From Microbacteriaceae bacterium (GTDB lineage: Bacteria; Actinomycetota; Actinomycetes; Actinomycetales; Microbacteriaceae): a stretch of 44,449 bases of DNA. The stretch covers positions 1-44,449 of the forward strand of contig JAKVJE010000005.1 in assembly GCA_022487185.1 (NCBI GenBank), written 5' to 3'. A model generated the notes under the pieces. The model was not told the origin of the DNA. It ran no database searches and saw nothing but the letters and a program-made list of their open reading frames with translations. The translations under genes and the position numbers were made by a program. Shown here one piece after another: positions 1-44,449 of the stretch. The stretch's first letter is position 1, and each line of letters begins with the position of its first letter.

Positions 1-687
1 CAGTTCTGCGGAGTGCTCCTGCTGAGCGTTGAGCGCATCCTGTGCCTGCGTCTGAGCCGCATTGGCCTCATTGACCTGCTGGGCGAGGGAAGAGGTCATC
101 TCTTGGAGCGCATCACGGGCTGTGCGAGCCTGGGAGGCGAGGGCGTGAACCGTCTTCTCCTCGGCTCTGGCCGCCTCGACCAGCTGCCGGTTGCGGTCAC
201 TGAGACGACTCAAGGCACTGTAGCGGTTGAGCGCCTGCTCCAGGTCCTTTCCGGACGTCGGGAGCTGCATCTGGGGGGTGAGCGTTGAATCTCCTCCGCG
301 TGCGAGCAGTGCGATGATCCGTCCAGCCTGTTTCCGGGCAGTCTCTGCTCGCTGGCGCGCCTCGGTGACTCGTTGCTGGAGCGCAAGATAGCTGCCGAGC
401 GCATAGGTGAGTTTTGCCTGTGAGGCGGAGAGCGCATCCTGGGCCTGCTGCGCACGCTGGGTTGCAGATTGCGCGTCGGCATTCAGCTGGGTGAGCATCC
501 CCTGGACGCGAGAGATTTCTTGCTGCGTGGCTGAGACTGAATTCTTGGCTTGCTGAATTTCATCCCAGGACGGATAGTTCGCGGCGTATGCGGGCCCTGG
601 GGCGATGCTCCCGCCGAAGAGCCCGCCGAGAACCCCCAGGAGGAGCGCTGTGGCCACGGCCACGCCTCTGAATCGTCGTGAACGCAT
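1..687 (-). CDS. secreted coiled-coil protein, N-terminal part (possible cell-wall hydrolase)
   Basis: An open reading frame of 229 codons starts at the ATG at 687 and runs off the left edge without a stop. A clear GGAGG lies just upstream on the minus strand (about 693-697). The first ~35 residues form a signal peptide: a basic start (MRSRRFR), a Leu/Gly/Ala-rich core, and an AYA-A type cleavage site. The rest is rich in Gln, Ala and Glu and looks like a long coiled coil, with repeated QQAQDAL-type and QARTARDAL-type heptads. The layout and phrases such as SYLALQQR and AGRIIALLAR match SATYLALQAR and AGAIVARFAR of the NlpC/P60 protein at 15771-17042, so the two are probably paralogues. I infer that the missing C-terminus may carry an NlpC/P60 or other peptidoglycan-hydrolase domain; this cannot be seen here. 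The reading frame and signal peptide are secure, the enzymatic role is not. Confidence 0.85.
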   Translation of the reverse strand, partial: MRSRRFRGVAVATALLLGVLGGLFGGSIAPGPAYAANYPSWDEIQQAKNSVSATQQEISRVQGMLTQLNADAQSATQRAQQAQDALSASQAKLTYALGSYLALQQRVTEARQRAETARKQAGRIIALLARGGDSTLTPQMQLPTSGKDLEQALNRYSALSRLSDRNRQLVEAARAEEKTVHALASQARTARDALQEMTSSLAQQVNEANAAQTQAQDALNAQQEHSAEL

Positions 688-747
688 CGTGCCCTCCACC
701 CTAGCCGACCCCACCGGCTCCCACAGGGGTCCGTCAAGAGAGACGTG

Positions 748-776
748 TTCCGTTCTCCGGTTCAACGAGGTACTAT
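748..776 (+). promoter_or_regulatory. candidate promoter of the ileS T-box transcript
   Basis: TACTAT at 771-776 is a fair -10 and would start transcription just before the T-box leader that begins near 785. The -35 position (TTCCGT, 748-753, 17-base spacer) matches the consensus poorly. The call rests on position relative to the riboswitch. Confidence 0.35.
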
Positions 777-784
777 TTCGCTTG

Positions 785-966
785 CAATGATCCGGCTATC
801 ACCGGGGAGCACCTGGAAGAACGGGCAGGAGCCCCAGTAGAACCAGGCGGGGGAGCCCGACATCGCTCGACTTAAGCGGCGGATCCGTGTGATCCGCAAG
901 CGGGGTGGTACCGCGCGGAGGATCGCCGATCCGATGCGTCCTCGCAGCTGTCGAGATGATGGAGCG
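785..966 (+). promoter_or_regulatory. T-box riboswitch (isoleucine, translational type)
   Basis: The leader has a short stem I, CCGG (792-795) paired with CCGG (802-805), whose loop presents ATC (798-800), an isoleucine codon, as specifier. The T-box itself is GGTGGTACCGCG at 904-915; TGGT (906-909) is complementary to the ACCA end of uncharged tRNA-Ile. No terminator with a U-run follows. Instead TCCTCGC (939-945) can pair either with GCG-AGGA upstream (915-922, one bulged G) or, through TCC, with the GGA of the ileS Shine-Dalgarno (961-964). This fits the known actinobacterial ileS T-boxes, which lack the distal part of stem I and control ribosome access rather than transcription. The leader rules out the longer ileS reading frame that would start at 889. 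Exact edges are approximate. Confidence 0.9.
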
Positions 967-972
967 TGGCAC

Positions 973-4223
<3,251 letters not shown>

Positions 4224-4227
<4 letters not shown>

Positions 4228-5585
4228 CGCACCTGCCGGAGTCCGACATCACGACCCTGGATGAGCTTGTCGGACGGTTGAGTGCTCGAGCCCTGGAACA
4301 TCGAATTCAGCCTCGGCTGGATGCGACGCGGCTCGCGTTGGACTTGTTGGGCAATCCGCAGCGTGCGTACCGGATTATTCACATCACGGGCACGAACGGG
4401 AAGACCTCGACGGCGCGCATGATTTCTGCAATCCTGCGCGCGCACAATCTGAAGGTCGGGTTGTTCACGAGCCCCGATCTGGTCTCGTTCACGGAGCGGA
4501 TCGTGATCGATGGGAGTCCCATTCCCGAGGCAGAGATGATTCGGATCTGGAATGAGATCTCACCGATTCTCGATTTGGCCGATGCTCAGCTTGAGGAGCG
4601 GGGCGAGGCGCGGCTGACCTTTTTCGAGGCTCTGACGGTTCTCGGATTCGCCGCGTTCGCCGAGGCCCCGGTTGACGTGGTCAGCCTGGAAGTCGGGATG
4701 GGGGGAGAGTGGGATGCCACGAATGTCGCCGATGGCGAGGTGTCGGTCTTTACCCCGATCGGGCTGGACCATGTTGGCATCTTGGGGGATACCCTCGGCG
4801 AGATTGCCAGGACGAAGGCGGGGATTCTCAAGCCCGGTGCGATCGCGGTCTCGAGCGCCCAGGCCCCGGAGGCTCTGTCCGAGCTGCGTGCCCGAGCTGA
4901 AGAGCTGCAGGTTCCCCTGCTCGTTCAGGGGGACGATTTCTCGACGACTTCCGTGACCCCGGGTATCGGTGGGCAGCTGGTATCGGTCCATGGCCTGGCG
5001 GATGACTACCCGGACCTTGCGTTGCCACTGATGGGTGACTATCAGGCCCAGAACGCGGCGGTGGCGGTGGCGGCGGTCGAGGCGTTCCTCGGGGGCGGAA
5101 AGGTTCCGTTGCATCGAGAGCTCGTGGCCGAGGGCCTGGCGGGTGTCTCTTCACCGGGGCGGCTTCAGGTGGTCGATCACGCTCCGACGGTGATTGTGGA
5201 TGGGGCCCATAACCCACATGGGGCGGCGGCGCTCGCGAGGTCGTTCCCGGAGTACTTCCATTTTCCGCGGACCGTGGGGATTCTCTGCATTCTCGGTGAT
5301 AAGGATGCGGAGGGGGTTCTCCGCGCGCTGGAGCCAATCTTCGATTCCGTGGTGCTGACGACCTCCGGGTCGGTTCGGGCACTGTCCCCGGATGCGCTTG
5401 CCGCCCGGGCTCTTCCTATCTTCGGGCAGGGGCGCATCACCGTGGCCGACTCGTTGGAAGAGGCGCTCGACGAGGCCCGGTATCAGTGCGGTCCCGACGA
5501 CGGCATCCTAGTGACGGGGTCGCTCACCCTGGTGGGTGAGTATCTGAGAGAGCACCCGGCCTCTCCTTCCCAGAACGGGAACTGA
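4224..5585 (+). CDS. folC: dihydrofolate synthase / folylpolyglutamate synthase
   Basis: Mur-ligase family enzyme that joins glutamate to dihydropteroate and extends the polyglutamate tail of folates in the cytoplasm. The 453-residue protein has the ATP-binding loop [13 protein letters not shown] at about 53-65, the central [12 protein letters not shown] segment, and the C-terminal DGAHNPHGA motif near 325-333. Length is normal for bacterial FolC. The ATG at 4224 overlaps the ileS stop by four bases (ATGA) and has AGGTGG upstream; the frame also stays open upstream inside ileS, which is not meaningful. Placement after ileS is common in Actinomycetota. It would share the ileS transcript and so indirectly the T-box control. 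Confidence 0.96.
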
Positions 5586-5592
5586 TCGCTGA

Positions 5593-5793
5593 TTCGATTC
5601 TGGGCCCGGTGCGCTACCCTAGTGAGCATGTGTGAGTCGCCTCGCACAGCAGACTTTGCGCTCGGTCTTTCCGCGCGCCGACCGGGAGGACGCGGATGCG
5701 TCCGCCAACACAGTTCGCTGGTTTCCGGCGTCTACGAGTGAGGTTGGTCCGCCCGGCGACGGGGTGGGCTGGTGCCGAAGGAGTACGTGACCG
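5593..5793 (+). promoter_or_regulatory. rne upstream region with candidate promoter
   Basis: This 208-base gap holds no gene. TACCCT at 5615-5620 could be a -10, with TTCGAT (5593-5598, 16-base spacer) as a weak -35. A transcript from there would have a leader of about 165 bases, beginning with a small hairpin (TGTGAG near 5630, paired with CTCGCACA). Long leaders are known to mediate RNase E autoregulation in enterobacteria; here this is only a possibility. Confidence 0.35.
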
Positions 5794-7851
5794 ATGGAGG
5801 AACAGACAACGTTCCAGTCCGGAGAGAATCCGGAAGAACCCGCGGCGGAGGGTAGTCCGCAGCTGATGCCGTCCACGACGTCGCTCATTTTCCAGGCTCC
5901 GGTGATTCCCGAGCCTCGCGTTGCCGAGCCGGATGACGGCGAGGACGATGCTTCCGAGGAGGGGAGGCGCTCTCGGCACCGGACGAGGAAACGGACGCGG
6001 GAGGCTGAACGACCGGCTCGTCGGACGACTGAGCCGATGCGGGTGAAGGGGTCAACTCGGCTGGAGGCCAAGAAGCAGCGTCGCAATGCGGGGCGTGAGG
6101 TGGGGCGTCATCGTGGATCGGTGACAGAGGTCGAATTCCAGGCCCGCCGTGAGGCAGTCGATCGTCAGATGATCGTCCGGTCCGAGCAGGGCAAGATGCA
6201 GATTGGGGTGCTGGAGGATCATTCCTTAGTCGAGCATTACGCGGCCCGGTCCGAGGATCTCTCCCTCATCGGAAATGTCTATCTCGGGCGCGTTCAAAAC
6301 GTCCTGCCCAGCATGGAGGCGGCCTTCGTCGACATCGGGCGGGGGCGGAACGCGGTTCTCTATTCGGGTGAGGTCGATTGGGAGGCCGCGGATCTGGCCG
6401 GAAAGCAGAAGCGGATCGAACTCGCACTGCATCCCGGGGATGTCCTTCTCGTGCAGGTCACGAAGGACCCGGTGGGGCATAAGGGGGCCAGGCTGACGTC
6501 ACAGGTTTCGTTGCCCGGTCGCTATCTGGTGTACGTGCCGGGTGGGCAGATGAACGGTATCAGCAGGAAACTGCCGGACACCGAACGCGCCCGACTGAAG
6601 AAGATTTTGAAAGAGATCGTTCCCGAGAACGTGGGTGTCATCGTCCGGACCGCAGCGGAGGGGGCGACTCCGGAGCAGCTTCGGCACGATGTGGAGCGGC
6701 TGCAGTCCGAGTGGGCGGAGATCACGGCCCAGCAGCAGTCGGCTCAGGCACCAGCGCTGCTGCGCACGGAGCCGAGCCTCCTGGTGAAGGTCGTTCGTGA
6801 CGTCTTCAACGAGGACATTACGAAGATGGTGGTCAGCGGGGATGAGGCGCAGGACGTCGTCGATCGGTACTTGGGCAAGGTGGCCCCCGATCTTGAGGAC
6901 CGTGTCGAACGCTACACGGGTGATCAGGACGTCTTTGACGCATACAGGATCAATGAGCAGCTCGACAAGGCCCTGCAGCGGAAGGTCTGGCTTCCCTCGG
7001 GAGGCACCCTGGTCATCGATCGGACTGAGGCGATGACGGTCATCGATGTGAACACCGGCAAGTTCGTGGGTACCGGTGGCAACCTCGAGGAGACAGTCAC
7101 CAAGAACAACCTCGAGGCGGCCGAGGAGATCGTGCGCCAGATGCGCCTGCGGGATCTCGGGGGGATCGTCGTGGTCGACTTCATCGACATGGTGTTGGAG
7201 TCGAATCGCGATCTCGTGTTGCGCCGTCTCGTGGAATGCCTGAGCAGGGATCGCACGAAGCACCAGGTGGCCGAGGTGACCTCGTTGGGGCTCATCCAGA
7301 TGACCCGGAAGAAGATCGGGATCGGGCTGGCGGAGACCGTGGACCGGCTTGAGGCGGGCGGGCACAGTCCGGACCAGGTGCCGAACCGTCCCCGGCACCG
7401 TCGCAGCGGGAAGGCCGCTGGCCACAAGAATACGTTGAACGCTCAGGTGAAAAATGCGGTGGCCAAGGTGGCCGCCTCGACGATTGCTCCGGCCCACGAT
7501 GGCGAGGAGGCGGATGCGCCGGTTCCGGATCCCGCAGAACCGCCCAGGTCTGTGCCGGCTGTGGAGGAACCGGCTCCCCGCTGGAATACGTCTCGGCGCC
7601 GCGGCCGCGGCACCGAGGGCTCCGCCAAGACAGAGGGATCGGACGGGCTGGAGCTGCCGCATCCGAAGGGGGATGCTGCACGGCATCCACGGGCAGACGC
7701 TGCCCACCTGCTGGATCAGGTTCTCAAGACATTGCCGGATGCACAGCCCACTCTCTCGAGACCGGCCAGGCGGCGGCGTCGGGTCACCCTGAAGGCGGGG
7801 GAACCGGTGGCGGAGGCCCAGGCTCGGGACGAGTCTGACTCCCAGGGATAA
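5794..7851 (+). CDS. rne: ribonuclease E/G
   Basis: Endoribonuclease of the RNase E/G family, expected to start mRNA decay and process stable RNAs. The 685-residue protein has an acidic and basic N-terminal extension (about 1-125), an S1 domain (GNVYLGRVQNVLPSMEAAF near 160), and the catalytic core with VIDVNTGKFVG (about 415) and GGIVVVDFIDM (about 460), which carry the two metal-binding aspartates. A disordered Pro/Glu/Arg-rich tail covers about 515-685. AAGGAG at 5778-5783 supports the ATG at 5794. After the conserved LGLIQMTRKKIG segment, the CPxC-type zinc-link that holds the dimer pair together in typical members is absent: there is no cysteine pair there, and the local sequence shows none in the other + frames. 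It stands upstream of rplU-rpmA, the usual actinobacterial order. Confidence 0.96.
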   Translation: MEEQTTFQSGENPEEPAAEGSPQLMPSTTSLIFQAPVIPEPRVAEPDDGEDDASEEGRRSRHRTRKRTREAERPARRTTEPMRVKGSTRLEAKKQRRNAGREVGRHRGSVTEVEFQARREAVDRQMIVRSEQGKMQIGVLEDHSLVEHYAARSEDLSLIGNVYLGRVQNVLPSMEAAFVDIGRGRNAVLYSGEVDWEAADLAGKQKRIELALHPGDVLLVQVTKDPVGHKGARLTSQVSLPGRYLVYVPGGQMNGISRKLPDTERARLKKILKEIVPENVGVIVRTAAEGATPEQLRHDVERLQSEWAEITAQQQSAQAPALLRTEPSLLVKVVRDVFNEDITKMVVSGDEAQDVVDRYLGKVAPDLEDRVERYTGDQDVFDAYRINEQLDKALQRKVWLPSGGTLVIDRTEAMTVIDVNTGKFVGTGGNLEETVTKNNLEAAEEIVRQMRLRDLGGIVVVDFIDMVLESNRDLVLRRLVECLSRDRTKHQVAEVTSLGLIQMTRKKIGIGLAETVDRLEAGGHSPDQVPNRPRHRRSGKAAGHKNTLNAQVKNAVAKVAASTIAPAHDGEEADAPVPDPAEPPRSVPAVEEPAPRWNTSRRRGRGTEGSAKTEGSDGLELPHPKGDAARHPRADAAHLLDQVLKTLPDAQPTLSRPARRRRRVTLKAGEPVAEAQARDESDSQG

Positions 7852-7852
7852 G

Positions 7853-7881
7853 TTGATTGTTGAACGCTCTTCCAGTAAAGT
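7853..7881 (+). promoter_or_regulatory. candidate rplU-rpmA promoter and leader
   Basis: TTGATT (7853-7858) and TAAAGT (7876-7881) are separated by 17 bases, each matching four of six consensus positions. The following leader, to 7944, contains a GCGCG-TTTCT-GCGCG hairpin (about 7893-7908) and a short TTCGA/TCGAA inverted repeat just before the ribosome site. This would let L21 and L27 be made independently of rne, and the hairpins could serve autogenous control, which is inference. Confidence 0.55.
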
Positions 7882-7944
7882 AGACGCTCGGTGCGCGTTT
7901 CTGCGCGAACAAGCTTCGAGCACTTCGAAAAAAGGTAGGCAACT

Positions 7945-8265
7945 GTGGTGTACGCGATTGTGCGAGCCGGCGGGCGACAGGAGAAGGTCGAGGTCGGGTC
8001 TGTGGTGACTCTCGACCGCGTCAAGAATGTCCAGAACGGGGAGATCACTCTTCCCGCACTGCTTCTGGTCGACGGCGAGACGGTGACCACTGATGCCGAG
8101 GCGCTCAAGAAGGTCGCTGTGACCGCCGAGGTTCAGGACGATCTTCGGGGCCCGAAGATTTCCATTCAGAAGTTCAAGAACAAGACCGGGTACCGTCGGC
8201 GTCTTGGCCATCGTCAGGAGCTGACTCGCGTGAAGATCATCGGGATTGACAAGGCGGAGGCGTAG
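7945..8265 (+). CDS. rplU: 50S ribosomal protein bL21
   Basis: Structural protein of the large ribosomal subunit. The 106-residue product opens with [17 protein letters not shown] and contains [17 protein letters not shown] near its end, both diagnostic of bL21. The start is the GTG at 7945, with AAAGGTAGG seven bases upstream; no ATG is available. bL27 follows two bases after the stop, the near-universal bL21-bL27 pair. Confidence 0.98.
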
Positions 8266-8267
8266 AG

Positions 8268-8525
8268 ATGGCACATAAGAAGGGCGCGAGCTCCACTCGG
8301 AACGGGCGCGATTCGAATCCTCAGTACCTGGGCGTCAAGCGGTACGGTGGCCAGCTGGTCAACGCCGGCGAGATCTTGGTGCGTCAGCGCGGGACTCACT
8401 TCCACCCCGGCGAGAACGTCGGACGTGGGTCTGATGACACGCTCTTTGCCCTCTCTGCGGGTTCCGTGGAGTACGGCAGCAAGGGGCGGCGGAAGGTCGT
8501 GAGCGTTCTCCCCGAGCAGGGCTGA
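8268..8525 (+). CDS. rpmA: 50S ribosomal protein bL27
   Basis: Large-subunit protein whose N-terminus reaches the peptidyl-transferase centre. The 85-residue product begins [16 protein letters not shown], the mature-type N-terminus without the cleavable leader seen in Firmicutes, and contains the [16 protein letters not shown] core. It lies two bases after rplU and is closed by a strong terminator at 8544-8578. Confidence 0.98.
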
Positions 8526-8543
8526 TCGCCGGCTTTCATCCCA

Positions 8544-8578
8544 GGCCGAGCACCGGATATGGTGTTCGGCCTGTTTTA
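8544..8578 (+). terminator. intrinsic terminator after rpmA
   Basis: An 11-base-pair stem (GGCCGAGCACC, 8544-8554, with GGTGTTCGGCC, 8561-8571, one G-U pair) has a six-base loop and is followed by TGTTTTATA. It separates the ribosomal protein pair from obgE and ends only 23 bases before the obgE start, so some read-through or a promoter close to 8575 is needed for obgE. Confidence 0.85.
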
Positions 8579-8601
8579 TATCCGAGGCGAGAGGAGCACG
8601 A

Positions 8602-10119
8602 ATGCCGACAACCTTCGTGGATGCGGTGGTGCTCCATGCACGTGCCGGAGATGGCGGGGACGGGTGCGTCTCGGTCAAGCGCGAAAAGTTCAAGCCGTTA
8701 GCCGGCCCCGATGGCGGCAGCGGAGGGAATGGCGGTTCGGTAATCCTGGTTGCCGACCCGGCCACGACGACGCTCTTGAGCTATCACCGAGGTCCGCACC
8801 GCACCGCGCCGAACGGCGGGGACGGAATGGGCGATTTCCGGAATGGGACTGCTGGAGAAGATCTTGTCCTCCCGGTGCCCGTGGGAACCGTGGTCCGAGA
8901 CTCGGAGGGTGTGCTTCTCGAAGATCTCCAGGTTCCGGGAACTCGTCTTGTGATCGCGGCGGGCGGACGCGGTGGACTCGGCAATGCGGCGCTCTCTGGC
9001 CCGCGGCGGAAGGCCCCGGGGTTTGCTCTGCTCGGAACCCGCGGTGCGGCGCTGGACGTCCAGCTCGAGTTGAAGACGATTGCCGACGTCGGCCTGGTCG
9101 GGTTCCCCTCGTCTGGCAAGTCGAGCCTGGTCGCTGCGCTGAGCGCGGCGCGTCCGAAGATCGCGGAGTACCCCTTTACTACACTGGTCCCGAATCTGGG
9201 CGTGGTTGAGATGGGGGAGACCCGGTTCACTATTGCGGATGTCCCGGGGCTGATCCCCGGTGCTTCGGAGGGCAAGGGGCTGGGCCTCGACTTCCTCCGG
9301 CATATCGAACGGTGCCTGGCGGTCGTGCACGTGATCGACTGCGCCACCCTTGAACCAGGCCGTGACCCGGTGAGTGACTATGAGGCGATTGTCAACGAGC
9401 TGCGGCAGTACGAGGTGCCCGCCGGCGCTGTTCCGCTGGCTGATCGTCCTCAGCTGATCGTCCTCAATAAGACGGATGTTCCCGAGGCTCGAGAACTCGC
9501 AGAGTTCGTGACCGAAGAGTTCGCGAGGCGGGGGCTTCGGACATTTGAGATCTCTGCCGCGACTCATGAGGGGCTCCGCCCCTTGGGGTTTGCCCTGGCC
9601 GAGATGGTGGCCGAGGCGCGTCGTGAGGCTCCAGCTGCTCAGCCCCCTCGGGCAGTGCTGCGTCCGAAGGCCCGGCGTGAGCGGGAGTTCGTGATTACTC
9701 CGGAGCAGTCTGGACAGGATGAAATTTTCCGGGTCCGGGGCGAGAAGCCGGAGCGCTGGGTCGAGCAGACCGATTTCTCGAATGATGAGGCCGTTGCCTT
9801 TCTGGGGGACCGTCTGTCGAAGCTGGGCATTGAGGATGAGCTGTACCGCGTGGGGGCACGTGCCGGAGCCACCGTTGTCATCGGGGAAGAGGGGCTGGTC
9901 TTCGACTGGGATCCCACGGTGACCAGTGGGGCCGAGATCGCCGGCCCCCGGGGGTTCGATCAGCGTCTGCATACGAGCCGCCGGGCCAGCCGCGCCGAGC
10001 GGCGGGCCGCATACTATGAACGTATGGATGCGAAGGCGGAGGCCCGGGAGCAGCTTGAGCGGGAACGTCAGGCGGGCTTCTGGAGCGGGGAATCGACTCA
10101 GCAGGGCAGTGAAACATGA
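8602..10119 (+). CDS. obgE: GTPase ObgE/CgtA
   Basis: Essential GTPase that binds the 50S subunit during assembly and links ribosome production to growth state. The 505-residue protein has the Gly-rich Obg fold (about 1-160, with repeats such as [13 protein letters not shown]), the G domain (Walker [10 protein letters not shown] at about 166, switch DVPGLIPGA at about 212, NKTD at about 288) and a C-terminal OCT domain (about 345-425) typical of Actinomycetota and Firmicutes. A charged Glu/Arg tail follows. GAGGAG at 8591-8596 supports the ATG at 8602. The stop overlaps the proB start (ATGA). Confidence 0.98.
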
Positions 10120-10979
10120 CGCTTCAACGCATCGAGGACCTCGCCGAGGCACGTCGGTTGGTCGTGAAGGTCGGATCTTCCTCCATCACGGGGGAGAATG
10201 CGTTTCAGCTTCCGGTGATCGCCCATGCCTTGGCCGCGTTGCGGCAGCGGGGAATTGATGTGGTGCTCGTCTCCAGCGGGGCGATTGCCACGGGTATGCC
10301 GTTGCTCAAACTGGCGGGACGTCCGCGGGATCTGGCGACCTCCCAGGCGGCGGCTTCCGTTGGGCAGAGTCGGCTCATGTACCGATACGAGCAGGTCTTC
10401 AACGAGTACGACATCGTGGTCAGCCAGGTGCTGCTCACCGCGTTCGACCTGGAGGATCGCTCCCACCGCGCGAACGCCCTGCGGGCTCTGGACCGTCTGC
10501 TCCAGCTTGGCGCCGTTCCGATTGTCAATGAGAACGACACCGTTGCGACCAACGAGATCCGGTTTGGAGACAATGACCGTCTGGCGGCGCTGGTCGCGGT
10601 GCTGGTCCGTGCAGATGCCCTCCTGCTGCTTTCGGATGTTCCGGGGCTGTTTACCGCACCTCCGGATACTCCCGGGGCCAGACTGATCTCTACGGTCCGG
10701 CATGGGGATGCGCTTGAATCTGTGCGTTTCGGCGGGGCAGTCGATACTGGCGTCGGCACCGGAGGTGCCCTCACGAAGGTTGCCGCAGCACGGGTTGCCG
10801 CGGATGCCGGAGTCCCCGTGTTCCTGACCCAGGCCATGGGAATTGCGGAGGCGCTGCGCGGGGCCGCTCATGGTACGTGGTTTGAGGCCTGGACGCCCGA
10901 TGATGCTGGGCTCACGGTGACGGGTGCGATCCAGACGATCGATGAGGCGACTCACGGGGCATCCGCAGGGGGACGCTGA
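10116..10979 (+). CDS. proB: glutamate 5-kinase, short form without PUA domain
   Basis: First enzyme of proline synthesis, phosphorylating the gamma-carboxylate of glutamate. The 287-residue protein is a complete amino-acid-kinase domain: KVGSSSITG near 15, [11 protein letters not shown] near 55, [17 protein letters not shown] near 140-155, and [13 protein letters not shown] near 215. It stops about 30 residues after this domain, whereas the 367-residue E. coli enzyme carries a C-terminal PUA domain. Single-domain ProB proteins are known, so this need not be a defect. The ATG overlaps the obgE stop by four bases, and proA follows after 24 bases, so obgE-proB-proA is one operon. Feedback inhibition by proline belongs to the kinase domain and is expected to remain. 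Confidence 0.96.
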
Positions 10980-11003
10980 GGCGTTGAAAGGGACAGAGAA
11001 CTG

Positions 11004-12281
11004 ATGACAAGTGAAACGACTGACCTGTTTCCCGCTGACGATTTTCAGGCCCATCTGGATGAGGCCGCCGCAGCGGCCTCTGTCTTGCGGACAGCCCGTT
11101 CTGCTCGCAAGGATGCGGCTCTGCGCGCCATTGCCGATGCACTCAATGCGGACTCGGAGACAATTCTCGCCGCAAACCGTGCCGATCTCGACCGTGGGAA
11201 GGATACGCTCTCCGAGGCGCTTCAGGATCGACTCCGTCTGACCCCAGAACGGATTTCTGCACTGGCCGCGGCTCTCCGGCGCACCGCCGACCTGACCGAT
11301 CCCGTGGGCGAGGTCGTCCGAGGACACCAGATGCCGAACGGTGTGTCGCTGCAGCAGATCCGGGTTCCCTTTGGCGTGGTTGCGGTGATTTACGAGGCTC
11401 GCCCGAATGTGACCGTCGATCTCGCGGCACTCTGCATCAAGAGCGGCAACGCCGTCGTTCTGCGCGGCGGATCGGCTGCACGGATTACGAATGACTGTCT
11501 GGTGGCGACGATCCGGAGAGCGCTTGAGCAGACGGGTCTTCCTGCGGGGGCTGTGGTCACCGTCGACAAGTTCGGGCGGGCTGGTGCCCATGCGCTGATG
11601 CGCGCCCGTGGATCGGTGGACGTCCTCATCCCGCGGGGCGGGGCGGGGCTCATCCGGAGTGTCGTCGAGGAATCTCGTGTTCCGGTCATTGAGACGGGTG
11701 CCGGAAACGTCCATATCTATTTGGATGCGTCCGCAGATGTCGAGAAGGCGGTGCGGATTGCGGTGAATGCCAAGACACAGCGCCCGAGCGTCTGCAATGC
11801 AGCCGAGACACTGTTGGTCCATGCCGATGCGGCGGCTCGGGTTCTTCCCGCGGTCGCAGAGGCCCTCCGAGGTGCGGGAGTACGACTCCATGCGGATCAA
11901 CGAGCTGCGGCCCTGATCGGAGAGTGCGTCCCGGCCACGGATTCGGATTGGGAGACTGAATACCTCTCTCTAGATATGGCGGTTCGGGTGGTCGACTCGA
12001 TCGATGACGCAATGGCCCATATCGCGAAGTACTCGACGCATCACACTGAAACGATCATCACCGAGGATCTCGGATCTGCCGACCGTTTCCTCGCGGAGGT
12101 CGATTCGGCGGTGGTGATGGTCAACGCGTCGACCCGATTCAGCGATGGCGGTGAGTTCGGCTTCGGTGCCGAGGTGGGGATCTCGACACAGAAATTGCAC
12201 GCGCGGGGGCCGATGGGGCTCCAGGAACTGACGAGTACGAAGTGGCTGGTGCGCGGTAACGGACAGACCCGAGGCGAGTGA
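11004..12281 (+). CDS. proA: gamma-glutamyl phosphate reductase
   Basis: Second enzyme of proline synthesis, reducing glutamyl phosphate to glutamate semialdehyde with NADPH. It is 425 residues, close to the 417 of E. coli. The aldehyde-dehydrogenase fold shows VPFGVVAVIYEARPNVT (about 120-136), the conserved VLRGGSAA, and the catalytic cysteine in VCNAAETLLVH (about residue 263). The C-terminal GEFGFGAEVGIST is also diagnostic. AAAGGGA (10987-10993) precedes the ATG. It would channel the ProB product directly. Confidence 0.98.
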   Translation: MTSETTDLFPADDFQAHLDEAAAAASVLRTARSARKDAALRAIADALNADSETILAANRADLDRGKDTLSEALQDRLRLTPERISALAAALRRTADLTDPVGEVVRGHQMPNGVSLQQIRVPFGVVAVIYEARPNVTVDLAALCIKSGNAVVLRGGSAARITNDCLVATIRRALEQTGLPAGAVVTVDKFGRAGAHALMRARGSVDVLIPRGGAGLIRSVVEESRVPVIETGAGNVHIYLDASADVEKAVRIAVNAKTQRPSVCNAAETLLVHADAAARVLPAVAEALRGAGVRLHADQRAAALIGECVPATDSDWETEYLSLDMAVRVVDSIDDAMAHIAKYSTHHTETIITEDLGSADRFLAEVDSAVVMVNASTRFSDGGEFGFGAEVGISTQKLHARGPMGLQELTSTKWLVRGNGQTRGE

Positions 12282-12290
12282 TGCCGACCG

Positions 12291-12902
12291 ATGTCTGACT
12301 ACAAACCGCGTCGCATCGGCGTTATGGGCGGGACGTTCAATCCGATTCATAACGGGCACCTGGTGGCGGCCAATGAGGTCGCCCATGTGTTCGGACTCGA
12401 CGAAGTGATCTTCGTCCCGACGGGCGATCCGTGGATGAAAGCAGGGTCTGAGGTCGCTCCCGCCGAGGACCGGTACCTGATGACGGTGATTGCCACGGCC
12501 GCGAATCCTCGGTTCACCGTCTCACGAGTGGACATTGACCGGGGCGGACCGACCTACACAATTGATACCTTGACAGATCTGCACCGGCTGCATCCGCGCG
12601 ACGAACTGTATTTCATCTCGGGGGCCGATGCGATCGCAAAGATTCTGCAGTGGAAGCGGGTGGATCAGCTGTGGGATCTGGCTCGATTCGTGGCGGTGAC
12701 GCGCCCTGGGCACCCCCTGACCACCTCCTCGCTTCCACACGAGGACGTAGACTTACTGGAGGTTCCGGCCTTGGCGATTTCGTCCACGGACTGCCGTGCC
12801 CGGGTGTCTCATGGCATCCCGGTGTGGTACATGGTTCCGGATGGGGTTGTACAGTACATAAACAAACGCGGTTTGTATCGCAGTGAGGATGAGTGTGGCT
12901 GA
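12291..12902 (+). CDS. nadD: nicotinate-nucleotide adenylyltransferase
   Basis: Adenylylates nicotinate mononucleotide in NAD synthesis. The 203-residue protein has the nucleotidyltransferase signature [11 protein letters not shown] at about 13-23 and an [10 protein letters not shown] motif near 165, a slight variant of the usual SSTxIR. It follows proA by nine bases, with a weak ribosome site, so coupling is likely. The end overlaps the start of the next gene. The nadD-(membrane protein)-rsfS order is frequent in Actinomycetota. Confidence 0.97.
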
Positions 12903-13806
12903 GCAGGAGCACAGGCTGACCCGCCGGGAGATGCGTGCCCGGGAGCGGGCCGAGGAGCGCCGTCTGCACCCGGATGCAGAGACCTTCCCCCCGGAGACAT
13001 CCGCACGACCTGATCGTGCCGGGGTGTTTCCAGAACCTGAGCGGGAGGAGTCCAGGGAGCCGCTGCTGTCTGCCCCGCTGCTCGCCGACGAAGCGCCTGC
13101 AGGCCCTGCCGACTCGACTTCCCGGGAGCCTTACGGGGAGCATCCCGTAGCCCATACCCATCATCACCATCGGCATGCGGGGGCGTCTGAGGACCTTCCC
13201 GTTGAGGCAGAGGCCCCGGCGTCTACGATCTCGGCAGCGTCTGCACCGGCTCAGGAACAACGGGAGAGCAGAAGGGCTGGTTCGACTGAGTCTGTTCCGG
13301 CTCGTTCCTCGCTCTCGGAGACCAGCTCCCATCCGCAGACTGCCGAGATACCGGCGGCGGTGCCTCAGTCGGAGTCTTCTCGGACGGAAACAGGCCTCGC
13401 GGAGGCGGCACCGACCAGTACCGCTCCTCCGACCGCCAGTGTGCTGATTCTTCCGCAGGTCCCGCACGCAGATCTGACGAAACCGCTGGATGAAACCGGT
13501 GAGGTTGTGCTGACCGGCAGTATCACCTTGCCGTCCATTACCAGCAGCACGGGGCGCATTCCGTTTGCCTTCGAAAAGGACCAGGGGAGTGTGAAAGAAG
13601 ACGCCGCGTCGATGATCCCGGTCCGCGAGGAGGCCCAGCCCATTCGTGCCTCGGATATGGTGAATCGGTACCAGAACGAATCGGTCTTGCCCCCCTCGGC
13701 GGGGCCGCGGGTCAGTCGCTCCGGTATTGTGCTGGTTGTCATCTCCGGAGCGTTGCTGGCTCTTGCTGTGGGGATTGCGATCTTCACGATTGTGAGTTCG
13801 CGGTGA
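12895..13806 (+). CDS. uncharacterised tail-anchored membrane protein with a His-rich patch
   Basis: I do not recognise a known domain. About 303 residues: a short basic-acidic start ([16 protein letters not shown]), then a long low-complexity region rich in Pro, Ala, Ser and Glu, presumably disordered, and a single C-terminal membrane segment (about 277-299, [17 protein letters not shown]). This topology puts nearly the whole protein in the cytoplasm unless it is inserted the other way. A His-rich cluster, HTHHHHRH, is encoded around 13150-13180. I prefer the GTG at 12895 because GTGAGG (12883-12888) sits six bases before it; GTG 12883 and ATG 12889 are in-frame alternatives. It overlaps nadD and is followed directly by rsfS, so it is co-expressed with ribosome and NAD functions. 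No function is inferred. Confidence 0.85.
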
Positions 13807-14198
13807 TGGGGCTCCCCGAGGAAACGCGGGAGGCAGTCGATCTCATCGTCGCCACAGCGCTGCAGCACGGAGCGTCCGAACCCGTGGTGCTGGATGTCTC
13901 CGGCAGCACTCCCTTTACCGATGCATTTATCGTGTTGACGGTTCAGACCGCGAGGACTGCCGATGCACTGGCCGACAGATTGATTGAGGCACTCCGCCCC
14001 ACCGGTGTCCGGCTTCGGGCATCGGAGGGACGGGAGACCGGAACCTGGGTGCTGTTGGATTTCGGTCTGGTTGTCGTGCACCTGTTTCTGCCGGAGCAGC
14101 GGGAGTTCTACGCTCTCGAACGCGTGTGGCGCGAGGCCCCCGTCATCCCGGTTGCGGAGACACTCGTCACCGCGACCGCCGGAGGCGAATCAGCCTGA
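13806..14198 (+). CDS. rsfS: ribosome silencing factor RsfS
   Basis: RsfS (Iojap family) binds uL14 on the 50S subunit and blocks subunit joining when nutrients fall. The 130-residue protein has the family pattern AVDLIVATALQHGASEPVVL followed by FTDAFIVLTVQT and the C-terminal WVLLDFGLVVVHLFLPEQRE. Length is typical. The ATG at 13806 shares a base with the preceding stop (TGATG), giving coupling; GTG 13803 is an equally in-frame alternative. The last gene of the cluster before tRNA-Ala. Confidence 0.97.
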   Translation: MGLPEETREAVDLIVATALQHGASEPVVLDVSGSTPFTDAFIVLTVQTARTADALADRLIEALRPTGVRLRASEGRETGTWVLLDFGLVVVHLFLPEQREFYALERVWREAPVIPVAETLVTATAGGESA

Positions 14199-14223
14199 CA
14201 TCAGTACATCCCTTTGGATGTGC

Positions 14224-14229
14224 TATACT
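14224..14229 (+). promoter_or_regulatory. candidate -10 element of tRNA-Ala
   Basis: TATACT lies 18 bases before the tRNA 5' end. It overlaps the foot of a small hairpin (ACATCC-CTTT-GGATGT, 14206-14221). A good -35 at the right distance is not evident; CTGACA at 14195-14200 is 23 bases away. Confidence 0.4.
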
Positions 14230-14247
14230 TTTTGAGTTGTCCGTTAC

Positions 14248-14320
14248 GGGCCTATGGCGCAGCTGGTAGCGCACCTCCATGGCATGGAGGGGGTCGGGGG
14301 TTCGAGTCCCCCTAGGTCCA
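14248..14320 (+). tRNA. tRNA-Ala(GGC)
   Basis: The acceptor arms GGGCCTA (14248-14254) and TAGGTCC (14313-14319) pair fully with a G3-U70 wobble, the alanine identity element, and A14320 is the discriminator. The anticodon loop ATGGCAT within CCTCC/GGAGG gives anticodon GGC, which reads GCC. The T arm carries GTTCGAGTC. The CCA end is not encoded. Confidence 0.97.
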
Positions 14321-14458
14321 CTTTCCCGTCTGTTCCATTTTTTGTTCTCACTACCCGATCCATCTCCGGGCTCATCCTGTTGTTTTTCTTAGCCGGATCC
14401 GGAGATTACGCTGCGTGCCGATCCGCACTTCCAGGGTTGGGATGCGCCTCGCCCGAAG

Positions 14459-14478
14459 CTGAACACACGTCGGTTCAG
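14459..14478 (+). repeat. inverted repeat upstream of the D-lactate dehydrogenase gene
   Basis: CTGAAC (14459-14464) and GTTCAG (14473-14478) form a perfect 6-base inverted repeat with 8 bases between, suited to a dimeric regulator. A possible -10 (TATTCT, 14512-14517) lies downstream. The surrounding 270 bases after the tRNA contain no gene. No regulator is identified. Confidence 0.35.
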
Positions 14479-14544
14479 GGACACGATTTCTCTTCCTCCA
14501 CCGGTCGCAGGTATTCTTATATACAAGTAAGACCACGAGAAACG

Positions 14545-14570
14545 GCGGCCGCGCCTGGGTGTGCGGCCGC
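14545..14570 (+). repeat. GC-rich hairpin in the D-lactate dehydrogenase leader
   Basis: Two copies of the self-complementary 8-mer GCGGCCGC (14545-14552 and 14563-14570), plus two more pairs, form a 10-base-pair stem with a 6-base loop. It ends 20 bases before the start codon and has no U-run, so it is not a classical terminator. It may affect mRNA stability or ribosome loading. Confidence 0.6.
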
Positions 14571-14590
14571 GGAAAGTGACGAGGACACCG

Positions 14591-15595
14591 ATGGTGAAGA
14601 TTCTGTCGTATGACACGCGCGAAGACGAGCTCCCGTATTACGAGAGGTTCGGTTCTGAGATCGGAATCGAGTACGACACGGTGAGTGTTCCACTGACCGC
14701 GGAGACCGCCGCTCGCGCTGCCGGGTACGACGGCGTCAGCGTGATGAGCGCGGGCGCTGCTCCGTACGCTCCGGAGGTCTACACGGAGCTCCAGAAGGCC
14801 GGGATCAAGTTCTTCAGTGCTCGTACTGCTGGTTTTGACAATATCGATCTCGCCGCAGCCGCCGCCGCTGGGATTCATGTTGCACGCGTCCCCGCGTACT
14901 CTCCGAACGCGATTTCCGAGCTTGCGATCACTCTGGCCCTGACCCTTCTGCGCAACGTCCACCGGGCCAATACCCGTGTGAAGCTGAACCAGAACTTCAC
15001 CATTCCGTCATTGGTCGGTCGTGAACTCGGCCGTCAGACCGTCGGTGTCATCGGCACCGGGCGGATCGGCCGTATCGTCGCGCAGATCGCCAAGGGTTTC
15101 GGGGCCACGGTGCTCGGATACGATATCTATCGTTCCGATGAGGCCACCCAGTACCTCACGTACGTGGATACGCTCGATGAGCTGCTCGAGAAGTCGAATG
15201 TTATCTCGCTGCACATGCCGCTGACCCCCGATACCACGGGGATGATCGGCGCCGACGCCATCGCCAAGCTTCCCGATGGGGCTGTCGTGATCAACACGGC
15301 CCGCGGTCCGCTGATCGATTTCACTGCGCTTGTCGAGGCCCTGGAGTCGGGGAAGCTCGGCGGAGCCGGCCTGGATGTGTACGACCACGAGTCCGGGATC
15401 TTCGGTCATGATCTGGATGGCGAGCCCATTGATGACCCGATTCTCAAGCGCCTGCTGCAGGCCCCGAACGTCGTCATGACCCCGCACATTGCGTTCTACA
15501 CCGATGTCGCGGTCGAGGAGATGGTGCGTGTTTCCCTGCAGAACCTGTTCGACTACGGCACCACTGGCGCCTGCGCGAATGAGATTGCTGCATAG
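14591..15595 (+). CDS. D-lactate dehydrogenase (D-2-hydroxyacid dehydrogenase)
   Basis: NADH-dependent reduction of pyruvate to D-lactate, regenerating NAD in fermentation. The 334-residue protein has the Rossmann motif GVIGTGRIGRIVA (about 150-162) and the catalytic trio of the D-2-hydroxyacid family: Arg near 238 in NTARGPLID, Glu near 267 in DVYDHESG, and His near 299 in MTPHIAFYT. The DVYxHE and HIAFYT context resembles the fermentative D-LDH and VanH group rather than phosphoglycerate dehydrogenase. I chose the ATG at 14591 (GAGGA at 14581-14585) over an in-frame GTG at 14561 that lies in a hairpin. It is monocistronic, closed by a strong terminator. A related 2-hydroxyacid substrate cannot be excluded. 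Confidence 0.9.
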   Translation: MVKILSYDTREDELPYYERFGSEIGIEYDTVSVPLTAETAARAAGYDGVSVMSAGAAPYAPEVYTELQKAGIKFFSARTAGFDNIDLAAAAAAGIHVARVPAYSPNAISELAITLALTLLRNVHRANTRVKLNQNFTIPSLVGRELGRQTVGVIGTGRIGRIVAQIAKGFGATVLGYDIYRSDEATQYLTYVDTLDELLEKSNVISLHMPLTPDTTGMIGADAIAKLPDGAVVINTARGPLIDFTALVEALESGKLGGAGLDVYDHESGIFGHDLDGEPIDDPILKRLLQAPNVVMTPHIAFYTDVAVEEMVRVSLQNLFDYGTTGACANEIAA

Positions 15596-15609
15596 TACTG
15601 AGTATTGAG

Positions 15610-15645
15610 AATGGCGGGCAAGGTCTCCTTGCCCGCCATTTCTTT
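15610..15645 (+). terminator. intrinsic terminator after D-lactate dehydrogenase
   Basis: A perfect 14-base-pair stem (15610-15623 with 15627-15640, arms AATGGCGGGCAAGG and its complement), a three-base loop, and TCTTT after it. Confidence 0.92.
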
Positions 15646-15697
15646 AGCACGTCCGTCCAAAAAATCAAGTGACACGCTTTCATTGGATTGGATCGGG

Positions 15698-15728
15698 TTG
15701 GACAGCTTAGGAGCTCCTCGCCTAGGCT
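15698..15728 (+). promoter_or_regulatory. candidate promoter of the NlpC/P60 gene
   Basis: TTGGAC (15698-15703) and TAGGCT (15723-15728) stand 19 bases apart, longer than ideal. The palindrome AGGAGCTCCT (15709-15718) lies between them and could be an operator. Confidence 0.3.
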
Positions 15729-15770
15729 GGAGCACAGCTTCACGGTCAACTTGAAGCTGAGAGGATGTCC

Positions 15771-17042
15771 ATGTTGCGTGTCAAGACACCGCTTCTGAGC
15801 CTCACGCTGGTTTCAGCTGTCTTTTTCGCGGGCGTTCAGGCCTTGGGGATGCCAGCGGCCATCGCGCAAGCGGATACTACGAGTACGGAACAACAGATCG
15901 CGAGCATTCAGCAGCAAATTCAATCTCTGCAGACTGAATATTCAACAGCATCTGCCAACGTGGAGCGATCTGCCTCTGACTTGACCCAGCAGCAAAGCAA
16001 AGTTGCAGATCAGTCGGCTACATACCTTGCACTTCAGGCTCGTCAGGAAACCGCCGACCAGCAGGCGTCACAGGCGAAAAGACGTGCAGGGGCGATTGTG
16101 GCTCGGTTCGCACGAAACGGACAGGCCACAGATTTAAACTTGGCGTTTGACTCTTCCGATGCCGCTGGGACATTAACCCGGCTGAGTTCTTTGGGGCGCA
16201 TTGGGCAACAGGCCGCTGGTGTCTACAAAGATGCCGTGCATGAGTTGAACGAGGCTCGACAGCTTACCAAGCAAGCTCGGCAGGCACAGAATGCTCTTCA
16301 ACAGCAGATGTCTGCATTGACGGCTGCAGCGAATGCAGCACAGAGCGCGCAGGACAGCCTGCAGAAGTCACTGCGGGATCAGCAGAACAATGCCGTTCAA
16401 CTGGCGAGCGAGCTTGCCACGCTTCAGCATCAGGATGCTGCTGCTGCTGCTGCAGCAGCAGCAGCACAGGTCCAGCAACGTCAGGCCGCAGCACAGTCTC
16501 AGCAGCAGTCAGCGGTACAGCGGGTTCAGGCACTCGCACGAGATTCATCAAACCAGTATGCTCAGCGAGCACAGCAGTCAACATCTTCTGGTCGTACGAG
16601 TCCATCCTCAGGAAGTAGTGCCTCATCCGGATCGAACACGACGGGTGCGAGCCGGGCAACTGCATCATCATCCTCTGGGACAGGCTCGTCTTCAGTTCCC
16701 TCGGGAGCAGGCATCGTCTCCACAGCCCTAATGCTTGCGAATAAGAATATTCCGTATGACTGGGGCGGTACAACTCTTTCCGGGTTCGATTGCTCCGGTT
16801 TCGTTCAGTACGTTTTCAGTCTGAATGGAATTCGACTACCTCGCACTTCTCAAGCGCAAACTGTTGCTGGAACTCAGATCTCAGTTTCTCAGGCTCGAGC
16901 TGGTGATCTTGTGTCTTGGGGGTATCACATCGGTATCTATCTGGGGAACGGACAGATGGTCGACGCCCCACGCCCGGGGAAGACAGTTGGTATCCATTAT
17001 ATCAAGTACTACGGGGGATCTCCGGTGTATGTACGTATTTAG
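15771..17042 (+). CDS. secreted NlpC/P60 peptidoglycan endopeptidase with coiled coil
   Basis: Exported wall hydrolase expected to cut peptide stems during cell separation, as in the RipA-like proteins of Actinomycetota. The 423 residues comprise a signal peptide (about 1-29, ending AIAQA), a Gln/Ala-rich coiled coil (about 35-265) with a run of ten alanines, a Ser/Thr/Gly linker (about 270-315), and an NlpC/P60 domain (about 320-423). Catalytic residues are Cys near 341 (FDCSGFVQY) and His near 386 (YHIGIYLGNGQ); MVDAPRPG supplies the third polar position. I chose ATG 15771 because GAGAGG (15759-15764) is correctly spaced for it and abuts ATG 15765. Codon use is less GC-rich than its neighbours. 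The coiled coil resembles the protein at 1-687, which may be a paralogue. Confidence 0.93.
   Translation: MLRVKTPLLSLTLVSAVFFAGVQALGMPAAIAQADTTSTEQQIASIQQQIQSLQTEYSTASANVERSASDLTQQQSKVADQSATYLALQARQETADQQASQAKRRAGAIVARFARNGQATDLNLAFDSSDAAGTLTRLSSLGRIGQQAAGVYKDAVHELNEARQLTKQARQAQNALQQQMSALTAAANAAQSAQDSLQKSLRDQQNNAVQLASELATLQHQDAAAAAAAAAAQVQQRQAAAQSQQQSAVQRVQALARDSSNQYAQRAQQSTSSGRTSPSSGSSASSGSNTTGASRATASSSSGTGSSSVPSGAGIVSTALMLANKNIPYDWGGTTLSGFDCSGFVQYVFSLNGIRLPRTSQAQTVAGTQISVSQARAGDLVSWGYHIGIYLGNGQMVDAPRPGKTVGIHYIKYYGGSPVYVRI
16437..16466 (+). repeat. (GCT)5(GCA)5 trinucleotide tract encoding ten alanines
   Basis: Five GCT codons followed by five GCA codons create a palindrome of about 28 bases centred on CTGCAG. 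Being both a short tandem repeat and a perfect inverted repeat, it is prone to slippage and hairpin formation. Length changes would stay in frame. Confidence 0.9.
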
Positions 17043-17061
17043 GCAACGAGCTGACGAGAGA

Positions 17062-17070
17062 TGATACGCT
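17062..17070 (+). promoter_or_regulatory. candidate extended -10 for the ykoEDC transcript
   Basis: TGATACGCT is an extended -10 (TGnTAnnnT). It would start transcription near 17077, about 20 bases before the riboswitch aptamer. There is no convincing -35, which extended -10 promoters can lack. Confidence 0.4.
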
Positions 17071-17096
17071 AAACGCGTTCACTAATTTCATATACA

Positions 17097-17176
17097 TCGC
17101 GGGAACCCGTTTGGGCTGAGAGGGAGCGTTTGGCTCCGACCGTTGAACTTGATCTGGTTTATACCAGCGTAAGGAG
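17097..17176 (+). promoter_or_regulatory. TPP riboswitch (THI element)
   Basis: The aptamer core is present: GGGCTGAGAGGG at 17113-17124 (the CUGAGA element that recognises the pyrimidine) and GAACTTGATCTGG followed by ATACCAGCGTAAGGA (17145-17175), the usual thi-box 3' half. The AAGGAG at 17171-17176 is both the aptamer's end and the ribosome site of the next gene, so ligand binding should block translation; no terminator is visible. Binding of thiamine pyrophosphate should switch the transporter off. Confidence 0.95.
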
Positions 17177-17182
17177 CGTTTT

Positions 17183-17776
17183 ATGTCCACTTCTGTGCAC
17201 TCACGTCGGCTGCCCTGGCGTGTCGTCGATATCGTCGTCGCCAGCGTATTGGGCGTGGCCCTTGGCGTGCTGTTCTGGATCTGGGCCTTCGTCTACAAGG
17301 CTCCATCCGCTGGGCTGGAGGCGCTGCTGCCCGGGTTCCAGGGGCTTGTGAACGGAATCTGGCTCATGGGCGGTGTCGTGGGTGGCCTGGTCATCCGCAA
17401 ACCCGGGGCTGCGATCTACACCGAGCTTCTGGCGGCGGTGGTCGAGGCCCTTCTGGGCAGCCAGTGGGGTGTGCTCACCCTGGTCTCGGGCATCGTGCAG
17501 GGGCTCGGTGCAGAGGTTATTTTCGCGATCTTCCTGTATCGCCGTTGGAACCTGGGTGTCGCGATCCTGGCCGGTGCAGTTTCGGGCCTCTTCGGGGCTG
17601 TCAACGACCTGATCTTCTGGTACCCGGGATCGAAACCGGCCTTTATGATAATTTATCCGGCGTCTACGGTTATCTCTGCGGCGATCGGTGCAGGACTTCT
17701 GGGCTGGCTGCTCGTCTCGGGTCTCGCGAAAACCGGTGCGCTGGCCAAATTCCCTGTGGGGCGCACCCGGGTCTGA
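17183..17776 (+). CDS. ykoE: ECF transporter substrate-binding subunit YkoE
   Basis: Membrane S-component for thiamine precursors, probably hydroxymethylpyrimidine or thiamine. The 197-residue protein has about six hydrophobic segments and the family features PWRVVDIVVASVLGVALG at the N-terminus, GSQWGVLTLVSGIVQGLGAE centrally, and a conserved FGAVNDLIFWYPG. It follows a TPP riboswitch and precedes the ATPase and T-component of the same transporter, which fixes the substrate class. Translation starts at ATG 17183 with AAGGAG seven bases upstream inside the riboswitch. Exact substrate is inferred. Confidence 0.95.
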   Translation: MSTSVHSRRLPWRVVDIVVASVLGVALGVLFWIWAFVYKAPSAGLEALLPGFQGLVNGIWLMGGVVGGLVIRKPGAAIYTELLAAVVEALLGSQWGVLTLVSGIVQGLGAEVIFAIFLYRRWNLGVAILAGAVSGLFGAVNDLIFWYPGSKPAFMIIYPASTVISAAIGAGLLGWLLVSGLAKTGALAKFPVGRTRV

Positions 17777-17778
17777 GC

Positions 17779-19224
17779 ATGGGCCGCCGCGCAGGTTCAA
17801 TCGAGGCCCACGGATGGGGTTGGCGGTACGGGGAGCGCACGGCTGCAGCGGTTTCTGACGTTTCGTTCCGAATCGACCAGGGCGAGCATGTGCTCTTGAT
17901 CGGCCCTTCCGGTGCGGGGAAATCCACATTGCTCGCAGGACTGGCCGGGGTCCTCGGGGCTGAGGACGATGGCGAGGAATCCGGCGAGCTCCTCATCGGA
18001 GGGCAGACCCCGCGGCCTGGACAGGCCGGGTTGATGCTCCAGAACCCGGAGTCACAGATCGTGATGTCCAGGGTCGGTGACGATGTGGCGTTCGGGTGCG
18101 AAAACTTCGCGGTTGATCCCGCCCAGATCTGGAGCAGGGTCACGCAGTCCCTCCACGATGTGCAGCTTGACGTTGCCCTGTCCCGAGATACGGGTGAACT
18201 TTCCGGGGGACAGCAGCAGCGGTTGGCTCTCGCCGGGATCTTGGCGATGCGTCCCCAGGTGCTTTTGGCCGATGAGCCGACGGCGAATCTCGATCCTGAG
18301 GGCGTGGCTGAAGTCTCTGCCACCTTGACAGCGGCTGCACGTGAAACCGGGGCCACTCTGGTGGTCGTTGAACACCGGGTGGATGTGTGGCTCCCTCTGG
18401 TGGATCGTGTGCTCGTTGTCGCCGGGGGACGCCTGGTGGCAGACGGTACTCCGCAGCAGGTCATCCGGGAACAGCTCGGGGTGCTCCGGTCTGCCGGGGT
18501 TTGGCTTCCCGACGAACACCCTGAGGTGTCCCTGGGGAGCGCCCCGCAGGGCGATACCCTGCTTCAGCTTGAGGATGTTTCAGTTGGCCGGGACTCGCAG
18601 CATCTTCTCCTCTCGGGGGTTGAGACACAATTCTCTGTCGGGGAACTCGTGGCGTTGACCGGGAAGAACGGTCTGGGCAAGACCACTCTGGCCTATTCGC
18701 TGGCCGGACTGGTCGCTCCACGTTCTGGGTCGGTGGTGGCAGCACCGGCGCTTCGACGCGGATTGGGGTCGGATCCGTTTTCGTGGCCATCCAAACGGCT
18801 GGTCTCCCGGATCGGCACGGTCTTCCAGAATCCGGAGCATCAGTTTGTTTCGAGCACGGTGCGCAGGGAGCTTTCCGCTGGGCCACGGGCGGCGAACGTT
18901 CCTGAGGATGAGATCCGCAAACGGTGTGACGAGTTACTGGGCCGGCTTCGTCTGGAACGGCTTGCTGAGGCGAACCCCTACACCCTCTCGGGTGGCGAAC
19001 AGCGCCGCCTGTCCGTGGCCACGATGCTGGCGACGCGTCCGTCGTTCCTCGTGCTGGACGAACCGACGTTCGGGCAGGATGCGAATACGTGGCGGGAACT
19101 GTCTGCACTCCTCCGGGAGCTCCTCTCCGAGGGGGTCGGCATTGCTGCGATTACTCACGACCGCCTGTTCGTCGATACCGTCGCAGACCGGGAACTCCCC
19201 TGCGGGAGGTGGCGGGCTGTATGA
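17779..19224 (+). CDS. ykoD: ECF transporter double ATPase YkoD
   Basis: Energising subunit with two fused ABC ATPase domains in 481 residues. First domain: Walker A GPSGAGKST (about 43), signature LSGGQQQRL (about 141), Walker B LLADEPT (about 162). Second: GKNGLGKTT (about 295), LSGGEQRRLS (about 403), LVLDEPTFGQD (about 425). Each half has its own catalytic glutamate. The start at ATG 17779 lies two bases after the ykoE stop; the frame stays open upstream within ykoE but that part is not coding. The stop overlaps the ykoC start in ATGA. Together with YkoE and YkoC it forms a self-contained thiamine-precursor importer. Confidence 0.95.
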   Translation: MGRRAGSIEAHGWGWRYGERTAAAVSDVSFRIDQGEHVLLIGPSGAGKSTLLAGLAGVLGAEDDGEESGELLIGGQTPRPGQAGLMLQNPESQIVMSRVGDDVAFGCENFAVDPAQIWSRVTQSLHDVQLDVALSRDTGELSGGQQQRLALAGILAMRPQVLLADEPTANLDPEGVAEVSATLTAAARETGATLVVVEHRVDVWLPLVDRVLVVAGGRLVADGTPQQVIREQLGVLRSAGVWLPDEHPEVSLGSAPQGDTLLQLEDVSVGRDSQHLLLSGVETQFSVGELVALTGKNGLGKTTLAYSLAGLVAPRSGSVVAAPALRRGLGSDPFSWPSKRLVSRIGTVFQNPEHQFVSSTVRRELSAGPRAANVPEDEIRKRCDELLGRLRLERLAEANPYTLSGGEQRRLSVATMLATRPSFLVLDEPTFGQDANTWRELSALLRELLSEGVGIAAITHDRLFVDTVADRELPCGRWRAV

Positions 19225-20012
19225 GCATTTCTCTGCAGACACGGCACGGCGGGCCATCGAGTCTCAGCCGGTTTAACCCATTGGCGTTGATTGTCGCAGC
19301 GCTCATCCTCTCGCTGACGCTGCTCGGGTCTCTCGACCTCGTTTCAGCGTCCGTCTCGTTGTGCCTAGTGCTGGTGGGACTCGTCGTGCTGCGATTCGGG
19401 TGGAGACGCTTTTGGCGGACGACCTGGCCGATCTGGGTTGCGGCGCCGACAGTTGGGATCACCCTGTTGCTCTATGGGCAGACGTCTGGCCGCGTGTACG
19501 TGCATTGGCTGTTTGTCGAGATTTCGGATGGCTCGATTCAGGTGGCCCTCTCCTCCGTGCTTCGTGTGATCGCCATGGGGATCCCGGCAGTCCTGGCACT
19601 GGCCGGATCCGACTTGACGGCACTGGCCGATGCACTGGAGCAGCGGGCGCGTTTCCCGGTCAGGTTTGTACTCGGAGCGCTGGCGGGGCTTCGGCTGATC
19701 TCCCTCTTCTGGCAGGACTGGAAGACGCTCGAGCTCGCACGCAGGGCACGCGGGCTGGGGGATGGGGGCCGAATCCGCCGGATGTTCTCACAGGGCTTCG
19801 CTCTTCTGGTGCTGGCGATCCGCAGGGGGACCAAATTGTCGGTCGCGATGGAGACCAGAGGCCTCGGTGCAGGACCCCGGACGTGGGCCAGGCGGTCGGA
19901 GTTCCGGGCACGGGACTGGGTACTTCTCGGTGTGGCCGTACTGATCGCATCGGCCGCGGTCCTGGCGTCGATTTTGACTGGGACGTGGAATCCGATCCTG
20001 GGTGCGGGGTGA
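19221..20012 (+). CDS. ykoC: ECF transporter T-component YkoC
   Basis: Transmembrane coupling subunit of the CbiQ/EcfT family, 263 residues with four to five hydrophobic segments (for example NPLALIVAALILSLTLLGSL and the C-terminal VLLGVAVLIASAAVL). The cytoplasmic coupling helices contain the characteristic ARRARGLGDGGRIRR and SVAMETRGLGAG segments, matching the two Ala-Arg-Gly type ATPase-contact motifs. The ATG overlaps the ykoD stop by four bases. An apparent longer frame from 19089 overlaps ykoD and is a shadow. Confidence 0.94.
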   Translation: MSISLQTRHGGPSSLSRFNPLALIVAALILSLTLLGSLDLVSASVSLCLVLVGLVVLRFGWRRFWRTTWPIWVAAPTVGITLLLYGQTSGRVYVHWLFVEISDGSIQVALSSVLRVIAMGIPAVLALAGSDLTALADALEQRARFPVRFVLGALAGLRLISLFWQDWKTLELARRARGLGDGGRIRRMFSQGFALLVLAIRRGTKLSVAMETRGLGAGPRTWARRSEFRARDWVLLGVAVLIASAAVLASILTGTWNPILGAG

Positions 20013-20029
20013 TACTCGGGACCTCGAAA

Positions 20030-20057
20030 TTGGGAGAAAACTCTGGCGAATAATTAT
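20030..20057 (+). promoter_or_regulatory. candidate promoter of the OFA transporter
   Basis: TTGGGA (20030-20035) and AATTAT (20052-20057) are 16 bases apart in the AT-richer gap after ykoC. The leader to 20143 contains CCGTTCC-type and CCATC repeats but no structure I recognise. Confidence 0.35.
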
Positions 20058-20143
20058 GCGCGTGCTCAGGTTGGACGTAAGATTGAACCATTGGAACGGC
20101 CATCACACCGACGGTGGGATGGTTCAAGCAAAGGAGCTATCAA

Positions 20144-21463
20144 ATGGTCCAAACATCAGAGTTGCAGACCGCTGGGAGGGGCAAGGTTCTGACCGGAACC
20201 GTCCTCGCTCAGATTGGCCTGGGAACCGTGTACGCCTGGGCAATCTTTAACATTCCTCTGGCAACACGAATTATGGGCGCCGACGCGGTTGCGAGCGACC
20301 CGACACTGCCATTCAAGATCGGTGGCATCACCTTCTCCATCATGATGATCTTCCTGTCGCTGTCGACACTGACGATCAACACGATGCAGGCGAAGTTCGG
20401 TGTTCGGAAGACTCTCGTCGCGTGCGGCATTCTTCTGTGGCTGGGGCTGTTCCTGGTTGGCGTCTGGGCCATCCCGGCCAAGCAGGCCTGGGTACTGTAC
20501 ATCTTCGGCGGCGTCGTCTGTGGTATCGGTGACGGCATCGGCTACCTGCTGAGCCTCACCAACTGCCTGCGCTGGTACCCGGACAAGGCCGGTACCATTT
20601 CGGGTATCTCCGTTGGGTCGTACGGTATCCCAGCTGTCATCATCCCGTTCATCTTCACCCCGATGATGGGTGCTGGCCCCTCGTACCCCGGCCTGGTGAC
20701 GACCTACATCGTGTGGTCCTTCATCGCCCTGATCCTCGTGTCCGGTGGCGGACTCCTGCTCAAGGATGCCCCGGTCATCAAGGGGAATACCGGCTTCGCC
20801 GGTGAGTACACCCGCAAGGAGATGCTCAAGACCCCGCAGGCCTACATGCTGTGGATCGGCATCATCGCTTTCTGTCTCGCCGGTCTGTACATCATCGGCA
20901 CGTCGGGCTCTGCTGCGAAGAGTGCCGGAGTTCCGGATGACCAGCTGCCTGCCTACCTCATCGGCACAACGGTCTCGATCGTGGCTCTCGTCGGTCTGGT
21001 GAACACGATCGGCCGGTTCTTCTTCGGCTGGCTGTCTGACCACATCAAGCGCACCCTCATTGTGGCCTGCGCCCTGACGGTGCTGGCGGTCTTCGCCTTC
21101 ATCCTCGGCGCGTCCTTCTTGGGCGGTGCAGGGCACTACCCCGCTCCGTGGCTCTACATCCTGGTCTACCTGCTGTTCGGTCTGTCTTTCGGCGGTTGCA
21201 TCACGATTTACCCGACGATCGTCGGCGAGTTCTTCGGCAAGAACAACCAGGCTAAGAACTACTCGATCATCTACCAGGGCTTCGCCATCGGTGCCGCCAT
21301 CACGTTGATCTTCAACCTGATGACCTCGGTGTTCAAGGTTCTCGACTTCGGCCAGACTCTGATCATTGCCGGCGTCCTGCTGGCGATCGGTGCCGTGCTG
21401 CTCTTCGCAGTGCGTCCCCCGAAGCCGCTTGAGGCCAAGACGGCCGAGCCCATCGCAAAGTAA
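20144..21463 (+). CDS. OFA-family MFS transporter (oxalate/formate antiporter-like)
   Basis: Major facilitator of 439 residues with about twelve membrane segments. Features of the OFA group are the first-helix QIGLGTVYAWAIFNIPL, GGVVCGIGDGIGYLLSLTNC in helix 4, and RWYPDKAGTISGISVGSYG before helix 5. The known family includes oxalate/formate exchangers and many uncharacterised monocarboxylate carriers; here lactate, formate or a related anion is plausible given the fermentation genes nearby, but the substrate is not shown. ATG 20144 has AAAGGAG seven bases upstream and is preferred over the in-frame ATG at 20114. The gene is transcribed alone and closed by a 15-base-pair hairpin. Confidence 0.9.
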   Translation: MVQTSELQTAGRGKVLTGTVLAQIGLGTVYAWAIFNIPLATRIMGADAVASDPTLPFKIGGITFSIMMIFLSLSTLTINTMQAKFGVRKTLVACGILLWLGLFLVGVWAIPAKQAWVLYIFGGVVCGIGDGIGYLLSLTNCLRWYPDKAGTISGISVGSYGIPAVIIPFIFTPMMGAGPSYPGLVTTYIVWSFIALILVSGGGLLLKDAPVIKGNTGFAGEYTRKEMLKTPQAYMLWIGIIAFCLAGLYIIGTSGSAAKSAGVPDDQLPAYLIGTTVSIVALVGLVNTIGRFFFGWLSDHIKRTLIVACALTVLAVFAFILGASFLGGAGHYPAPWLYILVYLLFGLSFGGCITIYPTIVGEFFGKNNQAKNYSIIYQGFAIGAAITLIFNLMTSVFKVLDFGQTLIIAGVLLAIGAVLLFAVRPPKPLEAKTAEPIAK

Positions 21464-21531
21464 GTCCGCAGATCCGGTCGGGTCGTCGATTCGGCCGGAC
21501 TTGCATCCGCAGAGTTTTCTGCTGGAAACCA

Positions 21532-21568
21532 GGAGCCCCGCACGACGCCCGTCGTGCGGGGCTCCTTC
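21532..21568 (+). terminator. terminator hairpin after the OFA transporter gene
   Basis: A perfect 15-base-pair stem (21532-21546 with 21551-21565) has loop GCCC. It is followed by only TTCC, a weak U-tract, as is common in high-GC genomes. Confidence 0.8.
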
Positions 21569-21590
21569 CATGTCCAGTGGGGTCGCACGC

Positions 21591-21596
21591 TAAACT
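21591..21596 (+). promoter_or_regulatory. -10 element placed for leaderless transcription of the kinase-like gene
   Basis: TAAACT ends six bases before the GTG at 21603, so transcription would begin at or next to the start codon. There is no Shine-Dalgarno, and the TAA at 21591 is an in-frame stop that rules out any earlier start. Confidence 0.55.
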
Positions 21597-21602
21597 ACAC
21601 AG

Positions 21603-22178
21603 GTGCACTGTTGTCCCTCTGAGCTCGTCCGGTTTGCGTGGTTGCGCCGCGGGCCGGTCCTGGTGGATGGGCGCTCGGGAGCTGGCAAATCGACACTGGC
21701 GGAACAGCTGGCCGACCGTGGGCCGCACGGGACGCGCCTCATCCACCTGGATGACCTCTACCGGGGCTGGAATGATCTGGAGGCCACGAGCCGTCGGATG
21801 GTCTCGCTGATATCGCGGTGTTCACGGCGGTACCGGAGGTGGGATTGGAGCCTCTCTCTCCTCGCAGATGAGGTGCGCATCCCTCCGGCCGCTCCCCTTG
21901 TGATCGAGGGGAGCGGAGCGATCACACGGCAAAGCGCCCGGCTCTCGAGCTGTGCCATCTGGGTGGATGCCCCCGTTGCGGTGCGCCGTTACCGTGCCCT
22001 CCGCCGTGATGGATCGGGATACGCCGATGGAGAGTACTGGAATGTCTGGCAGGCTCAAGAGCAACGTCATCTCCGTCTCGACAGTCCTGAGATTTTGGCG
22101 GATGTGTCGCTCACCTGGGGTGATGCGGGATCCGCAAGTTTGACGTATCGGTGCTCCCGTGTGGCGCCGACGAGTTGA
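21603..22178 (+). CDS. P-loop kinase-like protein (uridine kinase-like)
   Basis: A 191-residue P-loop NTPase with Walker A DGRSGAGKST (about 22-31) and HLDDLYRGW (about 48-56), the pattern of the uridine kinase and related small-molecule kinase group. A basic patch RRYRRW and a VIEGSGAI strand follow, as in AAA-type nucleoside or metabolite kinases of Actinomycetota. The substrate is unknown. The start is a GTG at 21603 with a -10 directly upstream and no ribosome site, so a leaderless mRNA is likely. The next gene begins 12 bases after its stop, so it is probably the first gene of an operon with the glycerophosphotransferase-like gene. Confidence 0.8.
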   Translation: MHCCPSELVRFAWLRRGPVLVDGRSGAGKSTLAEQLADRGPHGTRLIHLDDLYRGWNDLEATSRRMVSLISRCSRRYRRWDWSLSLLADEVRIPPAAPLVIEGSGAITRQSARLSSCAIWVDAPVAVRRYRALRRDGSGYADGEYWNVWQAQEQRHLRLDSPEILADVSLTWGDAGSASLTYRCSRVAPTS

Positions 22179-22190
22179 AGAGGTGAGTTG

Positions 22191-23441
22191 ATGCGGATCA
22201 TGCACTGGATCTCTGTGGGAATCAGCGATCTCCGAGCGTTGGTGAAGATGCTGCGGTCGCGTTCCCGGGCGCGTGCGTACCGACGGGGCATCGGCGTTGT
22301 CCAGGGCCAAATGCCTTGGAGTGATCGGGGATATGAAGTCGCGATTTACTTCGCGGATCAGCCGCGCAACATGTATCAGATTCGACAGTGGTACGAGCCG
22401 TTTCTTGCGTTCGCGCAGCGGCATCCCACCGTCATTATCACGCGCAGTTCCAAGACCACCCTGGTGCTGCAGGAGGAATGCCCCCTCGACGTGCAGTACT
22501 GTATGCGTATCACCGATCTTGAACGCTTTGTAGCGGCGCAGGAGCGTCTTCGACTCGTCTTCTATGTGAACCAGAATCGCTCAAATCTGCAGATGCTCGG
22601 ATTCCATCGGCCGGCACATGTCCATGTGAACCACGGTGAGAGCGACAAAGTTTCGATGGTTTCGAATGCGCTGAAGGCGTATGACCGCGTATTTATCGCG
22701 GGTCCCGCCGCCAGGGATCGCATTCTCTCGAGACTGTTCAGTTTCCCCGCGGAGCATCTTGTGGAGGCTGGGCGGCCGCAAATCGATGTTCCGGTGCCCG
22801 GCCCGGTACTCCCGGAAGACAACCGGACCGTGGTGCTCTATGCCCCGACCTGGGAGGGGGACCGACCGGGGATGACCTACAGCTCCATCCTTTCGCATGG
22901 ACAGCTGCTGGTGAATGCCCTGCTTTCCCGACCGGACGTCCGGCTCATTTTCCGACCGCATCCGCGCACAGGGACCTATGACCGGGCATATCGGCACGCC
23001 CTCCATGAGATCGAGCGCGCCATCGCTCATGCCAATGAGCGGGATCCGGGAGCGGCGCATCTCATAGACACGGAGTCACGTTTCGGATGGCAGACGAAGG
23101 CAGCTGACCTCTGCGTGTGCGATATCTCTGCAGTGGCCTTTGACTGGCTGGCCACCGGTAAACCATTCCTGATCACGGAACCCGTCTCCGGAGAGGCCAC
23201 TGTTCAGCACGAGGGAATCGTGGCGGAAGTCCCGTTGCTCTCTGCAGCTCGTGCCGGTGCGGTCTGGCAGGAACTTGCGGTCGCCGGGAGGAGCGAGAAT
23301 CTGGAGCGGATGCGGGAACTGTGCGCCTACCATTACGGTGATACCACACCAGGCGCCAGCATGGAGCGGTTCCTGACTGTTTCGGAGCGCGTGTGGAGCG
23401 ACCGAGATGCACAGATCCGTGTTCGTGAGGACCACGCATGA
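22191..23441 (+). CDS. CDP-glycerol glycerophosphotransferase family protein
   Basis: Resembles the TagB/TagF polymerase and primase family that transfers glycerol phosphate from CDP-glycerol in teichoic-acid synthesis. The 416-residue protein has a basic, possibly membrane-associating start (LRSRSRARAYRRG), the motif VNHGESDK (about 147-154, equivalent to the family's HGxxxK), LYAPTWEG (about 218), the RPHPRTG motif (about 254), and DISAVAFDWLATGKP (about 310). These are the conserved sites of the catalytic domain. It is shorter than TagF and closer to single-domain primases. ATG 22191 is preferred, with AGAGGTGAG upstream; the frame could start at TTG 22188. It overlaps the next gene (ATGA). 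The polymer made is not known. Confidence 0.85.
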   Translation: MRIMHWISVGISDLRALVKMLRSRSRARAYRRGIGVVQGQMPWSDRGYEVAIYFADQPRNMYQIRQWYEPFLAFAQRHPTVIITRSSKTTLVLQEECPLDVQYCMRITDLERFVAAQERLRLVFYVNQNRSNLQMLGFHRPAHVHVNHGESDKVSMVSNALKAYDRVFIAGPAARDRILSRLFSFPAEHLVEAGRPQIDVPVPGPVLPEDNRTVVLYAPTWEGDRPGMTYSSILSHGQLLVNALLSRPDVRLIFRPHPRTGTYDRAYRHALHEIERAIAHANERDPGAAHLIDTESRFGWQTKAADLCVCDISAVAFDWLATGKPFLITEPVSGEATVQHEGIVAEVPLLSAARAGAVWQELAVAGRSENLERMRELCAYHYGDTTPGASMERFLTVSERVWSDRDAQIRVREDHA

Positions 23442-24427
23442 CCGAAACCGTTGTGTTGTTCCCCCCCGTCCAAGGTCTTGACGACCGGTCAGTTCTCGCG
23501 ACCCGGATCGGCCCACGGCCAATCGGGAGTTTTCCGCGGGTTATCGTTGCGGGTGCTCCGCTGACGGAATCCCTTGGGCTGGAGTCTCCGTCGGTGCAGG
23601 CGGTTGGCCATCCGGGGGACTCGCTGGAGGAGCTGCTTCGTGCCGTGCACAGTGCTGGAGACGGTAGCCCCCTGATCCTGGTCCCGGGAGCCTCCATGGC
23701 ACCAGCGGTCTCCGGGATGCCGTCGCTGGAGGTGAGTCCGATCCTGTTGGATGGTTTGGTGACATCTCCATCCGCCTTTTCAGCCTTTGTGACGGAGGTA
23801 TTCGTCCCCGCTCTCGCTGCGGAGCGTTGGCAGCTGCGCTCCCCGGCTGAGCGGGAGCGCTGGGCCGGTGCGGTCGCGGGGCTTCTCTCGCGCGCGCAGG
23901 ACGAGGAATTCTCCACGGCTCTGGACTCGGTGGAACCCCCGATGCAGCAAGTTCTCCGTGCGTTTCGCGGCCTGGGGACCGCGGAAGGAGTCAGGCTCGC
24001 GGATGCGCTTGGAATCCGGGCGGTGTGCCAACGGCTTTGGCAGCACCGCGGAACCCTATGGGCGTGGATCGCGATTCAGGGGGCCCGTGAGCTTCCGCGG
24101 CGGGGACGTGTGACGGTCGCGAAGACCTCTACCCGGTGGCGCAGGCTCGTGGGTCCTGCCCTGATCGTCCGGCTCCCCTCCTCAGGAGCGGAGCGGGGAA
24201 CTGCAGACTTGTCTCCGGTCCGTCCAGAAATCTCTTTGAGCGGAATTCCGTGGTCTCTCCCGCTCCGGGCACCATTCCCCGGTCCAGCCAGGATTGTTCT
24301 GGGGGATGTGGGAAACGATCCGGATTCTCGCCCGCCGATACAGCCCGAGCTGGATGAGCGCGGCGCCGTTCTCCTGGCCCCGATCCAGCCGCAGCATCGT
24401 TCCAAGAGCTCCGATTCGCGGCGGTGA
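23438..24427 (+). CDS. uncharacterised 329-residue protein coupled to the glycerophosphotransferase gene
   Basis: I do not recognise this protein. It has no signal peptide and no clear membrane helix. The N-terminal third alternates short hydrophobic strands and turns (PRVIVAGAPLTES, GSPLILVPGASMAPAV), suggesting an alpha/beta domain, then a helical region (about 110-200, for example RWAGAVAGLLSRAQDEE), and a basic segment (about 215-235, ELPRRGRVTVAKTSTRWRR) followed by a Pro-rich tail. The ATG overlaps the upstream stop by four bases, so it is almost certainly made together with the glycerophosphotransferase-like protein and may act with it. The gene ends 52 bases before the acyl-CoA ligase gene. 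The frame is long, with codon use like its neighbours, and is a real gene. Confidence 0.8.
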   Translation: MTETVVLFPPVQGLDDRSVLATRIGPRPIGSFPRVIVAGAPLTESLGLESPSVQAVGHPGDSLEELLRAVHSAGDGSPLILVPGASMAPAVSGMPSLEVSPILLDGLVTSPSAFSAFVTEVFVPALAAERWQLRSPAERERWAGAVAGLLSRAQDEEFSTALDSVEPPMQQVLRAFRGLGTAEGVRLADALGIRAVCQRLWQHRGTLWAWIAIQGARELPRRGRVTVAKTSTRWRRLVGPALIVRLPSSGAERGTADLSPVRPEISLSGIPWSLPLRAPFPGPARIVLGDVGNDPDSRPPIQPELDERGAVLLAPIQPQHRSKSSDSRR

Positions 24428-24479
24428 CCGCTACCGTGGACGGAGCACAGTACACATCTCTGTGGGGAGGATGGGGTAG

Positions 24480-26162
24480 ATGACCGAGGAGTACCCGAGA
24501 CCGTGGAGGGAACAATTCCCTCCAGAAGTTCCGGTCGATATGCCCCCAGTCCCGGTATCGAGCCTGGCCGAGCGCATCGATATGGCCTGCCGGGAGTACG
24601 CGGACCGTCCGGCCTTCACGAACATGGGGACCACCCTCAGCTTCTCGCAGATCGGAGAGCTGAGTGATGCGGTTGCGGCGTACCTGCTCGGAGAGCTGGG
24701 GCTGTCGAAGGGCGACCGGGTGGTCGTCCAGATGCCCAACGTGCTGCAGTTTCCGATTATCGAGTTCGGCATCCTGAAGGCGGGAATGATTCCGGTCAAT
24801 ATGAACCCGCTCTATACGGTGCCGGAGATGCGTGTGCTCCTGGACGAGGCCCGTCCGAGGGCCTTCTTCGTCCTCGAGAACTTTGCCTATAAGATCGCGA
24901 AGCTTGTTCCGGAGACGACCATCGACGCGTTTATCGTCACCGGTGCTGCCGACGTTTTCGGAGCGGGGAAGCGCGCCGCGGTGTCGGTGGGTCTGAAGGT
25001 CAGGAGGATGGTCCCCGCGTATCAAATCCCCGGGGTCATCCACTTCCGAGAGGTGCTGCGCGTTGGCCGGGGGAGGCCGTACACTAGGCCAGAGATTTCC
25101 CTCGATGATGTGGCCCTGCTGCAATTCACTGGCGGCACCACAGGGCGTCCGAAGGGGGCGATGCTGACCAACCGCAGTCTTCTTTCCAACGGACAGCAGA
25201 TGCTCGAAGAAATGCGCGTGGTGTTGCGTGAGGGCGAAGACGTCGTGATAGCGGCGCTGCCCCTGTACCATATTTTTTGCCTGACCGTCAATTGCATCAC
25301 CTTCTTTAGCTTTGGGCTCCACAACGTTCTCGTGACCAATCCGCGTGAAGTGGATGTCCTGGCCCGGATCATTGTGCGACGGCGTCCGGCGCTGATGATG
25401 GTCGTCACCACCCTGGCCAACGCGCTGCTCGATGCTCCGAGATTCCAGCGAGGGGATCTCTCGTCCTTCAAGTTCTGCGTTTCCGGGGGAGCGGCGCTGG
25501 ATCCGACGACCGCCGAGCGGTGGCTTCGCCGGGTAGGGACGCCGATCGTTGAGGGGTACGGGCTCACGGAGGCCTCTCCGGTGGTGGCAGTGAGTCCGAC
25601 ATGGCGTCTCCCGGAGACGCGCATGGGGACGGTGGGTCTTCCTCTGCCCTCGACCGAGATCCGGATCTTGGATGAATCCGGTGCCGATCTCCCGCTGGAG
25701 GAGGCCGGTGAGCTCTGGGTCAGCGGTCCACAGGTGATGGCTGGCTACTGGGGGCATCCGGAGGAGACCCAGGAGGTCTTGAGCCAGGACGGCTGGCTGG
25801 ATACGGGCGATATTGCGGTTCTGCACGCGGATGGCTCCTTCAGCATTGTCGACCGCCGTAAGGACATGATCTGCGTCTCGGGATTCAACGTGTACCCCAC
25901 CGAGGTGGAGCAGGCCCTGCGGCAGATTCCCGGCATCCGGGACGCCGGGGTCATCGGGGTGCCAGATCAGCATTCCGGGGAAGTAGTGAAGGCGTTCCTG
26001 GTGCGAGACGATCCATCGGTGACCGAGCAGGCTGTGCGGCGTGCGGCGCGCACGAGACTGGCCGGGTACAAGCGCCCGAAGCATATTGAGTTCTGCTCAG
26101 AGCTCCCCATCTCAGAGACTGGGAAGGTGTTGCGCCGGTCGCTGCGGGCCCCGGAGAAGTAG
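24480..26162 (+). CDS. long-chain fatty-acid-CoA ligase (FadD-like)
   Basis: Adenylate-forming enzyme that activates fatty acids with ATP and CoA. At 560 residues it matches E. coli FadD (561). Motifs: the AMP loop FTGGTTGRPKG (about 216-226), YGLTEASP (about 360), GWLDTGD (about 438), the linker DRRKDMI (about 460), and the C-terminal SETGKVLRR lysine (about 552). No signal or membrane anchor. ATG 24480 follows GGGAGG (24464-24469). Its role could be fatty-acid uptake or activation of an acyl group for lipid or envelope synthesis; the setting beside envelope-type genes allows the second, but does not prove it. A shadow frame on the opposite strand (24129-26084) is not a gene. Confidence 0.92.
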   Translation: MTEEYPRPWREQFPPEVPVDMPPVPVSSLAERIDMACREYADRPAFTNMGTTLSFSQIGELSDAVAAYLLGELGLSKGDRVVVQMPNVLQFPIIEFGILKAGMIPVNMNPLYTVPEMRVLLDEARPRAFFVLENFAYKIAKLVPETTIDAFIVTGAADVFGAGKRAAVSVGLKVRRMVPAYQIPGVIHFREVLRVGRGRPYTRPEISLDDVALLQFTGGTTGRPKGAMLTNRSLLSNGQQMLEEMRVVLREGEDVVIAALPLYHIFCLTVNCITFFSFGLHNVLVTNPREVDVLARIIVRRRPALMMVVTTLANALLDAPRFQRGDLSSFKFCVSGGAALDPTTAERWLRRVGTPIVEGYGLTEASPVVAVSPTWRLPETRMGTVGLPLPSTEIRILDESGADLPLEEAGELWVSGPQVMAGYWGHPEETQEVLSQDGWLDTGDIAVLHADGSFSIVDRRKDMICVSGFNVYPTEVEQALRQIPGIRDAGVIGVPDQHSGEVVKAFLVRDDPSVTEQAVRRAARTRLAGYKRPKHIEFCSELPISETGKVLRRSLRAPEK

Positions 26163-26164
26163 CC

Positions 26165-26212
26165 CTCCCCCGAATGTCACGGTTCAATATCGATGGACCG
26201 CTTCCGGGGGAG
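26165..26212 (+). terminator. possible terminator hairpin after fadD-like gene
   Basis: CTCCCCCG (26165-26172) pairs with CGGGGGAG (26205-26212), with a smaller inner GGT/ACC pairing. The loop is large and the U-run is absent, so this is a tentative call. Confidence 0.4.
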
Positions 26213-26230
26213 AAACCGTTTGCGGCTTCG

Positions 26231-26236
26231 TACAGT
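26231..26236 (+). promoter_or_regulatory. -10 element placed for leaderless transcription of the LicC-like gene
   Basis: TACAGT ends six bases before the ATG at 26243, and the only GAGG (26238-26241) is too close to the ATG to serve as a ribosome site. Transcription may start at the A of the ATG. Confidence 0.5.
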
Positions 26237-26242
26237 TGAGGC

Positions 26243-26980
26243 ATGACGATTCAAGCGACGATCCTGGCAGCTGGCATGGGTACCCGTCTCGGGCGCCCGT
26301 ATCCGAAGTCTCTGACGCACCTCAGTGATGGGCGCACCATCATGGGGCAGCAGCATGACAACATCGCCACCGCTTTCGGCGATGATGTTCGCCTGGTGAC
26401 GGTGGTCGGCTTCAAACTTGAGGCGATCATCGAGAGCTTCCCCGACAGCGCCTTCGTGTACAACGAGCTGTTCGATCAGACCAACACCTCCAAGAGCCTC
26501 CTCAAGGGGCTCCACGCTCATGGTGAGGGCGGGGTGCTGTGGATGAACGGCGACGTGGTCTTCGATCCCGAGATCCTCCGCCGTGTCAAGCCCCTCATCG
26601 AGGCCGACCAGTCCTTCTGCGTGGTCAACACCAGTGAGGTCGCCGATGAAGAGGTCAAGTACACGGTGTCCGCCGATGGCGGGCTTTCGGCCATCTCGAA
26701 GCGTGTTCCCACCGGCATTGCAGAGGGAGAGGCCGTGGGTATCAACTTCGTGTCGAGCACCGATCGCGAACTCCTCGTCCACGGCCTTGAGCTGGTTGAT
26801 GATCAGGAGTACTTCGAAGGCGGCATTGAGTGGGCCATCAGCCAGGGGGCACGGTTCCTGCCGGTGGACGTCAGCGATCTCTCGGCCGTCGAGGTCGACT
26901 TCCCGGACGATCTGGCTCGCGCCAATCGTGAGTTCGCCCCGCAGATCCTGGACGAGGAACCCATCGCGGTCTCTGCCTGA
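26243..26980 (+). CDS. LicC-like nucleotidyltransferase
   Basis: Single-domain NTP transferase of 245 residues with the GT-A type nucleotide motif LAAGMGTRLGRPYPKSL (about 7-23), a metal-binding WMNGDVVFD (about 101), and a conserved YFEGGIEWAI segment near 191-200. These are seen in phosphocholine cytidylyltransferase LicC, choline- or sugar-nucleotide transferases. The expected reaction is NTP plus a phosphorylated small molecule (sugar, choline or glycerol) giving the nucleotide-activated form and pyrophosphate. Which substrate is not visible. The start at 26243 is probably leaderless. Followed by a 17-base-pair hairpin facing the convergent exporter gene. It may supply activated precursor for surface polymer genes upstream, an inference. 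Confidence 0.82.
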   Translation: MTIQATILAAGMGTRLGRPYPKSLTHLSDGRTIMGQQHDNIATAFGDDVRLVTVVGFKLEAIIESFPDSAFVYNELFDQTNTSKSLLKGLHAHGEGGVLWMNGDVVFDPEILRRVKPLIEADQSFCVVNTSEVADEEVKYTVSADGGLSAISKRVPTGIAEGEAVGINFVSSTDRELLVHGLELVDDQEYFEGGIEWAISQGARFLPVDVSDLSAVEVDFPDDLARANREFAPQILDEEPIAVSA

Positions 26981-27001
26981 GTCGCTGTTCGGCTGCTGTT
27001 T

Positions 27002-27039
27002 CGCAAGTGCCCCGAGCCCTCCGGCTCGGGGCACTTGCG
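27002..27039. terminator. shared terminator hairpin between convergent genes
   Basis: A perfect 17-base-pair stem (27002-27018 with 27023-27039) with loop CTCC lies between the + gene ending at 26980 and the - gene ending at 27066. Neither flank has a strong U-run. It probably stops transcription in both directions. Confidence 0.85.
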
Positions 27040-27065
27040 GTTGGGTACTGCAGATCCGAGCGGGG

Positions 27066-28367
27066 CTAGCTCTCGCTGCGATGCAACCCGTCGAAGGACC
27101 ACTGGCGTTCGGTCAGCATCCGAGCCACCGTCAGCCCGACCGCGATGCCGCCGATCACGAACAGTCCTTCGAAACCGCTGCTCACGGCGGTCGTTACGCT
27201 CCCATTGCTCAATGAGACGAGGGCCCGGTAAATCATGGTTCCGGGGATCATGATGAGGATGGAGGGGACAGTGAGCGTGATTCTGGCGGCATGCACCCAC
27301 GTCGACAACCGGGCCGCGAGGAGACCGACCAGGAGTGCCGCGCAGAAGGTGGCCAGAGCTGGCATCCAGCCGATACCGATGACGCTGAGCCGGAGTCCGT
27401 TGCTGAGTGAGCCGATTGCGGCGGCCCCCAGCGCGACCCGGAGCGGGGTGTTGAACAAGAGGGCGAAGCCGAGGACGCCGGCGAACCCGGCGGCGATGCG
27501 GGCCAGGAGGAGTGCCCAGAACGGCCAGCCTGGAGCAGGTGCGGCCTGAGGGTCCAGGCTGAACATGAGGGAGACGACCCAGCCGCCGAGCCCCGCCGCA
27601 ACGATGACCAGACCGCCGTAGGTGAGGCGGCTGATCCCGGCCTGGAGATCCAGCCGAGCCAGGTCGAGTGCTCCAGTGATCAAGGGGAATCCGGGGATGA
27701 ACAGCAGGAGTGCCGAGGTGAATCCAGCCGCGTGCTGCCCCAGAGGGAGGCCCCAGAGCTGCGCGAGGATCGTGGCCATCCCGAGATAGAACAGGGCTGC
27801 GATCGCCGCGCAGACCCCGACAACGGCCAATTGATTGAGTCGAATGCGCAGGAGAACGTAGCGCAGGGACTGGGCCACGGCCATCGCCGACCCAACGGAG
27901 AGGCACTCGACCCATCCGCCGTTGTTCAGAAAGGCGAATCCGGTACAGGCCATGACTGCGGCGAGGACGAGGATCCAGAACGGGTATCCGGTCCGGCGGG
28001 CGGCGATGCGGTCGAGTTCCTCCTCGAACCACTGCAGTGAGGTCCCGGGGCCGGTGTGCCGCGAGAGCGTCTCGAGCTCGACGATCCGGTCGGCATTGAC
28101 GCCGATTCCCTGGACACCGGCGACCCTGGTCCGGAAAATTCCGCCGTGGATGAAGGTGGCGATGATCTCGGTTGCGCTGACGCTCAGCTCCATCCGCTCA
28201 ACCCCGAGGCCCGCCGCTACCCGTTGCGTCGCCTGCCGCACACGGAACGATCCGGTCCCCGCTGCGAGCAGCATCTTGCCGAAGCGGATAATCGCCCGCG
28301 ATTTCTCGATGAGATGCACCGGCTCGAGGTTGATCTCATCGGTAAAGTCTGATGGTCCTTGAGGCAT
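27066..28367 (-). CDS. threonine/serine exporter family protein (ThrE-like)
   Basis: Integral membrane protein of 433 residues that fuses the two halves of the ThrE family: an N-terminal cytoplasmic segment with ATEIIATFIHGG (about 65-76) and GVNADRIVEL, then about ten membrane segments, the second half including SILIMIPGTMIYRALVSL (about 372-389). Corynebacterium ThrE, the reference, exports threonine and serine by proton exchange. In other genomes these domains are split as YjjP/YjjB. It is the only complete gene on the minus strand and stands between convergent and divergent neighbours. The ATG at 28367 has AGGGG only two bases before it, so the ribosome site is poor. Amino-acid specificity is inferred. 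Confidence 0.9.
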   Translation of the reverse strand: MPQGPSDFTDEINLEPVHLIEKSRAIIRFGKMLLAAGTGSFRVRQATQRVAAGLGVERMELSVSATEIIATFIHGGIFRTRVAGVQGIGVNADRIVELETLSRHTGPGTSLQWFEEELDRIAARRTGYPFWILVLAAVMACTGFAFLNNGGWVECLSVGSAMAVAQSLRYVLLRIRLNQLAVVGVCAAIAALFYLGMATILAQLWGLPLGQHAAGFTSALLLFIPGFPLITGALDLARLDLQAGISRLTYGGLVIVAAGLGGWVVSLMFSLDPQAAPAPGWPFWALLLARIAAGFAGVLGFALLFNTPLRVALGAAAIGSLSNGLRLSVIGIGWMPALATFCAALLVGLLAARLSTWVHAARITLTVPSILIMIPGTMIYRALVSLSNGSVTTAVSSGFEGLFVIGGIAVGLTVARMLTERQWSFDGLHRSES

Positions 28368-28468
28368 GACCCCTATTGTCCCACCAGTCTGGAATACTCC
28401 GACGAAGCCGGTGTTGGGCTCAGCGGGATCGAACGATCCTCTTCCTCAACGATATTGGAGCATACGAT

Positions 28469-29002
28469 ATGACGGCATTGACTGCAGGTACATGGACGAT
28501 CGATCCGGCCCACAGCGAGATCGGGTTCACGGTACGGCATCTGGTGAGCAAGGTCCGCGGGAGTTTCAGCGACGTCGAGGCGACCGTAGTCAGCCAGGGC
28601 GAGGTCGAGACCGCCAAGGTTTCCGGGAGTGTCGCTGTGGCCTCGGTTTCGACCGGGAACAGCCAGCGTGATGGGCACCTCCAGTCGGGGGACTTCTTCG
28701 AGGCGGAGGCTTTTCCCCGGCTGTCGTTTGTCTCCACCGGCGTCGAGGGCTCAGGTGATTCGTTCACGCTCCACGGGGACCTGACCATGAAGGGCATCAC
28801 CAAGCCGGTGGACTTCCAGGTTGAATTCGGTGGAACCACTCAGGACGCGAACGGCGTGACCGTGGCAGGTGCCGAGGCGACTGCCAAAATCTTGCGCGAG
28901 GACTTCGGCCTGAGCTGGAATGCCTCGCTTGAGGCCGGTGGTGTGCTTGTCGGCAGCGAGGTCACCATTCGTATCGATGCAGAATTCCAGCTGCAGGCGT
29001 AG
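28469..29002 (+). CDS. YceI family protein
   Basis: Lipocalin-like beta-barrel protein of 177 residues thought in this family to bind polyisoprenoids or other amphiphiles. It opens TWTIDPAHSEIGFTVRHLVSKVRGSF, a near-consensus YceI start (given here as two parts: TWTIDPAHSEIGFTV, RHLVSKVRGSF), has LTMKGITKPVDFQVEF centrally, and ends with GSEVTIRIDAEFQLQA. There is no signal peptide, so it acts in the cytoplasm, unlike the periplasmic E. coli relative. ATG 28469 follows GGAG (28457-28460); an in-frame start at 28376 would lack a ribosome site. It is divergent from the exporter gene and closed by its own terminator. Biological role is unknown. Confidence 0.92.
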   Translation: MTALTAGTWTIDPAHSEIGFTVRHLVSKVRGSFSDVEATVVSQGEVETAKVSGSVAVASVSTGNSQRDGHLQSGDFFEAEAFPRLSFVSTGVEGSGDSFTLHGDLTMKGITKPVDFQVEFGGTTQDANGVTVAGAEATAKILREDFGLSWNASLEAGGVLVGSEVTIRIDAEFQLQA

Positions 29003-29012
29003 GGACTTCCGG

Positions 29013-29049
29013 ATTCAGCCGCCCCATAACCTCTATGGGGCGGCTGAAT
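29013..29049 (+). terminator. terminator hairpin after yceI
   Basis: A perfect 16-base-pair stem (29013-29028 with 29034-29049) has a five-base loop. The 3' flank has no U-run. Confidence 0.85.
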
Positions 29050-29141
29050 GCACGCTGAACGGATTCGGCGTCAGAGGACATACCTATTAAGCTGGTGGCC
29101 GTAGTGCGTTATTGCATGATCCATTCTGTGGGGAGGCCACG

Positions 29142-30764
29142 TTGAAACAATTCCTGTTCGTGCTCGGTGACGAGGCGGGCTCCGGTGCGTCGCAGACGAC
29201 GCTCGCTGTCTTGAAATCTCTGGGTGAGACGTTCTCAAAGATTGCGCTCGTCCGCCCGGTATCAGTATCTGATCCCAAGACCGACGCCGTGATTGCGAAG
29301 GCGCAGGAGATCGCGGGCGCAAAGCTGGTCGCCGCTCAGGCGATCTTCTCTGAGGCCGACGCGCTCAGGGCCTACCGTGCGGATGCCGATGCATTCGTGA
29401 ATTCGGTGTTGGACGTGTTTGACACCGTTCCGGAGGATGCCGAGGTTGTGCTGGTCTCCGGTGCAGACCAGGCCGCTGGCGATCCCGTTGAGCTGCATGC
29501 GCTGAACGCTGAGCTCGCCCGTGAGATCGGGACCCGCGTGATCGCGGTGGCCCCATCTGCGGGGCTCGGAGCTGAGGATGCTGCCGCCCGCGTCACCTCG
29601 TTGGAGCGGAGCCTTGCCGCAGACCATCTGCATGGAGTCTTCTCAGTTCTTCTCGACGCCGCAGATGCCCCCGAGGGTGCCGTCGCGGTGCCGTCGAAAG
29701 GCCTCGTGGAGGCGTGGGGAGCGGCTGGCGATGCCGCTGTGGCAGCTGCCGTTGCCTGTGAAGAGCCGCTGCCCGTGGGGCCGCTGCACTTCCGTCACAG
29801 CCTGATTACCCGGGCCCGGGCCGCGCACGCCCACATCGTGCTCCCCGAGGGTGATGAGCCTCGCGTGCTCACCGCCGCCGGACGTCTGGTCGAGGACGGG
29901 ATCGTCGAGATCACGCTGCTCGGCAAGCCAGACAGCATCGCGAAGACGGCCGCCGAGGTCGGTGTCGACACCTCCAAGATGCACGTCATCGACATTGACG
30001 ATTCAGAGCTCCTGGAGCCTTTCGCCGAGCAGTTCGCCGAACTGCGCAAGAAGAAGGGTGTCACCATCGAGCAGGCCCGCGAGACGATGCACGATCTGTC
30101 GTACTTCGGCACGATGATGATCAAGGAGGGGAAGGCCGACGGCATGGTGTCCGGCGCCGTCCACACCACTGCGAACACCATCCGCCCCGCCCTGCAGATC
30201 GTGAAGACCGCTCCTGGCACATCCACCGTGTCCTCGGTCTTCATCATGTGCCTGGCCGACAAGGTCCTGTTCTACGGGGACTGCGCGGTCAACATCAGCC
30301 CGGAGCCCAGCCAGTCGGCAGATATCGCCATCGCCTCGGCCGCGACCGCCCGTCAGTTTGGCTTCGAGCCGCGCGTGGCGATGCTGTCGTACTCCTCCGG
30401 GACCTCCGGGAAGGGCCCACTGGTGGACGCCGTTCGGGAGGCCACCAACTTGGTCAAGGAGCGTGAGCCCGAGCTCGCTGTGGAGGGGCCCATCCAGTAC
30501 GACGCCGCCTCGAACCCCCGGATCGGCTCCCAGAAGCTCCCGGGTTCTCCGGTGGCGGGCCGTGCAAATGTCTTCGTATTCCCCGACTTGAACGCTGGGA
30601 ACAACGGGTACAAAGCCGTGCAGCAGTCTTCCGGAGCGGTGGCCATCGGACCGGTGCTGCAGGGGATCGCCAAGCCAGTGAATGACCTTTCTCGTGGCAC
30701 GACCGTCGACGATGTGATGAACACCATCCTGATCACGGCCATCCAGTCCGAATCCACCAAGTAA
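29142..30764 (+). CDS. pta: phosphate acetyltransferase
   Basis: Interconverts acetyl-CoA and acetyl phosphate; with AckA it gives ATP and acetate. The 540-residue protein has an N-terminal P-loop-like domain (about 1-210, starting KQFLFVLGDEAGSGASQTTL, in which the usual Lys of a nucleotide loop is missing) and a C-terminal PTA catalytic domain (about 215-540: VLPEGDEPRVLTAAGRL, SGAVHTTANTIRPALQI, QSSGAVAIGPVLQG). It is shorter than E. coli Pta (714), lacking the middle DRTGG-type region. I chose TTG 29142, with GGGAGG (29131-29136) five bases upstream, over the TTG at 29112, which has no ribosome site. ackA starts 44 bases after the stop, in the same operon. Confidence 0.95.
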   Translation: MKQFLFVLGDEAGSGASQTTLAVLKSLGETFSKIALVRPVSVSDPKTDAVIAKAQEIAGAKLVAAQAIFSEADALRAYRADADAFVNSVLDVFDTVPEDAEVVLVSGADQAAGDPVELHALNAELAREIGTRVIAVAPSAGLGAEDAAARVTSLERSLAADHLHGVFSVLLDAADAPEGAVAVPSKGLVEAWGAAGDAAVAAAVACEEPLPVGPLHFRHSLITRARAAHAHIVLPEGDEPRVLTAAGRLVEDGIVEITLLGKPDSIAKTAAEVGVDTSKMHVIDIDDSELLEPFAEQFAELRKKKGVTIEQARETMHDLSYFGTMMIKEGKADGMVSGAVHTTANTIRPALQIVKTAPGTSTVSSVFIMCLADKVLFYGDCAVNISPEPSQSADIAIASAATARQFGFEPRVAMLSYSSGTSGKGPLVDAVREATNLVKEREPELAVEGPIQYDAASNPRIGSQKLPGSPVAGRANVFVFPDLNAGNNGYKAVQQSSGAVAIGPVLQGIAKPVNDLSRGTTVDDVMNTILITAIQSESTK

Positions 30765-30808
30765 TTGCCTGCGGGCCACTTCCACATCCAACAAGGAGAC
30801 AAACCAGA

Positions 30809-31915
30809 ATGAAAATGCTGCTGTTGAACGCCGGGTCGAGCAGTCTCAAGGTAAACGTCGACGACGGTGACAACACCATTTACGGCCGCACCGTCGAGAA
30901 GCCCCCGAAGACGATCAGTGACGCCGAGTGGAACGACATCCTCGCCGACGTCGAGTCCAAGGCCGGCACGGTCGAGGGCGTCGCACATCGTGTGCTCCAC
31001 GGCGGTGAGCTCTTCAAGGAGGCCCAGCTGGTCACCCCCGAGGTGATGGATGGAATCCGGTCGCTCATCGATCTCGGCCCGCTGCATCAGGCGCAGCAGG
31101 TCGCCGTGCTGGAGCGTGCGCTGCAGCTCTGGCCGGATGTGCCGCAGGTCGCGTGCTTCGATACCTCCTTCCACTCCCATATGCCCGCGGAGGCATACAC
31201 CTACGCCCTGCCCAAGGAGTGGAGCAAGGATCTGGGCGTCCGTCGGTACGGGTTCCATGGGCTCGCCCACGACTACAACCTGCAGAAGGCCGCTGAGCTT
31301 CTCGGGGCCGATGCGGCCTCGCTCAAGCTTGTGAGCGCCCACCTCGGATCGGGCGCCTCCCTGGCGGCCATCGCCGATGGCCACACCATCGACACCACGA
31401 TGGGATTCACCCCGCTTGAGGGTCTCGTTATGGGTACTCGCTGCGGGAATATCGATCCGGCCATTGTCCGCTGGGTCGTGGACCACACCGAGTTGACCCT
31501 CGAAGAGGTCGACGATGCGATGGTGCACAACTCCGGCTTCCGGGGTATGACCGGAGATGACGACATGCGCAACATCGAGTCCCGTGCAGCCGAGGGCGAC
31601 GAGGACGCGAAGCTTGCCCTCGTCGTCTGGGCACACCGGGCCGCCTCGCAGCTCGCGTCGATGTTCGCCGCCCTGAACGGCGGAGAGGTTCTCGCCTTCA
31701 GCGGTGGCATCGGGGAGCACTCGGTCTCCGGGCGCAAGATGATCATCGATCGTCTGGCCTTCCTGGGGATCACTCTCGATGAGGCTGCGAACGCTGCAAA
31801 TAAGACGGACACGGTCATCAGCGGACCCGACTCCAAGGTGAAGGTCGTTGTCGTGGCCAGCCGTGAGGATCTCACGATGGTGCACCAGAGCGCTGCGCTC
31901 ATCGCGGCCGCCTGA
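30809..31915 (+). CDS. ackA: acetate kinase
   Basis: Makes ATP and acetate from acetyl phosphate. The 368-residue protein has NAGSSSLKV (about 6-14), HRVLHGG (about 56), YGFHGLAHDY (about 150), SAHLGSGASLAAI (about 180), the phosphate-loop-type GFTPLEGLVMGTRCGNIDP (about 195-213), and FSGGIGEHS near 300. These are the ASKHA-fold catalytic sites. It is about 30 residues shorter than E. coli AckA, mainly in the N-terminal half. AAGGAG upstream of the ATG and the neighbouring pta fix the role. It is followed by a nested terminator. Confidence 0.97.
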   Translation: MKMLLLNAGSSSLKVNVDDGDNTIYGRTVEKPPKTISDAEWNDILADVESKAGTVEGVAHRVLHGGELFKEAQLVTPEVMDGIRSLIDLGPLHQAQQVAVLERALQLWPDVPQVACFDTSFHSHMPAEAYTYALPKEWSKDLGVRRYGFHGLAHDYNLQKAAELLGADAASLKLVSAHLGSGASLAAIADGHTIDTTMGFTPLEGLVMGTRCGNIDPAIVRWVVDHTELTLEEVDDAMVHNSGFRGMTGDDDMRNIESRAAEGDEDAKLALVVWAHRAASQLASMFAALNGGEVLAFSGGIGEHSVSGRKMIIDRLAFLGITLDEAANAANKTDTVISGPDSKVKVVVVASREDLTMVHQSAALIAAA

Positions 31916-31930
31916 GCCTGTTTGTAGAAC

Positions 31931-31986
31931 ACCGCCCCCGTGGACGGCTCCGAATTCCGGAGCTTGTTCGCGGGGGCGGTTATTCT
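31931..31986 (+). terminator. nested terminator after ackA, overlapping a promoter
   Basis: ACCGCCCCCG (31931-31940) pairs with CGGGGGCGGT (31971-31980), enclosing a second hairpin (GCTCCG, 31947-31952, with CGGAGC, 31958-31963). The following TATTCTTA is a short T-rich tract that also reads as a -10 (TATTCT, 31981-31986) for the helicase gene. Confidence 0.8.
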
Positions 31987-31994
31987 TAACGCCC

Positions 31995-33722
31995 GTGAAG
32001 CATCGTCCAGGGTATTCAGCGCAGAGTCTGCCGCCGGCGTTCCCCGCACGCAGCGCGCGGGGAACCGCCCCGAAGCTCCGGGCCTGGCAGCAGGAGGCAC
32101 TCGGACAATACTTCCGCAACCCGCAGCGGGACTTCCTCGTTGCGGCAACTCCAGGTGCGGGGAAAACAACCTTCGCCCTGCAGCTCACCTCCCGGCTATT
32201 TGCCGAGGGAACCATCCAGCAGGTGATCGTGGTGGCCCCTACCGATCATCTGCGGGGACAATGGGCCGAGGCAGGGGAGCGCGCCGGGCTTCTGCTGGAC
32301 CCCAATTTTCGAAACGCCGATCGGCAGTACGGGGCACAATACGCGGGGATCTCGGTCACTTATGCGCAGGTTGCGGCGAACCCCGATATCTTTGCGCGCA
32401 TCGTGACATCCAGGCCCGCACTGGTCGTCCTGGATGAAGTCCATCACGGCGGGGACGCGCTGAGCTGGGGGGAGGCGATTCGCGAGGCGTTCAGGCAGGC
32501 AACCCGGCGGCTCTCCCTGACCGGAACCCCGTTCCGCAGCGATGATGCCCCGATTCCATTCGTCCGGTATCGGCGGGAGCCCGATGGGACCCGGGTCTCG
32601 GAATCGGACTATCAATACGGGTATTCGAAGGCCCTGGCCGACGGGGTGGTACGTCCTGTGTTGTTCCTCGCCTATTCGGGAAAGCTTCGCTGGCGCACCA
32701 AAATGGGCGAGGTCATGAGCGCGGTGCTGGATGGGATTGGTCCTCGTGATCTTGTCTCGGGGGCGTGGAGGGCGGCTCTCGACCCCCGTGGTGAATGGAT
32801 TTCGCAGGTGCTGCGGGCGGCCGATCGACGCCTGACCGAGGTCCGGAAGGGAATGCCGGATGCGGGGGGCCTGGTCATCGCAGGCGATCAGCGCACCGCC
32901 CGGGCCTATTCACGGATCCTGGCAGACATCGCGGGAGAACCTGTGACGACCGTGTTGTCGGACGAGGCGGGGTCGGGTGAGCGAATCGCCGCCTTCAACG
33001 CCGGAACGCAGCGGTGGATGGTGGCAGTCCGCATGGTCTCTGAGGGAGTGGATGTTCCGCGGCTCGCTGTGGGTGTGTACGCAACGAGTGCTTCGACGCC
33101 CCTGTACTTCGCACAGGTAATTGGGCGATTTGTCCGTGCCCGTCGTCGGGGGGAGACGGCAACGGTATTCCTCCCGAGCGTTGCCCAGGTACTTGGCCTG
33201 GCAACGGGGCTGGAACGGGAACGGGATCATGTCTTAGGAGCTCCGAAGGAGCAGGGGGATGATCTCTTGGCCGAGGCGCAGCGCTCCGAGCGGGCCTCGG
33301 AACAGCTCCTGCAGCCCGATGCTCAGGAGGAGACCCTGGACGCGGACGCCTCGTTCGATCGAGCGCTCTTCGATGGCGATGAGCTGGCGGTCGGTGCCGG
33401 TCTCAGCCTGGAGGAACAAGATTTTCTGGGATTTCCTGGACTCCTGGACCCCTCCGAGGCCCATGCCCTGCTGGCCCGGCACCGGTCCACCGCTCCGGCT
33501 CCCGAGGCAGCTCGTCCGGCCCAACCGCTCTATGTCCGCCTCCGGAAGGAGCGGAAAGAGCTGGCGCGGCTTGTCTCCGTCTGGTCCAAAATCTCGGGCG
33601 AACCGCACGGCTCGGTGCACATGCGGCTGCGCCGTGCCTGTGGAGGACCTTCGGTGGCCCAGGCGGATGAATCCCAGCTGAAGGCCCGGATTGCAAAGGT
33701 CCGTGACTGGATCAACAATTAG
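31995..33722 (+). CDS. DEAD/DEAH-box superfamily 2 helicase
   Basis: An SF2 helicase or ATP-dependent nucleic-acid remodeller of 575 residues. Motifs in order: LRAWQQEAL (Q-like, about 27), Walker A ATPGAGKTT (about 52-60), DEVHH (motif II, about 147), LTGTPFR (motif III, about 175), VSEGVDVPRL (motif V, about 349), and QVIGRFVRARR (motif VI, about 373). This pattern is close to the UvrB/RecG-like and type I restriction-type clade of general DEAD/DEAH helicases common in Actinomycetota. The start is a GTG at 31995, nine bases after a -10, so the mRNA is probably leaderless; no ATG gives a sensible N-terminus. A C-terminal acidic/basic domain (about 410-575) is unassigned. The substrate is unknown. 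Confidence 0.88.
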   Translation: MKHRPGYSAQSLPPAFPARSARGTAPKLRAWQQEALGQYFRNPQRDFLVAATPGAGKTTFALQLTSRLFAEGTIQQVIVVAPTDHLRGQWAEAGERAGLLLDPNFRNADRQYGAQYAGISVTYAQVAANPDIFARIVTSRPALVVLDEVHHGGDALSWGEAIREAFRQATRRLSLTGTPFRSDDAPIPFVRYRREPDGTRVSESDYQYGYSKALADGVVRPVLFLAYSGKLRWRTKMGEVMSAVLDGIGPRDLVSGAWRAALDPRGEWISQVLRAADRRLTEVRKGMPDAGGLVIAGDQRTARAYSRILADIAGEPVTTVLSDEAGSGERIAAFNAGTQRWMVAVRMVSEGVDVPRLAVGVYATSASTPLYFAQVIGRFVRARRRGETATVFLPSVAQVLGLATGLERERDHVLGAPKEQGDDLLAEAQRSERASEQLLQPDAQEETLDADASFDRALFDGDELAVGAGLSLEEQDFLGFPGLLDPSEAHALLARHRSTAPAPEAARPAQPLYVRLRKERKELARLVSVWSKISGEPHGSVHMRLRRACGGPSVAQADESQLKARIAKVRDWINN

Positions 33723-33748
33723 TCAACTTACGCTATATGTCTGATAGG

Positions 33749-33769
33749 CAATAGCAGTGACTGCCATTG
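33749..33769 (+). repeat. inverted repeat at the cydA promoter
   Basis: CAAT-A-GCAG, TGA, CTGC-C-ATTG is an inverted repeat with one mismatched pair, overlapping the start of the -35 element. It has the form of an operator and could bind a redox or oxygen regulator; none is identified. Confidence 0.45.
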
Positions 33770-33795
33770 AATTCCTGTGAATCCGTCGGTAGTGT
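33767..33795 (+). promoter_or_regulatory. cydA promoter
   Basis: TTGAAT (33767-33772) and TAGTGT (33790-33795) are 17 bases apart. The transcript would have a leader of about 55 bases with GAGAAGGA (33841-33848) as ribosome site. Confidence 0.6.
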
Positions 33796-33855
33796 TTCCA
33801 ACAGTTGTCGGAGAGAGAGCGGTGTTCTGCTGCCCTCAGAGAGAAGGATCTGAAC

Positions 33856-35328
33856 ATGCTCGGATCAATGGCTCAGATGGGGGTGGACCCGGCCGCGCTG
33901 ATCCTGTCACGTTGGCAATTTGGCCTCACCACGCTGTACCACTATCTGTTCGTCCCGCTGACTATTGGCATGATGCTGTTGGTCGCCATTCTGCAGAGTG
34001 CCTGGGTGCGCACCGGAAAGGTCAAGTATCTTCAGCTCACGAAGCTCTACGGGAAGCTCTTCTTGATCAACTTCGCGATGGGGGTCGTCACTGGGATCGT
34101 CCAGGAGTTCCAGTTCGGGATGAACTGGTCGGAGTACTCCCGCTTCGTCGGGGATATCTTCGGTGCTCCCCTTGCCATGGAAGGGCTGTTCGCCTTCTTC
34201 CTGGAGGCCACCTTCATCGGCTTGTGGATCTTCGGATGGAACCGCCTTCCGAAGGGGGTTCATCTCGCGACCGCGTGGCTGACCTCCATTGCCACGATTC
34301 TCTCCGCCTATTTCATCATCACCGCGAACTCGTTCATGCAGAACCCGGTAGGCTACCACCTCAGTGCTGCGAATGGCCGGGCTGAGCTTACCGATATCTG
34401 GACGGTGCTTTCCAACCCTGTCGGCATGGCCGCCTTCCCCCACGCCATCACCGCTGCGGTGATGTTTGCCGCTGCCGTCGTGGTCGCGACCGCTGCCTAT
34501 CACCTGAAGCGCAACCAGCATGTCGAGGCCATGCGCACCGCGCTGAAGTTCGGATGCTGGTCCCTGCTGGCTGGATTCGCGGCCACCTTCCTGACCGGCG
34601 ATCAGCTCGGACTGGCCATGGTGAAGGCCCAGCCGATGAAGATGGCTGCGGCCGAGGCCCTCTACAACACCACCGGGAGTGCGTCGTTCTCCCTGTTCAC
34701 CTGGCCATCCGACCACGCGACCGGCGCCCCGGGGATCCGAGTGCCCTTCCTGCTCTCCTTCCTGTCGACGCACACCTTCACTGGACGCGTCGAGGGGCTC
34801 AACAACCTGAATGCGGAATACGCGGCCAAGTACTGTGGCTCCGGTGCGCAGGCGACGGCAATCAGCTGCCCCGACGGCAAGGTCTTCAACCCCATCGTGT
34901 GGGTCACATATTCTTCGTTCCGTCTGATGATCGCATTCGGTGCCCTCGCCGCGCTGCTGGCAGTGGTGCTGCTGGTCGTGAACCGCACGAAGTCCAAGTG
35001 GACCACGCCGATCTGGCTGTGGAATGTGTCGATTTGGTTCGCAGTGGTTCCACTGATCGCCAACCTGCTCGGCTGGGTGTTCACCGAAATGGGGCGGCAG
35101 CCATGGATCGTGATGGGGTTGATGACCACGAAGATGGGGGTCTCACCAAATGTCCCCGCATGGACGGTTGCGATCTCACTGGCCGGATTTACCGTGGTGT
35201 ACGGGATCTTGGCCGTCATCGAATATCGATTGATCACTCGGGCCGCGAAGAATGGACCTGAGGACTTTGGCTCGGGATCCGACGAGGCGGAAGCCGTTGA
35301 TCCCGCCCGACTGGCAATTACGTACTGA
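33856..35328 (+). CDS. cydA: cytochrome bd ubiquinol/menaquinol oxidase subunit I
   Basis: Heme-bearing subunit of the high-affinity quinol oxidase that reduces oxygen to water in the cytoplasmic membrane. The 490-residue protein has about nine membrane segments. Axial heme ligands are His29 (LYHYLFVPLTIG, the E. coli His19 equivalent), His196 (FPHAITAAVMF) and Met358 (SSFRLMIAFG). GWVFTEMGRQPW is the conserved quinol-site segment. The Q-loop appears to be the short form. I chose ATG 33856 with GAGAAGGA eight bases upstream; an in-frame start at 33805 has no ribosome site. cydB follows 10 bases after the stop. Confidence 0.97.
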   Translation: MLGSMAQMGVDPAALILSRWQFGLTTLYHYLFVPLTIGMMLLVAILQSAWVRTGKVKYLQLTKLYGKLFLINFAMGVVTGIVQEFQFGMNWSEYSRFVGDIFGAPLAMEGLFAFFLEATFIGLWIFGWNRLPKGVHLATAWLTSIATILSAYFIITANSFMQNPVGYHLSAANGRAELTDIWTVLSNPVGMAAFPHAITAAVMFAAAVVVATAAYHLKRNQHVEAMRTALKFGCWSLLAGFAATFLTGDQLGLAMVKAQPMKMAAAEALYNTTGSASFSLFTWPSDHATGAPGIRVPFLLSFLSTHTFTGRVEGLNNLNAEYAAKYCGSGAQATAISCPDGKVFNPIVWVTYSSFRLMIAFGALAALLAVVLLVVNRTKSKWTTPIWLWNVSIWFAVVPLIANLLGWVFTEMGRQPWIVMGLMTTKMGVSPNVPAWTVAISLAGFTVVYGILAVIEYRLITRAAKNGPEDFGSGSDEAEAVDPARLAITY

Positions 35329-35338
35329 GGACGCTGAT

Positions 35339-36442
35339 ATGACTTTGCAACTCTTCTGGTTCCTCGTCGTCGGGGTGCTGTTCGTCGGCTATTTTGTGCT
35401 TGACGGCTTCGACTTCGGTGTCGGCATGTCGCTGCGAGTGGTCGGGCACACCGACACTGAGCGGCGTCAGGTCATCAATTCGATCGGCCCCGTGTGGGAC
35501 ATGAATGAAACCTGGGTCATCGTCGCGGGCGCGTGTCTCTTCGCGGCCTTTCCCGAGTGGTATTCAACCCTGTTCAGCGGGGCGTATCTGGCCCTCTTCC
35601 TCATTCTGTTGGCTCTGATCTTCCGTGGCGTCTCCTTTGAGTATCGCCACCAGGGGAAGGGGGCGAAGTGGACGAACATGTTTGACTGGTTCATCACGAT
35701 CGGTTCCGCGGTGCCGGCCCTCCTCTGGGGGGTTGCAGTGGCGAATATCATCAATGGCATGCCGATCCTGGCTATGCAGCCGGGGGTTTCGCAGGACGGA
35801 TTCACCAGCGCCACCGGCGGACACGTCTTCACCGGTTCGCTGCTGACACTCCTGCTGAACGGCAACGGCTATGCGCTGCTCGGCGGGCTGACCACGCTGC
35901 TGCTGTTCTGGCTCCATGGTGCGCAATACCTCGCGCTCAAGACCGATGGGGTGGTGCGCGAGCGCGCCACTCGGCTCGCCAAGCCGCTGGGCGGGGTGAC
36001 CCTCGTCGTCGCGGCGGCGTTCCTGCTCTGGACGGTGCTCGCACACTTCTCGGTACTGGTACTGCTGTGCTGCGTGATCGCCGCGGTCTGCCTGATCGCG
36101 AGCATCCTGTTCAACCTGTCCGGGCGGGATGGCTGGGCCTTCGCATCCACCGCGCTCACCGTGGTTTTCGCCGTCCTGGGGCTCTGGCTCACCCTGGCGA
36201 CGAGCCACGTGGTGAACGGAACGCTTACACCGATGGTGCTGCCCTCGACGCTCGATCCGGTCGGTGAGAACAGCCTGACGCTCATGGGGGCCTCGAGCTC
36301 ACACGCGACCCTGGTGTTCATGACCTGGGTGGTGTGCATCGCCCTGCCAATCGTGCTTGCCTACCAGGCATGGACCTACTGGGTGTTCCGTGGGCGCGTC
36401 GCGCATCGGCAGATTGCCGATGCTGCGACCTCGGCGCACTAA
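35339..36442 (+). CDS. cydB: cytochrome bd oxidase subunit II
   Basis: Second structural subunit of the bd oxidase, 367 residues with about eight membrane segments. Family features are YFVLDGFDFGVGM at the start (about 18-30), GPVWDMNETWVIVAGACLF (about 50-68), and AQYLALKTDG near 198. ATG 35339 has GAGG eight bases upstream overlapping the cydA stop; a longer frame from 35252 lies in cydA. With CydA it forms the oxidase. The following hairpin (36455-36495) separates it from the assembly genes. Confidence 0.97.
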   Translation: MTLQLFWFLVVGVLFVGYFVLDGFDFGVGMSLRVVGHTDTERRQVINSIGPVWDMNETWVIVAGACLFAAFPEWYSTLFSGAYLALFLILLALIFRGVSFEYRHQGKGAKWTNMFDWFITIGSAVPALLWGVAVANIINGMPILAMQPGVSQDGFTSATGGHVFTGSLLTLLLNGNGYALLGGLTTLLLFWLHGAQYLALKTDGVVRERATRLAKPLGGVTLVVAAAFLLWTVLAHFSVLVLLCCVIAAVCLIASILFNLSGRDGWAFASTALTVVFAVLGLWLTLATSHVVNGTLTPMVLPSTLDPVGENSLTLMGASSSHATLVFMTWVVCIALPIVLAYQAWTYWVFRGRVAHRQIADAATSAH

Positions 36443-36454
36443 CCGGACCAGAAC

Positions 36455-36495
36455 GTATCGGCCGCCCCTCTCCACTGGAGGTGGGCGGCCGATAC
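36455..36495 (+). terminator. hairpin between cydB and cydD
   Basis: A perfect 13-base-pair stem (GTATCGGCCGCCC, 36455-36467, with GGGCGGCCGATAC, 36483-36495) encloses a smaller CTCC/GGAG pairing. No U-run follows, so it may be a partial terminator or an mRNA end point. TACTAT (36493-36498), at its 3' foot, could be a -10 for cydDC. Confidence 0.65.
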
Positions 36496-36526
36496 TATGT
36501 ACGGGGTATCCGGGAGTAGGTGAATC

Positions 36527-38149
36527 GTGAAGCCCTTCGATGTGCGGCTGCTCCGCTATGCCCGCGATTCACGCTGGTTTCTCGCTCTGAGCGGGGTGCT
36601 CGGTCTGATACAGACCGCCTGCATCATCGTCTTCTCCGCTTCTATCTCCGTGCTGATCGTGGATCTCTTTCTTCACCACGATGCGCTCTGGCGAACGGGT
36701 ACCCCCATCCTCCTGGCCATAGGGGCGGTCTGCCTGCGGGGAGCATCCGCCTGGGCCTGGGACGCGGCCTCGAGAGCGGCGGCAACCCGTGTGAAGCGTT
36801 CGCTGCGGGAGCAGATCGCAGAAAGCCTGAGCCCCAGGATGCTGCGTGGGCGCTCGTCTGCCGATATGTCCGTGATCGCGGGGCGGGGACTGGATGCGCT
36901 GGACGCATACTTCTCGCGATATCTTCCGCAGCTCGTCCTCTCCGGGATTGCGACCCCCATTGTGGTTCTCGTCCTGTGGAGTCAGGACGTCCGAAGCGGC
37001 CTGATCACCATCATCACCCTGCCGCTCATCCCAGTGTTCATGATCCTGGTGGGCTACTTCACGCAGAATGTGCAGCAGGCGGAATGGGAGACGCTACGTC
37101 GACTCTCGGCGCACTTCCTCGATGTGGTCTCCGGTTTGACCACGTTGCGAATCTTCGGACGTGTGCGTCACCAGCAACGGGTGATCGCTCAGGTGGCCGA
37201 CCGCTACCGGGAGCGGACGATGCGGGTGTTGCGGGTTTCTTTCCTCTCCGGATTTGTGCTTGAGATCCTCTCGACGCTGTCTGTCGCAGTGGTGGCGGTC
37301 TCCATCGGGACCAGGCTCGTCGCCGGGCAGCTGGACTTGTTTACAGGGCTCTTCGTGCTCCTCCTCGTGCCGGAGGCCTTCACCCCGATCCGGATGGTCG
37401 GGGCTCAGTACCACGCTGCCCAAGAGGGAGTCCAGGCGTCGACCGACGTGTTCGAGATCCTCGATGCTCGCGGTGCCGAGCCGCAGCCCGCGGAGCCGCT
37501 GGAATGGGGAAGCCCCGTGTCCCTGCAAAAGGTGTGTGCCGAGTACGGGGATGTGGTGACACCGCCGTGCAGCCTTGAGCTTCGCCCCGGGGAGCTGACC
37601 GCGTTGACCGGTCCGTCGGGGACGGGCAAATCGAGTGTCTTCGCGGTGCTGCTCGGATTCGTTCCCGGTCGGGGTCTTCTGCGCTCCGGGGCCCGGACCA
37701 TCGATCTTCGGTCGGCCCACGCGAGATCGACCATTTCGTGGGCAGGACAGCGGCCGGAGCTGGGGCCAGGGACCGTTCGTCAGAATGTCGCCCTGGGGAT
37801 GGACCTGTCAGACATGGTGCTCGAGCGAGCCCTCCGCCTCGCTGCACTCCCAGATCTCCCCGCCGACCGGGTCCTGGGGGAGCTGGGCAGCGGTGTCTCT
37901 GGCGGCCAGGCTCAGCGCCTCGCGCTCGCCCGTGCCTATGCGCGAGCACTGATACGTCAGACCCCGCTTCTGCTGCTCGACGAGCCCACGAGCGCGCTGG
38001 ATAGTGAAACCGAGGCAGCGGTCATCGCCGGGTGGCGGGAGCTGGCGAACGAAGGTTTTGCCCTCTGCATCATCACCCACAGAGAAGAGGTCGCCAGCGT
38101 CTGTGACGTGCGGCATCGGCTCGTCCGGGAGGAGACCGCGCATGTCTGA
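36527..38149 (+). CDS. cydD: ABC exporter CydD (bd oxidase assembly)
   Basis: One half of the CydDC heterodimer, which exports cysteine or glutathione-type reductant needed for bd oxidase assembly. The 540-residue protein has six membrane helices in an ABC exporter fold (about 1-310) and an ATPase domain with Walker A GPSGTGKSS (about 361), signature VSGGQAQRLALARAY (about 456) and LLLDEPTSALD (about 481). The start is the GTG at 36527, with AGGTGA at 36518-36523. cydC overlaps it by eight bases, so the two are translated together. Substrate is assigned from the cyd setting. Confidence 0.93.
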   Translation: MKPFDVRLLRYARDSRWFLALSGVLGLIQTACIIVFSASISVLIVDLFLHHDALWRTGTPILLAIGAVCLRGASAWAWDAASRAAATRVKRSLREQIAESLSPRMLRGRSSADMSVIAGRGLDALDAYFSRYLPQLVLSGIATPIVVLVLWSQDVRSGLITIITLPLIPVFMILVGYFTQNVQQAEWETLRRLSAHFLDVVSGLTTLRIFGRVRHQQRVIAQVADRYRERTMRVLRVSFLSGFVLEILSTLSVAVVAVSIGTRLVAGQLDLFTGLFVLLLVPEAFTPIRMVGAQYHAAQEGVQASTDVFEILDARGAEPQPAEPLEWGSPVSLQKVCAEYGDVVTPPCSLELRPGELTALTGPSGTGKSSVFAVLLGFVPGRGLLRSGARTIDLRSAHARSTISWAGQRPELGPGTVRQNVALGMDLSDMVLERALRLAALPDLPADRVLGELGSGVSGGQAQRLALARAYARALIRQTPLLLLDEPTSALDSETEAAVIAGWRELANEGFALCIITHREEVASVCDVRHRLVREETAHV

Positions 38150-39860
38150 ATCAGACCGGGTGGAGACGGTCCCGGACGAGGTCGTCCGGAGGATTGAGCG
38201 GCTCGCGCAGCCCGAGACCGGACGTTTTCTGCTCGGCGTTCTCCTGGGCGGGGCATCCGCGGCCTGCGCAGTCGGACTGATGTGGACGAGCGCGTACCTC
38301 ATTTCGGCGTCCGCTCTGCGTCCCCCGATTCTCTTCCTCATGATGGTGGTCGTCAGCGTCCGGTTCTTCGCCCTGGGGCGGGCCGTCTTCCGCTATTTGG
38401 AACGCCTCGCGAGCCATGACGCGGCGTTCCGGATGCTGGGCGTGATCCGGACGACGATCTTCTCGGCCCTGGCCCCGAAGGCGCCTGCCGGTCTGGGCCG
38501 ACTCCGGCGGGGAGATCTTCTCAGCCGATTCATGGCGGACGTCGACCAGCTTCAGGACCTGCCGCTGCGAGTCCGGCATCCGGCGCTGGCTGCCGGCACC
38601 GTTGCGGCGGCCTCCGTGCTCGGTATCGGCATGATCTCCTGGCGTACCGCCCTGGTACTCATGGGGTTTTTGGTCCTCGGGGGCCTCTGCGGAACACTCG
38701 TGCCGTGGACGGTGCACCGGCGGGGCAGCGGAGCCCTGGCGATTCAGCGAGCCGCGGTGAATGATGATCTCCTGGACCTGGCGGCCCGGAGTGAAGTCCT
38801 TGCCGCGTTCTCCGCAACCGCCCCGGTACTGCGGGGGCTTCGAGAAGATGATCATCTCCTGCAGCGCACTGCCGACCGGCTGCAGTACTCGGCTTCTCTC
38901 ACCGGGGCCCTCGCCGTCGTGCTGGCTGGTCTGGCGGCGCTCGCCTGTGCCTGGACCGGCAGCCTGGATCTGGGGCGCGGGTTCTTCGACGGCCCGATGC
39001 TGGCAGTGCTGGTTCTCGTCCCCCTGAGCGTCTTCGACGTTATCGGGGAGGCAGCGCAGGCTCCCCAGAACCGGATGCTGGTGCGGGAGTCAGCTCGACG
39101 TATCGCCGAACTCACCGGGCCGGTCCCGGCTGGAGGCGGGCGGATCCCCGAACCGCAGTCATCCGCACCGCACGAATCGCCGTCGCCGCCTCCGGCCCAG
39201 TTCCGCGGCATGCGGCTCCAGGGCGCCGCCGTGGGATGGCCCGGGGAGGAACCGGTGTTGCGGGGACTGGATCTTGACATCCGTCCGGGCGAGCGCCTTC
39301 TCCTGACGGGCCGGAGCGGCCTGGGCAAGAGCACGCTGGCGCTCACGCTCGCCGGATTGCTGCCGGTGCGTGAAGGCGAGTACCTCCTCAACGGGGTTCC
39401 GGCGGGCTCCCTCAGCGGCCAGAGGCTGCGGAGGAGCATCGGGCTCTGCGAGCAGACGCCGCACCTTTTTGACGGCACGGTGCGTGATAACCTCCTCCTC
39501 GCTGCCCCGGGGACCTCGGATTCAGCCCTTCGGGAACGCCTCCGGAATGTGGGGTTGTGGTCGGACCTTGAGCCGCGGGGCGGTCTCGATCTCGACGTCG
39601 GAGAGAATGGGGAGCTCCTGAGCGGGGGACAGGTTCAGCGGCTCTCTCTGGCCCGGGCGCTGTTGGCCGGTTTCCCGGTGATCATCCTCGATGAGCCGAC
39701 AGCCAATGTCGATCCGGAACGGGCCCAGGCACTCGTGGAGGATCTCCTCCGGATTGCGGATGACGGGCGCCGGACGGTGATCTTGATCAGTCACGACGTT
39801 GTCCGGGACCGGGTGGATGCGGCCATAGACCTGGATGCCTACGCAACGGCTTCGCTGTGA
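38142..39860 (+). CDS. cydC: ABC exporter CydC (bd oxidase assembly)
   Basis: Partner of CydD. The 572-residue protein has a six-helix membrane domain (about 30-330) and an ATPase domain with Walker [10 protein letters not shown] (about 390), signature [16 protein letters not shown] (about 493), and [11 protein letters not shown] (about 515). It is slightly longer than CydD because of a Pro-rich linker near 340-355. The ATG at 38142 lies within the end of cydD; a longer frame from 38004 is inside cydD and is not coding. It is the last gene of the cyd cluster; leuS starts 80 bases downstream. Confidence 0.93.
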
Positions 39861-39872
39861 TGCCGGGACGGG

Positions 39873-39878
39873 TATTCT
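39873..39878 (+). promoter_or_regulatory. candidate -10 of the leuS transcript
   Basis: TATTCT lies 62 bases before the leuS start. A weak TTCGCT is at 39851-39856. I see no T-box here. Confidence 0.3.
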
Positions 39879-39939
39879 GGAGGACGTCTGCCGTTGGCGT
39901 GTCGCCGCGGCTCGGGATCATGGAGCAGGTGGGAACACA

Positions 39940-42432
39940 GTGAGCAACCAGACGGGTACTGAGCCCTTCGAATACGACGCAAAGTCCATCCAGCGAAAGT
40001 GGCAGCCGGTGTGGGATGAGCTGGCGCCGTTCGATTCCGGACGCCCCGATGATCCCCGGCCCAAGAAGTACGTCCTCGACATGTTCCCGTATCCATCGGG
40101 GGACCTCCATATGGGGCATGCGGAGGCGTATGCCCTGGGCGATGTGGTGGCCCGCTATTGGGTACAGCGCGGCTACAACGTGATGCATCCGATCGGCTGG
40201 GATGCGTTCGGCTTGCCGGCTGAGAATGCGGCGATCAAACGGGGGTTGGACCCGCGGGAGTGGACGTATGCGAACATCGAGCAGCAGCGTACCTCGATGC
40301 GCAACTACGCCTGTTCCTTTGACTGGAAGCGCACGCTGCGAACCTGCGATGAGGAATATTATCGTTGGAATCAGTGGCTGTTCCTGCGCATGTTCGAAAA
40401 AGGATTGGCGTATCGCAAGGATTCCTGGGTGAACTGGTGTCCCAAGGATGAAACGGTTCTGGCCAATGAACAGGTCGTGCAGGGCCGCTGTGAACGGTGT
40501 GACACCCTCGTCACGAAGAAGAAGCTGACGCAGTGGTACTTCAAGATCACCGACTATGCGGATCGTCTGCTGGACGGACTGGAGGATCTGCGCGGGAACT
40601 GGCCCGATCGAGTGCTGTCGATGCAGCGCAACTGGATCGGGCGATCGGTCGGAGCGGACGTCGATTTTCAGATCGAGGGCCGTGAGGAACCCGTCACGGT
40701 ATACACGACGCGCCCCGACACGCTGTATGGGGCGACCTTCATGGTCTTGGCCCCCGATACCGAGCTGGCCCAGGAACTGGCAGAGGACGCGGGTGCTGAG
40801 ACGCTGCAGGCGTTCACAGAGTATCTGGAACAGGTGAAGGCCCAGACTGAGATCGCCCGAGAGTCCACAGACCATGAGAAGACGGGCGTCTTCCTGAACC
40901 AGTACGCGATTAACCCGGTCAACGGGGAGCGGCTGCCGATTTACGCGGCCGACTATGTGCTGAGCGACCACGGCCATGGCGCGATTATGGCGGTGCCGGC
41001 CCACGACCAGCGCGATCTGGACTTTGCCCGGAAGTTCCACCTGCCGATACGGGTTGTGGTCGACAGTGACGAGCCAGATCCTGCCGAGTCCGGTGTGGCG
41101 GTGCCCGGGGACGGGGTGTTGATCAACTCCGGTCCGCTCGACGGACTGCACAAGGAGGAGGCATTCCAGAAGGCAATCGAGGTGCTGGAGCAGCGGGGGA
41201 CGGGCCGTGCCGCCAAGAACTACCGCCTGCGGGACTGGCTTATCTCTCGGCAGCGATATTGGGGCACGCCGATCCCCATCATCCACTGTGAGCACTGTGG
41301 CCTGGTTCCTGTCCCTGACGACCAGTTGCCGGTCCGGCTCCCGGCATCCGCCGGCCTGGATCTGCAACCGAAGGGAACCTCTCCGCTCGGTGCGGCAGAA
41401 GACTGGGTGAACGTCCCGTGTCCGAAGTGCGGGGCGCCGGCACGCCGGGATCCTGACACCATGGATACCTTCGTGGACTCGTCCTGGTACTACCTCAGGT
41501 TTGTTTCGCCGCATGATGATGCAGCACCGTTCGATCCGGAGCTTGCCGCGCAATGGCTTCCGGTCGACCAGTATGTGGGCGGGGTCACCCATGCGATCCT
41601 GCACCTCCTGTATGCCCGGTTCATTACCAAGGTGCTGCACGATCTCGGCAAGATCGATTTCGAGGAACCGTTCACTCGACTCCTGAACCAAGGGATGGTG
41701 CTCATGGATGGCTCCGCGATGAGTAAATCTCGCGGAAATCTGGTGCGCCTCAGCGACGAACTGGAGGCGGTCGGGGTGGATGCGGTGCGCCTCACCATGG
41801 CATTCGCCGGCCCGCCCGAGGACGATATCGATTGGGCAGACGTCTCCCCGACGGGGTCTGCGAAGTTCTTGGCCCGTGCATGGCGACTTGCCCAGGAGGT
41901 GTTCTCTCCAGCCGGGGTCGATCCTGCCCTGGGGAACCGGGCACTGCGGGTTCAGACACATCGGTTCTTGCACGATATCCCGGAGATCATTGAGGGATTC
42001 CGCTTCAATGTTGCGGTTGCCCGGCTGATGGAGCTGGTGAACACCACTCGGAAGGCGCTGGATGACCCCTCGATCGGTGCGACGGATCCTGCGGTTCGGG
42101 AGGCGGTTGAGGCGATCACCATCGTGTTGAGCCTCTTCGCTCCGTACACGGCCGAGGACATGTGGCAGGTGCTCGGATATGAGCCGTCGGTGTCGTTGGC
42201 CGGCCTCCCCGACTGCGACCCAACACTGCTGATGGAGCACACCGTCACGGCGGTGGTGCAGGTCAACGGGAAGGTGCGTGGCAGGCTGGAGGTGCCTCGC
42301 AATATTGCGGAGGACGAGCTCAGGGAGGGTGCCGCAAAGCTCCCAGGAGTCGTCCAGGCCATCGGAGACCGGCAGATCGTGAAGTGCATCGTGCGTGCCC
42401 CGAAGATTGTGAATTTTGTGATTGCTCGCTGA
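39940..42432 (+). CDS. leuS: leucyl-tRNA synthetase
   Basis: Cytoplasmic class I synthetase for tRNA-Leu. The 830-residue protein has [13 protein letters not shown] with HMGH at about 57-60 (HIGH motif), a CP1 editing domain with [18 protein letters not shown] near 258-275, and [10 protein letters not shown] at about 592-601. The KMSKS position reads AMSKS, which changes the first lysine of the motif; I recall this form from other actinobacterial LeuRS sequences, so it is unlikely to be a defect. A CP core pair of CxxC-type (HCEHC, PCPKC) zinc sites lies near 448 and 495. The start is the GTG at 39940 with AGGTGGG six bases upstream. A long antisense frame (39787-42591) is a shadow. Confidence 0.97.
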
Positions 42433-42485
42433 GCTGGGATCGGTTTTCCACACGGAATTCCTGATCTCTAGGCCGAGGGGCGCCG

Positions 42486-43145
42486 ATGCCGGAGACGGCG
42501 GACGCTCTTCGGTCTGATCATCCTGGAGGGGTGACCGCCCCAGAACCCCTCGATGCACCGCACTCACCCTGGCGTGGCCGTGTGACGGCAACGGTGCTCC
42601 TTGCCCTGGCCGGAATCGCCTTGGCCGTGCTGTTGCTGTCCTGTGGGGCAGGGACCTCCACCGGTCGAATGGCGCTGCCCGCTTCGTCTGCCTCTCCGGT
42701 CTCCTCGGCGTCGCCGGGGATGGATGAGGTGGTCGTCTACGTCAGCGGGAGGGTCAGAGATCCGGGGGTCTATCGGCTTTCCCGGGATGCTCGGATCGGC
42801 GACGCGGTGGAGCGGGCCGGAGGGCCGCTCGAGGATGCCGATGTTGCACAAATCAATTTGGCCCGCCGCGTGATCGACGGCGAGCAGATTCATCTTCCAG
42901 CGGTGGGAGCCGCCGGGAGTGCTTCGGAGCCGATGGAAGAGAGATCAGATCCGGGGCTCATCAATCTCAACCGGGCAACTGCGGAACAACTTCAGCAACT
43001 GCCGCGCATTGGGGAGGCCACCGCGGAGAAGATCATCGCGGACCGGGAGGCGAATGGTCCTTTCTCCTCGGTGGACGATCTCACACGGGTCTCGGGCATT
43101 GGTGAAAAAACCGTCGAGGGTCTCCGAACACAGGCCACGGTGTGA
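42486..43145 (+). CDS. comEA: competence protein ComEA (DNA-binding)
   Basis: Membrane-anchored DNA receptor of the uptake machinery. The 219-residue protein has a short cytoplasmic start, a membrane segment (about 37-53, VLLALAGIALAVLLLSC), a Ser-rich linker, an SLBB domain (VVVYVSGRVRDPGVYRL, about 80-96), and a C-terminal helix-hairpin-helix pair (INLNRATAEQLQQLPRIG, VSGIGEKTVEGL) that binds DNA. All parts of a classical actinobacterial ComEA are present. It starts at ATG 42486 with GAGGGG upstream. Its stop overlaps the comEC start (GTGA). Confidence 0.95.
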   Translation: MPETADALRSDHPGGVTAPEPLDAPHSPWRGRVTATVLLALAGIALAVLLLSCGAGTSTGRMALPASSASPVSSASPGMDEVVVYVSGRVRDPGVYRLSRDARIGDAVERAGGPLEDADVAQINLARRVIDGEQIHLPAVGAAGSASEPMEERSDPGLINLNRATAEQLQQLPRIGEATAEKIIADREANGPFSSVDDLTRVSGIGEKTVEGLRTQATV

Positions 43146-44449
43146 GTCTCTTCCGTGCGGATGTCGTCGAGACGGTGGCCGTCGGCGGCCGGAGTCCCTA
43201 CCGGCTCACCTGGGCCGAGGCCAGAGTTCTGCTCCTGGCGACGGCGCTGTGGGGTGTGGCACTGGCAGTGACCGAGCGCCCGCCGACGACGTCTGTGACT
43301 CCTCTGTGGGGTGCCGGTCTGCTGCGGGACTTCTCGAACCTTCTCAGTCCCTTTGGAGACGGTGGCGACCTGCTTCCGGGACTTGTGTTCGGAGATGAGA
43401 CGGGGCTTTCGAAGGATGTCTCTGAGGCGATGTTGACTTCGGCTTTGAGCCATCTCACGGCGGTCTCGGGAGCGAACTGTGCCATCTGGGCTGCTGCGGT
43501 GTCCGTCCTCCTGCGGGTCCGCTGGGTTCGATGGCGATGGCGGATCGTGCTCCAGCTCGGGGCGGTCTGGGGCTTCGCAACCCTCGTGGGTCTGCCCCCG
43601 ACGGTGCTCCGCGCCGCAGCGCTCCTCAGCGTGGTCGGAGGAGTGCGGCTCCTCGGCCGCGGGACACATCCGCTCGTCGGTCTTGCCTGGGGATGCCTGG
43701 GCCTCCTTGTACCGTATCCCGCGATCGCCCGATCGTTTTCATTTCAGCTCTCGGTCGCTGCCACAGCGGGGATCATCCTCCTGGCCGGCCCAATCGACGC
43801 CTGGTCGCGACGGTGGCTTCCGTCTCCCCTCGCCGGAGTGCTCTCCGTGACCGTCGCCGCGCAGATGGGGTGTCTTCCGCTTCTGCTCAGCCTGGGGCAG
43901 CCGCCGACGCTCGGGGGTGTCCTGTCGAATGCGCTGGCCGCTGTGGCGGTGCCGGTTGCCTCGGTCTCGGGCATCGCGGCGCTTCTTCTTCTCTGGTGTC
44001 CTCCTCTGGCGGCACTTGCGGCGGTACCTGGGGTCCTCGCCGCCGGATGGATTGTGCTGGTGGCCCGTTTTTTCTCTGTCCGCCCGCTGGGGAGGATTCC
44101 CTGGCCAGAGGGGAGCGCGGGGCTGATCTGTGCCGTTGCGGCGCTCGCGGCTGTCGGAGTGCTCACCCAGCTGGGGCGTCGGAGCAGAATGCTGCTTGGT
44201 GGATGTGTCGCGGTGGTGCTCCTGGTGGTGACGGTCGGGACTGCGGCGAGACAGCTTCGCGCGGATCTCTCCTTCCCCAGGGACCCGTTCCTGGTGTTTT
44301 GCGATGTCGGGCAGGGGGATGGATGGGTGGCGCGGGCGGGGTCGCAGGTGGTTCTGATCGACACAGGTCCTGAGCCGAAGGCGATCGATTCCTGTTTGCG
44401 GATACTGGGTATCCGAGAGATTACCGTGCTGGTCTTGACGCATTTCGAC
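43142..44449 (+). CDS. comEC: competence protein ComEC, N-terminal part (runs off window)
   Basis: Membrane channel for single-stranded DNA uptake. The frame starts at GTG 43142, overlaps the comEA stop, and is open for 436 codons to the right edge. It has about one helix (ARVLLLATALWGVALAV), then directly the competence domain (LPGLVFGDETGLS and the diagnostic SHLTAVSGANCAIWAAA, about 99-115) with about seven more helices, and the start of a metallo-beta-lactamase-like domain (CDVGQGDG near 388 and LTHFD at the edge). Only about 45 residues separate the first helix from the competence domain, so the usual N-terminal OB-fold (DUF4131) is not present. Frame, start and identity are secure; the C-terminus is outside the window. 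Confidence 0.92.
   Translation, partial: MSLFRADVVETVAVGGRSPYRLTWAEARVLLLATALWGVALAVTERPPTTSVTPLWGAGLLRDFSNLLSPFGDGGDLLPGLVFGDETGLSKDVSEAMLTSALSHLTAVSGANCAIWAAAVSVLLRVRWVRWRWRIVLQLGAVWGFATLVGLPPTVLRAAALLSVVGGVRLLGRGTHPLVGLAWGCLGLLVPYPAIARSFSFQLSVAATAGIILLAGPIDAWSRRWLPSPLAGVLSVTVAAQMGCLPLLLSLGQPPTLGGVLSNALAAVAVPVASVSGIAALLLLWCPPLAALAAVPGVLAAGWIVLVARFFSVRPLGRIPWPEGSAGLICAVAALAAVGVLTQLGRRSRMLLGGCVAVVLLVVTVGTAARQLRADLSFPRDPFLVFCDVGQGDGWVARAGSQVVLIDTGPEPKAIDSCLRILGIREITVLVLTHFD

Follow-up and report, generated by a model that had tools for sequence, protein, structure and literature searches.

The stretch of DNA analysed here, in the following called the window (44,449 nucleotides), is one entire contig of a Microbacteriaceae MAG with an assembly of 1.29 Mb that is about 84% complete. 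Its tagF/tagB-like gene lies in a run of the order kin-tagF-unk-fadD-NTP (Table 1), in which the genes are separated by 12, -4, 52 and 80 bases. This spacing suggests that the run forms one transcript; a promoter and terminator scan returned no predictions and was uninformative. The product of unk is referred to below as the orphan.

Table 1. Features of the window around the overlap of tagF and the orphan gene
Feature	Position	Strand	Basis or remark
PRK06547-like P-loop kinase (kin)	21603..22178	+	12 bases 5' of tagF; absent from the locus in relatives
TagF/TagB-like glycerophosphotransferase (tagF), 416 aa, single GT-B domain	22191..23441	+	PF04464, motifs, model
Orphan protein (unk), 329 aa	23438..24427	+	ORF and overlap; homologue-less in every search
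ATGA stop-start overlap of tagF and orphan gene	23438..23441	+	sequence
FadD-like long-chain acyl-CoA ligase (fadD)	24480..26162	+	52 bases 3' of the orphan gene; absent from the locus in relatives
NTP-transferase (PF12804)	26243..26980	+	sole other gene of the teichoic-type locus still nearby
tRNA-Ala(GGC)	14248-14321		next in order in both g85 genomes too

The genomes searched included no second genome of the host genus. Judged by isoleucyl-tRNA synthetase, the nearest genus is g85 (73-76% identity; other nearly full-length matches reached about 68% or less). The gene order from ileS to nadD and one further gene is common to the window and two g85 genomes, and tRNA-Ala follows in all of them. 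Past this tRNA gene, no window gene was matched in the fetched stretch of the g85 genomes. Synteny thus ends there, and all of the window beyond 14.3 kb has been either rearranged or gained. A tRNA-flanked island was considered and rejected, as an att-like repeat was not found in the window. Two further observations were made in this part of the contig. A TPP riboswitch (17091-17192) lies immediately 5' of the ORFs 17183-20012, an ECF-type transporter (CbiQ-like and ABC ORFs) which probably imports thiamine or a thiamine precursor. The gene of a secreted NlpC/P60 hydrolase (15765-17042) has a synonymous codon score of -0.18, compared with 0.04 to 0.21 in other window genes, and its local G+C is lower as well.

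For tagF, the ATG at 22191, with GAAGAGGTGA just 5' of it, is better placed as start codon than the TTG at 22188 given in the program-made ORF list. An earlier note on this DNA had proposed a TagF/TagB-like glycerophosphotransferase in an actinobacterium, and this assignment holds: PF04464 is matched with 39.2 bits (curated cut-off 22.1) over residues 156-329 only. The motifs HGESDK (148-153), APTWEG (218-223), RPHP (255-258) and D311-I-S313 vary little or not at all among 35 relatives; H148, G149, K153, H257, D311 and S313 are invariant in the 35-sequence alignment. We take H148 and H257 to be the active-site histidines and D311 and S313 to be the D-S pair, with the catalytic role presumed from TagF. 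A GT-B fold was predicted confidently by AlphaFold (pLDDT 89.9). With this model, Foldseek found TagF (3l7i, E 2.2e-9, TM about 0.55) and a capsule multienzyme among the matches; the top matches were UDP-GlcNAc 2-epimerases, slightly above 3l7i. These epimerases share the GT-B-like fold, and since they match best, the fold alone leaves the substrate of the enzyme unset. A profile search found TagF-like Cps3D (PDB 8qoy, E 1.6e-4).

The priming enzymes TagB and CpsA fall within PF04464 (PMC11666461). With enzymes of the TagB/TarB/TarF/CpsA type, the window protein has in common the single-domain length, the PF04464 match, the GT-B fold and the HG/PHP/D-S motifs and, through its relatives, the teichoic-type gene neighbourhood. 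It differs from them by its weak PF04464 score, and its substrate is a putative one. With the TagF polymerase (3l7i) and Cps3D (8qoy) it shares the GT-B domain, at 12-13% identity, but not their additional domains. Relatives have a separate long TagF-type protein (L061, about 955 aa), which carries a motif of the HG.P.K type where the window enzyme has HGESDK. No long TagF-type polymerase was found in the assembled host genome (84% complete), which contains one PF04464 gene. Since the window enzyme is a lone single-domain protein and a long TagF is missing from the assembly, it would probably carry out single or few transfers, i. e. TagB-like priming, and not long polymerisation.

Of 400 sampled family genomes, 272 encode a TagF-like homologue, but none was found in g85 (four genomes). 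The homologues from Microbacteriaceae are 37-50% identical to the window enzyme over nearly the full length and likewise have the NTP-transferase nearby. Among named genomes, relatives occur in Microbacteriaceae, Micrococcaceae and Brevibacterium. We place the host in Microbacteriaceae since the loci of its family-mates agree with those of the named members of that family. In a tree of 47 rows the window enzyme did not join the Microbacteriaceae clade; its long branch was placed with sequences of Micrococcaceae and Brevibacterium around it. This position would fit horizontal gain as well as retention of an old form, and neither is preferred. The TagF-like protein is an ordinary member of a known, common transferase class. 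In the otherwise complete genomes G286, G361 and G236, the TagF-like gene was matched as two adjacent, frameshift-like pieces (G286:C1:715418-716613, G361:C1:458540-459744, G236:C1:711763-712673).

To place the window in context, 97 loci were compared. They were chosen for holding a TagF-like gene, so that all neighbour frequencies are conditional on its presence; ORFs within 4.5 kb of tagF were compared all against all. In the relatives, the TagF-like gene is accompanied by genes for GT2 glycosyltransferases, a CDP-alcohol phosphotransferase, a TagGH exporter and the NTP-transferase, i. e. a locus of teichoic-acid type. The commonest same-strand neighbour is a GT2 gene upstream, present in about half of the 97 loci (51-member family). 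Further families are a CDP-alcohol phosphotransferase (50), a second GT2 (84) and an ABC permease (57); the ABC ATPase yielded 118 rows, unrelated ATPases among them. The genes 3' of the TagF-like gene vary by lineage. Loci of Micrococcaceae and Brevibacterium contain TagD-like genes too (the L072 copy, at 158 bits, stays below the cut-off of 165), and one of them has a TarS-linker GT2. In 77 of the 97 loci, an NTP-transferase homologue (58-65% identity) was found close by, at a median distance of 2.6 kb from the TagF-like gene. It is encoded on the strand opposite to the TagF-like gene in relatives and on the same strand in the window. This switch indicates that the arrangement in the window was rebuilt. 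Homologues of kin, unk, fadD and thrE were present in 0/97 loci.

Other proteins came to light in this comparison. In most Microbacteriaceae loci, the space between the TagF-like gene and the genes of the ABC exporter is occupied by a member of a conserved family (L061:9849-10748; 67 ORFs at TagF-like loci), whose proteins are about 250-340 aa long and match nothing in Pfam or NCBIfam. Arthrobacter castelli has a 136-aa ORF (L074:11078-11488), also without Pfam or NCBIfam match, that begins 12 bases 3' of the TagF-like gene; it is dissimilar to the orphan. A Microbacterium-like TagF locus on a contig titled Stenotrophomonas maltophilia P13 (L136, JACEFY010000049.1) probably reflects assembly contamination.

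In the host, the other parts of the Microbacteriaceae locus (GT2/CDP-alcohol phosphotransferase/TagGH/NTP-transferase) are dispersed or absent, and the orphan has no counterpart in that locus. Statements on the host genome derive from targeted searches of the assembly, and at about 84% completeness absences are provisional. Two TagH-like ATPases with permeases are encoded on contigs C1 and C35; their best NCBIfam match is TagH, below its cut-off, and the one on C1 shares 59% identity with an ATPase from an Arthrobacter TagF-like locus. One CDP-alcohol phosphotransferase was found as a very strong generic match. None of the three GT2 genes in the assembly (84% complete) is a homologue of the upstream GT2 of the family, and TagD (TIGR01518) gave no match in the same assembly. 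The NTP-transferase of the window could replace TagD. The teichoic-type pathway of the host may be incomplete or work with another donor.

The orphan has a pI of 9.3. As the earlier note had described, its ORF overlaps the TagF-like gene by ATGA, it has a basic block (residues 201-240, net charge +8) and it carries no membrane anchor, the highest 19-residue Kyte-Doolittle mean being 1.34, as for a soluble protein. Its single-sequence AlphaFold model is unusable (pLDDT 37) and lends no support to the alpha/beta-looking first third described in the earlier note. That it falls outside known families was likewise confirmed by profile search: the best matches in Pfam (E 0.24) and among PDB sequences (E 0.85) are noise, and NCBIfam gave no match. 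In the 400 family genomes it is absent from all except its own. The best E value there was 1.7e-4, and these matches are read as noise because they are short stretches, several of which run across stops. The four g85 genomes gave no match and neither did named genome contigs, a search that reaches close relatives only. When the 11,256 ORFs surrounding TagF-like genes were searched without any HMMER filter, the best E value was 0.22. A paralogue in its own genome was not found. A phage or plasmid origin was considered and rejected, as no match was obtained among plasmids, phages and viral contigs. The same applies to kinship with the L061:9849-10748 family, CDP-alcohol phosphotransferases, ABC proteins, NTP-transferases or TagF, for which hhalign scores were at shuffle level. 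Across everything searched, the orphan thus appears genuinely lineage-specific and homologue-less.

The lack of homologues, together with a high second-position G+C, could also mean that the ORF is a chance frame or a pseudogene and encodes no functional protein. Its synonymous codon score is positive but low (0.062), though within the range of real genes close by (tagF 0.078, nadD 0.044), and one antisense frame over it scores about equally (0.056). Codon usage alone therefore leaves the coding status undecided; the antisense ORF 23176-23916 has no Pfam match. Against a chance frame stand the length and position of the ORF: in a Markov simulation at its composition, 329 open codons arose with a probability of about 0.0003, and the frame is positioned exactly by the ATGA overlap. 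A frameshifted pseudogene was rejected, as a six-frame search against the locus genes was empty and revealed no out-of-frame homology. We regard the absence of a functional gene as quite improbable; the ORF is probably a gene, judged from its sequence.

Since the upstream GT2 of about half of the relatives lies on the same strand just 5' of the TagF-like gene, the orphan could be a strongly diverged or decayed replacement for it, a TarS-like GT2 with a GT-A half, a helical linker and a beta tail. By eye, residues 50-90 and the helical middle show a faint likeness, and the order of secondary structures in the orphan model, which is itself unreliable, would be compatible. However, hhalign against GT2, CDP-alcohol phosphotransferase, TagF and TarS-like profiles remained at shuffle level, some real control proteins score 65-81 against the TarS-like profile, and no segment of the orphan matches PF00535 or TarS_linker. 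We therefore rejected the likeness seen by eye as evidence of kinship, and consider such a diverged GT2 unlikely.

What connects the orphan with the TagF-like enzyme is the overlap of their genes. ATGA overlaps are common, and a 4-base overlap usually accompanies tight translational coupling; obg and proB in the same window overlap by ATGA too. In E. coli, about 30% of the gene pairs at a distance of -8 to +10 bases encode subunits of a complex, compared with 7% of distant pairs (PMC10666635). The overlap of tagF and the orphan gene is thus a modest prior for a partnership and not a proof of it. As no other genome searched has the pairing, the partnership rests on the overlap without comparative support.

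A possible interpretation, which we put forward tentatively and with a probability well short of even, is that the TagF-like protein is a priming transferase and the orphan its coupled cytosolic accessory factor. The enzyme would act at the cytosolic face of the membrane, where a CDP-activated donor supplies the glycerol-3-phosphate (or another polyol-phosphate) that it transfers to a membrane glycolipid; the NTP-transferase encoded downstream would probably make or feed this donor. The orphan, as a real lineage-specific cytosolic protein, would be made by termination-reinitiation after TagF. It may then assist the TagF-like step as a partner or, via its basic segment, as a subunit that recruits the membrane or the acceptor; a role of this kind in the cytosol is a guess with weak support. 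In a stronger version, to which we give only a small probability, this lineage would have a minimised teichoic-type pathway of its own, and the orphan would adopt a new fold and serve the TagF-like enzyme as obligate partner or second transferase.

Alternatively, the orphan gene is real and lineage-specific but functionally unrelated, having arrived or arisen next to tagF, and the overlap reflects the packing of a small genome. Its restriction to a single genome fits this alternative, as it was found neither at the other TagF-like loci nor in the nearest genus nor elsewhere in the family. Moreover, kin and fadD likewise lie outside the conserved locus, the entire stretch after tRNA-Ala is rearranged with respect to the nearest genus, and about 70% of the close pairs in E. 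coli form no complex (PMC10666635). On the other hand, the tight translational coupling that usually goes with a 4-base overlap argues against mere packing, and the retained NTP-transferase suggests that the run is not random. We judge an unrelated gene to be not far below an even chance; the odds for it and for an accessory of the TagF-like enzyme are similar.

The view of the pair as a recurrent functional unit was not supported by the neighbourhood survey (0/97 loci). Nor is the suggestion of a new variant of a teichoic-acid-like pathway supported by the distribution of the two genes, the TagF-like gene being common in the family and the orphan confined to its own genome. A useful outcome is that the pairing is unconserved and gives no basis for assigning the orphan a role; the orphan would be important only if it were shown to act with the TagF-like enzyme. 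As a new part of the teichoic-type pathway, the L061:9849-10748 family is a better candidate. Teichoic-acid-type synthesis in Microbacteriaceae is scarcely treated in the open literature searched, yet many genomes across the family have the locus.
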